Of a stretch of 52,372 nucleotides of DNA, positions 1 through 52,372 are shown in pieces. Made by a program: the position numbers and the translations under genes. The stretch is from a virus. The stretch lies in the IMG/VR virus record IMGVR_UViG_3300020416_000009, positions 1 to 52,372 of that record; one strand, written 5' to 3'. Under the pieces are notes generated by a model. That model made no database searches, had not been told where the DNA came from, and was given only the letters and a program-made list of their open reading frames with translations. The stretch's first letter is position 1. Each line of letters begins with the position of its first letter.

Positions 1-113
1 CAACTCTAGCTGAAAAGCTAGTTGAGCAGTTCCCCAAGACTGCCGATTACTTCTCCTCTTATCTAGAGGCCCACCTTCAGGACAAGGTTGTCCGTGAAAA
101 CGAGTCTGCCTAG
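1..113 (+). CDS. C-terminal end of an unidentified protein (partial)
   Basis: An open frame enters from the left edge (first full codon at position 3) and ends at TAG 111-113. The 36 visible residues end in RENESA and look like an amphipathic helix rich in E, K, L and aromatic residues. The codon choice is less AT-rich than in most of the window. Too little is present to name a family. It is the only plus-strand protein gene in the first 26 kb and is followed 12 nt later by a tRNA gene. Confidence 0.5.
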   Translation, partial: TLAEKLVEQFPKTADYFSSYLEAHLQDKVVRENESA

Positions 114-125
114 GGAGCAGACAAA

Positions 126-201
126 GCCTTCGTAGCTCAGGGGATAGAGCAACGGTCTTCTAAACCGTGGGTCAGAGGTTCGAATCCTCTCGAAGGCACC
201 A
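126..201 (+). tRNA. tRNA-Arg (anticodon TCT)
   Basis: The acceptor stem GCCTTCG (126-132) pairs with CGAAGGC (191-197), followed by discriminator A198 and an encoded CCA (199-201). The anticodon arm ACGGT/ACCGT (152-156, 164-168) encloses loop CTTCTAA, giving anticodon TCT at 159-161, which reads AGA. The T loop TTCGAAT is canonical. AGA is a favoured arginine codon in AT-rich phage genes, so the tRNA probably supplements the host pool late in infection. Confidence 0.95.
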
Positions 202-327
202 TCTCTCGTGAAAAAAATTTCTGGAAAAAAAATTTTATAGCAAATCTCTGAGGTCCTCAGCACACATAGGACTATACAGCCGTCCCCGAGCGGTGCTGCC
301 GTACACCCGATATAAAGGGACCAATGA

Positions 328-633
328 CTATACTTCACCCTCTTCTTTTATCTCTAAAGTATCCATAGTCGCGATCTTAGTAGTATCACCGCCGTGAATA
401 GCATGTAACTCAGCGCGAAACTCTTCTCTCTTCTCCTTAGATACAAAGACAATAGTGTCCTCTACATGAGTCTCTGTTATATCTTTCCTATTGTACTCAG
501 TGATCCAATCATTAGCGACATACTTATTAAAGACGTCGATCGCAGTCTGCCCGTCTGCCTTACTCTGATCTAATACATTAGTACTATCCTTCAGGCTGTC
601 TCCCTTTATCTCTATAACCATTTGATATGCCAT
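328..633 (-). CDS. hypothetical phage protein, 101 aa
   Basis: A small acidic soluble protein with no signal peptide or membrane segment. It is rich in D, E, K and T and ends in a run of charged residues. The start is supported by a GGAGG Shine-Dalgarno sequence about 6 nt upstream, and it follows the oxygenase gene by 3 nt, so the two are probably cotranscribed. The length and pattern fit a small modulator protein, but I do not recognise a family. It is the last gene of the minus-strand accessory cluster and is convergent with the tRNA. Confidence 0.7.
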   Translation of the reverse strand: MAYQMVIEIKGDSLKDSTNVLDQSKADGQTAIDVFNKYVANDWITEYNRKDITETHVEDTIVFVSKEKREEFRAELHAIHGGDTTKIATMDTLEIKEEGEV

Positions 634-636
634 TAT

Positions 637-1257
637 CTACCTCCACTGCATATTCTTTAATAGGGTCTCTACAGTACTCTCGTTGACCGCTACATTCATT
701 ACTAGAAATAGAGACGGATAGCAAGAGAATACTGTGTGCTCTATACATGTATTTATAAAGTAAGCACGGCCGTGTTCGAAATGTAATACCTCCCTATCCA
801 GCATAAAGAAGGTCGAGGGTGGATTGCAATCCTTTATAGGTATAAACAACCTCATGTTATTAACCTCCGCCTGACGGTCATCTCGATGAGGCGGGAAGTG
901 GCCTCCTTTACCCATCCTTATAAAATGAGACCGCCCTACGTGTCCCTTGAACGGCTCTAGAAACTCCTTTACTATAGGTGCTACTATAGTCTCCTTATTA
1001 AAAGAGTGTTCACCGAGCCTCACCTGGTGCTTTATACAGTACTCCCTTATAGAATCTAAGTCCGGGATCCCTGATAATCCGCCGTCTAAGGAGGTAACAC
1101 TCAACCCCTCACGGGCCACTTTTTTGCGAGGGTTATAGGGCTTCCATTCTTGCGAAAAAGTTTCAAGATTTTCTTGGATTTTTTGAGGGTCCATGTAGAG
1201 GGCCGTTGGAAATTTTTGACCATACTGTAATATACTAGTATAGAGGTTATTATTCAT
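637..1257 (-). CDS. 2-oxoglutarate/Fe(II)-dependent oxygenase, aspartyl/asparaginyl hydroxylase-like
   Basis: A 206-aa soluble protein. The iron facial triad is visible as H124-x-D126 in GGHFPPHRDD and a distal H174 in NTCIEHTVF. The surrounding MRLFIPIKDCNPPSTF segment and the Asn-X-X-X-His spacing resemble the Asp/Asn beta-hydroxylase branch of the double-stranded beta-helix fold. Such enzymes hydroxylate a protein or small molecule using 2-oxoglutarate and O2; the substrate here cannot be inferred. The start overlaps the upstream radical SAM partner by 8 nt, pointing to one operon. Phage 2OG oxygenases are common in marine myoviruses, and co-location with radical SAM and glycosyltransferase genes suggests modification of a surface or virion component. 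Confidence 0.75.
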   Translation of the reverse strand: MNNNLYTSILQYGQKFPTALYMDPQKIQENLETFSQEWKPYNPRKKVAREGLSVTSLDGGLSGIPDLDSIREYCIKHQVRLGEHSFNKETIVAPIVKEFLEPFKGHVGRSHFIRMGKGGHFPPHRDDRQAEVNNMRLFIPIKDCNPPSTFFMLDREVLHFEHGRAYFINTCIEHTVFSCYPSLFLVMNVAVNESTVETLLKNMQWR

Positions 1258-1777
1258 CTGTTATTCCTTCTTTATTAGCTACGATATACTCTCCTGCATC
1301 TTGTTGTCGAGTACTATTACCGTGTTCTGTCCATCCTTCATATTTAAGATCATCTGGACGTGCATTACTGCAATGATCTCTACATGGAGACGGTATAGTA
1401 CTATAAGATCTCCATGATTCTGTTATTTTTTCATTAAAGAGAGGGTCTTTGATGATCTCTTTGATAGGTCTTTTCTCTACATTAAAGTCATCAAGCCTGT
1501 CTACATACTCCTGCATCTGTGGTATACTATTCACGAGCTTTTGGAATTGAAACGGGCCGCCTCCGAGACGGAACATCTCCTCGAAATATGTAGTGCTCCA
1601 GAAGCAGCATGGAAAAGCCTGACCGTGTGGATCGATTGATACTATACCGCGGTTAGCCCAGTCACAGGACACTTGAATTTTTTTCTTGCCCTTGATCCAT
1701 CTCTTCTTCAGAGCGATATCATGCTCTTTCAAGATCCTCTTTTTATTTTTACCCTGATAGTGTTTCGGCGATTTCAT
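1250..1777 (-). CDS. cysteine-rich SPASM-like partner of the radical SAM protein
   Basis: A 175-aa product from ATG 1777, which has a good AGGAAG Shine-Dalgarno (1785-1790) 7 nt upstream, inside the end of the preceding gene. An upstream in-frame ATG at 1879 would give 209 aa. Cysteines C38, C57, C58, C132 and C136 and the segment GIVSIDPHGQAFPCCFW resemble the auxiliary iron-sulfur cluster (SPASM or twitch) region that normally lies C-terminal to the radical SAM core in one chain. The reading frame is +1 relative to the radical SAM gene. It is either a separate subunit with translational coupling or the second half of a frameshifted single gene. Confidence 0.65.
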   Translation of the reverse strand: MKSPKHYQGKNKKRILKEHDIALKKRWIKGKKKIQVSCDWANRGIVSIDPHGQAFPCCFWSTTYFEEMFRLGGGPFQFQKLVNSIPQMQEYVDRLDDFNVEKRPIKEIIKDPLFNEKITESWRSYSTIPSPCRDHCSNARPDDLKYEGWTEHGNSTRQQDAGEYIVANKEGITDE

Positions 1778-2453
1778 ATGTGCTCTTCCTGAGTATTGCT
1801 TGCTGTCCGTTCTCGTCTTTAAATCGAAATTCCATACCTCCGTCATGACCAAACTTTCGGTTGGACTTCTGAAAGTCAATCTCTCGAGCTCCCTTCTCGA
1901 GTGCCAGATCTCTTATCTCCTTGAGGTATTTTTCATTATGTTCAAACACGATACAGTGTGCTCGAGCCATGCCGCCACCGAGAGTAAATGATTCCATGTT
2001 CTCGAGTACCTTATCGAGCTCCGTCTTCCTTCTGTATCTTGCATGCATCTCGTTGTCGATACCGTCTATGTCAAATGTAATCTTCGAGAATACATCATAC
2101 TCGTTCATGTTTCTTCCGAGTGTATACCACCACATCGGCTCTCTCAGGCTGCCGTTTGTGTTGAGAGAGATCTCAACATCATTCTCGAGGAAGTAGTATA
2201 TGATCTTGTCTATGTCTTTGACCATCATGGGGTCACCCCAAGTACCGCATATTGTGGCCTTGAAGATGTTCGAGCCGGGTGGATACGCTCTCTTGACACG
2301 ATCGAGATTCCACATGACGTTAGGTATCCATACGTTTTTGTTCAATCCGCCGGCATACCAGTTGGTGCGATTGCACTGAGGGCAGCCCGCGTTACAGTAT
2401 GTACTCAAATCGAGATACACCGTAAGCTTCTCAATGTCTCTATATAATGTCAT
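1749..2453 (-). CDS. radical SAM domain protein (core domain only)
   Basis: 234 aa from ATG 2453; an in-frame TTG lies four codons upstream but is inside the glycosyltransferase end. The 4Fe-4S/SAM motif C20-x3-C24-x2-C27 (CNAGCPQC) follows a beta strand VYLDLSTY, and GTWGDP matches the glycine-rich SAM-binding motif. The chain ends at about 230 aa, where a normal radical SAM/SPASM protein continues into cysteine-rich auxiliary-cluster sequence; that sequence is found in the next gene in another frame. It generates 5'-deoxyadenosyl radicals; the substrate is unknown. It overlaps the glycosyltransferase gene by 14 nt. Confidence 0.8.
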   Translation of the reverse strand: MTLYRDIEKLTVYLDLSTYCNAGCPQCNRTNWYAGGLNKNVWIPNVMWNLDRVKRAYPPGSNIFKATICGTWGDPMMVKDIDKIIYYFLENDVEISLNTNGSLREPMWWYTLGRNMNEYDVFSKITFDIDGIDNEMHARYRRKTELDKVLENMESFTLGGGMARAHCIVFEHNEKYLKEIRDLALEKGAREIDFQKSNRKFGHDGGMEFRFKDENGQQAILRKSTYEIAETLSG

Positions 2454-4161
2454 CGAACCACTCAAATCGTTTATTCATGACGTGATAGAACGCCGCGTTG
2501 GCCTCACGAACCTGTTCTTTATTCTGCTTCCAGTTTGGACACTGAAAATGCCAGAACTTATTGTCCAGATTCTCACAGTGCACGTTGTTTGACTTGACTC
2601 GATACGACATGACGGTCTCATTATCGTACCCGAATGACTTCTGGATCTGTGGAATATACATGGAAAACTCGTCTTCTCTGAGCTCGGTCATCTTCTTGAT
2701 CAGTCCCTCAAAATCATTGAAGTAACCGAGCTCGTCCATTTGCCGCCGTGAGGCACCAAATATTCCGGTATTATATACATCATTCTCACCCTCGATATCA
2801 TCATCCGACAGGAGTGCATGTGTATTCCAGTACTTTGCTGACGGTGATCTGTAGTGATATACATAATCTTCACCCTTCCAGTTGCTCAAGTCCAGTGCTT
2901 CTTTACTTGCCCAGTCTTTAAGTGTAGCGTCATAGTTACAAAAGATCGCGTTCTGACAGTTAAAAGCGTCAAAGAATGATACGTCGGTGTTGACTATTAC
3001 ATCAAAATCCATATAGAGTACGTTATCATATTTCTTCGTGAGTTCCTCCATGCACCATATCTTATAGAAATTTACCACATTATATTCACTCATGTCAGTC
3101 ATGCTCTTCATTGTTGCACGAAATATTTGGTATTTCTCATCATTCTGGAACAGTAAATAGTCCGCACCGATGGATCTTGCGTACTCACGCCTGTTGTTTT
3201 CCAGCCTGTCAAAGTACTCCAGGAAGTTGATTCTGGCTCTCTCGTTCTTATCAATATCGTCACCAGTAAAGTTGCCGGCGGCTTGCTGGAGTTCCGGAGG
3301 GATCTCTACGTGCAGTGAGTATATCACATTTCTCTTATTTCGGTAGTACGTGTCAAAGTTTTTATTGATCATGTGTAGGAATTTTGCATCACTTAGGTGC
3401 TTCTTGAGGTCCGTTTTTTCCCTCGTAATGGGGTCACATACAATACGATTGTCTAATCTTGTGTGCCAAGTACGGTCATCATGCTGTATTTCTACCTTAC
3501 TTTCTATCAACGCCGCGCTAAAAAAAGCCTCATTATTGTGTGTAAAATACTCATAGTCACGGCCAATCTTCCTTGCATATCCCTTTCCCTGTATAAAATC
3601 GTCTGTCTTTTGTATGTAGCCGGGTAGTTTTTTCATAAAATTTATCTTCTTTATGACCTTACCTGATCCACCCATGATAGCGGTATTGACTATGTCATTC
3701 TCTTTTCCTGACAGTAAGGCCTTCGCCAACAGATATTTTATTGTAGGTGTACGAGTTGTCTTATACAGCTGGAAATTTTGGTGATGTATGATATCATTCT
3801 GGTCTATACACCAGATTTTTTTTGAGAGATCTACCTCATCAAAAAAATTCTTATCGGTTTTTGGAATGACATCAAAATCGAGATATAAAACATTGTCATA
3901 TTTTTTACCGAGTTCTTCAAACATATAAATTTTATAGAGGTTTACGGCATCATATATCGTATTGATCGAAAATTTATGTTGAAATTCTTGGATGTATCCG
4001 ATCTTATCAAAAAAAATCCACTCGGCACCACATTTTTTTGCATATTCTTGTTTACATTTCAGTAAATCTTGTTTATATTCTAAAAAAGAAAGTAAATTAT
4101 TTTTTTCTTTAGGCCCTTCAAAATCAGGCTCTACGAATACACTAAAAATTATATTATTCAT
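2440..4161 (-). CDS. glycosyltransferase with two tandem GT-A-like domains
   Basis: 573 aa. Two homologous halves are visible: residues about 1-275 and 278-573. Each has the strand-plus-DxD signature DNVLYxDFDVI (D95/D97 and D385/D387), a preceding YK-I-x-x-x-EEL helix and a later NT-(A/G)I-(M/F)-G motif. These are hallmarks of nucleotide-diphospho-sugar transferases, so each half probably transfers a hexose from a UDP- or GDP-sugar. The C-terminal half is less AT-rich than the first two thirds of the N-terminal half. No membrane segment is present. It is followed by radical SAM genes and preceded by a small secreted protein gene with an 8-nt overlap. The acceptor is unknown. Confidence 0.8.
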   Translation of the reverse strand: MNNIIFSVFVEPDFEGPKEKNNLLSFLEYKQDLLKCKQEYAKKCGAEWIFFDKIGYIQEFQHKFSINTIYDAVNLYKIYMFEELGKKYDNVLYLDFDVIPKTDKNFFDEVDLSKKIWCIDQNDIIHHQNFQLYKTTRTPTIKYLLAKALLSGKENDIVNTAIMGGSGKVIKKINFMKKLPGYIQKTDDFIQGKGYARKIGRDYEYFTHNNEAFFSAALIESKVEIQHDDRTWHTRLDNRIVCDPITREKTDLKKHLSDAKFLHMINKNFDTYYRNKRNVIYSLHVEIPPELQQAAGNFTGDDIDKNERARINFLEYFDRLENNRREYARSIGADYLLFQNDEKYQIFRATMKSMTDMSEYNVVNFYKIWCMEELTKKYDNVLYMDFDVIVNTDVSFFDAFNCQNAIFCNYDATLKDWASKEALDLSNWKGEDYVYHYRSPSAKYWNTHALLSDDDIEGENDVYNTGIFGASRRQMDELGYFNDFEGLIKKMTELREDEFSMYIPQIQKSFGYDNETVMSYRVKSNNVHCENLDNKFWHFQCPNWKQNKEQVREANAAFYHVMNKRFEWFDDII

Positions 4162-4345
4162 CTGGTCTATCTATTACCTTTGGCTTGCAGTATGCAGAAT
4201 AAGTATATGACTGCACTTTTTGTAGTGGTCTATTTATCTTATTTTCATACATCTCACATTTTTGTAGACTACCGTATATAAGTTCTTCATCGCTTATAGT
4301 TTCAGCTTGATTCATTATAACTAATACCCATACGAGTGTCTTCAT
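4154..4345 (-). CDS. small secreted two-cysteine protein, 63 aa
   Basis: A short hydrophobic N-terminus (MKTLVWVLVIM) resembles a signal or anchor segment, followed by about 50 polar residues with a helix-borne Cys (LQKCEMYENKI) and a C-terminal YCKP motif. The same layout, hydrophobic start, one Cys in a charged helix, one Cys near the C-terminus followed by K/V/P, recurs in five other small genes in this window. It is predicted to be exported and disulfide-bonded in the periplasm. It overlaps the glycosyltransferase start by 8 nt. The function is unknown. Confidence 0.65.
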   Translation of the reverse strand: MKTLVWVLVIMNQAETISDEELIYGSLQKCEMYENKINRPLQKVQSYTYSAYCKPKVIDRPDE

Positions 4346-4346
4346 C

Positions 4347-4601
4347 TTATCTCCAAGGTAGCATTGTCATACCGATATAATTTAATCCTATCTCAATTAT
4401 GACTAACGCGATACCACCACCAATAATCTGCCAGGCCCACCATTTCCAGCCGGTCAAGCTGTTGGCCCATTTCCTGATCTTTGATTCCTTAGCTTTCTTT
4501 TCAAGTCCACTTCTTCTAAATATTTTCTCTGCCCAATAGTTAGGGTCTAAAATATTTTTTAACATTATCAATGGCCAGAATATTATCTTTAATATTTTCA
4601 T
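4347..4601 (-). CDS. small membrane protein, 84 aa
   Basis: The N-terminus contains a hydrophobic stretch (IIFWPLIMLKNIL), the middle is strongly basic (RRSGLEKKAKESKIRK), and a second hydrophobic helix near residues 55-75 (IIGGGIALVIIEIGL) follows a Trp-rich GWKWWAW boundary. One or two membrane passes with a cytoplasmic basic loop are likely. The start overlaps the methyltransferase-like gene by 4 nt. I do not recognise a family; a holin-like or envelope-modifying role is possible but unsupported. Confidence 0.65.
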   Translation of the reverse strand: MKILKIIFWPLIMLKNILDPNYWAEKIFRRSGLEKKAKESKIRKWANSLTGWKWWAWQIIGGGIALVIIEIGLNYIGMTMLPWR

Positions 4602-5248
4602 TTGCCTATTACCATATGTCTGAGATATGGCCCTTCCTTTCCTTGAAATTCTCTTGACTCATTATAATATACATCATTTAACATACACTGTTCTGCCAAC
4701 TCATCCGATGTTTCATGTATATTTATGTGCTCTAATTCTGACTGATTATTATTGCTCTGTGCAATTACAAGAGTATCATCAGGCCTGGCCTTCATCATCT
4801 CAAAAAATCTATCTGGTGGAATATGTTCTGAACTGGTTGTACATAAAATAGTATACCAGTCTTTATTTTCAAGGTATCTTTGTACACCGTCCATGAGATA
4901 CCATGATGGTTGTGGATCAAGGTCAGCTACAAGTCTTTCACCAATAATTTTTGTGTATGGATCGAGATCGCAGTTGTCTATCGTACATTTCGATTCATGT
5001 CTTATCATATATGACAACACACCGTACCATGATCCTACAATACACATCTTATCTTCATCATCAAGAAGATGTCCTGCCTCATCCATCAGCCATAGCTTGC
5101 TTTCAATTTGATTATGATTAACAGAGTCATATAGATCTACTATACGAAACAGATCCATTGACTCGTCATACTGAGAGTCTTTGTAGTGTTGATGTCCTAC
5201 ATCAAGCACTTTTCTGTACAGTGATTCCAAATTCATTGAAGTCAACAT
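4598..5248 (-). CDS. class I SAM-dependent methyltransferase-like protein
   Basis: 216 aa. A Rossmann-type motif I is visible as MCIVGSWYGVLSY (residues 68-80), followed by an acidic strand end CDLDP (93-97) that would bind the ribose of SAM, and a later strand ILCTTSSEHI in the motif IV position. The N-terminal ~60 residues form a helical region typical of the phage branch. The target (small molecule, sugar or protein) is unknown. ATG 5236 is an alternative start. It overlaps the upstream glycosyltransferase by 47 nt, consistent with tight operon packing in the sugar-modification cluster. Confidence 0.65.
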   Translation of the reverse strand: MLTSMNLESLYRKVLDVGHQHYKDSQYDESMDLFRIVDLYDSVNHNQIESKLWLMDEAGHLLDDEDKMCIVGSWYGVLSYMIRHESKCTIDNCDLDPYTKIIGERLVADLDPQPSWYLMDGVQRYLENKDWYTILCTTSSEHIPPDRFFEMMKARPDDTLVIAQSNNNQSELEHINIHETSDELAEQCMLNDVYYNESREFQGKEGPYLRHMVIGK

Positions 5249-5816
5249 TATTCCAACTTTCTATTGCAGCATCCTCAATAGGCGATTCAACCCTTGATAA
5301 GATGCCATCATCATGTATTCCATAAAAGATCTTTTCATTATATATGAACCCGTCAATACCCTTATATTTTCTCATAAAATAATCACGATTCGTGTTGAAG
5401 TGATTCCATATATGTGTTTGCTCATGATTGGTCCATGCTAATACTGATGAATTGACTACCGTGTCAAATGCATGAGGTATGTAATATTTTTTCTCATGTC
5501 TTTTCCAGTATGCCGACACCATGTAAAGTTTATCAAATCGAGTTAAGTATCGACTTGGATCATGATTAACTTTGATGTCAAGATCGAACAATAAACATTC
5601 TCCTTTTGCAGGAAAATCTTCTGAAAACAATGCAAGTTTATTCCACCACTTTCTGAGGTGTGTATCAATATGAATACATTCTATGTCTACACCTTTTGGA
5701 TCATCTGTATAACAAATAAACCTTGCATTAGGATAGTATTTATAGAGACTATGATATAAGTTATTCACATGAAGAGACTTATATAATGTCCCTTCCTTCA
5801 CAAAAATTATGTTCAT
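5202..5816 (-). CDS. glycosyltransferase, GT-A-like
   Basis: 204 aa. It begins with the strand MNIIFVKEGTLY and has ARFICYTDDP as the nucleotide-binding strand, then ECLLFDLDI with the metal-binding D78-x-D80. The pattern matches small marine phage glycosyltransferases of the nucleotide-diphospho-sugar transferase fold. Its start overlaps the nitroreductase-like gene by 4 nt (ATGA). The acceptor and donor are unknown; neighbours suggest a joint pathway with two other glycosyltransferases and a methyltransferase. Confidence 0.75.
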   Translation of the reverse strand: MNIIFVKEGTLYKSLHVNNLYHSLYKYYPNARFICYTDDPKGVDIECIHIDTHLRKWWNKLALFSEDFPAKGECLLFDLDIKVNHDPSRYLTRFDKLYMVSAYWKRHEKKYYIPHAFDTVVNSSVLAWTNHEQTHIWNHFNTNRDYFMRKYKGIDGFIYNEKIFYGIHDDGILSRVESPIEDAAIESWNNVDFNEFGITVQKSA

Positions 5817-6454
5817 TTATCAATTACTTCTATACTCTTTTCAAATGATGGATAAGTTATGCGATCGTCATAATGGTGTTGTCTTATATTTTTATCATGG
5901 TTATGATAGCCTATTCCTATCATATTTATGATGTCATGATCTATATCTAATATTTCTTCTGTTTCATGTCTTCTGTGTTGTGCATTATATATGCCTGTTC
6001 TATAACCTAATATATTCGCAGCCAAAGCCAAATATCCTATTGCAATACCTACAGACTTTTCTTCATCTTCTTTAGCAACTTTATTTTTTGTATTATCTTT
6101 TCCATCTACTATACCCATATTGTATTCTGCTTCAGTCCTAGCTCTTTCGCCATAATCTCTATTACTTACAAAAGCTATAACCAAATTTGCAAGAATTTGA
6201 GGATTACTGATTGCAAGATATGGATCATATCTGGCTGTAAAACTGTCAGACGTGTTGTGTATACGTTCGATAATATCTCTATCTTGAATAAACACTGCTT
6301 TATAAAATACTCGGTTTTGTTTACTAGGACATGTCTTTACAATATATTTAAATGTTTCAATGTCTCTTTCAGGTATTGACTTAGATAGGTCCCAGTTCCT
6401 TTGACACCATGCCGATTGTTCTATAAGTTGTTCTAATATATGATTCTCTATCAT
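5813..6454 (-). CDS. nitroreductase-family flavoprotein
   Basis: 213 aa. Near the N-terminus an Arg-containing stretch QRNWDLSKSIPERDI and CPSKQNRVFYK matches the FMN phosphate-binding region. The central EKSVGIAIGYLALAANILGYRTG and MIGIGYHN segments correspond to the helix and glycine strand of nitroreductases. These homodimeric enzymes use NAD(P)H and FMN to reduce small molecules such as quinones, nitro groups or iodotyrosine-like substrates. The physiological substrate is unknown. ATGA overlap with the preceding glycosyltransferase suggests coupled translation. Length is normal for the family. Confidence 0.75.
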   Translation of the reverse strand: MIENHILEQLIEQSAWCQRNWDLSKSIPERDIETFKYIVKTCPSKQNRVFYKAVFIQDRDIIERIHNTSDSFTARYDPYLAISNPQILANLVIAFVSNRDYGERARTEAEYNMGIVDGKDNTKNKVAKEDEEKSVGIAIGYLALAANILGYRTGIYNAQHRRHETEEILDIDHDIINMIGIGYHNHDKNIRQHHYDDRITYPSFEKSIEVIDK

Positions 6455-7149
6455 CCGATAAACTTACTGTGATGTATTAGCACCACTCTTTCAGACCACT
6501 TTCCATCTACATTTAATATATCACCGTCAGTTGCATCATAATAAGCAGCATTTAAATCTAATGAATTTTGTTCTTTCCAACGAGCTGCTAAATGTGCAGG
6601 CGCCTCTATGTGTAAACCAACCGCATCACTTACAAAATTTTGCTCACCAAAATAAGGTATTGTGACTATACCTTCTTGCCAGTATTTAGTCATCCATCTC
6701 ATAGGATCTCTATAAAATATATCATATACTTCTGTAAGAGTATTTGCATGCCACTTATAGAATCCACCGTCGAGTTCACATGTCGGTTCAAGCGTCCACC
6801 ATTTACTTAATGATCCTATTGCATTTTCTGGAACATCCATATCAAAAAGAGGTGTAGGATCATTGATAATCTCTTGATCAATATCCATTACGATACACAT
6901 ATCACCCTTTGAATATTTAACAAAATCTTTTTTAAAAAAATCTATTTTATACCATGCTTCACGGATAGACGGATTACTTTCTCTATCAAGTTTTATTTTT
7001 TTGATACCAGAAGCGAGCTTATCTTTCTTATCTGTATAACAGTAGAAAGTAAACTCGCTCTTATAATATTTTTTGATTTGTTTGTATAGATTGTTTACGT
7101 TGTCTTTTGTAAACTTACTTCCATAATATAACGTAAATATATGTAACAT
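6451..7149 (-). CDS. glycosyltransferase, GT-A-like
   Basis: 232 aa. The opening MLHIFTLYYGSKFTKDNVNNLY, the strand FTFYCYTDKKD and the metal-binding D89-x-D91 in MCIVMDIDQEI are the same plan as the 204-aa glycosyltransferase downstream, so the two are paralogues. The C-terminal VVLIHHSKF contains the His-rich strand often found near the donor phosphate. It lies 1 nt after a conserved structural-region gene and starts the sugar-modification cluster. Confidence 0.75.
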   Translation of the reverse strand: MLHIFTLYYGSKFTKDNVNNLYKQIKKYYKSEFTFYCYTDKKDKLASGIKKIKLDRESNPSIREAWYKIDFFKKDFVKYSKGDMCIVMDIDQEIINDPTPLFDMDVPENAIGSLSKWWTLEPTCELDGGFYKWHANTLTEVYDIFYRDPMRWMTKYWQEGIVTIPYFGEQNFVSDAVGLHIEAPAHLAARWKEQNSLDLNAAYYDATDGDILNVDGKWSERVVLIHHSKFIG

Positions 7150-7695
7150 TTAACTCATCAACTTAACAGCATGCCTCATCATTTCGATTGGTGTCTTTGC
7201 TTTTCTTAAAGAAGCCTTTGTCTTTGTGTCTTTATGATCTTTTATTTCTTGTAAGTCAAATAAGTATAGTTTAGTCATAAACATAAATTCTTTTACTTTT
7301 CTGTCTTTAGGTACGTCATTACTAAACATTGTATTTGAAATATCTTTATATATTTCTTCTCTTAGTTGGCGCTCAGTTTTAATCTGAACTTGTTCATCTT
7401 TTTGTTTTTCGTACTCATTCTTTGGAATCCATCCTTCTTCTTGACCTATCTTGATAGCTGCTAACTCAAAATCACGTCTTTGTTGTCTATTTCTTTCTGC
7501 CGTTGCATCAATAATATCATCAAAGTTTATCTTACCGAGTTCTAACACCTCAAGGTATGCTTTATCTTTTGGGTCTACTTGAACATATTCCTGATACATT
7601 TCCTCATTATCTGGGTTTCCCCAAATGACTTCAATGGTGTCACGTTCAGGACTTGTAAAGACCGCGTCTATGAATACTTTATTTTTTAAGTCCAT
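7150..7695 (-). CDS. conserved hypothetical protein of T4-like marine phages, 181 aa
   Basis: A soluble, highly charged protein; the centre (about residues 60-115) is predicted coiled coil rich in E, K, Q and R. No catalytic motif is visible. It sits 1 nt downstream of a tail fibre gene, a position where related myophages keep a similar uncharacterised gene. A role as fibre chaperone or minor virion protein is plausible from position only. Confidence 0.6.
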   Translation of the reverse strand: MDLKNKVFIDAVFTSPERDTIEVIWGNPDNEEMYQEYVQVDPKDKAYLEVLELGKINFDDIIDATAERNRQQRRDFELAAIKIGQEEGWIPKNEYEKQKDEQVQIKTERQLREEIYKDISNTMFSNDVPKDRKVKEFMFMTKLYLFDLQEIKDHKDTKTKASLRKAKTPIEMMRHAVKLMS

Positions 7696-7696
7696 T

Positions 7697-8605
7697 TTAA
7701 ATCCTTCTTATTCTTAAATGATTTGTAGAAACAGTTGTAGCCGAACCGCCTGGAAACTCTTGAGCTCGATAATCATTTGTATTTACAAATCTTGTTTGAT
7801 AGTTAGAACCATTCATTCTTGTATCAACCATTGCTGATCCTCTGTTGTTTCCACTACCATTGATACTATATCTTATATGTATGCCTGAGTAGTACTTCAT
7901 ATTAAGATTCATAAATGTACCAAAGTTAGATGCAGATATTGATTGAACATCTCCACCACTTGTTATCTGAGCCGGTAGAGTTACTGAAGGCGTTCCTCCA
8001 AAACCTTGATTTACACCATGAAGATAGTAGTTAGTAATTGTGGTTGGCTGATCATTTGTTTCTGCTATTCCGCCTGCAGTGTATGCACCTACATTTGCAC
8101 GAGTATCAGTAAAAACCGGTACATTGCTTTGTAATGACATACCTGATACTGATGTAGATGTACTAATTCTATACGTACCATCTCTATCTGTTCCATCAAC
8201 AAGCATATCAATTGCTGGAGAAAAGATAGTGTCAAACATATCAGTGTTAGTCATTGCTCTTACATCATTTCCATCATAGTAACAAAAGTTAGATACACCA
8301 CTATCAGTTTGTACTGAACCTAAACCGCTTGTTTCAGAAAATCTATTATATGCAATTGAAATGTTTGCTGCATCACCTGTTTCACCAGATGTTGGAAACC
8401 TATCAACTCTTGTTAATGCAATACCAGCAATTAAACGATTGTCATTTATTGTTCCTAAATTTCCACCGCTAGCAACTACTTGAAGAACTGTTCCAACACT
8501 AGACGCATGCCAAAATACCGCAGCATCTTTAAGTACATTAATTTGTGCCGTGGTCATTTCTTGAAGATCGCCACCATTGATAAAGAGAGGTGTTCTTACT
8601 GCCAT
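7697..8605 (-). CDS. tail fibre / receptor-binding protein, distal
   Basis: 302 aa with low Cys, high G, S, T and N, typical of beta-rich fibre proteins. The N-terminal segment ADLQEMTTAQINVLK-like (GGDLQEMTTAQINVLKDAA) and the C-terminal segment with MVDTRMNGSNYQTRF and EFPGG resemble adhesin tips shared among marine myophages. It likely binds a host surface receptor. It directly follows the 235-aa fibre gene by 2 nt and both belong to the late baseplate/fibre operon. Confidence 0.7.
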   Translation of the reverse strand: MAVRTPLFINGGDLQEMTTAQINVLKDAAVFWHASSVGTVLQVVASGGNLGTINDNRLIAGIALTRVDRFPTSGETGDAANISIAYNRFSETSGLGSVQTDSGVSNFCYYDGNDVRAMTNTDMFDTIFSPAIDMLVDGTDRDGTYRISTSTSVSGMSLQSNVPVFTDTRANVGAYTAGGIAETNDQPTTITNYYLHGVNQGFGGTPSVTLPAQITSGGDVQSISASNFGTFMNLNMKYYSGIHIRYSINGSGNNRGSAMVDTRMNGSNYQTRFVNTNDYRAQEFPGGSATTVSTNHLRIRRI

Positions 8606-8607
8606 GA

Positions 8608-9315
8608 TTAAGATCCCGGTGATCTAAGCGTCTTTATTATCGTACCCGATGAGTTTCTGATATTTAAAGTTACCGTACTGTTAAAGTCTGCACTGACTAT
8701 GGTATTATCTGCAATCTTTGCTGAAGTCACCGCACCTGTTCCAATTGTTAATGCACCACTTGATGCGAGTGTTGCGTCACCTGATACTGCTACTTCTTCA
8801 TAACTTGTATTATCACCTACGAGTATTTTACCTGCAGTATTGTCTGGCATTTTTAAGGTGTCCATATCAACTTCACCGGTAACATTAACACCTGTTGCGG
8901 TTGTAGCTATTTTTGATGCTCCGTTATGAGCTAGTGTAACTGCACCACCGTCTACTGCTACAATATAATCTGCTGTGTTACCTGCATTAGAAAGATTAAC
9001 CTGACTGCTAAGTACCCTTAATGCACCTGTGCCGGCATCTTTGATAAATGAATTACTTCCATCATGATAAAGTAATAGATCATCACCATCACCTATCCTT
9101 ATTGATGGACCATCACCTGCTGCATTTGTAGAGTCTGCAATGTCTATCTTAGTAAATTCTTCACCAGCTCTTAGTTCATTTAAACAACTTACTAAATCAG
9201 ATCCAGTGAAACCTGCATCTAAACTTGCAAGATCTCCTTGGTTAGTACCAAGTGTATTTGTCTTTGTTCTCCACTGATCAAAGGTGTCTGTAAGTGCTAC
9301 ATTTATTATTGCCAT
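8608..9315 (-). CDS. tail fibre protein with short beta repeats
   Basis: 235 aa. It begins MAIINVALTDTFDQWRTKTN, a common N-terminus of phage fibres that attaches to the baseplate. The middle contains DDLLLYHDGSNSFIKD, a motif widespread in marine phage fibre shafts, followed by repeated short strands and GALTIGTGAVTSAKIADN, a collagen-like or trimeric shaft motif. Predicted to form a homotrimeric fibre. Its start overlaps the small coiled-coil gene by 10 nt. Confidence 0.75.
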   Translation of the reverse strand: MAIINVALTDTFDQWRTKTNTLGTNQGDLASLDAGFTGSDLVSCLNELRAGEEFTKIDIADSTNAAGDGPSIRIGDGDDLLLYHDGSNSFIKDAGTGALRVLSSQVNLSNAGNTADYIVAVDGGAVTLAHNGASKIATTATGVNVTGEVDMDTLKMPDNTAGKILVGDNTSYEEVAVSGDATLASSGALTIGTGAVTSAKIADNTIVSADFNSTVTLNIRNSSGTIIKTLRSPGS

Positions 9316-9509
9316 TTTTTAAGAACCTCTTTCATCATTAGTTTTAATTCTGCAACATCTTCTTTCAGCTGCTTCATCTCGTCTGCTTTGCTCTGTGCTT
9401 CTTGTTGTCTGCGTCTTGCTGCTTCAAGTGCACTACTATCTGTATTTATAATGGCCATGTTGTGGATATCTCTTACCAAGCTGTTATGGCCTTCAATTCC
9501 TACTTTCAT
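9306..9509 (-). CDS. small coiled-coil protein, 67 aa
   Basis: The start is fused to the stop of the DUF4815 gene in a TAATG overlap, indicating translational coupling. Residues about 25-65 (EAARRRQQEAQSKADEMK and what follows) form a clear heptad coiled coil. It may be a fibre trimerisation factor or chaperone because it lies between the large virion protein and fibre genes. An internal start at residue 18 (MAIINTD) resembles the MAIIN start of the next gene, hinting at a local duplication. Confidence 0.6.
   Translation of the reverse strand: MKVGIEGHNSLVRDIHNMAIINTDSSALEAARRRQQEAQSKADEMKQLKEDVAELKLMMKEVLKKWQ
9443..9450 (-). promoter_or_regulatory. possible late promoter for the fibre genes
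   Basis: TATAAATA on the minus strand, inside the coding region of the small coiled-coil gene and 128 nt upstream of the fibre gene start. The octamer is the T4 late-promoter consensus, but here it also encodes Ile-Asn, so the match could be coincidental. Confidence 0.35.
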
Positions 9510-12500
9510 TACGTACCTAATGCAATCACTCTAAAGTCTTTTATTCTTGGAACTTTAGTTGATTGTGTTGACTTCAAACAAACCTTAATCTGGAATGTTG
9601 TAAAGTTTGGATTAATATTATTAATTGTATATTGATAATCTCTGAATACTGTTGTATCATCTGTTGTTGCTACTGCAGAGTCTTGTGTACATAATGTATA
9701 TCCAAGTGTGTTAAAATCTACATCAGAAGATGATTCTTGTGATCTGTAGTAAACTTCAATCTCAGCACCACTTGGTCTGTTTGCTGCAAACATGATTCTT
9801 AGTGCTTGGCTGTTTGTATCTAAGTTGATTTGTCTTGTGATATATTTTGCCAAACCACTTCCACCTGTAGCTGCTGTTTCTGGCAAGAAGTTTTGTACTA
9901 TATTACCTCCTGTACCTGATGCAATAGGCTTATCAACTCTATTGTTGATATTAACAAGTGATACTCTTTCAAGATCAATCATTGGACTTAAGAAATCATT
10001 TGTTGATGCCATGACTAATTGCATTATACCAGATTTATTTCCGCTGTTACTATTAGTTTCATTAATGGCTGATGCTAACATCTGTGGTACATCAAAGAAA
10101 TAGTTTTCATTTGGTATGAATGGCCTGAATGATGTAGGTGTTCCACCGTATGCACTTTCTGATCCGGCAAGTGATTTGCCTTTTAGAAGTTTTATACCAT
10201 AAGATGTGGATGTTCCAGGCAGTACCATTTCTTGTACAATCGGATACATCGAATCAAACATTTTATTTTCAGTTGCGGTTACTCCTATTCCTGCACCTTG
10301 AGCTGCTGAAGTTGCAGCTGATCCTGATACAGTAATTGTGTATCTATCTTGTTCTACATCTGCAATTGTATGGTTTCCATTTAATTGGCCTGTTGTCAAT
10401 CCACCAACTGTTGCGGCTCCTGCAAGAGTTACCGTACTGCCAACTGTCATACCATGGTTTTTATGTTCTACTGTAACTACATTAGATCCACTTGTTGTTA
10501 TGAGAGGTGAACCTTCTAACAGTCTAGCTGGAATTGCTTTATTTTCAAAGATGCTTACATTTGATACACCAGTGTTAAATACCGCTCTTGACACTGTGAA
10601 TTTTAAGTCTTTAGTTTGATCTGCAGACCATGTTGAACCGTTTTGTGATTTAAATAATACACCTGCATAAGGTGTCTTTGAAATTCTTCTTGTAGTTCCT
10701 AGATTAGTTTGTCCAAGTTCTGCTACATAAGCTTCGTATTCTATACTATTGGCCAATAGACATATTGCATATTCAACATTTGGTCTTAGATAGATTGGAC
10801 CAGCAAATGTAAATTCTGTAACGCTACTTCCATCATTTGATATATTAACACCGCTTGCAGATTTTACAACTTCTCCAAGTGGAACAATTTCAGTACTTGG
10901 ATAACCATTTACAACTGTTCGTATTTGAAGTGTAATTGGAATATTAGCATCTTTCTTCTTAAAGAAACAACCTACCTTAGTTATAAATGCCCCTTGTTCA
11001 TTATCGATTAAGAATGTTTGAGCAAGTGGATCAACCCATCCGATTGTCCTTGAGCCAATAACCATTCTTGAAACGTTTGTTTGTGATTCACTCAAAGATT
11101 CTTGTGTAAGTCTTGGTGATCTTAAGCTTACTTCTTGCGTAGTGTTAATTAAACCTCTTGCAATGTATTGAGCCTGACCTGATGAAGTTATATTTGCATC
11201 AACATTATTTGCATCATCTACAAGCTTGAAGTTTCTTTGGCCTGTTCTAAATCTTGTTGTTGCAGTATTTGGAATATAAAATTCTCCAAATAATTCACCA
11301 GCTGCGTCTGTTATAAGATTACCGCTTCCATCCGGATGTGCAGTAGCTGATGCATTTGGCTCAGCATCCCATGAGGTAGCTGCAAACCTTACAAACGCAC
11401 CTGATGTTATTTCTCTACAAAAACTACTTACATCAATATCATCAAAGAATGGAAATAATCTTGTGTTTGGCTTAAATCGAGTTGCATGGAATCTTACTCT
11501 TCGTGACCTGATAAATGGTGCAAAGTTAACATCAACAACTCTTTCACCCATACTTTCTTGTACACTTCCCGGTGCAACTCTTGTTCTTGTACCAGTTCTA
11601 TTCAATCTTGTTGTTGTTGTCTGAATAGTATTTTCAAAAACTCGTCTTCCACTTCTACCTCGGTCTGTGCTAATTTGTCGGCCAGTCCATTGAGTTTGCC
11701 ACTCGTTCCAAACTGTTCCTAAAACACCATCCTCATCTTGAAGTGCATTTACTACATCAAATAATCCTTGGTTATCAACAATAAGTTCTGGTCTTGTGTC
11801 TGTGTCTTTCCATTCATCACTTTCAGGTGTAAGGTCAATATTACCAATCCATGCAAATACATCGTATGGGTTTACATTTTCTACTCCTGATGCAAAAGGC
11901 TGATCGATAATAGTTGTATTAGTATATGGAAGTGTTAGAAAATCTCCAGTTACCTGATAGTTAGATGATAAAGGAGTGTTGATCTCAAACCTTGAAATAC
12001 CTTCATAATATTGCGGTCTGGCTTCACCATTTTCTGCGTCCATTGAAATATGATAATCTGGGTTAGATGGATCACCGATGTTATGACCGTAAAATGGATC
12101 AACTACAAAGCCATTTTTAAATCTATCAACATTGTTTGAGTCAAGAATTTGTTGTTGACCTGCTTCTCTTTCAAGCAGTGATAGTGATGTGAAGTATTCG
12201 AGGTTGTCAATACGATCTTCTAGTTTACCGATGTCTCTCATAGTAAATCGTTTATTGTCAAAATATTCTACTTCAACATCATCTGTGTTAAATGTGTATG
12301 CACCAAGCTTTATGGTATATAGTGTCATACCATCATCTGGATCTCTTGGAGTTGGAGGTGTTTGACTACTTACACCCTTAATCGCCTTGAATTGTCCTTC
12401 TTGATCCAAGAATATCTTGTCTGTTCTTGGTAGATGAAATTGAAAGTCTGCAATAATATTTGAGTTTACTTTTGGAATCTCTAAAGGTAAACTACCAGTT

Positions 12501-14764
12501 CCACTAAATCCTGTTCCAGCATCATTAATTCTTGGTCTGAAATCTAATACATCTCTGAGTTCAACTTTACCGCCTGTTGTAGGTGTAAAGGATGGAATCA
12601 ATGCGTAGTCAACTGCACCATCATATGAGTCTACCGAGAAATAATCACCAGCACCTGCCGAGAAGAATTTAAATGTAATTAGCAATCTTCCTGTAGGTGC
12701 AAGTGCACCAGGTTTACGTGTAATACTACCAAGACCATAGAAGTTATCTCTTTGTCCATTATCAAGTGTAAATCTAGATGTAATATCTGTATCAGATGTT
12801 GTAGCATTTGTACTGAAGTCTGCTGCCATATGAACTGAAGTTAACTCAAAAATATCGGCTTTTCCTAACGATATTGAAGATGCCGTTGCATTACCTGATG
12901 TAGTAATCTGTAATGTTTGACCGCTGTTCAATGTTTTTTGTGATTCTTGTGCAATTGATTTAACTACTGTCGCTATTAACGTAAGTGATGCTGTTCCTGT
13001 AATACCTTGGCTGTTAAGATCTATTGAAATGTTGATGTTATTTGTTCCACTTACTGTAATTGCACTTACAGCATCATATACATCACCTGTTCCTGAATTA
13101 CATAAGTAATAATCGTTTGCAGTTAGTGGTATTTGAAATGATTCATTTGATCCTGCACCAAGTGTATCGGTTGCAACACCACTTGTTGTTGTTAGTGGTA
13201 TTACACGTCTTGCTGTTAGTGTAGTATCAACCGCGTTTGTATCAGTTCTTATTGTCTTTACAGCTTTATTTGGAAGCGGACGTAGTAAGTTATTATTACC
13301 TGTACTAAACATCTGTGCTTTACCGCCGGATTGTACAAAGTCACCGCTAAAGTCACTTGACGTGGAGCCGCCAGTTTTTAAGAATGTTTCTGCATCATCT
13401 ACAAATGTTTTTCCTGAGTTCATCTGTACATCAAAGATGAATAGGTTATATTGTTCTGTTCCTGATCCAGCAGTTCCTGAGAAGAATTCAATTGCTCTTA
13501 CTCTTGCTGTTCCTACAACTGCCGAAGATCCATCAATAAGATTAATTTTTTCAAATTCATTTACATTCGGTAAGTTCATTTGAACACCAGATGTTGGTTG
13601 AATTCTTGTAAAGTTACCAAGTGTAAATGGTGTAATTGAGTTAACTACTTGTTCGGTTTCTCTTGCTTTATCAATCGCAACAAATTTAGCCTGAGTAGTT
13701 TCTATTTCGTATCCTCTTACATATGCTTTACCGGGTTCTAGTCCAATAGCAAGTTTTGATTCAAGACCTCCTCCAGCGGCTGAAAAGATTCCGCGATTAT
13801 TTCCAGTTAATAGATGCTCTCTTACATCAATATTAAATGGTCTTACTGTATAGTTACCAGATTCATCAAATGTTCTTCTTGCAAATGTATCTTCGAGAAC
13901 TGAGTATTCTGTACTTCTGATTTGTTGTTTGATTATACCGTTTTCAACTCTCATAAGTTCGATAAAGGTACTATCGGTTGTTTGAGCAGTCGTAAATTTT
14001 GAAAGTGTTAAATCAATTTTATATCTGTGTGCACCAGGAGCAGCAAAGTTCGGAGATCCTGTAGCGTTATCAACTAATGATGCATCTTCTGTAGTTGTCT
14101 GAAAAACTTCGGTAACATTTAAACCGATTCGATATGAAGGTGTATCTCCATACTTATCAAGTACGAGTGTTTGAGATGTTACAAATGCAAATATTCCATT
14201 TACGTAATAGATACCTGGCTGAATTGAAACTGCAGAACCAAATCCTACATCACTTGCCGAGCTGTTGATTGTTGCTCCTCTTGTTGTACCACTTACACCG
14301 ACACCTTGAACAACTTCACTTGCCGCAAATGTTTTTGTGGTGTTATTTGTTCCTGAGTTTGTGTATTTTACGAATAATGTTAATGCATCACTTCCAGTTG
14401 CTGCTACAGTTCCTACAACTTTTGCTGTTACTCCATTAGTTTGGCCTGTGATAGTAATTCCTTGGAAATCTGTTCTATAACCTTCAACATCTGCCGAGTT
14501 ATGAACTGCGTTAACTTTGATAAATCCATATTCAAGGTCAAGTGCTGTTCCTCCGGGAAGAACCATTGCACCTTCTTCAAATATGTGATCAGCAAAATTT
14601 GTTACTTGTTGCTGCAATGTTGTTTGCAGCTGTGTCATTTCTCTAGCTTGTATTGCTACAGAAGGTCTAAATAATATCCTATAGTATTTTTCTTGAGGTT
14701 TTTTGCCGTCTGCGCCCGTTACTAGAAAATCATCATAGTACGGTGATACATTAAAGTCTGCCAT
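9509..14764 (-). CDS. large virion protein with N-terminal DUF4815 domain
   Basis: 1751 aa, the largest protein in the window. The N-terminus (NVSPYYDDF, YYRILFRPSVAIQAREMTQLQ, HIFEEGAMVLPGG) is the signature of the DUF4815 domain of marine T4-like phages. The middle is Thr/Ser/Gly-rich beta sequence with many short repeats; a section near residues 1000-1200 contains EWQTQWTGRQ and FFDDIDVSSFC. It is a baseplate-associated or fibre-linking structural protein; it sits between gp8 and the fibre genes, in the place of T4 gp9/gp10. Start ATG is preceded by AGGAC. No internal stop or frameshift is visible. Confidence 0.8.
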   Translation of the reverse strand: MADFNVSPYYDDFLVTGADGKKPQEKYYRILFRPSVAIQAREMTQLQTTLQQQVTNFADHIFEEGAMVLPGGTALDLEYGFIKVNAVHNSADVEGYRTDFQGITITGQTNGVTAKVVGTVAATGSDALTLFVKYTNSGTNNTTKTFAASEVVQGVGVSGTTRGATINSSASDVGFGSAVSIQPGIYYVNGIFAFVTSQTLVLDKYGDTPSYRIGLNVTEVFQTTTEDASLVDNATGSPNFAAPGAHRYKIDLTLSKFTTAQTTDSTFIELMRVENGIIKQQIRSTEYSVLEDTFARRTFDESGNYTVRPFNIDVREHLLTGNNRGIFSAAGGGLESKLAIGLEPGKAYVRGYEIETTQAKFVAIDKARETEQVVNSITPFTLGNFTRIQPTSGVQMNLPNVNEFEKINLIDGSSAVVGTARVRAIEFFSGTAGSGTEQYNLFIFDVQMNSGKTFVDDAETFLKTGGSTSSDFSGDFVQSGGKAQMFSTGNNNLLRPLPNKAVKTIRTDTNAVDTTLTARRVIPLTTTSGVATDTLGAGSNESFQIPLTANDYYLCNSGTGDVYDAVSAITVSGTNNINISIDLNSQGITGTASLTLIATVVKSIAQESQKTLNSGQTLQITTSGNATASSISLGKADIFELTSVHMAADFSTNATTSDTDITSRFTLDNGQRDNFYGLGSITRKPGALAPTGRLLITFKFFSAGAGDYFSVDSYDGAVDYALIPSFTPTTGGKVELRDVLDFRPRINDAGTGFSGTGSLPLEIPKVNSNIIADFQFHLPRTDKIFLDQEGQFKAIKGVSSQTPPTPRDPDDGMTLYTIKLGAYTFNTDDVEVEYFDNKRFTMRDIGKLEDRIDNLEYFTSLSLLEREAGQQQILDSNNVDRFKNGFVVDPFYGHNIGDPSNPDYHISMDAENGEARPQYYEGISRFEINTPLSSNYQVTGDFLTLPYTNTTIIDQPFASGVENVNPYDVFAWIGNIDLTPESDEWKDTDTRPELIVDNQGLFDVVNALQDEDGVLGTVWNEWQTQWTGRQISTDRGRSGRRVFENTIQTTTTRLNRTGTRTRVAPGSVQESMGERVVDVNFAPFIRSRRVRFHATRFKPNTRLFPFFDDIDVSSFCREITSGAFVRFAATSWDAEPNASATAHPDGSGNLITDAAGELFGEFYIPNTATTRFRTGQRNFKLVDDANNVDANITSSGQAQYIARGLINTTQEVSLRSPRLTQESLSESQTNVSRMVIGSRTIGWVDPLAQTFLIDNEQGAFITKVGCFFKKKDANIPITLQIRTVVNGYPSTEIVPLGEVVKSASGVNISNDGSSVTEFTFAGPIYLRPNVEYAICLLANSIEYEAYVAELGQTNLGTTRRISKTPYAGVLFKSQNGSTWSADQTKDLKFTVSRAVFNTGVSNVSIFENKAIPARLLEGSPLITTSGSNVVTVEHKNHGMTVGSTVTLAGAATVGGLTTGQLNGNHTIADVEQDRYTITVSGSAATSAAQGAGIGVTATENKMFDSMYPIVQEMVLPGTSTSYGIKLLKGKSLAGSESAYGGTPTSFRPFIPNENYFFDVPQMLASAINETNSNSGNKSGIMQLVMASTNDFLSPMIDLERVSLVNINNRVDKPIASGTGGNIVQNFLPETAATGGSGLAKYITRQINLDTNSQALRIMFAANRPSGAEIEVYYRSQESSSDVDFNTLGYTLCTQDSAVATTDDTTVFRDYQYTINNINPNFTTFQIKVCLKSTQSTKVPRIKDFRVIALGT

Positions 14765-14774
14765 GTTTTATGTC

Positions 14775-16067
14775 CTAAAATTCAATTACGAGTTTTATAT
14801 CTTCGATTTGTGCCGTTGCTCTACTTACTTTTGCTCTATTTTCTAAATACATAACTTGTCCCGAGTGTTTTTCAATTTCTGGATTGCCTAGTGAACTAAC
14901 GTTAGCCGTTGCTCCACCTGCACCACTGATTGCTTCAGATCCAGTAAATGCTGTAAATCCTGTTGATGCATCTTGGTGATATCTAATAGTTGTACCATCA
15001 ATTGAATCAATATAAGCTACTGCTCCGGATGATCCACCTGTGATTTGCTCATCAATTACAAAAGATCCACTTACCGAAGTTAAAGCCAAAGATTTATTTG
15101 CATTTAGTGTTGTTGCTGTTGCAACACTTGTAGTTCCATGATCAAATGGATTACGTATAATACCAATTTGTCTATAATCATTATCGATAGGAAAGTCACC
15201 TGAACCTTCAGCACCGTCTAGTTTAACGTTTGTCATAACAAAGAAACTAGATAGTTCATTGACAGGATCTGATCCGTGACCGCCTTTTGGCGATATGATT
15301 GGTCGAGCTGCTGCGTTCGATCCACCGCCACCTGAAAATGATACGGTTGCGTTTTCATAGTTACCGCCATTGTTTGATATTGTTACTGCAGTAACTGCTC
15401 CACCTGCGATTGTTGCTGTTGCCGTTGCGCTTGATCCATCACCTGCAATTGTTACTGTAGGAGCCGATGTATATCCACTTCCTCCTGCTGTAACAACAAC
15501 ATGATGTATTGCTCCATTATCAGCATTTGATTGTACCTGAAATTGAAGTGATCCATCATCTGATGATAATGTTTTTGTCGGCATGAACGCAGATGTTAAA
15601 AATTTAGTTGCATCAACACCAGAAAGTGTGAACATATATTTCCATCTATATCCATCACCTTGATCAGCTTCTATATTATTTGTAGTTGTTCCTGTTGGTT
15701 TGTTAACTGATGCACCTGGACCTGCAATGATACATTTATAACATTTTAATTCATCTGTCAAAACATAATATTGACTGGTTGTAAGATCAACTGTGTCATC
15801 ATATCCTATATATGAATTACCAGAAACCCAGTTGTATCGAGTTGATGCGTGTGATAAGTCACCTGAACTCATTTTTTTAGCTGCAATCATTCTCTGATGA
15901 GCTGTTTGAGAATCAAGTACTCTATTTACGGGTGTTGCAATTGCGGTATCTGAGCTCGGCCACTGTTGTGAACGACCTACAAAAAGATACATACTATTAC
16001 TGCCAACGTCTGATATGAAGTTAGCCGCGTTTTGCACCCTTATTTCTTTAGTGACGATGGCTACCAT
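14775..16067 (-). CDS. 8: baseplate wedge protein gp8
   Basis: 430 aa, longer than T4 gp8 (334 aa). The N-terminal YLFVGRSQQWPS, the GDGYRWKYMFTLS segment, YRQIGIIRNPFD and the C-terminal HSGQVMYLENRAKVSRA followed by IEDIKLVIEF all line up with T4 gp8. An insertion of Gly/Ala/Thr-rich beta repeats (about residues 185-260 and 320-390) explains the extra length. It forms the dimeric wedge arm linking gp6 and gp7. A late promoter and an AAGGAA ribosome site precede the start. Confidence 0.85.
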   Translation of the reverse strand: MVAIVTKEIRVQNAANFISDVGSNSMYLFVGRSQQWPSSDTAIATPVNRVLDSQTAHQRMIAAKKMSSGDLSHASTRYNWVSGNSYIGYDDTVDLTTSQYYVLTDELKCYKCIIAGPGASVNKPTGTTTNNIEADQGDGYRWKYMFTLSGVDATKFLTSAFMPTKTLSSDDGSLQFQVQSNADNGAIHHVVVTAGGSGYTSAPTVTIAGDGSSATATATIAGGAVTAVTISNNGGNYENATVSFSGGGGSNAAARPIISPKGGHGSDPVNELSSFFVMTNVKLDGAEGSGDFPIDNDYRQIGIIRNPFDHGTTSVATATTLNANKSLALTSVSGSFVIDEQITGGSSGAVAYIDSIDGTTIRYHQDASTGFTAFTGSEAISGAGGATANVSSLGNPEIEKHSGQVMYLENRAKVSRATAQIEDIKLVIEF

Positions 16068-16089
16068 TTTATTTCCTTTTCCTTCTTGT

Positions 16090-16097
16090 TATTTATA
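16090..16097 (-). promoter_or_regulatory. T4-type late promoter before gp8
   Basis: Minus-strand TATAAATA ends 22 nt before the gp8 start, leaving room for a short leader with an AAGGAA ribosome-binding site. This is the conventional spacing, in contrast with the four promoters that lie 5 nt from their start codons. Confidence 0.7.
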
Positions 16098-16102
16098 TAA
16101 GT

Positions 16103-17074
16103 TTACGATATCGTTATCACAGAATCGAAAGATAATTCTATCGCTTCTTGGTTCACAGCTTGTTGAACGGTGAAATTCTTAAAGTCATCTATAACACCAC
16201 CCGGATGATTTGGAGGTGTTACGCTATATGCTGTATTTACCCCAGTTTCATTGTTTGCTCGAGTCTGAGAAACAGTGATTGGAGTTGAATAAGTTTCTGT
16301 TTGTGGCAAGAATTTGTACATGTCTACGTGTAAGAAACTCGATGTCAACGGTGGCTGAGGTGCCACTGTAACATAATCTATATCTACAAGGCAAGATCTT
16401 GCTGGCAATTCAACATCTGCTGATACTACATCAATAATAATATTAAACGCACCAACATCAATTTGTCTACCCGGAGGTGTTCCCATTTTACCTGATGCAT
16501 TTGTAAAAATAACAACTTCACCAAAGAATGCAAAACCCGCAGGATGAAGAAGTTTCTTTACCGCATCATTCCATTGTTCAATTGTTTGACCGGTTTTAAT
16601 TACATATGAAAATGACTGATAATATCTTGAATCTTGAATCTTTTTAAGGTGAGATATTTTACCATCATCACCTGTCCATTTTTGAAATGATTGATCCCAT
16701 TTACCATCAGATGGTTTAAGTATATCTACTCTTGGAAAGTATAGTTCAATATTGTCGTTAAAGATAAGATTAAACAAAGCAACATATGAAGGTTCAGCAC
16801 CTTTAGATAAGTAAATGTCTGTAACGTTTTTATACAATTTAACTTTGTCAGCAACAACATTTTCTGGAATTGATACAGCAAGTTCTCTTTGTAAATACTC
16901 AATAAAGGCTGTTGACACTTGATCAAGATCTCTATATTCCGGAAGAGTATTAAGTATTTTGCCAGCGCCACCATCTTGATCAAGAAAGTTGAAATACGCT
17001 TCAGCGAATGCAACTAACTTTGGATCATTATGCCTGATATGTTCAGGAATTACTGAGTTAATATCATATCGCAT
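16103..17074 (-). CDS. baseplate wedge protein in the gp7 position
   Basis: 323 aa. The N-terminal half (DPKLVAFAEAYFNFLDQ, DLDQVSTAFIEYLQREL, YLSKGAEPSYVALFNLIFN) is the helical domain found in wedge proteins of marine T4-like phages; a C-terminal beta-rich region follows with LLHPAGFAFFGEVVIF. It is much shorter than T4 gp7 (1032 aa), so equivalence is by position between gp6 and gp8 rather than by full-length similarity. Start overlaps the end of gp6 by 1 nt. Confidence 0.65.
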   Translation of the reverse strand: MRYDINSVIPEHIRHNDPKLVAFAEAYFNFLDQDGGAGKILNTLPEYRDLDQVSTAFIEYLQRELAVSIPENVVADKVKLYKNVTDIYLSKGAEPSYVALFNLIFNDNIELYFPRVDILKPSDGKWDQSFQKWTGDDGKISHLKKIQDSRYYQSFSYVIKTGQTIEQWNDAVKKLLHPAGFAFFGEVVIFTNASGKMGTPPGRQIDVGAFNIIIDVVSADVELPARSCLVDIDYVTVAPQPPLTSSFLHVDMYKFLPQTETYSTPITVSQTRANNETGVNTAYSVTPPNHPGGVIDDFKNFTVQQAVNQEAIELSFDSVITIS

Positions 17075-19227
17075 TAGTAACTACTCCCAGAGCCTCCGTA
17101 GTTAGGCGTTGTTGTATATCCTACACCTGCGATAGCACCACCTGTTGCAACTGTGTCAACTTGTGGTGTAACTACTACGTTATTCATATCAATTTCTACA
17201 AGCTGATTTCTTTGAGGTGCAATATCATTTGAATTTGGTGTTGCAGTAATAGTTATGTATGAGCCAGTTATAGCTTCTGGAAGGAATGAAGTAATTGTAA
17301 CAATACCATTCACTGTATCCACACTTCCAGCGTTCTCTACTGTTATAATTTTTTGATTAGTAGAACTTAATCTAAATATCTGTAGTTGTCTTGCTGTAGA
17401 TGATGTATTTGTTTGGAACAATGTGTATAGTGAACTATCATATGATGTTAGTCCATGATTTGAAAATGTTGACGGCATATAGAATGTTATGCCAGTAAAC
17501 TCTAAGAACGTATGAGTATGGCTATTTCCAATTCCACCATTTACTACATCTGCTGAATTGGCTGCAGCTGCAGTAGTGTAAAGAGGATAAAAATATCCTT
17601 TACTTCCTGCATAGTTTGCGTTTTCTGTGCCATACACCGCATATGGTCCAGTAGATGCACCAGCATCTACAGAAAATGTAGTAATTGGTGTGTCTTGAAA
17701 TTGGTGTAATTGACCATTTAAAGTAAATGTAGTTGAACTAATAATTGATTGTGCTGCACCTATGTTTGTAAAGAATCCATTGTTATAATCTAGTGTATAT
17801 TTCTTTGCAGTACCAAGAGTAGGTGATAATCTCTTTTGAATTCCTACGTTGACTGTAGAGTTTAATATTGATGCATCAGCATTATCTATTTCACCGAGTA
17901 GTTGTGAATGCCTGAACACACCGTCAAACTTCTTAAGGTTAGTATCATTATATGTTTGTATAACACTTCTTACTTTACTTGTTAATTCACCAGATGTTAA
18001 AGAAGTTAAGTTAGGATCATATTTTACGAACACTGTAAGTTTAATGTAAAGATAAACTGGATCTACAATCTCAGGTGTAATTGACACAATGTTCTTAGGT
18101 TTTAAGATTGTGTCTATAATGCTTTGCTTTTCTGATGCACCTAATGTTGTTCCTGTTTTAGGTTTAATTGAGACAAACACTTTACCATATTCAGGTGGAT
18201 CATTTTCTTCACCGCCCCACACTGAAACAGTTTCAGCATTAGCATATTGATTCTTAATTACCGTTTGATAATCATCTGCAGTAACAACTCTATTTTGAGA
18301 TAGATATGAAAGTGGAGCATTAAATCTTATAGATTCAATATCTTCTTTGACTGCACCACCAGATGATTTAGTTACTAGACTTATGCTTGTATTTGTGTTT
18401 CCTTCAATATTACCTTCAAGCGCAAATGCTGTAGCATTATTTGAAGCTGTTCCATCTGTAATTAAATATTCAAATGTAATTACATTTCCAGCTACTAGTT
18501 TTTTACCGAATGAGTTGTCACCAAAATAAATCTCATATTTTCCATCAAGTCCTTCTTGTAAAAAGTAAACTTCTGATGTACCTGATACGTTAACAATATT
18601 AGTTACAAGAGAATAAACAGCATCTGAAGAACTAGCAGCATTTGGTTTTACTTTAACAACTATAGATGATGTATCAACATTCACATCAGGTATTTCATAT
18701 TTTTGTCTTGCATCACTATCGTCAACTGTATATGTAAATGTCTTAAGTTTCCCTTGGCTTATTACTACATTTGAAAATTTATATACACCTGCATCAGGCT
18801 GAATTGTTTGAGCAATTAGATTTACAAAATTAAATTTCTTTCCGTCAATTGTTGAACTGAATGCTGTTCCTCTACTCATTGTTAATGATGAAGGAGTTCC
18901 AGCTGGACTATTAACAGTTACGTCTAATGTTGCAGAAGCGGCTGTTCTTGATCTTGGTACATATCCTAAAGATTTTGCATGACTTACAACATTATTTCTA
19001 ACTTGAGCCGTGTCTAGATAAAGCTCATTTGCTTGAACATTAGCATTAAACGCGTTGTAAAATGTATTATATGATAATACATCAAGCAATGTAGATAGAG
19101 CGCTACCGTCAAAATCATAGTCAGCCAGTGTAGTTTGATTTTGCATATACGTTTTAAGATTTGACCTAATCTGATCAAAATCAAGCTCAGTGACGTTAAG
19201 TCTATTTTTTGAAGATGTTGTGGCCAT
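17074..19227 (-). CDS. 6: baseplate wedge protein gp6
   Basis: 717 aa, close to T4 gp6 (660 aa). The N-terminus (LDFDQIRSNLKTYMQNQ, DYDFDGSALSTLLDVLSYN, AQVRNNVVSHAKSLGYVPRS) is diagnostic for the gp6/baseplate J family. Further on, NRVVTADDYQTVIKNQY and PEYGKVFVSIKP mark the J-domain core. It forms the dimeric ring that encloses the hub and triggers sheath contraction. Start overlaps the gp25 stop by 1 nt. Confidence 0.92.
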   Translation of the reverse strand: MATTSSKNRLNVTELDFDQIRSNLKTYMQNQTTLADYDFDGSALSTLLDVLSYNTFYNAFNANVQANELYLDTAQVRNNVVSHAKSLGYVPRSRTAASATLDVTVNSPAGTPSSLTMSRGTAFSSTIDGKKFNFVNLIAQTIQPDAGVYKFSNVVISQGKLKTFTYTVDDSDARQKYEIPDVNVDTSSIVVKVKPNAASSSDAVYSLVTNIVNVSGTSEVYFLQEGLDGKYEIYFGDNSFGKKLVAGNVITFEYLITDGTASNNATAFALEGNIEGNTNTSISLVTKSSGGAVKEDIESIRFNAPLSYLSQNRVVTADDYQTVIKNQYANAETVSVWGGEENDPPEYGKVFVSIKPKTGTTLGASEKQSIIDTILKPKNIVSITPEIVDPVYLYIKLTVFVKYDPNLTSLTSGELTSKVRSVIQTYNDTNLKKFDGVFRHSQLLGEIDNADASILNSTVNVGIQKRLSPTLGTAKKYTLDYNNGFFTNIGAAQSIISSTTFTLNGQLHQFQDTPITTFSVDAGASTGPYAVYGTENANYAGSKGYFYPLYTTAAAANSADVVNGGIGNSHTHTFLEFTGITFYMPSTFSNHGLTSYDSSLYTLFQTNTSSTARQLQIFRLSSTNQKIITVENAGSVDTVNGIVTITSFLPEAITGSYITITATPNSNDIAPQRNQLVEIDMNNVVVTPQVDTVATGGAIAGVGYTTTPNYGGSGSSY

Positions 19228-19664
19228 TATTTTATTCTCTCTAAGTAAAAGTCAACTTGTTCCTGTTGACCAATTGATATTATGTTAAAAATTATAGCAA
19301 CTCTTACTCTATTTTTGTCTGATTCATCTGTGACTTCAACATCTATAAGATCAACTCTAGGTTCATGGTTTTCTATCGTCATAGTGATTTCATCTTGAAT
19401 ATCTAAAGCAGTCCATACATCTGTTAATTCAAAAAGTAAACCTCTAACACGTGATCCTAAGTTAGGTTGAAATGGTCTTTCATGCAAATCAGTGAAGACC
19501 AGATTTTTAACACTTTGTTTTATGGCATCTATATCTCTTTTAATTGTTATATCACCATTGTTTGGATTAGCAATAAATGATAGATCAAAATCAGAATAGA
19601 GACTCTGTCTAGCTCTGATCCTTGATGTTAATGATGCATCACTTCTTGTTTGTGTTCTTGCCAT
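19227..19664 (-). CDS. 25: baseplate wedge protein gp25 (sheath initiator)
   Basis: 145 aa. DFDLSFIANPNNGDITIKRD, DLHERPFQPNLGSRVRGLLFE and the final beta strands match the gp25/lysozyme-like wedge family (T4 gp25, 132 aa). It initiates sheath polymerisation and bridges the gp6 ring. The start codon is exactly 5 nt after a TATAAATA late promoter, with no Shine-Dalgarno sequence possible in the transcript if initiation occurs at the usual distance. Confidence 0.93.
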   Translation of the reverse strand: MARTQTRSDASLTSRIRARQSLYSDFDLSFIANPNNGDITIKRDIDAIKQSVKNLVFTDLHERPFQPNLGSRVRGLLFELTDVWTALDIQDEITMTIENHEPRVDLIDVEVTDESDKNRVRVAIIFNIISIGQQEQVDFYLERIK

Positions 19665-19669
19665 ACTAC

Positions 19670-19677
19670 TATTTATA
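19670..19677 (-). promoter_or_regulatory. T4-type late promoter, 5 nt from gp25 start
   Basis: Minus-strand TATAAATA followed by GTAGT and ATG. If transcription starts about 6 nt after the box, as for T4 late promoters, the mRNA starts at or within a base or two of the start codon and is leaderless. Confidence 0.75.
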
Positions 19678-19679
19678 CA

Positions 19680-20744
19680 CTATTGAGCGTTGTTATCGAT
19701 ATTTAAATACTGTGCTCTATCAACAACAGCCTGTTTATATTTGTCCCATTGAGTTTGAATTTGAAACCACTTATTAAAGTCTTCTTCTAAATTTTCTTGA
19801 GTTGCATAAGTAATGTAGATAAGATCCCAATCATCTTTAGTTTTTAAACCAGCTAAAAATTTTAGATAGGCATCTTCTGTGTCATAAAATATTGCTTCTC
19901 TGCTATCTATGAGTGTTATAGTTCTTAATAACTCTTGTTCTTTTTCATAATATTGCGCAACTCTCTGAGGCATTTTTCCGGCTTGATATAAATCAAGAGC
20001 TTTTCTTCCTGTAGTTCTTTGAAGATTTATTAGCTGGCTTCTTGGTGAAGAGTTTGCCTTTTTATAATCTTCATATGCCTTGTTTGCATCATCTTTTAAA
20101 ATTCTCCAATATACTTCAATCATAGGATCTATTATGCCAGTGACTCTATCCCATTCTGTCATTACTTCATCATATGATTTTCCAGAAGGAGAAACAACCG
20201 ATGGCTTTTTAGATGGTTGTTGATCTTTATGTTCTGTAACTGTTTGAACTTTTGCAGCAGAATCTTCAGGCTTAGTAGCATTTACATTTGGTGTTTCCAC
20301 AGCTTTTGCTTTTTCAACTATTGATCCATCTGCAGCAACTTCTTTATTTGGAAATAAACTACATGGATCAAATCCTGTAAGAGATCCTGAAGTTACTGCT
20401 GTTTGGACAATCGTAGTCATTTGATCTATATAACCTTGAAGTTCATCTGAAGGTAAACCTGAAAATGTTTCTTGTAGTTGAGCAATTTTTCCAGGCAAGC
20501 TTGTTATTGCAACATCAAGATTAGCTGTCAAAGATGTAACAGCAGAATTGATCTCATCTTGAAGATTTGGTAGAGCTACACTTGGTATTGGAACTTTAAC
20601 AGATTCTAATGCAGTAAGTGCCTCAGCTGCTTTAGCTTCAAGTGTTGCAAGACCTGCTTTACCTTGAGCAAGTGCTGCTTCAATCTCGTCTGTTACACCG
20701 TCAAGTGCTTCTAGCGATACGTTATTTCCACAAATTAATGTCAT
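19680..20744 (-). CDS. hub-region virion protein, helical, 354 aa
   Basis: Start chosen at ATG 20744, which overlaps the upstream stop as ATGA. The N-terminal 130 residues are Ala/Leu/Glu heptad helix; a Lys/Pro/Ser linker (about 165-200) joins a second charged helical domain that includes EWDRVTGIIDPMIEVYW. No enzyme motif is visible. Located between the spike-tip gene and gp25, it is probably a hub or tail-associated structural protein; I do not recognise a T4 counterpart. Confidence 0.6.
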   Translation of the reverse strand: MTLICGNNVSLEALDGVTDEIEAALAQGKAGLATLEAKAAEALTALESVKVPIPSVALPNLQDEINSAVTSLTANLDVAITSLPGKIAQLQETFSGLPSDELQGYIDQMTTIVQTAVTSGSLTGFDPCSLFPNKEVAADGSIVEKAKAVETPNVNATKPEDSAAKVQTVTEHKDQQPSKKPSVVSPSGKSYDEVMTEWDRVTGIIDPMIEVYWRILKDDANKAYEDYKKANSSPRSQLINLQRTTGRKALDLYQAGKMPQRVAQYYEKEQELLRTITLIDSREAIFYDTEDAYLKFLAGLKTKDDWDLIYITYATQENLEEDFNKWFQIQTQWDKYKQAVVDRAQYLNIDNNAQ

Positions 20745-21718
20745 GACGTTGCATACCCCAATGGTCCTAATGCGTTTTGAGCCCATGGAAACTGTGGTAG
20801 ACTGGTTCTACTAGTGTTTGGACCCCATGCTCTTTTATTACTTAAATCAATATGAGTAAAAGAGTTGTAAATACCTATTCCTCTAAAACCAGCATTATAC
20901 GCCGCAGTAAGAAATGCTTGTCTTTGTGAAGTTGATTTTCCTGTTTGAATTACATCAATAGCTAATCCTGTTTGATGAACACTCTTTTTTACACCTCCTA
21001 CACGTTTATTGTACGCTGAAGATCTAAAAGCACTTGTAATATCAAGTGTATATCCTACTGCAGATGCTAATGCAGATGCTGCCGAACATACAGAAGGAGA
21101 TATTCTTGGATCTGTATGTGGTAAAAAGTTTAAGTTAGGAGAGCTACATACTGGAAATTCACTTTCACTCGGGCCTGCATCTTGAGGTCCAGTTACATTA
21201 TTTGTAGGACTCGTGTTATTAAATCTTGCCGAAGGTATTCCACCATCTCCGTATTCACCTACTTCATTTTTAGCTGCAACTTCTGGTCCTAAGTCTGCAA
21301 TTGCTGTTTCTATACCATCATAAACATCTTGTGCAAATGCATCAAGTTCTGTGGCTGTAAATCCCGCTGGTGCAAATACTTCTACACCCATGTGTTTTGC
21401 TACCGCTGCGGCCGCTGTTGCAACATATACATTTGATGCACCACCAGTCATTGCACCTGCATCAGCTGCGGCAGTTATAAATGTGGCTCTTTTGCCATGT
21501 ACAAAGACAGTAGGAGATCCTGCACCTACAGTTGCTGTATGAGGTGCACATATTGGCACAGGCGGAAAAGGATGTGGAATAGTAGGATCAGTTTTTCGAG
21601 CAACTAAAGATCCATTTGCAAACACATTGCCTTGTCCTGGTGTATCTAAAATAGTTGTAGCAACACATGCGTGACCTGTTGTTAAACTATCTCCTTCTCT
21701 TGATACTAGTGCAGTCAT
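20741..21718 (-). CDS. PAAR spike-tip protein fused to an M15 peptidase
   Basis: 325 aa. Residues 1-100 match a PAAR-repeat domain (GDSLTTGHACVATT, VFANGSLVARKTD, PHPFPPVPICAPHTA), which forms a metal-stabilised cone at the tip of the gp5 needle. After a linker (100-190) a C-terminal M15 D-Ala-D-Ala carboxypeptidase-like domain has the zinc ligands H248 and D255 (SVHQTGLAIDV) and H289 (FTHID). The fusion would deliver peptidoglycan hydrolase at the spike tip during DNA injection. It overlaps gp5 by 1 nt, consistent with cotranslation of the spike complex. Confidence 0.85.
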   Translation of the reverse strand: MTALVSREGDSLTTGHACVATTILDTPGQGNVFANGSLVARKTDPTIPHPFPPVPICAPHTATVGAGSPTVFVHGKRATFITAAADAGAMTGGASNVYVATAAAAVAKHMGVEVFAPAGFTATELDAFAQDVYDGIETAIADLGPEVAAKNEVGEYGDGGIPSARFNNTSPTNNVTGPQDAGPSESEFPVCSSPNLNFLPHTDPRISPSVCSAASALASAVGYTLDITSAFRSSAYNKRVGGVKKSVHQTGLAIDVIQTGKSTSQRQAFLTAAYNAGFRGIGIYNSFTHIDLSNKRAWGPNTSRTSLPQFPWAQNALGPLGYATS

Positions 21719-22974
21719 TAGTTCAGATCTATCCTCGCTCCATTAATATCAATATTTCCTACTACATTATCAGTGTAGTTTCCATTGACAGCATTTGTAG
21801 TATTACCATCAACAACTGTATGTAAGTTTAATGCTGTTTCAAGACTCATATTTTGTTTTGACGCTATTTGTAAATGACCAGTTGTTGATAACTCAAATCC
21901 TTGTGCTGATGCAAACATCTTTATCTTATTTAATCCGACTAAAGTAAGTTCACCACCAACTTGTATTTTTTCTTTTTTACCTATTGTGGTTTTTCTTTGT
22001 CCGTCAACAATTCTTTCTTCATCACCGCCGATTCTTTTCAAATACTTTTCGGTCACATTACATCCATAATCTTGACCTATTTCAATGTGTTCTGAATTAG
22101 CAATGGATGTTTGTCTTGATTTACGTATTAACTCTGTTTTATTACCTACAACTTCAAGATGATAATTACCTTTTACGAGTTGTCTGTAATTGCCGTCAAC
22201 TGTCATGTTTACATTGCCTCTTATATAAACATTTTCATCACTTAAAACAGCTACATAATTCTTACCTTTGATAGTATGCGCAACAGTTCCGTCATTAAGT
22301 ATTTCATGACTTGTTCCACTCTTATGATAAGTTGCTATTCTTTCCGCGCCAGGTGTGTCATCAATTTCTATTTGATGACCTGATTCGGTTTGAGTAACTT
22401 TATTGTAAGGATATGCTGGTGCCTTTCCATTTTGAGGTTCAGGCATATCCCAAGCTTCACGTTCGTAATATGAATCTGCTTCATCTTGAACAACAGTTGA
22501 TACTTTATCTGGTACTGCTGTATCTACTTTAATAGTTCTTAAATCGCTTTTTGTAATAAACGCCTGTGTATTTTTGTATTGTCCGCCAGCAGCGTGTGGA
22601 ACATCAGAACCTTCATTTCTTTGAGGATTGTTTGAGTTAGGATCAGTAAATCCTTTGCCGGCTTTTCCGCTCGGTCCTGCATCACCATGTACAGTTCCCA
22701 TTATGAAAGGAACTTGTTTGGAACTTCCGTCCATATAAAATCCAACTACCCAAGAACCTTGTTGAATTCCAGTAGGACTTGATCCGACACCACCAAGAGA
22801 TGAAGAAGTAACTGGCATCATAACTTGAGCCCATGGCAAATCTTCTTTTGGTATTTTAGTTAAGTCATCTGTGTGATCACCGAAGATTCTTACTCTTAAT
22901 CTTCCCATACCTTTAGGATCATTTCTATCTTCTACAATCCCCATAAACCAATAAAATTCAGGTTTAATTCTCAT
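21718..22974 (-). CDS. 5: baseplate central spike protein gp5, without lysozyme domain
   Basis: 418 aa. The N-terminal OB-fold (FYWFMGIVEDRNDPKGMGRLRVRIFG, shown here as its key segment GMGRLRVRIFG; then PWAQVMMP and GSWVVGFYMDG) matches T4 gp5. The C-terminal ~170 residues are the triple-stranded beta-helix with repeats such as YVAVLSDENVYIRGNVNMTV-type strands. The lysozyme domain that T4 gp5 (575 aa) carries between these parts is absent. The M15 peptidase in the next gene may take its role. Overlaps the hub gene by 11 nt. Confidence 0.85.
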   Translation of the reverse strand: MRIKPEFYWFMGIVEDRNDPKGMGRLRVRIFGDHTDDLTKIPKEDLPWAQVMMPVTSSSLGGVGSSPTGIQQGSWVVGFYMDGSSKQVPFIMGTVHGDAGPSGKAGKGFTDPNSNNPQRNEGSDVPHAAGGQYKNTQAFITKSDLRTIKVDTAVPDKVSTVVQDEADSYYEREAWDMPEPQNGKAPAYPYNKVTQTESGHQIEIDDTPGAERIATYHKSGTSHEILNDGTVAHTIKGKNYVAVLSDENVYIRGNVNMTVDGNYRQLVKGNYHLEVVGNKTELIRKSRQTSIANSEHIEIGQDYGCNVTEKYLKRIGGDEERIVDGQRKTTIGKKEKIQVGGELTLVGLNKIKMFASAQGFELSTTGHLQIASKQNMSLETALNLHTVVDGNTTNAVNGNYTDNVVGNIDINGARIDLN

Positions 22975-24355
22975 CTGCGTGATCCCTTTCCATAGTGTCT
23001 CTATTTATTTCAATCATTTGGGTGTACTGCATTTTAGGTAAATGAAATCTATGTTTGATCATTGTTATGATGTGTTTACCAGACTTTCTGTGGTCTTTAG
23101 CTTTATCTGCCTCATCAACACCTATCATTTCGTTTTTAATTAAATGCAGATTTATTGTTTTGCCGACTTGTATTTCTTTGTCGCCAGGAACACCTAACTT
23201 ATAAGAGTAATTACCTAAATGTTGATCGGTTGAGTTTTTATATGGAACTGCATTAAGCGTATCTTCATTGTAAGTCATATGACTTGGCGCATTGTATGCA
23301 TCACCTGAATATGCAAATACAAATTCTTTTCCATTATATTCACTTAGTGTTTTTCCATTATATAGTTTTCTGTCAGATGCTACTTTAAATTTTGAAAGTT
23401 TAGGTAGTGCTTCAAATTCATCTTTATAGTTCCATATCTTTTCATCAACTACTTTGTTAGATGTATTTAACGTTTTATATTTTGATCCATAAACACCGTT
23501 TAATATATGAGTTGACACTGGTGTAGTTTCTAACATTTCAAAGAAAAATGCCATATCTACAGTGTGTTTAAGATCCATCACTGCTCCTTTTTGAACATCT
23601 GATCGACCTTCAGGAACATGTTCTTTTTGAGTGTATAAAGTTCTATCATTTATCGGTGTAGAATCAAACATAGCACGTGATGATTTAAGTTGCATACCGT
23701 CAAATAAGGTATTAAACAAGTAAAAAGGAGAATTGTCTTCAGAACGAGCTCTACGAGTCAACCATTTTAGTGCGGCATAAGGTGTCCAGTTTGGAATGAT
23801 AACTTTAAAAGTACCAGCAGTAAGTTCTTCTGCTGTTATTTTTGCTTCACCATTTGTTTCACCTATAAGAAACTCATCATGTATTTCTTTCATAATATCG
23901 CCAATTGTTCCGGTATATGCTTGAGAAATTATGTTTAATGAATTTAAAAAGTAAGCTTCTTCAACTAATCTAAGTTGATAACTTAAAGTAAAGTCATTTT
24001 CTTTTGAAACATTTTCAATTGACCTTACAAAAAATGTTAAGTCTTTTGTCCACTCTTTGTGTGTACTGTCAATAGCTCCTTTATGAATAGTAAAAGTTAC
24101 TTTTTCTTGACCTACTAAAGGTAAATTTGCAAGAACACCTACACCGTCAGTTATGAGCATGTCGGCTGTCAATATTCTTAAGTCAATTGATTCATTAACA
24201 TCAATTGCAACAACTAAGTCTGTAATGTCAATTGTCTTACCTGTAGATCCTGACTGACCAGGAGGACCTCCAGCTACCATGTGACTCGGTTCAATTATTA
24301 CTTGAGTGACTTCTGTTTCTACCGGAGAAGAAACTGGGTCGTGTGGATTAGCCAT
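22964..24355 (-). CDS. baseplate hub protein, gp27-like
   Basis: 463 aa. Contains DITDLVVAIDVNESID, the domain-swapped beta strands GQEKVTFTIHKG and LTFFVRSIENVSKENDFTLSY, and GTFKVIIPNWTPYAALKWLTRRA, which fit the T4 gp27 hub fold that makes the trimeric torus above gp5. The location, directly before gp5 and after gp53, supports this. Length is greater than T4 gp27 (391 aa). Identification is from motif layout and position. Confidence 0.7.
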   Translation of the reverse strand: MANPHDPVSSPVETEVTQVIIEPSHMVAGGPPGQSGSTGKTIDITDLVVAIDVNESIDLRILTADMLITDGVGVLANLPLVGQEKVTFTIHKGAIDSTHKEWTKDLTFFVRSIENVSKENDFTLSYQLRLVEEAYFLNSLNIISQAYTGTIGDIMKEIHDEFLIGETNGEAKITAEELTAGTFKVIIPNWTPYAALKWLTRRARSEDNSPFYLFNTLFDGMQLKSSRAMFDSTPINDRTLYTQKEHVPEGRSDVQKGAVMDLKHTVDMAFFFEMLETTPVSTHILNGVYGSKYKTLNTSNKVVDEKIWNYKDEFEALPKLSKFKVASDRKLYNGKTLSEYNGKEFVFAYSGDAYNAPSHMTYNEDTLNAVPYKNSTDQHLGNYSYKLGVPGDKEIQVGKTINLHLIKNEMIGVDEADKAKDHRKSGKHIITMIKHRFHLPKMQYTQMIEINRDTMERDHADEN

Positions 24356-25064
24356 TTATAACTTTCCTAAACTCATCAGTTATTTCACTTATTCTTGAAG
24401 GTTTTATAACTTTAATTCTTTCTCTTGCATCATTAAGTTCTCTTTCATGCTCATCATTAGTAACAGTCACAGCACCCGCAGTTCCTCTTGGAACCCTACC
24501 ATCATCAGATGTTGTAAAATGATGTGTAGCATTTCTAAAAGGAGTTTCTCCTGTTATATTAACAATTTCGTTTGATGTTCCGCCTTGTATTGTTTCTGCT
24601 CGAAATAGTCCAGTCTTATCACTTATTCTTATCCAACCGAGATTAGGATCTTTTGAAACTACTTTACCAGTTGCTCCAGATAAAAGACCAGTTACGGTTT
24701 CACCTATCGTCAATTTATCATGAACGGTAGTAGCCACAGCAAAATTAAGAGCATGACCTGTGTAATTTTTATTAATATGATCTTCTATTTGTACTTGGCT
24801 CATAGGCCAATCTTTATGTAAATTTTTAAGGTTTTCATTTACAAGAAAAAATGTCCAATAAAGATTTGGTGTACCATATAATTTTTGAGATACATGATCA
24901 GGTCTTTCACTGTCTTGTACTTGATAGTAGTTATATAAACTTATATCATCAATTGTTTTACTACTTACGATCTTAGCAAATCTAAAAACATCAACTATAG
25001 AACGTGTGTCTTTATTGCCATCAAGATCATAATCAATAAGTGGAAAATTTCTAAAATATTGCAT
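24348..25064 (-). CDS. 53: baseplate wedge protein gp53
   Basis: 238 aa (T4 gp53 is 196 aa). YFRNFPLIDYDLDG, DISLYNYYQVQDSERPDHVSQKLYG and TPNLYWTFFLVNENL are characteristic of the gp53 family and its LysM-like helical core. It attaches the inner ring of the wedge to the hub. The gene lies between the hub protein (8-nt overlap) and gp48 (1-nt overlap). Confidence 0.88.
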   Translation of the reverse strand: MQYFRNFPLIDYDLDGNKDTRSIVDVFRFAKIVSSKTIDDISLYNYYQVQDSERPDHVSQKLYGTPNLYWTFFLVNENLKNLHKDWPMSQVQIEDHINKNYTGHALNFAVATTVHDKLTIGETVTGLLSGATGKVVSKDPNLGWIRISDKTGLFRAETIQGGTSNEIVNITGETPFRNATHHFTTSDDGRVPRGTAGAVTVTNDEHERELNDARERIKVIKPSRISEITDEFRKVING

Positions 25065-26014
25065 TAAGTTCCTCCCATCGCGCCTGAAGCTCCTGGCGGT
25101 CCTTGTTGACTACCAGTGGATGTTCTTATTCCTGCACTCTGCATGATACCTTTTCTATCAAGAACTTTTGTTTCTTGAAAGTTGACAGTAAGATCTACTT
25201 CATTTGGACTTCCATCTCTCATAAGAGCAGGTGATGTTGGATTATAGTTTACTGTTACGCCGGTACAATACGCATCATTAAAAGGCATAATTCTTGGCTT
25301 TCTTCCTCCAAAAGATATAAAGCTTATTCTAAATATATTTGGAAACATAAATGAAGCACCACCCGCAATCAATTCGGGATATGCATGAATTCTTATATAA
25401 TTTATTATATTTTCAATCGTAATAGATTCATTTCTGTTTTGCGGAATCAGTTTAAATGTTAAAGCCAGCTGTCTGAAAGTTGGCGATTTAAAAAGCATTG
25501 ACGCTCTTGGATTAATTGCTACACCTGTTGAAGCTGCTACTGCTGCACCAGCTGATGTTTTATTTCTAGCAAAATCTTGACCAATTGCTTTGGCGGCTGA
25601 TGCGAAAGTTCCCATTCCTGAAAGAAGACCGTTATTTTTTGCTTCATTTGCGCTTGTCAAAAGTGCTGATGTAATACCAGTAAGTTCAGCATTATCATAT
25701 GTAAGTCCATCAGAAAACGTTATTGTCTGAGGCATGTAAAGGCTTATTGATCCTAAATTTTTACCAGTAGGAGTTGCACCAGATAGAACTTCTGCAAATC
25801 CTCCACTTACTCTTTCAACAATTTGCATCCTTATCCATGCTGGCTGGCCTTCTGTGTTACTAGGGAATTGCAATCCGCCAAATGCACCAGATGAAGAAAC
25901 TCTTGCTCCAGAAGCTTCTTTTGATTGTTGGCCAAGACTTTTTGTTGTTTCACCTTTATTTGTCGCGTCAGATGCAGTTGTTACACTTCCAAAAGCTTCT
26001 TGTTCATATGACAT
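25064..26014 (-). CDS. 48: baseplate tail tube cap gp48
   Basis: 316 aa. A Ser/Gly-rich N-terminal arm is followed by beta strands and the conserved NPRASMLFKSPTFRQLALTF and IENIINYIRIHAYPE segments of the T4 gp48 family. It caps the hub and starts tail tube assembly with gp54. Transcribed from a late promoter 30 nt upstream. First gene of the long minus-strand baseplate operon. Confidence 0.85.
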   Translation of the reverse strand: MSYEQEAFGSVTTASDATNKGETTKSLGQQSKEASGARVSSSGAFGGLQFPSNTEGQPAWIRMQIVERVSGGFAEVLSGATPTGKNLGSISLYMPQTITFSDGLTYDNAELTGITSALLTSANEAKNNGLLSGMGTFASAAKAIGQDFARNKTSAGAAVAASTGVAINPRASMLFKSPTFRQLALTFKLIPQNRNESITIENIINYIRIHAYPELIAGGASFMFPNIFRISFISFGGRKPRIMPFNDAYCTGVTVNYNPTSPALMRDGSPNEVDLTVNFQETKVLDRKGIMQSAGIRTSTGSQQGPPGASGAMGGT

Positions 26015-26038
26015 CCTGAATCCCTTCTTAAAATCTGT

Positions 26039-26046
26039 TATAAGTA
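26039..26046 (+). promoter_or_regulatory. variant late promoter, 5 nt from the gp4 start
   Basis: Plus-strand TATAAGTA followed by TTTAT and ATG 26052. It differs from the consensus by one base but has exactly the 5-nt spacing seen at three consensus promoters. It overlaps the minus-strand promoter of gp48 by 2 nt. Confidence 0.5.
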
Positions 26047-26052
26047 TTTATA
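26045..26052 (-). promoter_or_regulatory. T4-type late promoter for the gp48 operon
   Basis: Minus-strand TATAAATA, 30 nt before the gp48 ATG, with AGAAGGGA as ribosome-binding site in the leader. It is divergent from and overlaps the gp4 promoter. Confidence 0.75.
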
Positions 26053-26498
26053 TGGTTTATAAGGGTCGTTATAAAGTAAAAAACTATAAGAAATACAGAG
26101 GTGATCCAACGAAAGTAATCTATCGATCATCTTGGGAACGTGCTGTTTTCCGTTATCTTGACGGGCACAGCGATATATTAGAGTGGAACTCTGAATCATT
26201 TGTCATACCATATAGGTGCCGTACGGATAATCGCATGCACCGTTACTTTGTTGATATTTATCTACTTCATAAGAACGGAAAAAAATACCTTGTAGAGATC
26301 AAACCAAAATTTCAAACTGTTCCTCCAAAGACACCAAAAAGAAAAACTAAAAAATATCTTAATGAAGTTAAAACATATGTTAAGAATATGAGCAAATGGG
26401 AAGCTGCAGAAAAGTGGTCAATTGATCGAGGATATAAGTTTCAAATATGGACAGAAGACACTTTAACTAACATGGGTATTAAAATCCTTAAGGGTTAG
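26052..26498 (+). CDS. 4: head completion nuclease-fold protein gp4
   Basis: 148 aa from ATG 26052 (a longer frame runs back into gp48 and is rejected). RGDPTKVIYRSSWERAVFRYLD, ILEWNSESFVIPY, HRYFVDIYLLHKNG and KYLVEIKPK display the PD-(D/E)XK-type core (D in FVDIY, E-x-K in VEIKPK) of T4 gp4/gp50/gp65 head completion proteins. It acts late in head assembly to make the portal ready for tail joining. No ribosome-binding site precedes the start; a TATAAGTA box lies 5 nt upstream. Confidence 0.88.
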   Translation: MVYKGRYKVKNYKKYRGDPTKVIYRSSWERAVFRYLDGHSDILEWNSESFVIPYRCRTDNRMHRYFVDIYLLHKNGKKYLVEIKPKFQTVPPKTPKRKTKKYLNEVKTYVKNMSKWEAAEKWSIDRGYKFQIWTEDTLTNMGIKILKG

Positions 26499-26500
26499 TG

Positions 26501-26508
26501 TATAAATA
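26501..26508 (+). promoter_or_regulatory. T4-type late promoter, 5 nt from the next start
   Basis: Plus-strand TATAAATA followed by GAAGT and ATG 26514. Located immediately after the gp4 stop. The distance predicts a leaderless or nearly leaderless mRNA. Confidence 0.75.
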
Positions 26509-26513
26509 GAAGT

Positions 26514-27107
26514 ATGGCAGAGTCTTTATTTCAAAAATTACAATTTCAAGCATTTCGTGGAGGAATACCTCCAAGGACAGAAGAGTCACGTGAATGGTTC
26601 CGTGATAAACTTAAAACAATGAGGACTGTAAACAGACAGTCTTTAATAAGAGATTCACAACTTGTTCGTACAACACGTCCAAGGATGGGTGAAATGTTGA
26701 TGTTCTTTTATGACCCAAAGAATAAACAAACACTTCCATATTATGATACGTTTCCTTTAATTATCATGGTTGAAAAAGCACCAGGTGGTTTTTATGGTTT
26801 AAATCTACATTATCTACCTCCTGCTTTAAGGGCAAAATTCTTTGACGCTCTTATGCAAACTATGACTAATCAAAGATATGATGACACTACAAGATTTAAA
26901 GCAAGATATAGAATACTTAAAAGTGTAAGGAAACTGAGATTCTTTGAGCCGTGTTTTAAACACTATTTAACACAGCATATCAAATCAAGAATAGCAAAAG
27001 TTGAAGCACCTGAATGGGAAATTGCTCTATTCATGCCAACACAAAGATTTAAAAAGCAGAGAGTCACTGCCGTTTACAAAGACTCTAGAAAGGCAATATA
27101 TTCATGA
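26514..27107 (+). CDS. conserved virion/assembly protein of T4-like marine phages, 197 aa
   Basis: A basic protein. EESREWFRDKL, MLMFFYDPKNKQTLPYYDTFPL and GFYGLNLHYLPPALR are highly patterned and recall a conserved protein encoded near gp4 in cyanophage and pelagiphage genomes, annotated variously as structural or as DNA end protector (gp2-like). I do not see enough to decide. The context, between gp4 and the tail tube initiator, supports a role in head completion or virion assembly. It overlaps the next gene by 4 nt. Confidence 0.65.
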   Translation: MAESLFQKLQFQAFRGGIPPRTEESREWFRDKLKTMRTVNRQSLIRDSQLVRTTRPRMGEMLMFFYDPKNKQTLPYYDTFPLIIMVEKAPGGFYGLNLHYLPPALRAKFFDALMQTMTNQRYDDTTRFKARYRILKSVRKLRFFEPCFKHYLTQHIKSRIAKVEAPEWEIALFMPTQRFKKQRVTAVYKDSRKAIYS

Positions 27108-27748
27108 CGTATCCCGCCAATATTGACTCGCTTAAATCTACTATAGGTAGAAGAACGGGTCTAGCAAAAGCAAATAGATTTGCAGTCTATATGAACTTAC
27201 CTCTTGTCAGTATTGACGTAGGAAGTATCATAACGAATGTAGTTTCTGGTAATTTCAATCCATTACAGGTACTCAATGATCCGAGAGATATTTCACTTCT
27301 TTGTGAAACAGCGCAGTTGCCTGGAAGGTCTATTGCTACAAATGAGTATATGACAAATATGAAAGCTAGAAAAATACCGTATGGATACATCAGTGATGAT
27401 GTAGCCTTTACGTTCTTGCTTACTGGAGATTATTATATCAAAGATGTTTTTGATAAATGGCTTTCTAAAATAGTTGATCTTGATAGAAAGACTTTACACT
27501 ACAAAGATGATTTTGTATCTGAAGTAGAGATACAACAGCTAAATGATCAAAATATTCCGGTTTACTCGTGTAAACTGCGTAAAGCATTTCCTATAAATAT
27601 CAGTACGGTGGATTTAGGAAATACAAATGAAAACACCGTGTCAAGAGTAACAGTCACATTTGCATATGATGACTGGAGAGAAACAAGTAGCACTGGCTCT
27701 GCCATTGCAGCAAAAATTGGAAATGAAATTTTCAATAGATTTTTTTAA
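27104..27748 (+). CDS. 54: tail-tube-fold protein, probably baseplate tube initiator gp54
   Basis: 214 aa. NRFAVYMNLPL, CETAQLPGRSIATNEY and VTFLLTGDYYIKDVFDKWL-type strands (FTFLLTGDYYIKDVFDKWL) fit the gp19/gp54 tail tube fold, with TVSRVTVTFAYDDW as the last strand. T4 gp54 (320 aa) initiates the tube on gp48; tube protein gp19 is shorter (163 aa). The intermediate length leaves some doubt, but proximity to gp48, gp26 and the tape measure favours gp54. Confidence 0.7.
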   Translation: MTYPANIDSLKSTIGRRTGLAKANRFAVYMNLPLVSIDVGSIITNVVSGNFNPLQVLNDPRDISLLCETAQLPGRSIATNEYMTNMKARKIPYGYISDDVAFTFLLTGDYYIKDVFDKWLSKIVDLDRKTLHYKDDFVSEVEIQQLNDQNIPVYSCKLRKAFPINISTVDLGNTNENTVSRVTVTFAYDDWRETSSTGSAIAAKIGNEIFNRFF

Positions 27749-27761
27749 GGATTATTAAAAT

Positions 27762-28472
27762 ATGAGCTTACCTTTAGTAAATACCGCAAAGCATACCGTT
27801 AAGTTGCCGGGTTGCGGTTTGAATGTAGAGTACCGACCTTTCTTTGTTAAAGAACAAAAGATACTACTGCAAGCGACTGAAAGCGAAGATCCAGCACAAA
27901 TCGCAAGTGCAACAAATGATATGGTAAAAGCCTGCACATTTGAAAAGCTTAATCTGGAAGATATTACATCAACTGATATTGAATATCTACTACTTAAAAT
28001 CAGAGCTAAGAGCGTTGGTGAAACCGCCAAAATACAACTTAAATGTTCACATTGTGAGCATCCAAATGAATATGAACTTAATTTAGATTCAATTGAACCT
28101 ACCGGTGAAAATGCAGATGAACAAAAAGTTCAAATAAATGATTCAGTTGGTGTTTGTTTTAAATTACCTACAGTTGGTAGACTAAAAGAATTTATGCAGA
28201 TATCAGGAGGAACTGCTGCTGATACTCTAATTGCGACAATGGGCGCATCTGTAGATTATGTGTATGATGCAGATGCTGTATATCCTTCAAGTGATCAAAC
28301 ACCTGAAGAGATTGTACAGTTTTTAGAATCACTTAACTCAGAGCAATTTAAAAATGCACAAGGTGCCTTTGATAATTTTCCAAGGCTTATCCATGATGTT
28401 GAATTTAAATGTTCTAAATGTAACGAAGAAACACAATTACAATTAGGAGGTATTGGCGATTTTTTAGGGTAG
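27762..28472 (+). CDS. 26: baseplate hub assembly protein gp26
   Basis: 236 aa. VEYRPFFVKEQKILLQATES at the N-terminus and LPTVGRLKEFMQ in the middle match the T4 gp26 baseplate family. Two CxxC pairs (C95/C98 and C217/C220) probably bind one zinc. The C-terminus IGDFLG ends in a TTTTTTA heptamer in the correct phase for -1 frameshifting into gp51. The start has AGGATTATTAAA upstream. It acts as an assembly factor for the hub. Confidence 0.85.
   Translation: MSLPLVNTAKHTVKLPGCGLNVEYRPFFVKEQKILLQATESEDPAQIASATNDMVKACTFEKLNLEDITSTDIEYLLLKIRAKSVGETAKIQLKCSHCEHPNEYELNLDSIEPTGENADEQKVQINDSVGVCFKLPTVGRLKEFMQISGGTAADTLIATMGASVDYVYDADAVYPSSDQTPEEIVQFLESLNSEQFKNAQGAFDNFPRLIHDVEFKCSKCNEETQLQLGGIGDFLG
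28460..28466 (+). promoter_or_regulatory. programmed -1 ribosomal frameshift site (gp26 to gp51)
   Basis: T TTT TTA in the gp26 frame (codons gaT-TTT-TTA), the same heptamer used by HIV-1 gag-pol. A -1 slip skips the TAG at 28470-28472 and continues through FFRVALSHDSLEN into the gp51 frame without any stop. A palindrome TTCTCTAGAGAA at 28485-28496 could form a short hairpin downstream. Confidence 0.7.
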
Positions 28473-28498
28473 CTCTTTCTCATGATTCTCTAGAGAAC

Positions 28499-28642
28499 AT
28501 GATTCGGATGAACTTTGCATTACTATATTACCACAAGTGGTCACTTACAGAAATAGAAATGATGGTTCCATGGGAAAGAGAAATATACGTAGCTTTATTA
28601 TTAGACGCAATTGAAGAACAAAACGATCGTCAGAAAAGGTAA
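28499..28642 (+). CDS. 51: hub assembly chaperone gp51
   Basis: 47 aa if started at ATG 28499, with no convincing ribosome-binding site; a -1 frameshift from gp26 would extend it N-terminally by RVALSHDSLEN. MNFALLYYHKWSLTEIEMM and PWEREIYVALLLDAIEEQN are typical of gp51-like proteins in marine T4-like phages. In T4, gp26 and gp51 are both needed for hub formation. It ends 1 nt before the EF-hand gene. Confidence 0.75.
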   Translation: MIRMNFALLYYHKWSLTEIEMMVPWEREIYVALLLDAIEEQNDRQKR

Positions 28643-28643
28643 C

Positions 28644-29021
28644 ATGGCACAAAAGAAATTACAAAAAGATTCTAGTTTTGCACATCTAGATAAAGATGGA
28701 GATGGAATAGTAAGTGATGAGGAAATGGCAATGGAAAGAAGAATGATTGAACTTGAAGACCTCAGGTCTGATATGGAAAATGAAGATAAAAAACAAGATG
28801 CACAAAGACAAATGGCATGGTTCGCGCTATGGGGTATGTTACTTTATCCATTTGCAGTTGTGTTGGCGCAATTCTTAGGATTAGATCAAGCAGCATCAAT
28901 CTTAGGTGATATGGCAGCAGTTTACTTTGTATCTGTTGCAGCAATTGTAGCAGCTTTTTATGGTAAAGAAGCATTAGCTGCTAAAAGCCGAACCGATTCG
29001 TTATCAGTTAGGAAAGACTAA
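28644..29021 (+). CDS. EF-hand membrane protein, 125 aa
   Basis: Start ATG 28644 has AAAAGG 5 nt upstream. Residues 16-27 form a complete EF-hand loop (DKDGDGIVSDEE) with all calcium ligands, on a charged helix that continues to residue 55. Two membrane segments follow (about 60-80, FALWGMLLYPFAVVLAQFL; and 92-112, AAVYFVSVAAIVAAFYG). The soluble N-terminal domain is predicted to face the cytoplasm. Related genes sit beside tape-measure genes in marine myophages. A calcium-sensing or holin-like role is speculative. Confidence 0.7.
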   Translation: MAQKKLQKDSSFAHLDKDGDGIVSDEEMAMERRMIELEDLRSDMENEDKKQDAQRQMAWFALWGMLLYPFAVVLAQFLGLDQAASILGDMAAVYFVSVAAIVAAFYGKEALAAKSRTDSLSVRKD

Positions 29022-29413
29022 TGGCGAAGATTAGTGATAACACGGTAGTAGCGACACCGCTTCGTAATATAATAAGTTTAATAGGTGCCGCAGCAGTTGG
29101 TACATGGGCTTACTTTGGAGTTATTGAAAGACTAAATCAAATTGAAACTAATATTACTTTAATGAATACTGATTTAGAAGAGAATACAGAATTTCGTATA
29201 AAGTGGCCAAGAGGTGAAATGGGTTCTCTCCCAGCTGATAGTGAACAATTTATGTTGATTGAACATTTGGCAAGCCAGTTAGAAAAGCTTGCACAAAATA
29301 TAGAAACAGGACAAGCTCCTTATGACCAACAACAAAAATTAACTTTAGAATTTTATGAAAAGAGAATTAGTAAACTAGAGGAACGAATAGACGAGTTAAA
29401 AAACGGAAAGTAA
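29021..29413 (+). CDS. membrane-anchored coiled-coil protein, 130 aa
   Basis: One N-terminal membrane helix (LRNIISLIGAAAVGTWAYFG) followed by a long amphipathic coiled coil (ERLNQIETNITLMNTDLEE and EKRISKLEERIDELK at the end). It overlaps the EF-hand gene by 1 nt in TAATG, so the two are translationally coupled and may form a complex. The layout resembles inner-membrane spanins or anchor proteins but no spanin partner is obvious here. Confidence 0.65.
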   Translation: MAKISDNTVVATPLRNIISLIGAAAVGTWAYFGVIERLNQIETNITLMNTDLEENTEFRIKWPRGEMGSLPADSEQFMLIEHLASQLEKLAQNIETGQAPYDQQQKLTLEFYEKRISKLEERIDELKNGK

Positions 29414-29418
29414 ACGGT

Positions 29419-29649
29419 ATGATAGAAACATTTACAGGTTTTATTCTTATGATGTTTATGAGTGGTGATCCCCAAAATAAACCTACGGAATTTACTCCGA
29501 GGGATTCATTATCTCATTGTTTGTCGACTAAAAGAAAAGTATTAAGAACACAAGGATCAGGTGGTCCGCAATGGGTATGCAAAGAAGGTAGTATTGAGAT
29601 GAAAGAATTCAATGGAAAGATGCATCCTGTTCAACTAATAGAGGATTAA
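29419..29649 (+). CDS. small secreted two-cysteine protein, 76 aa
   Basis: A hydrophobic start (FTGFILMMFMSG) then GDPQNKP, a first Cys in SLSHCLSTKRK and a second in GPQWVCKEG. It shares the plan of the genes at 4154, 35429, 43707, 46231 and 50085. Predicted export and a single disulfide. It separates the coiled-coil membrane gene from the tape measure by short spacers. Confidence 0.65.
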   Translation: MIETFTGFILMMFMSGDPQNKPTEFTPRDSLSHCLSTKRKVLRTQGSGGPQWVCKEGSIEMKEFNGKMHPVQLIED

Positions 29650-29650
29650 T

Positions 29651-31837
29651 ATGGCAGAAGAAAACTCCGGCTTTCAGGCACTTATTGATAGTGTAAACAA
29701 AAGCAACACAAGTCTTGCAAACGTAGAAGAACATACGCGTAATTCAAGAAGACATCTGCTTGAAATGAAAAAGTCTGTATTTCAGATGGCGGAGATTACT
29801 GAACAACTTGCATCACCTGATACCGAATCAAGACGTGAAGATGTGGCACGTCAAGAAAGAATGATTGATGCGCTTGAAGCTGTTAAAGGAAATACAGGTA
29901 AAGGTGCTGGAGGTGATGGTGGTGCACAAAAAGGTGGATTCTTAGGAGCACTTGGCGGAGGTGGTATAGGTGGATTCCTCGGTGGTGCCGGTCTAGGTGT
30001 AGGTGCTGCTGCAGGAGGATTAGGTCTACTTGCTGGAGGTGGTGCACTTCTACTTAAAGAACTCAGTGAATTTGACGGTGAAGCGGTAAAGAAAAATGTT
30101 CTTGCACTAACTGGTATTGCAGATGAGTTAGTTGCCAAAGAAGGAAGTGTTGCTGCTGCATTTGGTAAAGCAGGTCTACTATCACTTATGTTAGGTGGAC
30201 TAGGTGCAGGACTCGCCGCATTCGGTGTTGGTGCAGGTATCAATACAGTAGTTGCTAAGTTTGAAGATCCTAATAATCCATTTGCAGATTCAGTTAAAAA
30301 TAATGTTATGACACTTATGTCAATTGCAGATCTTCAGTATACTGCAACTGACTTTGCTAAAGTATCCGGAGGTCTTGCAGCATTAGGTCTTGCACTTATA
30401 GCATTTGGAGCAGGTTCAGCTACTGCTACTGCAGGAGCAGCTCTGGATAAAACAGTTCAAAAATTTATGGATGGCACAAGTTTTGCTGATACAACCGTAA
30501 AGAATGTAAGAACTCTATTATCTCTCGCTGATATTAAAGTTGGAGATGCAGGTAAAGTTTCTCTTGCACTTGGTAGTTTAGGTGTAGGTTTAGCATTATT
30601 CGGAGCTGGCCAGACTGTTAAATCAGTAGGTGATCTTGCAAGTGTAGGTACATCTGCGGCGGGTAAAGCGGCAGGTGTTACTATGTTTACCGAAGGAACA
30701 TCTTTTGGTGAAAGAGTTAAAACAGACGTATCTGCACTATTAGATATAATGAGTCATAAGAATGCCACCTTTGGAAAAGTTGCGGCCTTTCCACTTGTTA
30801 TGGGAAGTATAGGTGCAGGTCTTATAGCATTTGCGGTAGGTGAAGTTGCAACAGCAGCTTCAGGTGCGGCGGCCGCTGGCACAGCTAAACTAAGTGATGG
30901 TGTTAAATTATTCACCGAAGGTAAAAGTAACGCACAAAGAGTTAAAGACGAAGTAGAAATATACCTATCAATTGCAGATAAACCTTTTGATCAGATGGCA
31001 GGTAATATAGGTAAATTTGTCACTGTAATGTCGGGTATTGGTGGAGGTCTTGCAGTGTTTGCAGCCGGTGAAGGTGCAACTGCGCTAACCGGATTCTTAG
31101 GAAATATGTCTGCTGGTGAAGACGGCAGTCAGGCTCAAAGAGTAAAAAATCAGGTTGATATATTATTATCAATAGGTGAGGGCAAGGATCTTGAAAATGC
31201 TAAGAAAGCCGGTACGGCAATGAAAGATCTTGGCACTGGATTAGGTGCATTTGCAAAGAGTGAGTTTATAGGATCTATTGCAAGTGTAGGAACAGCCATT
31301 GCTGGATTCTTTGCTGAAGGACCATTTGAGAAAGTATTAGAACTTGCCGATCAATCAGAAGAATTAACAAAAGCAGGTAATGCAATAGGTAATGTTGCTA
31401 CTAATCTAAAAAAGGTTATGGCAATCAAAGTTGACAAAGATGCAATGGATATTAAAACATTTGCAGAAAATCTTAAAGAATCTGTTCCTATTATTGAATC
31501 TGCAATATTCGGGCAAAAAGGCGGTCTAATTTTTGGACAAGATATTGAAGGTTTAGCAAATAAGAGTTTTGCCTATGCAGCTGCAAAAGATAATCTCTTT
31601 ATGTTAAGAAGCGCACTAGATAAAGATTTGGCAGGCGGTGGAGGAGCAAGCGCGACATCTGCATCTGAGGTTGCTATCTCAGCGGGATCAGTTTTAGTTA
31701 CTGGCCCAGTTACTGCTACAGGTCCTGTGACTACAACTGGCGGTGGAGGCGGCGGTGGAAATAACGCTAATGCTGGATCTACTACTCTAGATAAAAAGGA
31801 CCTGGGGGTTATCTTGAACGCAGAAGCAGGTCCATAA
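29651..31837 (+). CDS. tape measure protein, gp29-like, with internal repeats
   Basis: 728 aa, start supported by GAGG 7 nt upstream. The N-terminal 90 residues are helical and charged; a Gly-rich stretch (about 85-140) follows. From about 140 to 600, five to six repeats of 65-75 residues recur, each with VK-x2-V-x2-LLSIAD, a variable loop, then LG-x-LG-x-GLAxFGxG. These alternating amphipathic and hydrophobic helices suit a tape measure that lines the tube and inserts in the inner membrane on ejection. T4 gp29 is 590 aa. It lies in the hub-gene block, as gp29 does in T4. It ends at a bidirectional terminator. Confidence 0.7.
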   Translation: MAEENSGFQALIDSVNKSNTSLANVEEHTRNSRRHLLEMKKSVFQMAEITEQLASPDTESRREDVARQERMIDALEAVKGNTGKGAGGDGGAQKGGFLGALGGGGIGGFLGGAGLGVGAAAGGLGLLAGGGALLLKELSEFDGEAVKKNVLALTGIADELVAKEGSVAAAFGKAGLLSLMLGGLGAGLAAFGVGAGINTVVAKFEDPNNPFADSVKNNVMTLMSIADLQYTATDFAKVSGGLAALGLALIAFGAGSATATAGAALDKTVQKFMDGTSFADTTVKNVRTLLSLADIKVGDAGKVSLALGSLGVGLALFGAGQTVKSVGDLASVGTSAAGKAAGVTMFTEGTSFGERVKTDVSALLDIMSHKNATFGKVAAFPLVMGSIGAGLIAFAVGEVATAASGAAAAGTAKLSDGVKLFTEGKSNAQRVKDEVEIYLSIADKPFDQMAGNIGKFVTVMSGIGGGLAVFAAGEGATALTGFLGNMSAGEDGSQAQRVKNQVDILLSIGEGKDLENAKKAGTAMKDLGTGLGAFAKSEFIGSIASVGTAIAGFFAEGPFEKVLELADQSEELTKAGNAIGNVATNLKKVMAIKVDKDAMDIKTFAENLKESVPIIESAIFGQKGGLIFGQDIEGLANKSFAYAAAKDNLFMLRSALDKDLAGGGGASATSASEVAISAGSVLVTGPVTATGPVTTTGGGGGGGNNANAGSTTLDKKDLGVILNAEAGP

Positions 31838-31840
31838 AAA

Positions 31841-31864
31841 AAAGGGAGGTAAAAACCTCCCTTT
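31841..31864. terminator. bidirectional intrinsic terminator
   Basis: A 9-bp perfect stem AAAGGGAGG (31841-31849) / CCTCCCTTT (31856-31864) with loop TAAAAA, flanked by an A run on the left and T-rich sequence on the right. It lies between the convergent tape measure and gp32 genes. Confidence 0.85.
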
Positions 31865-31886
31865 AAAGTTTAAGGAATATTATTCC

Positions 31887-32780
31887 TTAGGCTTCTTTAG
31901 CCAATCGTGAGAAATAACTCAGAGTATCATCATCATTACTTTCACTTTTAATCTCTGGCTCGTTGCTCGTAGGAATGGATGGAGAAGTGGCAACTTCATC
32001 CAGAGATACTGACTCCGCTGTTGTCATTGGAGCAGATTCACCGAGAACTCTCATGAGTTTTTCTTGGAGTTCACCGTATGATTTGTAAGTCTTAGGATCA
32101 AGGAACTCCTGTAGACTATGCATTCTATTATAGACACCTTCCAATTCGGTATCATCACCGTTAAGTAAAGCAGCTGGTGCTGCAAACTCAGATTTATCAT
32201 AATTACGATAACCTTCAACCTGTCGAATTTTCAGTTTGAAATCGGCACCTTCCCAGAAGTCAAATGGATTAACAGGCTTCTCGTCTTGGAATTGTGGTTG
32301 CATTAAATCCATGATTTTATCAAAGATTTTTTTACCAAATTGATAAAGGAATACTTTTCCTTCATTAGATGGATTTGAAGGATCAGACACAACCATAATG
32401 TTGGTTACATAATGTAGCCTACGCTTACGATCTCTAACAGTCTGTTTATCTTCATCTCTACCTGTATTCCAAAGTTTAGAATTCATTTCGGAAACAGGAT
32501 CAGGTTGACTGATTGAAGTCAAAGATTTTTCAATGTACCATAATCCACCAGGACCCTTAAAGCCGTGATCCCAATATCGAACCCAGGGGAGATCCTCACC
32601 CTCTGGTGCTGGGAGAAATCGGACTACTGCGTAACCATTACCAGCTTTATCAACTGTTGGTTTCCAGAACCGATCATCTTTGTAGGATTTTTGTTCTCCT
32701 CCGCCACCAGCTGCGCTGGCTGCTTCGGTTAATTTTGAAATATCGTTTAAACGATTTTCTTTAAGTGCTGCAAAAGACAT
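31887..32780 (-). CDS. 32: single-stranded DNA-binding protein gp32
   Basis: 297 aa. The basic N-terminal arm, the core (GNGYAVVRFLPAPEGEDLPWVRYWDHGF, key part VVRFLPAPEGE) and NEGKVFLYQFGKKIFDKI match T4 gp32. The acidic Ser/Asp-rich tail (from about 255) would recruit replication proteins. The zinc-binding cysteines of T4 gp32 are missing; the protein has no cysteine at all. Transcribed from an early promoter overlapping the end of gp59, with a 55-nt leader. Confidence 0.92.
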   Translation of the reverse strand: MSFAALKENRLNDISKLTEAASAAGGGGEQKSYKDDRFWKPTVDKAGNGYAVVRFLPAPEGEDLPWVRYWDHGFKGPGGLWYIEKSLTSISQPDPVSEMNSKLWNTGRDEDKQTVRDRKRRLHYVTNIMVVSDPSNPSNEGKVFLYQFGKKIFDKIMDLMQPQFQDEKPVNPFDFWEGADFKLKIRQVEGYRNYDKSEFAAPAALLNGDDTELEGVYNRMHSLQEFLDPKTYKSYGELQEKLMRVLGESAPMTTAESVSLDEVATSPSIPTSNEPEIKSESNDDDTLSYFSRLAKEA

Positions 32781-32842
32781 ATGTATTTACTCCGTATTTT
32801 GTATTTGCTGAATTGTCCAATTTATTCATAATCAATAAGTAT

Positions 32843-32871
32843 ATTATACCACAGTTTTATTAGAATGTAAA
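32843..32871 (-). promoter_or_regulatory. early sigma70-type promoter for gp32
   Basis: Minus strand: TTTACA (32866-32871), 17 nt, TATAAT (32843-32848), preceded by TGG as an extended -10. The -35 lies in the last codons of gp59. One of seven promoters sharing this design. Confidence 0.85.
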
Positions 32872-33441
32872 CCGTTTTATGCATATTTGTTGCATTTTTT
32901 TCAAATCACAATTAATAAAAGTGCGATACTTTTTAATCAACCGAGACATATCCGGCCAGACAATTGTCTCAGTTATTTGTTTATCTGCATCTTTCATGAA
33001 ACCTACTAGTTTATCTAGTATGACCACCGATTCCAAACAGATATTGTTACTCATATATTCTTCCACTACGAAAGGATGAGTACCAATTGAAAAGAGATCA
33101 TCAAATTGTTTTACTCTTTCCGTTAGACTATTTATATCATTCGTAAATGTATAAGTCAAAGATTCTTTCTTTCTTTTCCATTCTGTAAAATGTTCATCTC
33201 CTTCAAGCATTTCACCTATCCATTTGTTACCACTTATAAACTGTGATACATAAAAATCTACCAGCTCATCAGGTGTGTGAAATTTTTTTGAGAGTTTTGC
33301 AAAATGGTATTTGTCTCTTCGTTTCCAAAACGATTGAGGACTAATAGATGTTTTAAAATTATATTTGGCAGCATCATAAGAATCACTTTCAAAGTGAAGT
33401 TTTATTGCCATATAATATTTGTAAGCGTCAAATGGTTCCAT
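32860..33441 (-). CDS. 59: helicase loader gp59
   Basis: 193 aa from ATG 33441; an ATG at 33462 lies in the loop of a strong hairpin and is less likely. FDAYKYYMAIKLHFESDSYD, YNFKTSISPQSFWKRRDKYHF and FAKLSKKF align with T4 gp59, which loads gp41 helicase onto gp32-coated forks. Length is close to T4 gp59 (217 aa). It precedes gp32, as expected for replication genes of this group. Confidence 0.88.
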   Translation of the reverse strand: MEPFDAYKYYMAIKLHFESDSYDAAKYNFKTSISPQSFWKRRDKYHFAKLSKKFHTPDELVDFYVSQFISGNKWIGEMLEGDEHFTEWKRKKESLTYTFTNDINSLTERVKQFDDLFSIGTHPFVVEEYMSNNICLESVVILDKLVGFMKDADKQITETIVWPDMSRLIKKYRTFINCDLKKMQQICIKRFTF

Positions 33442-33452
33442 AATATATCCGG

Positions 33453-33476
33453 TAGCCCCCATATTTCAGGGGGCTA
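33453..33476. terminator. strong hairpin after the BMP gene
   Basis: An 8-bp perfect stem TAGCCCCC/GGGGGCTA with an 8-nt loop, 7 nt downstream of the stop of the minus-strand BMP gene. It lacks a T run on the minus strand, so it may stabilise the mRNA 3' end or attenuate rather than terminate fully. Confidence 0.5.
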
Positions 33477-33482
33477 TTTAAT

Positions 33483-34505
33483 TTATTTAGGTAAGAATGC
33501 GTCGATTCCGTCAACGTACTGATTCATACCAAGTAGATCTCCAACTGATTTTCCAGGGAAGATAACAAATTCGCCTGATTCGATTGCGGCTGCAATCTTT
33601 TCGGCTGCCTCTTTTACATTAGCAGGCATATTTGTATAAGGCGCCATTTCAACCATGCCGGTATTCATGCCTCCCCATGTATCTGCCATTTCCCATGTTC
33701 CATCCATAACTGCTTTTACTCTAGCAACATAGTAAGGACCCCATTGGTCAATGATAGAAGTTAGTTGAGTATTAGGCGCAAAATTAATCATGTCAGATGC
33801 TTGACCAAAAGCAAATATTCCTTCAGCTTCAGCAACTTGTAGAGGTGCAGTAGAATCTGTATGCTGTGTTAAGATATCAGCACCTTGATTAATTAATACT
33901 TTAGCAGCATCTGCTTCTTTGCCTGGATCATACCATGTGTTAACCCATATGACATCAATATCAAAGTCAGGATTAATTGATGTTGCACCAAGATAAAATG
34001 CATTGATTCCTCTTACAACTTCAGGAATTGGAAAAGATGCAATATAACCTGCTTTTCCTTTTCTACTCATCATTCCTGCAATAACACCTTGTACATATCT
34101 TCCTTCATAAAATTTAGAAGAATAGATTGACATATTAGGTGCAGTTTTGTAACCTGTTGCGTGTTCAAATTTTACATTCGGAAAGTCTTTAGCAACTTTT
34201 AGCATTGCTTCCATATAACCAAATGACGTTGCGAATATAATATCTGTTCCACCTAAAGCCATTTGACGCATGACTCTTTCAGCATCAGGACCTTCTGGTA
34301 CATTTTCAACATATACGGTTTCTACTTTATCACCAAAAGCTTCAATCACAGATTGACGTCCTTGATCATGCATGTAAGTCCAACCGTGGTCACCCACTGG
34401 TCCGACAAAAACAAATCCGACTTTTAACTTTTCACCTGCAATTGCAGAGAATGTTAAAGTCAACGGTAGTAGTGCTACTACCAGAGCCCTTAATAGTATT
34501 TTCAT
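33483..34505 (-). CDS. BMP/PnrA-family substrate-binding protein (BMP1)
   Basis: 340 aa with a Sec signal peptide (MKILLRALVVALLPLTLTFS-AIAG). The mature part has the Med/BMP family pattern: KVGFVFVGPVGDHGWTYMHDQG, GGTDIIFATSFGYME, and GAGMMSRKGK-type segment (VIAGMMSRKGKAGYIASFP). Family members are periplasmic receptors for nucleosides or related compounds feeding an ABC transporter. No permease or ATPase gene is present, so it would cooperate with host transporters. No lipobox cysteine is visible. It is preceded by a small hairpin leader. A second, divergent BMP gene lies at 47.3 kb. Confidence 0.88.
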   Translation of the reverse strand: MKILLRALVVALLPLTLTFSAIAGEKLKVGFVFVGPVGDHGWTYMHDQGRQSVIEAFGDKVETVYVENVPEGPDAERVMRQMALGGTDIIFATSFGYMEAMLKVAKDFPNVKFEHATGYKTAPNMSIYSSKFYEGRYVQGVIAGMMSRKGKAGYIASFPIPEVVRGINAFYLGATSINPDFDIDVIWVNTWYDPGKEADAAKVLINQGADILTQHTDSTAPLQVAEAEGIFAFGQASDMINFAPNTQLTSIIDQWGPYYVARVKAVMDGTWEMADTWGGMNTGMVEMAPYTNMPANVKEAAEKIAAAIESGEFVIFPGKSVGDLLGMNQYVDGIDAFLPK

Positions 34506-34528
34506 AAATTTCCTTTCGAGGGTGTTTT

Positions 34529-34555
34529 GGCGGGATCGTAAGGAGATACTCCGCC
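34529..34555 (-). promoter_or_regulatory. GC-rich hairpin in the BMP1 leader
   Basis: Stem GGCGG (34551-34555 read on minus) with CCGCC (34529-34533), enclosing AGTATCTCCTTACGATC, in an otherwise AT-rich spacer just before the BMP1 ribosome site AAAGGAAA. It could be an attenuator or processing site; it does not match a riboswitch that I know. Confidence 0.35.
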
Positions 34556-34583
34556 GGTTAAAATAGTATATATACGATTACAG

Positions 34584-34757
34584 TTAAAATAATCCTAATA
34601 ATTTTGCATTTCCTGCAATGATAAACAAACATGTTGTTATGTGTAAGATCACCCACATACTTCTTATAAACAACATGTATTTATCGTAAGGCTTTGTTTT
34701 ATCATCTGAATAACTACCTAAAGCATACATCCAGGCCTTATAAAAACTAGCCAACAC
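34584..34757 (-). CDS. small membrane protein, 57 aa, non-ATG start
   Basis: The frame ends at TAA 34584-34586. A good AGAGG Shine-Dalgarno stands 5 nt before GTG 34757 (8 nt before TTG 34754); ATG 34730 is an alternative. The protein reads FYKAWMYALGSYSDD, then a single membrane helix (SMWVILHITTCLFIIAGN) and ends KLLGLF. It overlaps the end of the DoxX gene. Similar short proteins occur in marine phages next to membrane genes. Function unknown. Confidence 0.55.
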   Translation of the reverse strand: MLASFYKAWMYALGSYSDDKTKPYDKYMLFIRSMWVILHITTCLFIIAGNAKLLGLF

Positions 34758-35184
34758 GATTTCCTCTTAAAGCAAAGAATAAACCGCCTACCCATAATAA
34801 TACATGAAGATTATCATATAATATTACATCCATAAAGCTTTCAGGTTCACCAATCCATATAACACCTGTCATGATACATGCTAATGTTATACCACTGAAT
34901 CTTGTTATAAGATCGCCCCAAGGTTCAATAAAATCTACACCAAATATTTGTTCCATTGTAGCTGGTGTTTTACTTAGTATTCCGCCTGCAATTAAACCTA
35001 TGCCACCTAGTAATTCGCCATAAGCAACAAACCACCAGACAAGATATGATAATCCATATGATGCTGCTTCATCCGCGCTAACAGGAAGTTTCATTAATCC
35101 TTGTTGAATAAAAATAATTGCTAAAGGTATTCTAAACAACCAGTGACTTAAACAAAAGTCAGGTAATTTACTTAATATATTCAT
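34747..35184 (-). CDS. DoxX-family membrane protein
   Basis: 145 aa from ATG 35184, which overlaps the upstream stop as ATGA. Four hydrophobic segments (about residues 13-33, 43-68, 92-110, 120-138) and the N-terminal FRIPLAIIFIQQGLMKL and GELLGGIGLIAGG motifs fit the DoxX/DoxD family. These inner-membrane proteins are linked to thiosulfate or thiol oxidation and to quinone-level redox processes in bacteria. The phage role is unknown. It is in a run of small membrane-protein genes. Confidence 0.7.
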   Translation of the reverse strand: MNILSKLPDFCLSHWLFRIPLAIIFIQQGLMKLPVSADEAASYGLSYLVWWFVAYGELLGGIGLIAGGILSKTPATMEQIFGVDFIEPWGDLITRFSGITLACIMTGVIWIGEPESFMDVILYDNLHVLLWVGGLFFALRGNRVG

Positions 35185-35432
35185 TTTGCTTTCCATCTAT
35201 AAACTTCTTCAATACAGAAGTTGCGTAAAAATTTACAAGAGTTGTCCTCACGACATACTCTTTCATGTTTGCTATTTTGCCAACACTCACTACCGAAACC
35301 ACGCATACTCACAAACTTTGCAAATCCATCGTCTATTGATAATATCATGATTGCCGGTAAACCGATAAAGAGTAGCATTATCCACATAAACGCTACACCA
35401 AATCCTTTGTTATGATATGCTTGATTGCTCAT
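35181..35432 (-). CDS. small membrane protein with cysteine-rich tail, 83 aa
   Basis: One membrane helix near residues 11-31 (FGVAFMWIMLLFIGLPAIMIL), followed by a 50-residue tail with four cysteines (SECWQ, RVCRE, NSCKF, NFCIE), suggesting two disulfides in the periplasm. Starts in an ATGA overlap with the preceding gene and ends in an ATGA overlap with DoxX; the three genes are translationally coupled. Confidence 0.65.
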   Translation of the reverse strand: MSNQAYHNKGFGVAFMWIMLLFIGLPAIMILSIDDGFAKFVSMRGFGSECWQNSKHERVCREDNSCKFLRNFCIEEVYRWKAK

Positions 35433-35686
35433 GCTTTATCACTTATATTTCTTTCTTGCGGTACGCATAGAATAGTTTTTACTGCATTCGCTGTAGGATA
35501 TACAGATCTTCCATAACCTTTAAGAGCATCTAGATTTTCATCTATATGCATTCCACATTCTTTTTCTGTCATAAAATATAATGGCTTTCCGTCTAACCAC
35601 TTAACTTCAACTGAATCATTTTCTGGTATCATAGCAGGATCACCCCACCACATTACAATTGCAATAATAAAAACCTTTGTCATCAT
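35429..35686 (-). CDS. small secreted two-cysteine protein, 85 aa
   Basis: Hydrophobic start MMTKVFIIAIVMWWGDP, then a helix Cys in TEKECGMHIDENL and a second in KTILCVPQE near the C-terminus. It has an inserted strand EVKWLDGKPLYFM before the Cys helix, also seen as a shorter strand in the paralogues. ATGA overlaps on both sides. Predicted to be exported and disulfide-bonded. Confidence 0.65.
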   Translation of the reverse strand: MMTKVFIIAIVMWWGDPAMIPENDSVEVKWLDGKPLYFMTEKECGMHIDENLDALKGYGRSVYPTANAVKTILCVPQERNISDKA

Positions 35687-35898
35687 ATTCCCTTTTTCTT
35701 ATTTAAATTCTGTGGATCATATTGATCTATTATTTCTTCTGGTAAGTGCCTACTGCCTGTACCATCAACACCCCAGTTATTAAAAGATGCTACAATGATT
35801 ATTGCAATAAATCCATAACAAAGATATTTTAAGAAAACTAAAAAACCTTTATACGTTTTTTGAGCTTCAGCCAGTGCGGCTTCTTTAACATCACTCAT
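35683..35898 (-). CDS. small membrane protein, 71 aa
   Basis: A charged N-terminus (SDVKEAALAEAQKTYKG) precedes one membrane helix (FLVFLKYLCYGFIAIIIVASF); the C-terminal 30 residues (GVDGTGSRHLPEEIIDQYD) are polar. It begins right after guaC and overlaps the next gene by 4 nt. Function unknown. Confidence 0.6.
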   Translation of the reverse strand: MSDVKEAALAEAQKTYKGFLVFLKYLCYGFIAIIIVASFNNWGVDGTGSRHLPEEIIDQYDPQNLNKKKGI

Positions 35899-36921
35899 TT
35901 AACCTCCAAAAACTGTGTTATGTGTGTTATTTACACGAACAAATGTTGAACATTTAGAAAGTGTTTTAAGTTTCTTTGCTCCAACATAAGTGCAAGCAGA
36001 TCTTACACCACTTAATATATCGATGATAGTATCTTTAACAGGTCCTTTATATTCAACCTCTACAGTTTTACCTTCTTCACCACGATATTCTCTTTTTCCT
36101 ACTTTGTGTCTATCCATTGCCGTGTTAGATGACATACCATAAAATCTCATTTTGCCGTCTGCAATTTCTCCGTCACATTCATCATGACCTGCAAGCATTC
36201 CACCAATCATTACAAAATCAGCACCACCTGCAAAAGCTTTTGCAATATCACCGGAGTTATTGCATCCACCATCAGCAATGATATGACCATCTAAACCATG
36301 AGCTGCATCTGCACATTCCATCACAGCGCTGAGTTGTGGATAACCTACACCAGTTTTGATTCTTGTAGTACACACCGAGCCTGGTCCTACACCGACTTTA
36401 ATAATATCTGCACCAGAAAGAATCAATTCCTGAGTCATATCTGCAGTGACCACATTACCCGCTATGATTGTTGCATCCGGACAAGCATCTCTTAATTTTT
36501 TAACAGCATCTACGAAACTAATTGTATAACCATTTGCTACATCCAATCCAATAAAAGCTGGACGTGTGTTATTGTAAATGTTAATTGTTTGTTCCATATC
36601 CCAATCAGCGATACCGCCCATAACGCATAGTGTATTTGTATTTTTTTCGTATGGAAGTTTCCACCAGTTATCTGAATTAGAGTTATAATGTTTTGCAATG
36701 CATGTAATTACATCATGTTCGCTTAATGCTTTATGCATTTCAAATGTTCCAACGGTATCCATATTAGATGCCATGATTGGAATACCAGTCCATTCTTTTT
36801 TACTATTAACAAACTGATATGTTCTATCCATTTTAACATCAAAACGCGAAATAAGCGTTGATCTTTTTGGTCTTATTAAAACGTCTGAATAATCGAGTTT
36901 AATATCTTCTTCTATTCTCAT
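35899..36921 (-). CDS. guaC: GMP reductase GuaC
   Basis: 340 aa, E. coli GuaC is 347. The N-terminus MRIEEDIKLDYSDVLIRPKR is nearly diagnostic, and the catalytic cysteine C184 sits in GPGSVCTTRIKTGVGYPQ. The IMP-binding SDGG-type strand (IIADGGC) and GGMLAGHDE flap region are present. It reduces GMP to IMP and ammonia with NADPH, shifting guanine nucleotides toward adenine nucleotides. This would help a phage with AT-rich DNA. Overlaps a small membrane gene by 4 nt. Confidence 0.93.
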   Translation of the reverse strand: MRIEEDIKLDYSDVLIRPKRSTLISRFDVKMDRTYQFVNSKKEWTGIPIMASNMDTVGTFEMHKALSEHDVITCIAKHYNSNSDNWWKLPYEKNTNTLCVMGGIADWDMEQTINIYNNTRPAFIGLDVANGYTISFVDAVKKLRDACPDATIIAGNVVTADMTQELILSGADIIKVGVGPGSVCTTRIKTGVGYPQLSAVMECADAAHGLDGHIIADGGCNNSGDIAKAFAGGADFVMIGGMLAGHDECDGEIADGKMRFYGMSSNTAMDRHKVGKREYRGEEGKTVEVEYKGPVKDTIIDILSGVRSACTYVGAKKLKTLSKCSTFVRVNNTHNTVFGG

Positions 36922-37109
36922 TGGTTTACCCTGTAATTTTCATAGAAATTCCAAGCCACACTTCCCATAATCAATGTAAAAAAATCTCCAATAAGAAGAC
37001 TTGTGCCTATCACATATGCTGACACGATAATCATAAAATAATCTCTTAGTTCTAATTGTGGTTTCTTTGGAGGTTTATCTCTATAGTCTTTGAATTCATG
37101 TGGCATCAT
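36918..37109 (-). CDS. small membrane protein, 63 aa
   Basis: A Pro/Lys-rich N-terminus (KDYRDKPPKKPQLELRD) followed by one or two membrane segments (YFMIIVSAYVIGTSLLIG and FFTLIMGSVAWNFY). ATGA overlaps with gp33 upstream and guaC downstream show translational coupling. Function unknown. Confidence 0.6.
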   Translation of the reverse strand: MMPHEFKDYRDKPPKKPQLELRDYFMIIVSAYVIGTSLLIGDFFTLIMGSVAWNFYENYRVNQ

Positions 37110-37324
37110 ATCGGTAAAGACGCTCCACCTTTCATCATATTTAATTCAACAGCTTCAGCTTTAATCTTTTCTTTTAGTATAGGACTAATAAGATTACCAA
37201 TATCTGCTGTGTCTAGTTCTCTATCATGACATACATCACATACTGCATCAATATACGGCATAGGTTTATCTTTTATTTTTTCTTCAACGAGTTTTGCAAA
37301 TCGCTTTTTAGTTAGTACTTCCAT
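37106..37324 (-). CDS. 33: late-transcription coactivator gp33
   Basis: 72 aa from ATG 37324 (TAATG overlap with the SleB stop); a longer start at 37336 is possible. TKKRFAKLVEEKI, MPYIDAVCDVCHDREL and SPILKEKIKAEAVELNMM followed by a C-terminal SLPI match the phage late-transcription coactivator family (gp33). In T4, gp33 binds the RNA polymerase beta flap and couples the sliding clamp to gp55 at TATAAATA promoters. Its presence agrees with the TATAAATA boxes found here. Confidence 0.78.
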   Translation of the reverse strand: MEVLTKKRFAKLVEEKIKDKPMPYIDAVCDVCHDRELDTADIGNLISPILKEKIKAEAVELNMMKGGASLPI

Positions 37325-37836
37325 TATTTTTCCCATCTATAAAATATGTGAGATTCAATTCTCGTTGTACGAGTTTTTGTATAAGCCCATGCTGGTCTCA
37401 CATACGTTGCATGGTAATGTGTTGCTCCTTCTGTTATATCCATAATCCTATATGACATAACAATTCTTGCATATTCAACTGCTTTCCACCAAGCTTTTGA
37501 CTCTTTAGCATCATCAGACTTGCCGTCACAGAACCAACTAAATTGACATTTATGTCTTATTGGTATTCTTTTATTTGGATCTTTCCATGATGGTCTTGAC
37601 GGTCCTTGCTTAACTACTTCACATACAGAGTTTGGGTATCTATGATCACGAACTCTATTCATAGTAACTAAACCAACTGCAATTTGACCTACCATTGATT
37701 GATTTTTTGCTTCATGATATATGTTTAATGCCATACATTGAACATCATCAACATACTTGTTAAAAGCTTGTGCATTTACTGGAGTGTACAACGCAGCAAG
37801 AACACCTACTGCAATTAATTTATTAAACAGTTTCAT
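37324..37836 (-). CDS. secreted cell wall hydrolase, SleB family
   Basis: 170 aa from ATG 37836, with GAGGG 7 nt upstream; a longer frame without signal peptide is rejected. A Sec signal peptide (MKLFNKLIAVGVLAALYTPV-NAQA) precedes the hydrolase domain with catalytic E42 in NIYHEAKNQSMVGQIAV and the VTMNRV strand, and TEGATHYHATYVRPAW near the end. Members are lytic transglycosylase-like enzymes. As an exported endolysin it may act independently of a holin. It overlaps the next gene by 4 nt. Confidence 0.82.
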   Translation of the reverse strand: MKLFNKLIAVGVLAALYTPVNAQAFNKYVDDVQCMALNIYHEAKNQSMVGQIAVGLVTMNRVRDHRYPNSVCEVVKQGPSRPSWKDPNKRIPIRHKCQFSWFCDGKSDDAKESKAWWKAVEYARIVMSYRIMDITEGATHYHATYVRPAWAYTKTRTTRIESHIFYRWEK

Positions 37837-38945
37837 ATAACCCTCAATAGTATGGTGTCTTTGTTTATCCTTGGAGCAGGTTTTCGAGTTTTTGTTGTGA
37901 GACTTGACCATGCTTTGTCAATTTGTTTGGTAGTTTTATTTATAACTATAGGAATAAAGTCATCAGGCTTTCTCAGAGTTACACACCTTGACACATCCAT
38001 ATCAACATCTTTCAATGTAGAACCACTAACTTGAAAACCTTTAGGTGACAAGGTAACATACTCTGTAAGAATTTTATTCTTTACATTGAATGTGTAGAGC
38101 CTTTCAGCTCCAGGAATAGATGTGGCTGCCACAGATACGATTTTAAAATCCTTATCTTCTCTCATATATGACAATCTAGCTACCTGCTTATCTGCAGTGC
38201 GAGTCTTTGGAGCACGGGTCTTACGCCTTGCCTTTGCAGCTGACTTGATTTTTTCAAGATCAGCCAGCATGGCTTCACAATGTTTGATTCGTCTGTTGAT
38301 TTCTGATCTCTTTAAATGAGAATAACCTTCAACTGCTTGTTCACATCGTTTGTGATAAGCATCTGTATAATCTAAAAGCCATCCTTCAATAACATCTCTA
38401 CATGGTTGTGCTGCTGCACCTGTTAATCCATGATATTTAAATCTTTCATAAAGATCGAGCTCAGGTTTTTCACCTTCAATCCAAGCATCCTGTAAATCTT
38501 CGAGCTCGATCAATACGGTTTTATTAATCTTAATACGTAATCTTTCTTGAGGGGTTAGAACTATTACGTTAGATTTTTCTTTAGCGATTTCTTTTTTCTG
38601 TTTGAGTATTTCCTTTCCTACTGGAATTAAATCATCGAATCGAGATTTTAGGCTATCTCTATAGCTTAAGTGTTTTTCCTCAAATTGACCCCCTTGGTCT
38701 ACGTACCAGATAGTAGCCGCTCGGTGCGTGTAAGATGTGAAATGATACTCAGGATTTGCTAGAATGGCAGCAGCATCTGATTTGGCATAAGTCTTTTTGA
38801 CCCATTCTTTACAGATACTTGTAATAGTTTTCTTATCAATATCCATATGAAATATTGAAAGAACATGAGTAAAACCTTTTGTTGGATCAACCGCGGCTAG
38901 TCCTGTCCTAGGTCTTGCTTTAAACTTTTTCTTACGTGCTACCAT
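37833..38945 (-). CDS. conserved hypothetical protein of T4-like marine phages, 370 aa
   Basis: A strongly basic N-terminus (MVARKKKFKARPRTG) and a long charged helical centre (about 100-260) with a Lys/Arg run near KSAAKARRKTRAPKTRTADK suggest nucleic acid binding. The C-terminal third is beta-rich and ends TILLRVI, a pattern I associate with an uncharacterised conserved protein in cyanophages. No catalytic motif is visible. It lies in an early operon driven from a promoter at 39.13 kb. The start follows AAGGAG. Confidence 0.65.
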   Translation of the reverse strand: MVARKKKFKARPRTGLAAVDPTKGFTHVLSIFHMDIDKKTITSICKEWVKKTYAKSDAAAILANPEYHFTSYTHRAATIWYVDQGGQFEEKHLSYRDSLKSRFDDLIPVGKEILKQKKEIAKEKSNVIVLTPQERLRIKINKTVLIELEDLQDAWIEGEKPELDLYERFKYHGLTGAAAQPCRDVIEGWLLDYTDAYHKRCEQAVEGYSHLKRSEINRRIKHCEAMLADLEKIKSAAKARRKTRAPKTRTADKQVARLSYMREDKDFKIVSVAATSIPGAERLYTFNVKNKILTEYVTLSPKGFQVSGSTLKDVDMDVSRCVTLRKPDDFIPIVINKTTKQIDKAWSSLTTKTRKPAPRINKDTILLRVI

Positions 38946-39096
38946 CTAACTTCTCCTTTGTTGTTGCTGGGATCTTACCGATTTTTTCCAAAACGAACCT
39001 CTGAATTGAGGCAACCCATAGTTTTTGTCCACCACTTCTAGTGAGGGCTGGCAAGACCCACCTACTTTTGTTTGAATCGCTGTAGGCTTGACCATG
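38932..39096 (-). pseudogene. candidate broken small gene in an early leader
   Basis: Between the early promoter at 39.13 kb and the 370-aa gene lies an open frame reading HGQAYSDSNKSRWVLPALT and then GGQKLWVASIQRFVLEKIG before TAA 38932-38934. It looks protein-like but has no start codon: an upstream TAA closes it. Another frame with ATG 39119, 39107 or 39095 runs over the same DNA and ends at TAG just before the 370-aa gene. Either the gene has suffered a frameshift or one frame is a leader peptide; I cannot decide which frame is used. Confidence 0.35.
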
Positions 39097-39128
39097 TTTA
39101 TACTCATCCGATTATTCATTATGTATAC

Positions 39129-39157
39129 ATTCTACCATATAACGCGGTAAATGTACA
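39129..39157 (-). promoter_or_regulatory. early sigma70-type promoter
   Basis: Minus strand: TGTACA (39152-39157), 17 nt, TAGAAT (39129-39134) with extended -10 TGG. Drives the 370-aa gene and possibly SleB, gp33 and guaC. A dyad lies 37 bp upstream. Confidence 0.8.
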
Positions 39158-39193
39158 CAACTATTTTCAGTTGAATGCATTTTTTTTATATGC

Positions 39194-39211
39194 TGTGACA
39201 AATATATCACT
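39194..39211. promoter_or_regulatory. dyad operator-like site (cassette copy 1)
   Basis: TGTGA-N8-TCACT, 18 bp, at the stop codon of the 120-aa gene and 37 bp upstream of the -35. One of four copies with the same spacing. Confidence 0.55.
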
Positions 39212-39573
39212 TATTCATGTTCTCCGCCGGGATCACCGTCATCTAATTTTACTTTTTGCCCGTTTACATACATGTTCTGTCTTGCTCTTGGATAACTATG
39301 ATATCCATTTCCTTTTAAGAAAAATCCAGGCTTTCTCTTTGCTGTTTCAAATGTAGCAACTGTAACGGCAATTGCTGCCAGTAAAATGCAATGTATAAGT
39401 GCTGAAGCTCCAAACATTGCATATGACCCAACCATTGTAGAAAATGCTCCGCACCAAGTCCATGCTAAACATTGCATTATCAAATGGCGAGTTTGTGTAT
39501 CAGGAATATGACGTAATGGATTCTTTTCAGAATTCATTACAGCCTCCCATCTTTCATAAACCCACTGTCTCAT
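39211..39573 (-). CDS. membrane protein, 120 aa
   Basis: N-terminal 30 residues are polar; two membrane helices follow (about 32-52, IMQCLAWTWCGAFSTMVGSY; 55-73, GASALIHCILLAAIAVTVA), then a basic cytoplasmic tail with GNGYHSYPRARQNMYVNGQK. No family recognised with confidence. It overlaps the WYL_2-like gene by 4 nt. Function unknown. Confidence 0.6.
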   Translation of the reverse strand: MRQWVYERWEAVMNSEKNPLRHIPDTQTRHLIMQCLAWTWCGAFSTMVGSYAMFGASALIHCILLAAIAVTVATFETAKRKPGFFLKGNGYHSYPRARQNMYVNGQKVKLDDGDPGGEHE

Positions 39574-39836
39574 GGGTAAGCAAACTTAGTTACGTTATCA
39601 ACTTTAAATGATCTCCAATCTTGTTTATCGACATCAAAAACTTTGATAACTCCGATTGTAGCTTGAACGCCTTGATCATCATCTTTAGGTTTCTTATCGC
39701 CAGGAATAAGATCTTCTTTGAGAGTGCATTGCATATCTCGTTCTTCTCCATTCACTTTAATAAACCTAACTTGGCAAACTTTTTGCCTTAGCATGTCTAC
39801 CATTTCACTGCGTGGGTAGGGTGTTCCAATTGTCAT
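39570..39836 (-). CDS. WYL_2/Sm-like SH3-barrel protein, 88 aa
   Basis: The pattern MLRQKVCQVRFIKVNGEERDM then CTLKEDLIP at the start and IKVFDVDKQDWRSFKVDNVTKF at the end is characteristic of the small SH3-like barrel proteins conserved in T4-like phages. They resemble WYL domains that bind ligands or nucleic acid. The phage function is unknown. It overlaps both neighbours by 1 to 4 nt. Confidence 0.7.
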   Translation of the reverse strand: MTIGTPYPRSEMVDMLRQKVCQVRFIKVNGEERDMQCTLKEDLIPGDKKPKDDDQGVQATIGVIKVFDVDKQDWRSFKVDNVTKFAYP

Positions 39837-40195
39837 TAAGTCCTCCTCATTTTGGAATAATCTTCTGGGTTGTCACCTCGGCCAACTGGGACGAGGTTTG
39901 ATTTGTGCATTGTTGCGATGCCGACGATGTAATCTCCTGAATATTTAACTTGAGATTTTTTAGCTGTTGACCCGCATATCCTGTCCGACGTTGGGAGTGA
40001 CGGACGTGATTCTGTATAGTTCGGAATACTATTGACATTTACTTTTGGCTTTCCTTTACGTTGATCAGGATGAGCGCCCATTGAACGAAGCCATGCATCA
40101 TGTTCGGCTTGAGCTTTTTGCCAACCTGGTTGTTTTTTAACTTTACGCTTCTTTGAATTGAGGGAAGACATACCTCTCACTAAATGCATAGTCAT
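39836..40195 (-). CDS. conserved phage protein, 119 aa, basic
   Basis: The N-terminal half is Lys-rich with LNSKKRKVKKQPGWQKAQAE and a Trp-containing helix; the C-terminal part YSGDYIVGIATMHKSNLVPVG is a segment I associate with a common marine phage protein of unknown function. Start at ATG 40195, 1 nt before the upstream stop; ATG 40171 is an alternative. Confidence 0.6.
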   Translation of the reverse strand: MTMHLVRGMSSLNSKKRKVKKQPGWQKAQAEHDAWLRSMGAHPDQRKGKPKVNVNSIPNYTESRPSLPTSDRICGSTAKKSQVKYSGDYIVGIATMHKSNLVPVGRGDNPEDYSKMRRT

Positions 40196-40471
40196 TTATT
40201 TTTTATCCTTAAAGTAAGTAGTGTATATGTAATCTAGCTTTCCAAGTTCAGGATGTACTCTTATCCACATGCCTGTATCTGGCATAAAATGTTTTTTAAA
40301 GAAGTTATCCAACTTACGATTACCAGTTTTTTCTTCAGGTTTTATTTTGAGAGCCAACTCATCAAACTCTGCATCGCTCATGATTTGATCATTTTTATAT
40401 TCATAAGCGTATGCAGCTATTGACAACCTGATTCGGTTTCTTATTTCAGGATTAATCCCAGTCATTGTCAT
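40196..40471 (-). CDS. small phage protein with a DNA-ligase-N-terminus-like motif
   Basis: 91 aa. IRLSIAAYAYEYKNDQIMSDAEFDELALKI resembles the Ia-domain helix (Y-x-D-x(2-4)-I-SDAEYDxL) of NAD-dependent DNA ligases, though no catalytic part exists. Similar short proteins occur in T4-like marine phages. It overlaps the upstream gene by 20 nt. The function is unknown. Confidence 0.55.
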   Translation of the reverse strand: MTMTGINPEIRNRIRLSIAAYAYEYKNDQIMSDAEFDELALKIKPEEKTGNRKLDNFFKKHFMPDTGMWIRVHPELGKLDYIYTTYFKDKK

Positions 40472-40670
40472 ACCGAGTTGTGTTTCTCATTGTATCGCCG
40501 TAGTACTCATTGGCGTAAGAGGAAGCATCTGTCCAGTGATTCCAATTTTCAGTGCGTTCTTCACCTTCCTTATCCATTTCATCCATAAGGCGTGCTTCAC
40601 GGGCTTGTCTAGCCTTGAACCTAGCGTGAGCATCTTTAATCATTTGTAATCTTTCTTCTTTAGTTTGCAT
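40452..40670 (-). CDS. small charged phage protein, 72 aa
   Basis: ATG 40670 has GGAG 7 nt upstream; a TTG two codons earlier is rejected. The N-terminal half is a charged helix (KEERLQMIKDAHARFKARQA), the C-terminal half is rich in N, Y, T and D. First gene of the operon after the early promoter at 40.70 kb. No recognised family. Confidence 0.6.
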   Translation of the reverse strand: MQTKEERLQMIKDAHARFKARQAREARLMDEMDKEGEERTENWNHWTDASSYANEYYGDTMRNTTRYDNDWD

Positions 40671-40703
40671 GTGCAATCTCCATCTATGTTTATTTAATAA
40701 TAT

Positions 40704-40732
40704 AATCTACCACATTTCACAGCAAATGTAAA
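40704..40732 (-). promoter_or_regulatory. early sigma70-type promoter
   Basis: Minus strand: TTTACA (40727-40732), 17 nt, TAGATT (40704-40709) with extended -10 TGG. Drives the genes from 40670 down to 39211. Confidence 0.8.
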
Positions 40733-40733
40733 C

Positions 40734-40756
40734 AAAAAAATGCAGCCTAACTGCAC
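40734..40756 (-). terminator. intrinsic terminator directly before a promoter
   Basis: Minus strand: TGCAG-TTAGG-CTGCA followed by seven T. It ends transcription from the 75-aa gene and abuts the next -35 element by 2 nt. Almost identical to the copy at 45.69 kb. Confidence 0.75.
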
Positions 40757-40769
40757 TTTTTTTGTAGGG

Positions 40770-40787
40770 TGTGACATTTTTGTCACA
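40770..40787. promoter_or_regulatory. dyad operator-like site (cassette copy 2)
   Basis: TGTGACATTTTTGTCACA, a perfect 7-bp inverted repeat, 38 bp upstream of the -35 and just after the stop of the 75-aa gene. Confidence 0.65.
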
Positions 40788-40788
40788 G

Positions 40789-41016
40789 TTATTTTCCTGT
40801 TGCTGATGGGATTTTGTCTGAAAGATCGGCAAAATTTGCTTCAAGATTTACTTGAGTTCCGCCTATCAATTTTGCCATTGCTTGAATATCGTCAACTAAA
40901 TATTGACATTTGGTTTTATCATATGAACCTGAAGTTTTATATCTTTCACGATGAAGCATTACTGCTTTATCATGTAGTACTGAAATTTTTTCATAAAGTT
41001 CTTCAACGGTTTTCAT
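40789..41016 (-). CDS. small hypothetical phage protein, 75 aa
   Basis: Charged and helical (KTVEELYEKISVLHDKAVM; LVDDIQAMAKLIGGTQVNL), ending SDKIPSATGK. The start has GGAGAAAAT immediately upstream. It is the first protein gene after the tmRNA in the direction of transcription. No family recognised. Confidence 0.65.
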   Translation of the reverse strand: MKTVEELYEKISVLHDKAVMLHRERYKTSGSYDKTKCQYLVDDIQAMAKLIGGTQVNLEANFADLSDKIPSATGK

Positions 41017-41214
41017 ATTTTCTCCATAAAATTAAAGTGTGTAGGGAGGACTTGGGTTTCACCTCCAACTAGGTCGACAAAGATACCATTCTTCCAATCC
41101 CCTAGAACTTACTTCCACTCGGTAGAGTGATGTGATCCTTAGCCGCTAGGCTTTGAACCTGGGTACCACCCCTAAGCAATCAAGTTACGCCTCTTGGTGT
41201 GACGCGTTTCCTTG
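41017..41214 (-). other. non-coding, structured spacer downstream of tmRNA
   Basis: No protein frame with a ribosome site is visible. Several hairpins occur, including CACTC-TACC-GAGTG (about 41126-41139), AGCC-TAGC-GGCT (41140-41151) and GGAGG/CCTCC (41046-41067 region). The sequence is less AT-rich than average. It may be a 3' extension of the tmRNA precursor or a separate small RNA. Confidence 0.35.
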
Positions 41215-41541
41215 CACTACACTATCCGACCCGTCGGCCAAATTCTGTGGAGAGATTCTGTTTCCAAGCTCTCTCCTGGCTCAGTACAATTAGGCCGCTA
41301 AGGCGTAATTAACAGGTGCAAAATTATCGTTTGCATTTAGGTTTTGTAGACTCAAACACCAGTCGATCCTATTTCGCCCCCATCATGAATACACTACTAG
41401 TTTTCTTGCAAACTATCCGGAATTGAATCGTACGATGTTTCTATACAATCGTAATGTCTTTCATCCGCGTCCGCAGTGTATTCATGGTGGAGGCGACGGG
41501 TATTGCACCCGTGTCCTGTCTGTCCTCTAACATCTACCATG
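41215..41541 (-). ncRNA. ssrA: circularly permuted tmRNA
   Basis: Read on the minus strand, the acceptor half comes first: a T arm ACGGG-TGCAATA-CCCGT, then CGCCTCC-A-CCA with the CCA at 41485-41487. A 103-nt intervening segment (41382-41484) follows, then the normal tmRNA 5' end GGGGGCGAAATAGGATCGAC starting at 41381. GGGGGCG pairs with CGCCTCC as a 7-bp acceptor stem with one G-U. The intervening segment starts and ends with an 11-bp inverted repeat (ATGAATACACT/AGTGTATTCAT) that extends the acceptor stem in the precursor. The tag frame and a GGAGAGA/TCTCTCC hairpin follow. This order is that of alphaproteobacterial two-piece tmRNA. Outer ends are approximate. Confidence 0.88.
41290..41334 (-). 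other. tmRNA proteolysis tag frame
   Basis: Resume codon GCA at 41332-41334; the frame encodes ANDNFAPVNYALAA and stops at TAA 41290-41292. It starts with AND and ends with YALAA as in E. coli (ANDENYALAA), so ClpXP-type degradation signals are kept. The TAA is followed by a 7-bp stem. Confidence 0.88.
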
Positions 41542-41726
41542 TTATTTATACACCTCCCGTTCGTGAGTTCGACGGTAGTGGTGTATGGTGTGGAACTAAC
41601 CGTGGTCCCACGCGTGCTTATTAAGGAGCAACCCTGTTCCTGTAGATGGGAGAGTATGCAGTCGTTGTATTTCCATCCTGACGCTAACTCGTCTTGTCGA
41701 GTTCCAGTAACACTCCCTGCAACCAT
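41542..41726 (-). other. non-coding, structured spacer upstream of the tmRNA acceptor half
   Basis: Hairpins AACTCG/CGAGTT (41691-41708 region), CGTG-GGAC-CACG (about 41601-41613) and CCGT/ACGG are visible. An uninterrupted frame crosses this and the tmRNA but has no ribosome site. It may be the 5' part of the tmRNA precursor, or an unrecognised RNA. Confidence 0.35.
41543..41550 (-). promoter_or_regulatory. late-promoter octamer just before the tmRNA acceptor half
   Basis: Minus-strand TATAAATA ends 5 nt before the GGTAGA that pairs with TCTAC of the 5' half (P2 helix). If used, it would start a transcript at the edge of the acceptor piece, giving late expression of tmRNA. Function inferred only from position. 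Confidence 0.45.
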
Positions 41727-41969
41727 CTAAAGTATCCTCATAAAATTATCAAAGGTTGTCTTTTCAACTTTTTGTAAGACTGCCTTTGAATGTTTGCAAT
41801 AACCATGGAAAGCAAATCCTTGGCAACTACATTCAAATCCTTCGTCTGTCAATTCAACATCATATTGTTTTCCAGTGCTTCCTTCCATCGGCCAGACGAT
41901 GCCGACATACATATGACCTTTTGGATCAAACCTTGTTGGCATAAGATATTTCTTTTTGTACTTAGCCAT
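41727..41969 (-). CDS. small SWIM-type zinc finger protein, 80 aa
   Basis: Start ATG 41969 in a TAATG overlap; an earlier ATG at 41984 is in the previous gene. A basic N-terminus (MAKYKKKYLMPTRF) leads to a SWIM finger: C47-x-C49 and C58-x-H60 in ECSCQGFAFHGYCKH. SWIM fingers bind DNA or protein, for example in transposases and recombination regulators. The rest of the protein is a short beta hairpin. A role as a small nucleic acid-binding regulator is likely but unproven. Confidence 0.7.
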   Translation of the reverse strand: MAKYKKKYLMPTRFDPKGHMYVGIVWPMEGSTGKQYDVELTDEGFECSCQGFAFHGYCKHSKAVLQKVEKTTFDNFMRIL

Positions 41970-42175
41970 TAATAGTAGCTCCAATATTCATTCCAACATC
42001 CTTTGACAACATCACTGGCGATGTCTTTATCAAAGTTTGTTTTAAGATCAAGTTTATCAAACACAAAGCTTTTCACTTCATCAATATGTTCTGATTCTGA
42101 AACTTTTGCTTCAAGACCGTCAATATCGTAAACTTTTTCTTCAATATCCATCATATAGTTCTTTATCTTTGACAT
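41969..42175 (-). CDS. small acidic phage protein, 68 aa
   Basis: A strongly acidic protein (DIEEKVYDIDGLEAKVSESE), ending KGCWNEYWSYY. First gene after the tandem early promoters at 42.2-42.35 kb, so probably expressed immediately on infection. Small acidic early proteins are often host-takeover factors, but there is no sequence proof. The start has GGAGAAATAA upstream. Confidence 0.6.
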   Translation of the reverse strand: MSKIKNYMMDIEEKVYDIDGLEAKVSESEHIDEVKSFVFDKLDLKTNFDKDIASDVVKGCWNEYWSYY

Positions 42176-42208
42176 TTATTTCTCCATCTTTTTTTATTTT
42201 ATGATACT

Positions 42209-42237
42209 ATTCTACCACACTTTTCTGTAAATGTACA
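42209..42237 (-). promoter_or_regulatory. early sigma70-type promoter (proximal of a tandem pair)
   Basis: Minus strand: TGTACA (42232-42237), 17 nt, TAGAAT (42209-42214) with extended TGG. A second promoter with the same 20-bp -10 region lies 117 bp upstream. Confidence 0.82.
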
Positions 42238-42274
42238 CCATTAATCTGCAGTTGGTTGCATTTTTTTTATATGG

Positions 42275-42292
42275 TGTGACATTTTTATCACA
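42275..42292. promoter_or_regulatory. dyad operator-like site (cassette copy 3)
   Basis: TGTGACATTTTTATCACA, one mismatch in the outer arms, 38 bp upstream of the -35. Intergenic, so not constrained by coding. Confidence 0.65.
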
Positions 42293-42325
42293 GTTGAACT
42301 TATGTTTTAATTTGATCATGATACT

Positions 42326-42354
42326 ATTCTACCACACTTTTATTTGAATGTAAA
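42326..42354 (-). promoter_or_regulatory. early sigma70-type promoter (distal of a tandem pair)
   Basis: Minus strand: TTTACA (42349-42354), 17 nt, TAGAAT (42326-42331), extended TGG. It shares GTGTGGTAGAATAGTATCAT with the proximal promoter, showing duplication. It lacks a dyad; a plus-strand late promoter takes that place. Confidence 0.8.
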
Positions 42355-42383
42355 GGAAAAAATGCATCGAAGCCGCACTTTTT

Positions 42384-42391
42384 TATAAATA
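42384..42391 (+). promoter_or_regulatory. T4-type late promoter for the 42.4-43.9 kb operon
   Basis: Plus-strand TATAAATA, 30 nt before the GTG start of the next gene, with AAGGAAA as ribosome site in the leader. Divergent from the early promoters. Confidence 0.75.
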
Positions 42392-42421
42392 CAATATAAT
42401 AGGAATGGAAGGAAATTTACC

Positions 42422-42916
42422 GTGATTGATCCAGTAACAGCGCTGGCCACTGCGTCGAGTGCATTTTCCCTTATTAAAAAAGGGTTTTCAGCGGGTCGTG
42501 ATATAGAATCAATGGGTGCCGATCTCGGCAGATGGATGAGTGCCGTAAGTGACATTAAAAAATCTGAAGAGTATAGTAAGAAACCACCATTGTTTAAGAA
42601 ACTATTTGCGGCTGGCTCAGTAGAAGAGGAGGCTTTACAATCGCTTATGGCTAAGAAAAAAGCAGAAGATATGAGAGAAGAACTCAAACAAATCATCTCT
42701 TTTACACGAGGTCCGAGTGCTTGGCAAGAACTTTTAGCAACAGAAGCATCAATAAGAAAGAAGAGACAAGAGGCGATATATGCGCAGGAAGAGCGTAGAA
42801 GAAGACTTATAGAAATCATTGGAGTTACTTTTCTTTGCTTAGTGATTGCTGGCGCCTTAGGTTTTATGGGTTACTTATTCTTAGAAACCAGAGGCTATAT
42901 TAATCCAGCATGGTAG
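42422..42916 (+). CDS. membrane-anchored helical protein, 164 aa, GTG start
   Basis: GTG start with AAGGA 8 nt upstream. A helical N-terminal region (VTALATASSAFSLIKKGFSAG) and a long charged coiled coil (residues about 70-130, with EAIYAQEERRRRLIE) lead to one C-terminal membrane helix (IIGVTFLCLVIAGALGFMGY) and a short tail. Such proteins are common in marine T4-like phages; a spanin- or holin-type role in lysis has been suggested by architecture only. Its stop overlaps the next start. Confidence 0.65.
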   Translation: MIDPVTALATASSAFSLIKKGFSAGRDIESMGADLGRWMSAVSDIKKSEEYSKKPPLFKKLFAAGSVEEEALQSLMAKKKAEDMREELKQIISFTRGPSAWQELLATEASIRKKRQEAIYAQEERRRRLIEIIGVTFLCLVIAGALGFMGYLFLETRGYINPAW

Positions 42917-43065
42917 AATCCATCTATCATCTATTCGTACCGTGGGATGACTATAACACAATGTGGGTGTGTCTACTCGCGGTATGGGGTTTTGTGAGGT
43001 TAAATGAAAAAATATTACAACATGGTCGGCGTCGTAGTCTTGATGATTTTAATCCCTTCGAGTAA
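42910..43065 (+). CDS. nested small membrane protein, 51 aa
   Basis: ATG 42910 overlaps the stop of the previous gene, and the last 62 nt overlap the next gene in another frame. IYHLFVPWDDYNTMWVCLLAV and WGFVRLNE suggest one membrane pass after an aromatic-rich interface helix; the tail is basic (HGRRRSLDD). No own Shine-Dalgarno beyond the coding of the previous gene, so coupling is likely. The nested layout resembles spanin pairs. Confidence 0.6.
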   Translation: MVESIYHLFVPWDDYNTMWVCLLAVWGFVRLNEKILQHGRRRSLDDFNPFE

Positions 43066-43393
43066 TATCGCGTGGTCTGAAACAAAACAACCTAAAAATA
43101 TTTTTCAATGTTTTACCTGCTTTCTTAAAAAACCAAGTGATTGGACATGGGAACAGGAAATACGAAGAGGTGTGAGAGAAGACCCAAAATATATTACTTG
43201 TCGAAGATATAAAGTTGTAAAAACTAAAAGCGGCCAGCAGGTTTGCCTGTACAGAGGTGCCAATGACACATACCAGCTTGTAGTTGAAGGGTTCTGTCCT
43301 GCATCATACAGGTGTAAATATAGTCCTAACGGAAAAGAACCAAATATAGATAGTGTAGTAGATTCATTAAATGATTCGTTTAAAAAGAAATGA
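43004..43393 (+). CDS. secreted cysteine-rich protein, 129 aa
   Basis: GAGG 5 nt upstream of the ATG. A Sec signal peptide (MVGVVVLMILIPSSNIAWS-ET) is followed by a domain with six cysteines (FQCFTCF, ITCRRY, QVCLYRG, GFCPAS, RCKYS). Probably a disulfide-stabilised periplasmic protein. With the 51-aa nested membrane protein it could make an i-/o-spanin-like pair, but there is no lipobox. Overlaps the next gene by 4 nt. Confidence 0.65.
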   Translation: MKKYYNMVGVVVLMILIPSSNIAWSETKQPKNIFQCFTCFLKKPSDWTWEQEIRRGVREDPKYITCRRYKVVKTKSGQQVCLYRGANDTYQLVVEGFCPASYRCKYSPNGKEPNIDSVVDSLNDSFKKK

Positions 43394-43710
43394 AGTATCA
43401 ATACGAAAACATAATACTTGAAATTGAAGCTCCAAAAGGCTCAGTTATTGTAGACGGAAAGCTTATGTTTAAAGGTCATTCGTATCTTGCAATAAAAGAG
43501 TTTATACGTTTCAGTGGTAATGCTAAGCCTGTAATTCAAAGGTTTAAAGCTCAGCTCAACATGCGTGAGACTCCGAGGTTTGCAGATCAAAAGAAAAAGC
43601 AAGAAGAATATGAAGCAAAGTTACCTACAAAGGAAGAGTTTAAAATGACGTTAAGTCAAACACCTAAGATAGCAAGAAAAAAAGAAAAGTGGAAGGATCC
43701 ATTTAAATGA
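43390..43710 (+). CDS. hypothetical phage protein, 106 aa, basic
   Basis: A beta-rich N-terminal part (YENIILEIEAPKGSVIVDGK) followed by a lysine-rich helical tail (FADQKKKQEEYEAKLPTKEE). Overlaps both neighbours by 4 nt in ATGA arrangements. No recognised family or motif. Confidence 0.6.
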   Translation: MKYQYENIILEIEAPKGSVIVDGKLMFKGHSYLAIKEFIRFSGNAKPVIQRFKAQLNMRETPRFADQKKKQEEYEAKLPTKEEFKMTLSQTPKIARKKEKWKDPFK

Positions 43711-43925
43711 TACACGCTTTCTTACTTGTGCTACTAATTGGTGATAAGGAATTAAAGAGAAACCCTATGTATTTCAGAGACATCAATGATTGCAATTATT
43801 TTGCATCAAGAGTTGTAAAAAGATATGGGAACTATCAACATTACTCGATAGTTCCCGATGAACATAAGGCTACTGCATACTGCAAGCCTGTGTGGATTGC
43901 AACTAATACGCCAGGATTATACTAA
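43707..43925 (+). CDS. small secreted two-cysteine protein, 72 aa
   Basis: Hydrophobic start MIHAFLLVLLIGDKELKR, then YFRDINDCNYFASRVVKRYG and the C-terminal YCKPVW. The YCKP motif is identical to that of the 63-aa protein at 4154. Last gene of the plus-strand operon, with a hairpin at its stop. Confidence 0.7.
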   Translation: MIHAFLLVLLIGDKELKRNPMYFRDINDCNYFASRVVKRYGNYQHYSIVPDEHKATAYCKPVWIATNTPGLY

Positions 43926-43929
43926 TCCT
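43913..43929 (+). terminator. hairpin at the end of the plus-strand operon
   Basis: AGGATTA-TAC-TAATCCT, 7-bp stem around the stop codon, followed by CGTGTTTT. Short loop and short T run, so termination may be partial. Confidence 0.45.
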
Positions 43930-44032
43930 CGTGTTTTAATTCCCAAGGCCAGCTTATGAAGATTGCAATAAGTTTACACATATTTCTATTACCCATAAAG
44001 TTAAAATGATTTCCATTACTTAGCCATTGCAC
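43922..44032 (-). CDS. probable small protein, 36 aa, GTG start
   Basis: Frame from GTG 44032 (in the endolysin 3' end) to TAG 43922. It reads WLSNGNHFNFMGNR, then a hydrophobic stretch CKLIAIFISWPW, then ELKHED. The NGN-F-FMGN pattern resembles short proteins from other marine phages that I recall but cannot verify. No strong ribosome site; ATG 44005 is an alternative start. Confidence 0.45.
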   Translation of the reverse strand: MQWLSNGNHFNFMGNRNMCKLIAIFISWPWELKHED

Positions 44033-44543
44033 ATGCCATTTCGCATGTTTCATTATTTCTACGAGTCCATCCTCTTCCAAATGCGTCAAATGTACTTAAT
44101 GACTCATAAAAATCTTGTCTGACTTTTGTATATTCTTCAATAGTTTCTTTTAGTCCTTCTTTCTTAACATGAGAAGCAACCTTCTTTAATGTGTTTGGAC
44201 CAATTCCGCCATCAACTGTAGTACCAATCATAGCCTGAAGTTTCTTTGCTGCTCGTCCAGGTCCTGAATTTACTGCCCAGTCAAACACTGCAAGATCTAA
44301 ACCTGAAGGTAGATCATCACCCTTTACTTTATCCCAATAACGTGCTTTGTAAAGAGGACCAACTTTTTCAGGTGTAAGAGATCTCATGTCTCTTTCATCT
44401 GCTTCAACCTGTGTCCATTCTTCCCAAACTCGTTTTGTCACTCCAAGATTTGTCATTCCGCCCGGATCTCTAGGATGATTGACATATCCGCCTTCATGAT
44501 GTAATATAGTTTTAAGTGCTTTTTCGAAATTTGCTGCTGCCAT
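44016..44543 (-). CDS. endolysin, GH108 N-acetylmuramidase
   Basis: 175 aa. The N-terminal catalytic domain has E17 in LHHEGGYVNHPRDPGGMTN, followed by GVTKRVWEEW, and the second domain includes FDWAVNSGPGRAAKKLQ and VDGGIGPNTLKKV (peptidoglycan-binding type). The family cleaves the MurNAc-GlcNAc bond. No signal peptide, so a holin or other membrane protein must release it. Length is typical. Confidence 0.9.
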   Translation of the reverse strand: MAAANFEKALKTILHHEGGYVNHPRDPGGMTNLGVTKRVWEEWTQVEADERDMRSLTPEKVGPLYKARYWDKVKGDDLPSGLDLAVFDWAVNSGPGRAAKKLQAMIGTTVDGGIGPNTLKKVASHVKKEGLKETIEEYTKVRQDFYESLSTFDAFGRGWTRRNNETCEMACAMAK

Positions 44544-44553
44544 TTTATTATCC

Positions 44554-44817
44554 TTATGCTGATTTCTTTTTCACATAGTTTGGATTACCCCAAACATGTG
44601 TTGCTTTGACTCGAATAAATCTTTTATTCGTTTCATTTTTATTTGGATTTGGCATGGTTAACATCACGTTTTTGCCTGCTCTCCATGCTTCAAATTTATT
44701 AAACAAAACATTACCATTCTCCAAATACTCTTTACGGACTGCCTTTTTGGTAGCTTTGCTTACGTTTCGTCTTTCACCTTTTGAGGTGTAGCCAGTGCTA
44801 TGTCGTTTTTTTCCCAT
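44554..44817 (-). CDS. small basic phage protein, 87 aa
   Basis: ATG 44817 has AGGGG 7 nt upstream; an earlier ATG at 44844 lies in the previous gene. Very basic (MGKKRHSTGYTSKGERRNVS), with a Trp-containing beta part and VWGNPNYVKKKSA at the end. May bind nucleic acid. It overlaps the 90-aa gene by 20 nt. Function unknown. Confidence 0.6.
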   Translation of the reverse strand: MGKKRHSTGYTSKGERRNVSKATKKAVRKEYLENGNVLFNKFEAWRAGKNVMLTMPNPNKNETNKRFIRVKATHVWGNPNYVKKKSA

Positions 44818-45070
44818 TATAAATCCCCTGTATATAATCTTCAAATTGTTCTACTTTATCAAGACGATTCGGCCAGAGAATATATTCCTTCTCTGGATTT
44901 GCCTTGAGGTTCGTCAAAAGAGGTTGAATAGCGTTATATAGCTTATCCAGTCTTTCTTTCACTTCAGACGCAGTCGACTCCACCGCAGCTGCTGTGCTGG
45001 TGGCTTTTTGTACTGCTTCTAATTCTTCTTCTGTTACGGCTGTAAAGCCAAAATCAAATATTTCTGCCAT
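44798..45070 (-). CDS. conserved T4-like phage protein, 90 aa
   Basis: MAEIFDFGFTAVTEEELEAV at the N-terminus and KLYNAIQPLLTNLKANPEK, YILWPNRLDKV in the second half are a pattern I associate with a well-conserved but uncharacterised cyanophage and pelagiphage protein. Acidic, helical, no membrane part. The ATG lies exactly 5 nt after a TATAAATA late promoter and no Shine-Dalgarno is present. Confidence 0.7.
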   Translation of the reverse strand: MAEIFDFGFTAVTEEELEAVQKATSTAAAVESTASEVKERLDKLYNAIQPLLTNLKANPEKEYILWPNRLDKVEQFEDYIQGIYNGKKTT

Positions 45071-45075
45071 GCAGT

Positions 45076-45083
45076 TATTTATA
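45076..45083 (-). promoter_or_regulatory. T4-type late promoter, 5 nt from the 90-aa gene start
   Basis: Minus-strand TATAAATA followed by ACTGC and ATG. It overlaps the stop codon of the HAD gene. Third consensus example of the 5-nt spacing. Confidence 0.75.
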
Positions 45084-45609
45084 TATCTTCTAACTTGTAG
45101 ATGGCTGCTTTAAGCTTATCTTTTAAATAATCTAAAGAATCCTTATTGGCTTGGTATCTGATACCGATACCGCCTTTGGCTTCCCATTTTTGAATGTTTG
45201 ATGGTTTATCATCAATCAAAATGTTTGGCATTCCACCGACTGTTTCGGTTGCATAGTTTTCTTTTTGACCTGTGAAGATCAAGTTTTCAATCTTAAGATG
45301 ATCGGCTATGCCGTTCTTTTCAAGCCATCTTCTTTTATGATATGCAGAGTTATCTCTATCACCTCTTAATGGTGATGAATTGATTCCCCATTCTAAATCA
45401 TTTTCTTCGGCAACTTTTCGAACATGGTATACAAGTTCTTGAGTATTTTCGAAAGGAAGTAGTGTATAAAAGAAATCAGTTCCTTTTAATTCTTCAATCG
45501 CTTGAAGTTTATTAGGAATTTGTTTCCAATGCGGTTTTTCAAAGTATTCCGCAAATTTATCAAAGAAGTTTGCAAGAACTCCGTCCATATCTAAATAAAT
45601 TACACTCAT
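45079..45609 (-). CDS. HAD-family 5'(3')-deoxyribonucleotidase-like phosphatase
   Basis: 176 aa. The HAD motif I is D7-M-D9-G-V (IYLDMDGVLANF); motif II-type Ser in INSSPLRGDRD and motif IV in ILIDDKPSNI are present, matching NT5C-like nucleotidases. It would dephosphorylate dNMPs or act on a similar small substrate, perhaps trimming host nucleotides during DNA breakdown. Driven by the early promoter at 45.65 kb. Confidence 0.8.
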   Translation of the reverse strand: MSVIYLDMDGVLANFFDKFAEYFEKPHWKQIPNKLQAIEELKGTDFFYTLLPFENTQELVYHVRKVAEENDLEWGINSSPLRGDRDNSAYHKRRWLEKNGIADHLKIENLIFTGQKENYATETVGGMPNILIDDKPSNIQKWEAKGGIGIRYQANKDSLDYLKDKLKAAIYKLEDI

Positions 45610-45650
45610 ATTATAAATTCTCCATCGTTATTTTTTTACTTTATATAACT

Positions 45651-45679
45651 AGTATAAACCATTTTTCAGCAGAAGTAAA
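45651..45679 (-). promoter_or_regulatory. early sigma70-type promoter for the HAD gene
   Basis: Minus strand: TTTACT (45674-45679), 17 nt, TATACT (45651-45656). The least conserved of the seven, but it retains the dyad and terminator upstream at the same spacing. Confidence 0.75.
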
Positions 45680-45680
45680 C

Positions 45681-45702
45681 AAAAAAATGCAGCCTAGCTG
45701 CA
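45681..45702 (-). terminator. intrinsic terminator directly before a promoter
   Basis: Minus strand: TGCAGC-TAG-GCTGCA followed by seven T, just upstream of the -35 of the HAD promoter. Ends transcription of the Na/Pi operon. Confidence 0.75.
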
Positions 45703-45716
45703 CTTTTTTCAAGTAC

Positions 45717-45734
45717 TGTGATATAAATGTCACA
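45717..45734. promoter_or_regulatory. dyad operator-like site (cassette copy 4)
   Basis: TGTGATATAAATGTCACA, 38 bp upstream of the -35 and immediately after the Na/Pi cotransporter stop. Confidence 0.65.
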
Positions 45735-45736
45735 CT

Positions 45737-46234
45737 TTAAAATTTACTGAGGTATTTTGCTATATGATGCACAAATGGAAGAAGCATGATAGCCATAAAC
45801 AAGTTCATGCCTGTATGTGCCATTGCAATTCGTAATGTATCACCTTTCGGTATGCCATCGGATACAAAGAAACCTGCCAACCAAATGGTGCCGGTAGTAC
45901 CTATATTTGCACCTAGTACACAAGCAACCGCGGCTGGAAGAGGTAGAGCTCCAGATGCAACTAACGCAATAATTGCTGTAGTTGATAATGAACTCGATTG
46001 CCATGCTAGCGTCATTATGATTCCACCGAAGAACATGTAAATTGGATTTCCTAAAAACCATGTTAGGTGTTCCATATTACCCATAGACTTCATGCCTCCT
46101 GAAAACATTTTTAGTCCTATATAAAATATTACTAATCCTACTAATGCTGTTGTAACCGGATTAGTTAATAACCATTGAACGCTCATATCCATTGTATTCA
46201 CCTTTTTTTGTAGTTGTTTAACTTTCTTTTTCAT
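45737..46234 (-). CDS. half-size Na/Pi cotransporter-like protein
   Basis: 165 aa from ATG 46234 (ATGA overlap, AGGAGA upstream). The transport motif QSSS is at 79-82 (TLAWQSSSLSTTAI) and GANIGTTGT at 108-116, both signature parts of the PF02690 Na/Pi cotransporter repeat. Four or five membrane segments. Full transporters contain two inverted QSSS repeats in about 500 aa or more; only one is present, so function would need homodimerisation or pairing with a host protein. Phosphate is a plausible substrate. Confidence 0.82.
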   Translation of the reverse strand: MKKKVKQLQKKVNTMDMSVQWLLTNPVTTALVGLVIFYIGLKMFSGGMKSMGNMEHLTWFLGNPIYMFFGGIIMTLAWQSSSLSTTAIIALVASGALPLPAAVACVLGANIGTTGTIWLAGFFVSDGIPKGDTLRIAMAHTGMNLFMAIMLLPFVHHIAKYLSKF

Positions 46235-46485
46235 ATCTCCTCTCCAGGAGATTCTGCAGGTATAGCAAATTCTTTGATAGTTTTTTCTGTCACGCATGTA
46301 ATCATAGAGGGTTTATCCTCTGGACCAAAATTCTTATATAGAGTTTCGCTTATTGCTGGTATATTTGCAACTGCGTACATCTTACATTCCTGCATTGTTG
46401 CATGAGGTTTAGTGAAAACATATACGTTTTGTGTTCCAAAGACTGGATCCACGAGTGTCATTAGTGCTACTATAAAATATTCCAT
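46231..46485 (-). CDS. small secreted two-cysteine protein, 84 aa
   Basis: Hydrophobic start MEYFIVALMTLVDPVFG, then TMQECKMYAVANI and the later SMITCVTEKT. Translationally coupled to the Na/Pi gene through ATGA. Predicted to be exported with one disulfide. Same family as the genes at 4154, 29419, 35429, 43707 and 50085. Confidence 0.65.
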   Translation of the reverse strand: MEYFIVALMTLVDPVFGTQNVYVFTKPHATMQECKMYAVANIPAISETLYKNFGPEDKPSMITCVTEKTIKEFAIPAESPGEEI

Positions 46486-46496
46486 AATCTCTCCTT

Positions 46497-46781
46497 TTAA
46501 ACCGCAAAGCTCTCACCACATCCGCACTGAGCTTTTGCATTTGGGTTCAGTACTGCTAGGTAACTACCACCTAGTTCTTCTACATAATCTACTGTACAAC
46601 CGAAAACAAACATCTCGGCCATGGGATCCAAGTACAGATTTTCAACCGTAGGATCTTTATCTGTAGTACCCCATTCATATTTAAAACCAGAGCATCCCCC
46701 TCCTTTTACGGAGAGAGATACATTAGGCTCGCCTACTTTTTGAAGATAATCTTTAGCTCTTTGCGTTACTGTCAGTATCAT
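46497..46781 (-). CDS. IscA/ErpA-like A-type iron-sulfur carrier
   Basis: 94 aa from ATG 46781, inside the end of the previous gene; ATG 46787 is an alternative. Conserved cysteines C30 (GGGCSGFKYEW), C86 and C88 (QCGCGESF) are exactly those that bind the iron-sulfur cluster. The beta-barrel strands VSLSVKGG and YVEELGGSYL fit. It would transfer 2Fe-2S or 4Fe-4S clusters, possibly to the radical SAM enzyme of this phage. Overlaps the histidine-rich gene by 29 nt. Confidence 0.9.
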   Translation of the reverse strand: MILTVTQRAKDYLQKVGEPNVSLSVKGGGCSGFKYEWGTTDKDPTVENLYLDPMAEMFVFGCTVDYVEELGGSYLAVLNPNAKAQCGCGESFAV

Positions 46782-47214
46782 CTTCATCAACTTCAATTGG
46801 AGGTGCCATTCCAGCAGCTTGTGCCGCAGGATCAGGTAGATATTCACCTGAGCCTTGACTTCCTTCCATAACACCGTCATCTGGCATTGCAGCTGCTTCA
46901 TCAATTCCCATATCATCTTCACCAGATGCGTTCATAAGAATTGCTCCACCCTCACCATGTTCATGCGGCATATCACCACCTTCATGTGCATGAGTAGTTC
47001 CGTCTGCATGTGTATGCTCAGGCTCATGTCCTTCGCAATTTGCCATGTGTTTATTCAACTCATTCCAAAGTTCTCTGGCATTTCTTCTTCGGTCAAGTTC
47101 CATGCCATGCCGCCGACCTTCATCTTCCATCATGGTTTTAACATGATTTTCCATATCGCCGGCATGTCTTTGTAGCTCTTCCATACTTACAAGCATAGCT
47201 TCTGTTACGACCAT
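46753..47214 (-). CDS. histidine-rich acidic protein, 153 aa
   Basis: The N-terminal 60 residues are a charged helix (EELQRHAGDMENHVKTMM). Residues about 61-90 contain a dense His cluster (CEGHEPEHTHADGTTHAHEG), a likely metal-binding loop (Zn, Ni or Fe). The rest is acidic and disordered. The gene overlaps IscA, suggesting a link between metal handling and cluster assembly. A good AGGAG ribosome site and a late promoter precede it. Confidence 0.65.
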   Translation of the reverse strand: MVVTEAMLVSMEELQRHAGDMENHVKTMMEDEGRRHGMELDRRRNARELWNELNKHMANCEGHEPEHTHADGTTHAHEGGDMPHEHGEGGAILMNASGEDDMGIDEAAAMPDDGVMEGSQGSGEYLPDPAAQAAGMAPPIEVDEDDTDSNAKS

Positions 47215-47246
47215 TTCATTCTCCTACAGTTTTATGAATGTAGTAT

Positions 47247-47254
47247 TATTTATA
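47247..47254 (-). promoter_or_regulatory. T4-type late promoter for the His-rich/IscA genes
   Basis: Minus-strand TATAAATA 32 nt before ATG 47214, with GGAGAATGAA as ribosome site in the leader. Confidence 0.7.
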
Positions 47255-47261
47255 ATAAAGT

Positions 47262-47324
47262 TTATTTAACGTTCAATATTTTCTTGAGAAGATCTATATA
47301 TTTTTGATATTCCTCTTGAGACAT
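47262..47324 (-). CDS. microprotein, 20 aa, perfect ribosome site
   Basis: ATG 47324 is preceded by AGGAGGTAGC, the strongest Shine-Dalgarno in the window. The product MSQEEYQKYIDLLKKILNVK is a single amphipathic helix. It begins 8 nt after the BMP2 stop and ends before the late promoter. The match of a near-ideal ribosome site to so short a frame makes translation likely; function unknown. Confidence 0.6.
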   Translation of the reverse strand: MSQEEYQKYIDLLKKILNVK

Positions 47325-47332
47325 GCTACCTC

Positions 47333-48337
47333 CTAGAATGTTGACTTAGGTTCATCATCAATAATTTCAACTGTGAATTTACCTGCAACAATATCATCAG
47401 ATAATCTTGCAATATGATCTTTCATTTCTCTGGTAATTTTACTATCAAACTCATAGAATGGTGCTAATGAAGCTCCACCTTTTGCCATCATTGTCCAGTC
47501 ATGATATTCTTCAGCTGACCAAGATCCTGCTTTTACTTTTGCAATTGCATGATCTATAGCACCTTCCATATGCCACAATGCAGAAGTTACAACCACATCA
47601 GTTCCACCTTCTTCTTTGTTCATATCATTTACGTTACCAAATGCAAGGATTCCTTTTTCTTTGCAAGCATCTACTACACCAGCTCTTTCTGCATATAGTA
47701 TATCACAACCCGCTTCAATCTGAGCAAAGGCAGCTTCTTTTGCTTTTGGAGGATCATACCAAGAACCGATATAAGTTACTTTAAACTCACACTCAGGATT
47801 CATACTTCTTGCACCATTCATAAATGCATGAAACAATCTGTTGACTTCGCCTATGGCATATCCGCCGACCATACCAATCTTTTTAGTCTTACTCATTTCA
47901 CCTGCAAGTATTCCCATCAAATAACACGGCTCATGTATGTAGTTATCAAATACTGAAAAATTACCATTGTGCGGTTTGAAAGGATCACCCATTAGGAATG
48001 CTATACTTGGATAATCGTCTGCAACTTTTCTTGCTTCTTTACTTATGCCAAATGCTTCTCCTACAATCATGTTTACACCGCTGTCACAGTACTCTCTCAT
48101 AACTCGTACGTAATCGGTGTTTGCAGTACTTTCATTATACACATATTCTATCTCACCACGCTTAGCTGCGGCATCAAGAGCAAGGTGTAATCTTGCCACC
48201 CATTTTTGTTGTGTTGGTACAGTGTATATACCAGCAACTTTTAATTTACCTCCAGCAAAAGCTGGGAAAGTAGTTAAGGCTGCCATTGCAGTAGCAGTAC
48301 CTATACTAAATTCTCTTCTATTCATTCTTAATATCAT
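47333..48337 (-). CDS. BMP/PnrA-family substrate-binding protein with Tat-type signal (BMP2)
   Basis: 334 aa. GGAGG 4 nt before ATG 48337. The N-terminus MNRREFSIGTATAMAALTTF with R7-R8-x-F is a twin-arginine signal, cleaved after FPAFAGG. The mature domain has KVAGIYTVPTQQKWVARLH, MIVGEAFGISKEARKV and YILGE-type segments like BMP1, but the two are clearly diverged. Bacterial members deliver nucleosides or small organic compounds to ABC transporters. Tat export implies folding in the cytoplasm. No transporter partner gene is visible. Confidence 0.85.
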   Translation of the reverse strand: MILRMNRREFSIGTATAMAALTTFPAFAGGKLKVAGIYTVPTQQKWVARLHLALDAAAKRGEIEYVYNESTANTDYVRVMREYCDSGVNMIVGEAFGISKEARKVADDYPSIAFLMGDPFKPHNGNFSVFDNYIHEPCYLMGILAGEMSKTKKIGMVGGYAIGEVNRLFHAFMNGARSMNPECEFKVTYIGSWYDPPKAKEAAFAQIEAGCDILYAERAGVVDACKEKGILAFGNVNDMNKEEGGTDVVVTSALWHMEGAIDHAIAKVKAGSWSAEEYHDWTMMAKGGASLAPFYEFDSKITREMKDHIARLSDDIVAGKFTVEIIDDEPKSTF

Positions 48338-48350
48338 AAATCCTCCTGTT

Positions 48351-48377
48351 ATAAAAAAAGACTCCCGAAGGAGTCTT
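48351..48377 (-). terminator. intrinsic terminator upstream of BMP2
   Basis: Minus strand: AAGACTCC-TTCG-GGAGTCTT followed by seven T. An 8-bp stem with the stable TTCG tetraloop. Ends transcription from the nuclease gene. Confidence 0.88.
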
Positions 48378-48441
48378 GGTTAATTAATTAAAATGTTTCG
48401 ATTGGTTTTCATAGTTTCCATAAATTCGCACACAATTGATT

Positions 48442-48449
48442 TATTTATA
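48442..48449 (-). promoter_or_regulatory. late-promoter octamer at the end of the nuclease gene
   Basis: Minus-strand TATAAATA overlapping the nuclease stop codon, 65 nt before a strong terminator. Possible transcription of a short RNA, or read-through into BMP2. Confidence 0.5.
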
Positions 48450-49116
48450 CGCGAGATTCGTAGATTTGCTTCGCTTTAAATAATAAATCCGTCCAATCGT
48501 CTCTTTTTTCAATAAAAACTTGAGGCTTTTCATTATCTACTGCAATAAGGATAACCAATTGTGGAACTGGTATTCCTGTTCTTTCTTCAAACATAATTGC
48601 ATAAGCTGATGCTTGAGCAAAATAATTATGAATCCATTCTTTCTTTTTTAATTTTCTTGATGTTTTAAAGTCTATAATGCTAAGCTTATCATTAAACACC
48701 CCGACGCAATCCACACGTCCGGCGAGTTTGAGATGCTTAGAATATAATGGTGCTTCGAGTCCAAGTATTTCTGATATACTTTCATCAAGTATAGGTTGAA
48801 CATCTTTAAAAGTTGATAATACATCTGGCATTACATCCTTATCATATTCTACGTTGTTATCAAGGTACCGTTCGATAATGCTATGTACAGCAGTACCGCG
48901 ATTAGCAGCTCTAACGCCGATCTTATTTGCCACATCTTCACCGACACGGCGTCTCCACGCCTGAATAGCGTCTTCGCTAAGAACTTTAAGCACAGTAGTA
49001 ACACTGTTAAAACTACTGCCATCAGGACATTTATAAGTTCTACCAGTATCGGTGGTTTCTGCGACAAGGTCTTCATATCCCAATTCTATTATGTTGTGGT
49101 TGAATTCTTTTCTCAA
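48445..49116 (-). CDS. PD-(D/E)XK nuclease, RecB/Cas4-like exonuclease
   Basis: 223 aa. H78 (GTAVHSIIERYL), D136 (AGRVDCVGVF), D149-x-K151 (SIIDFKTSRK) and Q168...Y172 (FAQASAYAIMF) define the RecB-type nuclease motif order. Marine T4-like phages carry similar single-domain nucleases, presumably for DNA repair, recombination or host DNA degradation. Overlaps the small coiled-coil gene by 44 nt. Confidence 0.85.
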   Translation of the reverse strand: MRKEFNHNIIELGYEDLVAETTDTGRTYKCPDGSSFNSVTTVLKVLSEDAIQAWRRRVGEDVANKIGVRAANRGTAVHSIIERYLDNNVEYDKDVMPDVLSTFKDVQPILDESISEILGLEAPLYSKHLKLAGRVDCVGVFNDKLSIIDFKTSRKLKKKEWIHNYFAQASAYAIMFEERTGIPVPQLVILIAVDNEKPQVFIEKRDDWTDLLFKAKQIYESRV

Positions 49117-49261
49117 GGTCTTCTATCCGTTTCTTCAATTCTTCAATTTGTTTATCTTTTAATCTGAGTTCTTCGAGGCCCCTATATCCATATTCAGTAT
49201 ATCCTTGATCAGATTTAGATCTACGGAATAAGCCTCTTATAGCTAAAAGTGGATCGTCCAT
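49073..49261 (-). CDS. small coiled-coil protein, 62 aa
   Basis: The N-terminal half (LLAIRGLFRRSKSDQGYTEY) is basic and the second half a strong coiled coil (LKDKQIEELKKRIEDLEKRI). It overlaps the nuclease start by 44 nt, so the two may be translated together and interact. No recognised family. Confidence 0.55.
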   Translation of the reverse strand: MDDPLLAIRGLFRRSKSDQGYTEYGYRGLEELRLKDKQIEELKKRIEDLEKRIQPQHNRIGI

Positions 49262-49269
49262 TTACTCTC

Positions 49270-49464
49270 CTATTTTAATGCGGTAATCAATAATATTGCA
49301 ACTAGAAGTATGTTAGTTATGATCATTTGTGAACATAAAATAAGGTGGTACCAAACCCACCTATGTTTATATAAATTTTCGACTGTTACTGTTTCATCGA
49401 CTTCTGCATCTTCAGATAATTCTACCGGATGCTTTTTAAGTCCTAATATAGTTAATAAATCCAT
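49270..49464 (-). CDS. small C-tail-anchored membrane protein, 64 aa
   Basis: An acidic cytoplasmic part (ELSEDAEVDETVTVENLYK) precedes one C-terminal membrane helix (LILCSQMIITNILLVAILL). Function unknown. Start has AGGAGC-type site upstream. Confidence 0.6.
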   Translation of the reverse strand: MDLLTILGLKKHPVELSEDAEVDETVTVENLYKHRWVWYHLILCSQMIITNILLVAILLITALK

Positions 49465-49478
49465 AGCTCCTCTTCATA

Positions 49479-49715
49479 TTATAGCATTTTCATATTGTGT
49501 GCAGGATGATTTTCAGCAGCTTTTTGTTGTATTTCTCTAAATCCATCATCTACTTTTACACCCTGTGTGTTATTAACACCATATCTGAAAGCCGGTGTTG
49601 ACAACATCTGCTCAATATCAGGATTATCTTTTAGATAATCTTCACGTTCAGACATTTTCATTACTTTTTCAAAGACCTTACCGGTCTTTTTGTTTCTGAA
49701 GTTGTACGACGGCAT
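49479..49715 (-). CDS. FmdB-like small phage protein lacking zinc cysteines, 78 aa
   Basis: MPSYNFRNKKTGKVFEKVM and DNPDIEQMLSTPAF resemble the FmdB-type putative regulatory family in which phage members keep the beta hairpin but lose the CxxC pair. The C-terminal part is VDDGFREIQQKAAENHP. Overlaps the next gene upstream by 38 nt. Function unknown. Confidence 0.6.
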   Translation of the reverse strand: MPSYNFRNKKTGKVFEKVMKMSEREDYLKDNPDIEQMLSTPAFRYGVNNTQGVKVDDGFREIQQKAAENHPAHNMKML

Positions 49716-49968
49716 TCAGCAATTCCTCCAAATTTTTATCTATTTTATTTACTTGTTTCTTTATTTTATTTATTTCTCGAGTAAGAATACTATCGCCTGA
49801 ATATATACCTTTGCTCTTCCAAGAATCAGTCCTATCAATAACATCACTTGATATTTGCTTTATTCTTTCTTCATCTTGTCTAAGTTTCCACAACATCCAC
49901 TCATAATATCTTTCTGGTTCTGATTGCATAAGGCCTGGGTCTGGATCAGAAGTCATTTTCAATACCAT
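49678..49968 (-). CDS. small phage protein, 96 aa, C-terminal coiled coil
   Basis: The N-terminal EPERYYEWMLWKLRQDEERI helix and the C-terminal INKIKKQVNKIDKNLEELLN coiled coil flank a short linker. No motif of known function. It begins in the frame of the 25-aa gene (23-nt overlap) and ends within the FmdB-like gene. Confidence 0.6.
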   Translation of the reverse strand: MVLKMTSDPDPGLMQSEPERYYEWMLWKLRQDEERIKQISSDVIDRTDSWKSKGIYSGDSILTREINKIKKQVNKIDKNLEELLNAVVQLQKQKDR

Positions 49969-50023
49969 CTTTTACATAAGTTTTACCGTTAAAGTGTTTA
50001 TCCATTTTTTCTATTTCGGTCAT
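49946..50023 (-). CDS. microprotein, 25 aa
   Basis: ATG 50023 is preceded by AAGGAG with an 8-9 nt spacer. The product is MTEIEKMDKHFNGKTYVKDG plus five residues. The frame is also open upstream to about 50090 with TTG codons (LINLIKHIIKTIVDKFKPKE), so a longer membrane-helix form starting at TTG is possible. Confidence 0.5.
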   Translation of the reverse strand: MTEIEKMDKHFNGKTYVKDGIENDF

Positions 50024-50084
50024 TTCTTTTTTCTCCTTAGGTTTAAACTTATCTACAATGGTTTTAATTATATGTTTAATTAAA

Positions 50085-50282
50085 TTAATCAAGATCTTGT
50101 TCAATTATTTCTGGTTTAGCATCTTCTAAACAAACGAAACCTACACCAGGAGGTGCTATTTCTTCTTCCCATAGTCCATTGGCATGACATTCATGAGGAT
50201 CTTTAAAATAATCTAAAGCTTCTCCTTCAATAACTCCAAGTGGGCTGATAGTAACCATTACTAAAATCCAACCGTAAATCAT
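50085..50282 (-). CDS. small secreted two-cysteine protein, 65 aa
   Basis: Start ATG 50282, ATGA overlap with the preceding gene. Hydrophobic start MIYGWILVMVTISPLGVIEG, then YFKDPHECHANGLWEEE and GVGFVCLED. The same architecture as five other small genes. Predicted to be exported with one disulfide. Confidence 0.65.
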   Translation of the reverse strand: MIYGWILVMVTISPLGVIEGEALDYFKDPHECHANGLWEEEIAPPGVGFVCLEDAKPEIIEQDLD

Positions 50283-50836
50283 CCTTGGTATCCTTTCCAC
50301 CAGTCTGGTGCTTCTCTACCCCATTCCCATTTAGCAAATGGTTTTGCTTGGTGGTAGTAGTTACGATATGCTTGTACAGCATCGCCAGGAACTAAACAAT
50401 CAGGATATGCTTTCATGGCCTGTGCAAATTCTGTCCTAGGTCCTTCCGGAATATTTTCAGGAGGAGCTGCAAGTATCATACCGAGTTTTTCCCATGTAGC
50501 ATGTTGCTTTCCACGCCTGTAGTGGTATTCCTTTGCCATAGCTGCAAAGTGATAGAAATGCCAGTTGTAGTTTGTACTGCTTTCCATAGTCCATACAGTA
50601 CATGGATGATGATGGTGAACAGCTGCATAATATAAACTTTCCCTTACATCATCATACTGATAGTACTTCACCATAGTTTTACCGGACCTTGACCTTTTCT
50701 TAGTCAGTGTACCATCTAACATACGATGAGCTGTACTCAGCATCTGAGCTGATTCAACAATCATTTTAGGGATATGCTTGTCACATAACATAATAGCCGC
50801 CGCGGCGGGATCTTCATCAAGCACAAATATATTCAA
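50279..50836 (-). CDS. conserved T4-like phage protein, 185 aa
   Basis: MNIFVLDEDPAAAAIMLCDKH then IPKMIVESAQMLSTAHRML at the N-terminus, HHHHPCTVWTMES and KEYHYRRGKQHATWEKL in the middle are a well-conserved phage pattern of aromatic and histidine residues. The family occurs in many T4-like phages and some bacteria with no known function; the histidines suggest metal binding. Overlaps the small secreted gene by 4 nt. Confidence 0.65.
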   Translation of the reverse strand: MNIFVLDEDPAAAAIMLCDKHIPKMIVESAQMLSTAHRMLDGTLTKKRSRSGKTMVKYYQYDDVRESLYYAAVHHHHPCTVWTMESSTNYNWHFYHFAAMAKEYHYRRGKQHATWEKLGMILAAPPENIPEGPRTEFAQAMKAYPDCLVPGDAVQAYRNYYHQAKPFAKWEWGREAPDWWKGYQG

Positions 50837-51298
50837 TTACTTCTCCTCTGGTTTTATTGGTTCTCTAATGAGATTTGGCCATGCTTCTTGCACCGCCAGT
50901 TTGGTTACGCCTTTGTAAAGGCCTTGAAATTTTTTATCTTTCATTGCAATTAAAAGAGGTGCGTCATCTGGATGCACTATTGTAAGCATGCCGATAAACA
51001 TCTTTTCTCTTTTGGCTGGTATCATATTATCACCAGCACCACCTTTAGCGAAATACTTAAAGTTATTTTTTACTTGCTTTTGAATAACAGCAGGTGAAGT
51101 TGCTTCAGATGCAGCTTTATATGGTGGATTACCTGGTGGTAAATTGAATTGAATTGCGTCATCATATGCACCACGTAAAACCATTTGAAGTGCATTTGAA
51201 TTCCATTTGTGAAGTAGTTGTACCTTTTCTTCACGTGTTTGCACAGCACCAACAGCAGTTAATGCTTCATGCAATGTATGATTATTTGGATTTAACAT
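50837..51298 (-). CDS. conserved phage protein, 153 aa
   Basis: TREEKVQLLHKWNSNALQMVLRGAYDDAIQ, in part KVQLLHKWNSNALQMVLRGA, and FNLPPGNPPYKAA together with LLIAMKDKKFQGLYKGVT are conserved across cyanophage-like myoviruses next to the RNase H gene. Predicted helical DNA-metabolism accessory; function unknown. Starts 1 nt after RNase H. Confidence 0.65.
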   Translation of the reverse strand: MLNPNNHTLHEALTAVGAVQTREEKVQLLHKWNSNALQMVLRGAYDDAIQFNLPPGNPPYKAASEATSPAVIQKQVKNNFKYFAKGGAGDNMIPAKREKMFIGMLTIVHPDDAPLLIAMKDKKFQGLYKGVTKLAVQEAWPNLIREPIKPEEK

Positions 51299-52144
51299 TT
51301 AAAAGTCCTCTATAGATTCAATCAAAAGTTTACATCGTTTTTGTATTAGATAATTCAAAACTTTACTTTTGTTTGGTATTTTGTAATTACTATATGTATT
51401 TATAATATTTCTTTTTAAGTCATCAGGAGTTTCATTTAGATCGATAACTTGTTTATTACGGCAATAGTTACGATACCATGATGCAGCATATAATAGTTCA
51501 CCTTCTTCAAGGTCTTCAATTATGGCATCCATCTTTTTACGTGTCATAGGTGATTGTCTTTCACCTTTTACAAAAGTATCATCAGCAGATAGAACATTAG
51601 GTACACCGTCACCAGCATCACCTTTCAATATATGTTCCATAAGATATACTCTTGGGTTTTGTTCAACAACTAACTTCTTTGTCATTGGACTGAACTGAGA
51701 TACATTTTTAAACTTTTGTAGTTGTTTAAAATCATGATCTGCAGATACAATCATAACATCTTCATGTTGACCAAACTCTTGAGTGTTATGTACAAGCGTA
51801 CCGATAATATCATCGGCTTCACATCTTTGTTCATGAATAACCATATACGGCATGTTTTCTTTGATTTCTTCTCTTACACGAGTAATGATATCGAAGATAT
51901 GAGTCCAATCCATACTGGATTCTTCTCTACCTTTTCTACGGTTATGTTTGTATTCAGGGAATACTTCCTTACGCCAAGAACTATTATCACAAGCAAGGAT
52001 CATTTGACCATACTTGTCACGGTATTTCTTATTGTACATACGGATTGAATTGAGAATCATATGACGGATAAGTGTCTCGTCAATATTCATTCTTTGAGTT
52101 ATAATGCCTGCAATGGCAATAGCGGAGTAATCTAAAATAATCAT
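51299..52144 (-). CDS. rnh: RNase H / 5'-3' flap exonuclease (T4 rnh)
   Basis: 281 aa, T4 RNase H is 305 aa. MIILDYSAIAIAGI starts the FEN-family fold; MILACDNSSWRKEVFPEYKH, EADDIIGTLVH and SADHDFKQLQKF carry the acidic residues that bind two metal ions; LKGDAGDGVPNV is the helix-hairpin-helix-type segment. It removes RNA primers in lagging-strand synthesis. The start codon is 6 nt after an early promoter -10 box. Confidence 0.9.
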   Translation of the reverse strand: MIILDYSAIAIAGIITQRMNIDETLIRHMILNSIRMYNKKYRDKYGQMILACDNSSWRKEVFPEYKHNRRKGREESSMDWTHIFDIITRVREEIKENMPYMVIHEQRCEADDIIGTLVHNTQEFGQHEDVMIVSADHDFKQLQKFKNVSQFSPMTKKLVVEQNPRVYLMEHILKGDAGDGVPNVLSADDTFVKGERQSPMTRKKMDAIIEDLEEGELLYAASWYRNYCRNKQVIDLNETPDDLKRNIINTYSNYKIPNKSKVLNYLIQKRCKLLIESIEDF

Positions 52145-52150
52145 AATATA

Positions 52151-52179
52151 ATTATACCAAATTTTTTACTGAATGTACA
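52151..52179 (-). promoter_or_regulatory. early sigma70-type promoter for RNase H, leaderless
   Basis: Minus strand: TGTACA (52174-52179), 17 nt, TATAAT (52151-52156) with extended TGG. Only 6 nt separate the -10 box from ATG 52144, so the mRNA should start at the start codon. Confidence 0.82.
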
Positions 52180-52182
52180 CCA

Positions 52183-52372
52183 TTATTTTCGGTTTTCTTC
52201 ACTTTTTTTCATTGCGGCCACAGCAGTGTCAATAGCACCGGACATGTCTTCCATCATGTCTTGAAATGGATGGTGCTTTTCACCTTCTTCTGCGGCCTGT
52301 CTTCTTACTGCTGCATATGCAAGATTTGTCAATACTTTAATATCATCTTTAAGTTTCTGATCTATATCGTAA
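52183..52372 (-). CDS. conserved phage protein, C-terminal part (partial)
   Basis: A frame enters from the right edge on the minus strand and stops at TAA 52183-52185. The 62 visible residues, LKDDIKVLTNLAYAAVRRQA to MKKSEENRK, are helical and charged; a pattern I recall from small conserved marine phage proteins. The stop lies 4 nt upstream of the RNase H promoter -35. Confidence 0.6.
   Translation of the reverse strand, partial: YDIDQKLKDDIKVLTNLAYAAVRRQAAEEGEKHHPFQDMMEDMSGAIDTAVAAMKKSEENRK

What the first reader, a model, noticed from the sequence alone, without database searches (positions are those of the whole stretch)
41215..41541. Phage-encoded circularly permuted tmRNA
The acceptor half (T arm, CGCCTCCACCA) precedes the 5' half (GGGGGCGAAATAGGATCGAC) on the minus strand. 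Acceptor stem pairing GGGGGCG/CGCCTCC, the 11-bp inverted repeat that closes the intervening segment, and a tag frame all agree. Two-piece tmRNA is known mainly from alphaproteobacteria, some cyanobacteria and betaproteobacteria; a copy in a lytic myophage suggests the phage supplies ribosome rescue during infection or retunes tagging. It also fixes the host group.
Basis: partly seen in the sequence, partly recalled or inferred. Interest (0 to 1): 0.9.

Follow-up and report, generated by a model that had tools for sequence, protein, structure and literature searches.

The report
Phage split tmRNA with cargo slot
A marine T4-like phage carries its own two-piece ribosome-rescue RNA (tmRNA), apparently switched on late in infection, and in related phages the spacer between its two pieces has become a slot holding small protein genes or folded RNAs, something I found no earlier report of.

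Summary
The minus strand carries a circularly permuted tmRNA: Rfam tmRNA_permuted 80.7 bits (cut-off 47), alpha_tmRNA 67.9 (cut-off 50), with tag ANDNFAPVNYALAA. ARAGORN misses it. Two-piece tmRNA in marine myophages is already published (PMC9004378), so that part is not new, and it does not fix the host.

The surroundings are newer. (1) A T4-type late promoter, TATAAATA, ends 5 nt before the acceptor piece; a NATAAATA motif lies just upstream in 104 of 124 unique relatives. (2) Pseudoknot PK1 appears to be gone; exact matches to this short core occur in 77 viral stretches and in none of 84,980 species genomes. (3) The intervening segment is short in alphaproteobacteria (median about 36 nt). 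In these phages it is a slot of 9 to 388 nt, nearly always closed by a covarying stem (95% paired, 68% when shuffled). It holds small protein genes under purifying selection (pN/pS about 0.1), including an unannotated one in cultured phage Melnitz, or structured RNAs. The window's segment is a 103-nt probable structured RNA (z -3.8) of unknown function. A manA RNA follows directly.

The parts
41543..41550 (-). T4-type late promoter TATAAATA; predicted transcription start G41537
   Evidence: Exact motif; same placement in 61 of 63 unique relatives
41485..41537 (-). tmRNA acceptor piece: P2 3' strand, T arm, acceptor stem 3' half, encoded CCA
   Evidence: RF04321 and RF01849; compensatory T-stem change in L083
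41382..41484 (-). Intervening segment: 12-bp closing stem and a three-way-junction fold; no ORF longer than 7 codons; probable structured RNA cargo
   Evidence: Fold z -3.81; closing stem covaries across relatives; inner 80 nt identical in L010
41245..41381 (-). tmRNA coding piece: acceptor stem 5' half, P2 5' strand, resume codon, tag, 3' hairpin; PK1 apparently absent
   Evidence: RF04321, RF01849; core spacing and P2 pairing; 3' end approximate
41290..41334 (-). Tag reading frame ANDNFAPVNYALAA with stop
   Evidence: Sequence, aligned to Rfam tag region, variants in relatives
41035..41241 (-). manA RNA
   Evidence: RF01745 60.5 bits, cut-off 55.2; adjacent to tmRNA also in L010 and L035/L072
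40789..41016 (-). 75-aa ORF after manA, no Pfam or PHROG match
   Evidence: ORF list; conserved in L010; no family

Best explanation
This is an alphaproteobacterial-type, circularly permuted ssrA gene of a T4-like marine myovirus, expressed late in infection. Late transcription starts at the 5' end of the acceptor piece. The precursor is cut after CCA and before GGGGG by tRNA-processing enzymes, giving a two-piece tmRNA held together by the acceptor stem and P2. With host SmpB it rescues stalled ribosomes and adds ANDNFAPVNYALAA. The excised segment is a cargo slot: in these phages it has grown from the short hairpin of bacteria to carry small protein genes or structured RNAs, so one late promoter and the tmRNA processing steps also deliver a separate small RNA. 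Here the cargo is a 103-nt structured RNA. Shown by comparison: tmRNA identity, promoter placement, conserved closing stem, coding cargo in relatives, different cargo on a nearly constant backbone. Inferred: processing, function of the tmRNA in infection, function and fate of the cargo.
For: tmRNA. Late promoter at a fixed place. P2 covariation GUAGA/UCUAC versus GAAGA/UCUUC. Closing stem 95% paired versus 68% when arms are shuffled. Coding cargo: pN/pS 0.106 for the 78-aa protein and 0.05-0.22 for the 35-aa family; the same gene nested in at least six tmRNA backbones and free-standing elsewhere; 33 of 67 long segments with RBS and ORF against 5.5 in shuffles; Melnitz ORF. Cargo replacement between L254 and L260. 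Structured cargo S2 with covariation. Window segment z -3.81. Bacterial segments short.
Against: No transcript or processing data. The window segment has only two unique full copies, so its inner structure has no covariation support. Melnitz authors proposed an early promoter (PMC9004378). The promoter motif was not found in 20 of 124 unique loci. ORF counts include related sequences.
Confidence: 0.72

Rival explanations
1. An ordinary phage two-piece tmRNA; the window's intervening segment is only a spacer with a processing hairpin that has drifted in length and has no function of its own.
For: Bacterial and many phage segments are plain hairpins. No Rfam match in the segment. Only the closing stem has covariation support; the rest is single-lineage.
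Against: Folding energy z -3.81 and 80 of 80 identical nt in L010 in a region 95.3% identical overall. In relatives the same place holds selected protein genes and a covarying RNA.
Confidence: 0.3
2. A decaying or non-functional tmRNA captured from a host, kept by chance.
For: PK1 is missing; the tmRNA models score lower here than on bacterial genes.
Against: Acceptor stem, G3-U70, CCA, resume region, tag frame and P2 are kept across many diverged phages, with compensatory changes. E. coli tmRNA lacking PK1 still tags (title cited in PMC3968760).
Confidence: 0.05
3. The tmRNA mainly serves as a processed 5' leader that protects or separates the late mRNA and regulatory RNA behind it, with trans-translation secondary.
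For: Many relatives have an ORF with RBS starting 56-77 nt after the tag stop, right behind the 3' hairpin. tmRNA and manA abut without a terminator in the window.
Against: The tag frame is maintained and ends in degron-like residues (ALAA, RLAA and similar) in nearly all loci, which a mere leader would not need.
Confidence: 0.1

Closest known systems
Two-piece permuted tmRNA of Alphaproteobacteria (Rfam RF01849; merged model RF04321, PMC11915505)
   Same: Gene order, acceptor stem, T arm, tag frame, closing stem of the intervening segment
   Different: Late phage promoter, PK1 apparently absent, much longer and cargo-bearing intervening segments in the phage set
ssrA of Methylophilales phage Melnitz and Pelagibacter phage Mosig (PMC9004378)
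   Same: Permuted two-piece tmRNA in a marine T4-like myophage, with a regulatory RNA nearby (glutamine riboswitch in Melnitz; manA in Mosig)
   Different: Melnitz has a nested ORF in the segment, unannotated; Mosig has a short segment of about 43 nt; the window has a structured segment, a late promoter ending 5 nt before the acceptor piece, and manA directly behind
Intervening sequences with inserts in tmRNA genes (a tRNA-Ala gene in one nominally archaeal gene, a repetitive element in another; PMC11915505)
   Same: Foreign sequence inside the intervening segment of a permuted tmRNA gene
   Different: Isolated cases there; here a recurring slot in phages with protein genes under selection and exchange of cargo
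Homing-endonuclease genes in group I introns, including tmRNA introns (PMC11915505)
   Same: Protein gene nested in a segment removed from a structural RNA
   Different: No intron or splicing; the segment lies between two mature pieces of a permuted gene, and the cargo proteins tested match no nuclease family
manA RNA (Rfam RF01745)
   Same: Window 41241-41035 scores above the family cut-off
   Different: Directly behind a tmRNA; in L035 it is followed by a terminator-like hairpin, so it is not obviously a 5' UTR element there

Membership tests
Permuted two-piece tmRNA (RF04321 / RF01849) | Covariance model score above curated cut-off | tested here: met
   80.7 over 47 and 67.9 over 50 bits
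Permuted two-piece tmRNA (RF04321 / RF01849) | Acceptor piece before coding piece, separated by an intervening segment | tested here: met
   CCA at 41485, G1 at 41381
Permuted two-piece tmRNA (RF04321 / RF01849) | tRNA-Ala-like acceptor stem with G3-U70 and CCA | tested here: met
   GGGGGCG / CGCCUCCACCA
Permuted two-piece tmRNA (RF04321 / RF01849) | Tag frame with resume codon and stop, degron-like end | tested here: met
   ANDNFAPVNYALAA-stop at 41334-41290
Permuted two-piece tmRNA (RF04321 / RF01849) | Pseudoknot PK1 between P2 and tag | tested here: not met
   Only a few A-rich nt between P2 and the resume region. PK1 is usual but not defining: RF04321 models only tRNA-domain pairs (PMC11915505)
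Permuted two-piece tmRNA (RF04321 / RF01849) | Cleavage into two RNAs in the cell | not testable with these tools
   Needs RNA end mapping or northern blot
T4-type late promoter | TATAAATA about 6 nt before the start | tested here: met
   41550-41543, then 5 nt, then G41537; sequence match only, start not mapped
manA RNA (RF01745) | Covariance model score above curated cut-off | tested here: met
   60.5 over 55.2 bits
Any known RNA family, for the intervening segment | Match to an Rfam model other than tmRNA within 41484-41382 | tested here: not met
   None at E up to 10
Known protein families, for the cargo ORFs of relatives | Match to Pfam or a PHROG of known function | tested here: not met
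   No Pfam; one PHROG match of unknown function for the L051 ORF

The most novel reading that the evidence does not exclude
In T4-like marine phages the intervening segment of the permuted tmRNA gene is a general cargo slot: small protein genes and structured RNAs are carried there, exchanged between phages on a nearly constant tmRNA backbone, expressed late, and released by the tmRNA's own maturation. In several families the nested ORF has no stop before the cut site, so maturation would turn the cargo mRNA into a non-stop mRNA, the very substrate of tmRNA. The window carries a structured-RNA version.
Probability: 0.6. Interest if true: 0.78.

Novelty: new variant of a known kind. Interest (0 to 1): 0.66.

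Why it matters
The promoter placement predicts when the phage wants its own rescue RNA, namely when virion proteins are made; that is testable and differs from the early expression proposed for Melnitz. Protein genes nested in the segment between two pieces of a structural RNA would be an unusual way of packing a genome, and annotation overlooks them, as the unannotated ORF in cultured phage Melnitz shows. If the released pieces act, one processing pathway yields a rescue RNA and an effector. If some cargo mRNAs become non-stop on release, this is a natural test bed for trans-translation.

Tried and rejected
Upstream non-coding block 41725-41552 as another structured RNA: conserved in L083, but energies are no better than shuffles (z -0.94 and -0.54) and there is no Rfam match; left open. 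RAGATH-21 hit at 41558-41488 (22.6 bits, cut-off 70.3): taken as chance, it overlaps the T arm. Homology between the window segment and the S2 RNA: not evident by eye, no matches by blastn. Further copies of the window segment: none beyond L010 and L018 in the fetched loci (L083/L290 end inside it). Cargo protein families: no Pfam, one weak PHROG of unknown function. The 78-aa cargo in isolate phages: no match. A 373-nt bacterial segment (L158) is an artefact of a second tmRNA copy. Long bacterial segments in L278 and L279 do not look like genes. Papers on ORFs in tmRNA intervening segments: none found in the open library, which lacks most subscription journals.

Full report
What is there. On the minus strand between 41550 and 41035 the window carries, in order: a T4-type late promoter TATAAATA (41550-41543); the acceptor piece of a permuted tmRNA (41537-41485, ending in encoded CCA); an intervening segment of 103 nt (41484-41382); the coding piece (41381 to about 41245) with the tag ANDNFAPVNYALAA (41334-41290); and a manA RNA (41241-41035), followed by a 75-aa ORF with a ribosome-binding site. 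The two tmRNA models of Rfam score well above their cut-offs (80.7 over 47 and 67.9 over 50 bits) and manA scores 60.5 over 55.2. ARAGORN reports no tmRNA.

The phage. The window is a 52-kb virus record. It has a baseplate region and gp32 of a T4-like phage; gp32 is 55.9% identical to phage C48C1 and 54.9% to Pelagibacter phage HTVC008M. TATAAATA stands ahead of several other genes in the window, some of them structural, as NATAAATA does in cyanomyoviruses (PMC2984593).

Is a phage two-piece tmRNA new? No. PMC9004378 described one in phage Melnitz and counted 53 two-piece tmRNAs in phage genomes, 50 of them aquatic. It also reports that Melnitz, whose host is not an alphaproteobacterium, has an alpha-type tmRNA, so the tmRNA type does not fix the host.

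Comparative set. A pattern from the coding piece found 77 viral stretches and none in the genomes of 84,980 bacterial and archaeal species, so this exact short form looks restricted to viruses. A second pattern returned more stretches, of which 80 were fetched. With loci fetched by their cargo, 186 matches with complete ends gave 124 unique intervening segments. Some contigs were fetched twice, so the unique count is the one to use.

PK1. After P2 only a few A-rich nucleotides precede the resume region in the short class. P2 is supported: its outer pairs change together, GUAGA with UCUAC in some phages and GAAGA with UCUUC in others. Relatives with a longer core that seems to hold PK1 exist (for example L258, L262, L270). 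E. coli tmRNA without PK1 can still tag (Wower 2009, cited in PMC3968760).

Late promoter. In 61 of 63 unique upstream and core sets, a TATAAATA or AATAAATA lies just ahead of the acceptor piece, usually with about 3-7 nt before the first bases able to pair in P2. In the larger set 104 of 124 have NATAAATA within 130 nt before the end of CCA. In T4 the start lies about 6 nt after the last A (own knowledge), here G41537, the first base of the acceptor piece. So the promoter probably sets the mature 5' end. Melnitz also has TATAAATA upstream, although its authors proposed an early promoter.

The intervening segment as a cargo slot. In 74 alphaproteobacterial loci the segment is 5-80 nt apart from one artefact of 373, median about 36, and those printed are mostly plain hairpins. 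In the phages it runs from 9 to 388 nt, with quartiles 71, 106 and 142. It is closed by a stem directly beside the acceptor stem. Among 32 unique arm pairs from segments of at least 50 nt, 95% of positions pair; when the 3' arms are dealt out anew the mean is 68% and the maximum 77%. The register of each stem was chosen for best pairing among three, which favours the observed value somewhat.

Protein cargo. A 78-aa, probably membrane, protein fills the segment in L042 and relatives. Against its homologue in L025 it shows 32.5 changes at 40 synonymous sites and 16.5 at 191 non-synonymous sites, pN/pS 0.106. It was found at 27 viral loci: nested in at least six tmRNA backbones, and free-standing in L254, L255, L260 and L266-L269. 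L025 carries two ORFs in one 388-nt segment, overlapping at GTGA. Other families: the 35-aa MDEVLLWQF family (pN/pS 0.05-0.22), MNWDWHWISW (0.098) and MMKNPLIRKV (0.088) (few changes each). Two close pairs, L051/L070 and L033/L040, have too few changes to judge. Of 67 unique segments of 100 nt or more, 33 have an RBS and an ORF of at least 25 codons; shuffled segments give 5.5 on average and 11 at most. In the cultured phage Melnitz the segment holds an RBS and an ORF MFKWLSKTRLVVITRDYFRERNRKADAKIPKYLSG..., conserved in L297 and L354 (pN/pS 0.29-0.40) and not annotated in the record.

Exchange. L254 and L260 have nearly identical upstream genes and tmRNA backbone, but L254 has a plain hairpin-like segment and L260 an ORF resembling the MNWDWHWISW family. 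The structured cargo S2 was found in 12 contigs, always inside a tmRNA segment, on two different backbones. Its proposed structure, with a pseudoknot, is 98.5% paired with a covariation score above all 500 shuffles, on only seven related sequences. A third RNA, in L291 and L337, keeps a conserved core inside different stems.

The window's own cargo. Its 103-nt segment has no ORF beyond 7 codons. It folds at -29.1 kcal/mol, z -3.81. The inner 80 nt are identical in L010, where the surrounding 1.2 kb is 95.3% identical; with independent changes this has probability about 0.02. It matches no Rfam family. I therefore call it a probable structured RNA of unknown function; the inner structure is not supported by covariation.

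manA. It abuts the tmRNA in the window, L010 and L035/L072, and lies 3.2 kb downstream of the tmRNA on the same strand in Mosig. Melnitz has a glutamine riboswitch aptamer at the corresponding place, as its authors reported. In L035 a terminator-like hairpin follows manA, so there it is not an obvious 5' UTR element.

How it most likely works. Late transcription from TATAAATA gives one precursor. RNase P and a 3' processing enzyme cut at GGGGG and CCA, and the pieces stay paired through the acceptor stem and P2. The tmRNA then acts with host SmpB, as two-piece tmRNAs generally do. The released segment is a small mRNA or RNA with paired ends. In several families (L013, L051, L066, L353, L260, Melnitz) the nested frame meets its stop only beyond the cut site. 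Either translation runs before the cut, or the cut makes a non-stop mRNA that the tmRNA could tag. All steps of this paragraph are inference.

Verdict. The phage tmRNA itself is known. The cargo slot, the late-promoter placement and the PK1-less viral form appear new, within the limits of the library searched.

Noticed in passing
window 41552-41725, minus strand: Non-coding block between the SWIM-domain gene and the late promoter, largely conserved in L083; SWIM homologues L084 and L085 lack the whole block. No Rfam match and no excess folding stability.
   Followed up: partly
window 41035-41241, minus strand: manA RNA directly behind the tmRNA; also adjacent in L010 and L035/L072.
   Followed up: partly
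L014, L038, L041, L045, L065: Unusually long 31-aa tag ANDNVAQPKFMKKRNTFARKVGFTKGMALAA in these tmRNAs.
   Followed up: no
L013, L051, L066, L260, L353, L285 (Melnitz): Nested ORFs whose stop codon lies beyond the predicted cut before GGGGG, so the released piece would be a non-stop mRNA.
   Followed up: partly
L036, L008, L032, L047, L270-L276: Structured RNA (S2) with a covarying pseudoknot, found only inside tmRNA intervening segments, unknown to Rfam in the one locus scanned (L036).
   Followed up: partly
L291, L337, L373, L411, L412: Another conserved RNA core (GAGGTCTTGGTCGTTACCAGCATNGCAAAAACGGCGACAG), inside differing closing stems in the copies viewed.
   Followed up: partly
L007, L011, L006, L051, L061: Genes directly behind the tmRNA look like auxiliary metabolic genes by eye (AprB-like ferredoxin-type protein, Rieske-type oxygenase, desaturase); no family search was run.
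   Followed up: no
L035 5171-5403, minus strand: manA followed by a terminator-like hairpin and T run rather than by an ORF.
   Followed up: no
L158 (Rhizobium sp. Root1212): Two tmRNA copies in tandem in one genome, the second scoring lower.
   Followed up: partly
L278 (alphaproteobacterial genome G167): Long intervening segment with repeat-like sequence in a bacterial permuted tmRNA.
   Followed up: no
window 33483-34505 and 47333-48337, minus strand: Two proteins that look by eye like periplasmic BMP-type substrate-binding proteins, unusual in a phage; the first has no PHROG match.
   Followed up: no
window 126-201, plus strand: tRNA-Arg (TCT); the Melnitz paper reports two copies of this tRNA type in that phage.
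   Followed up: no
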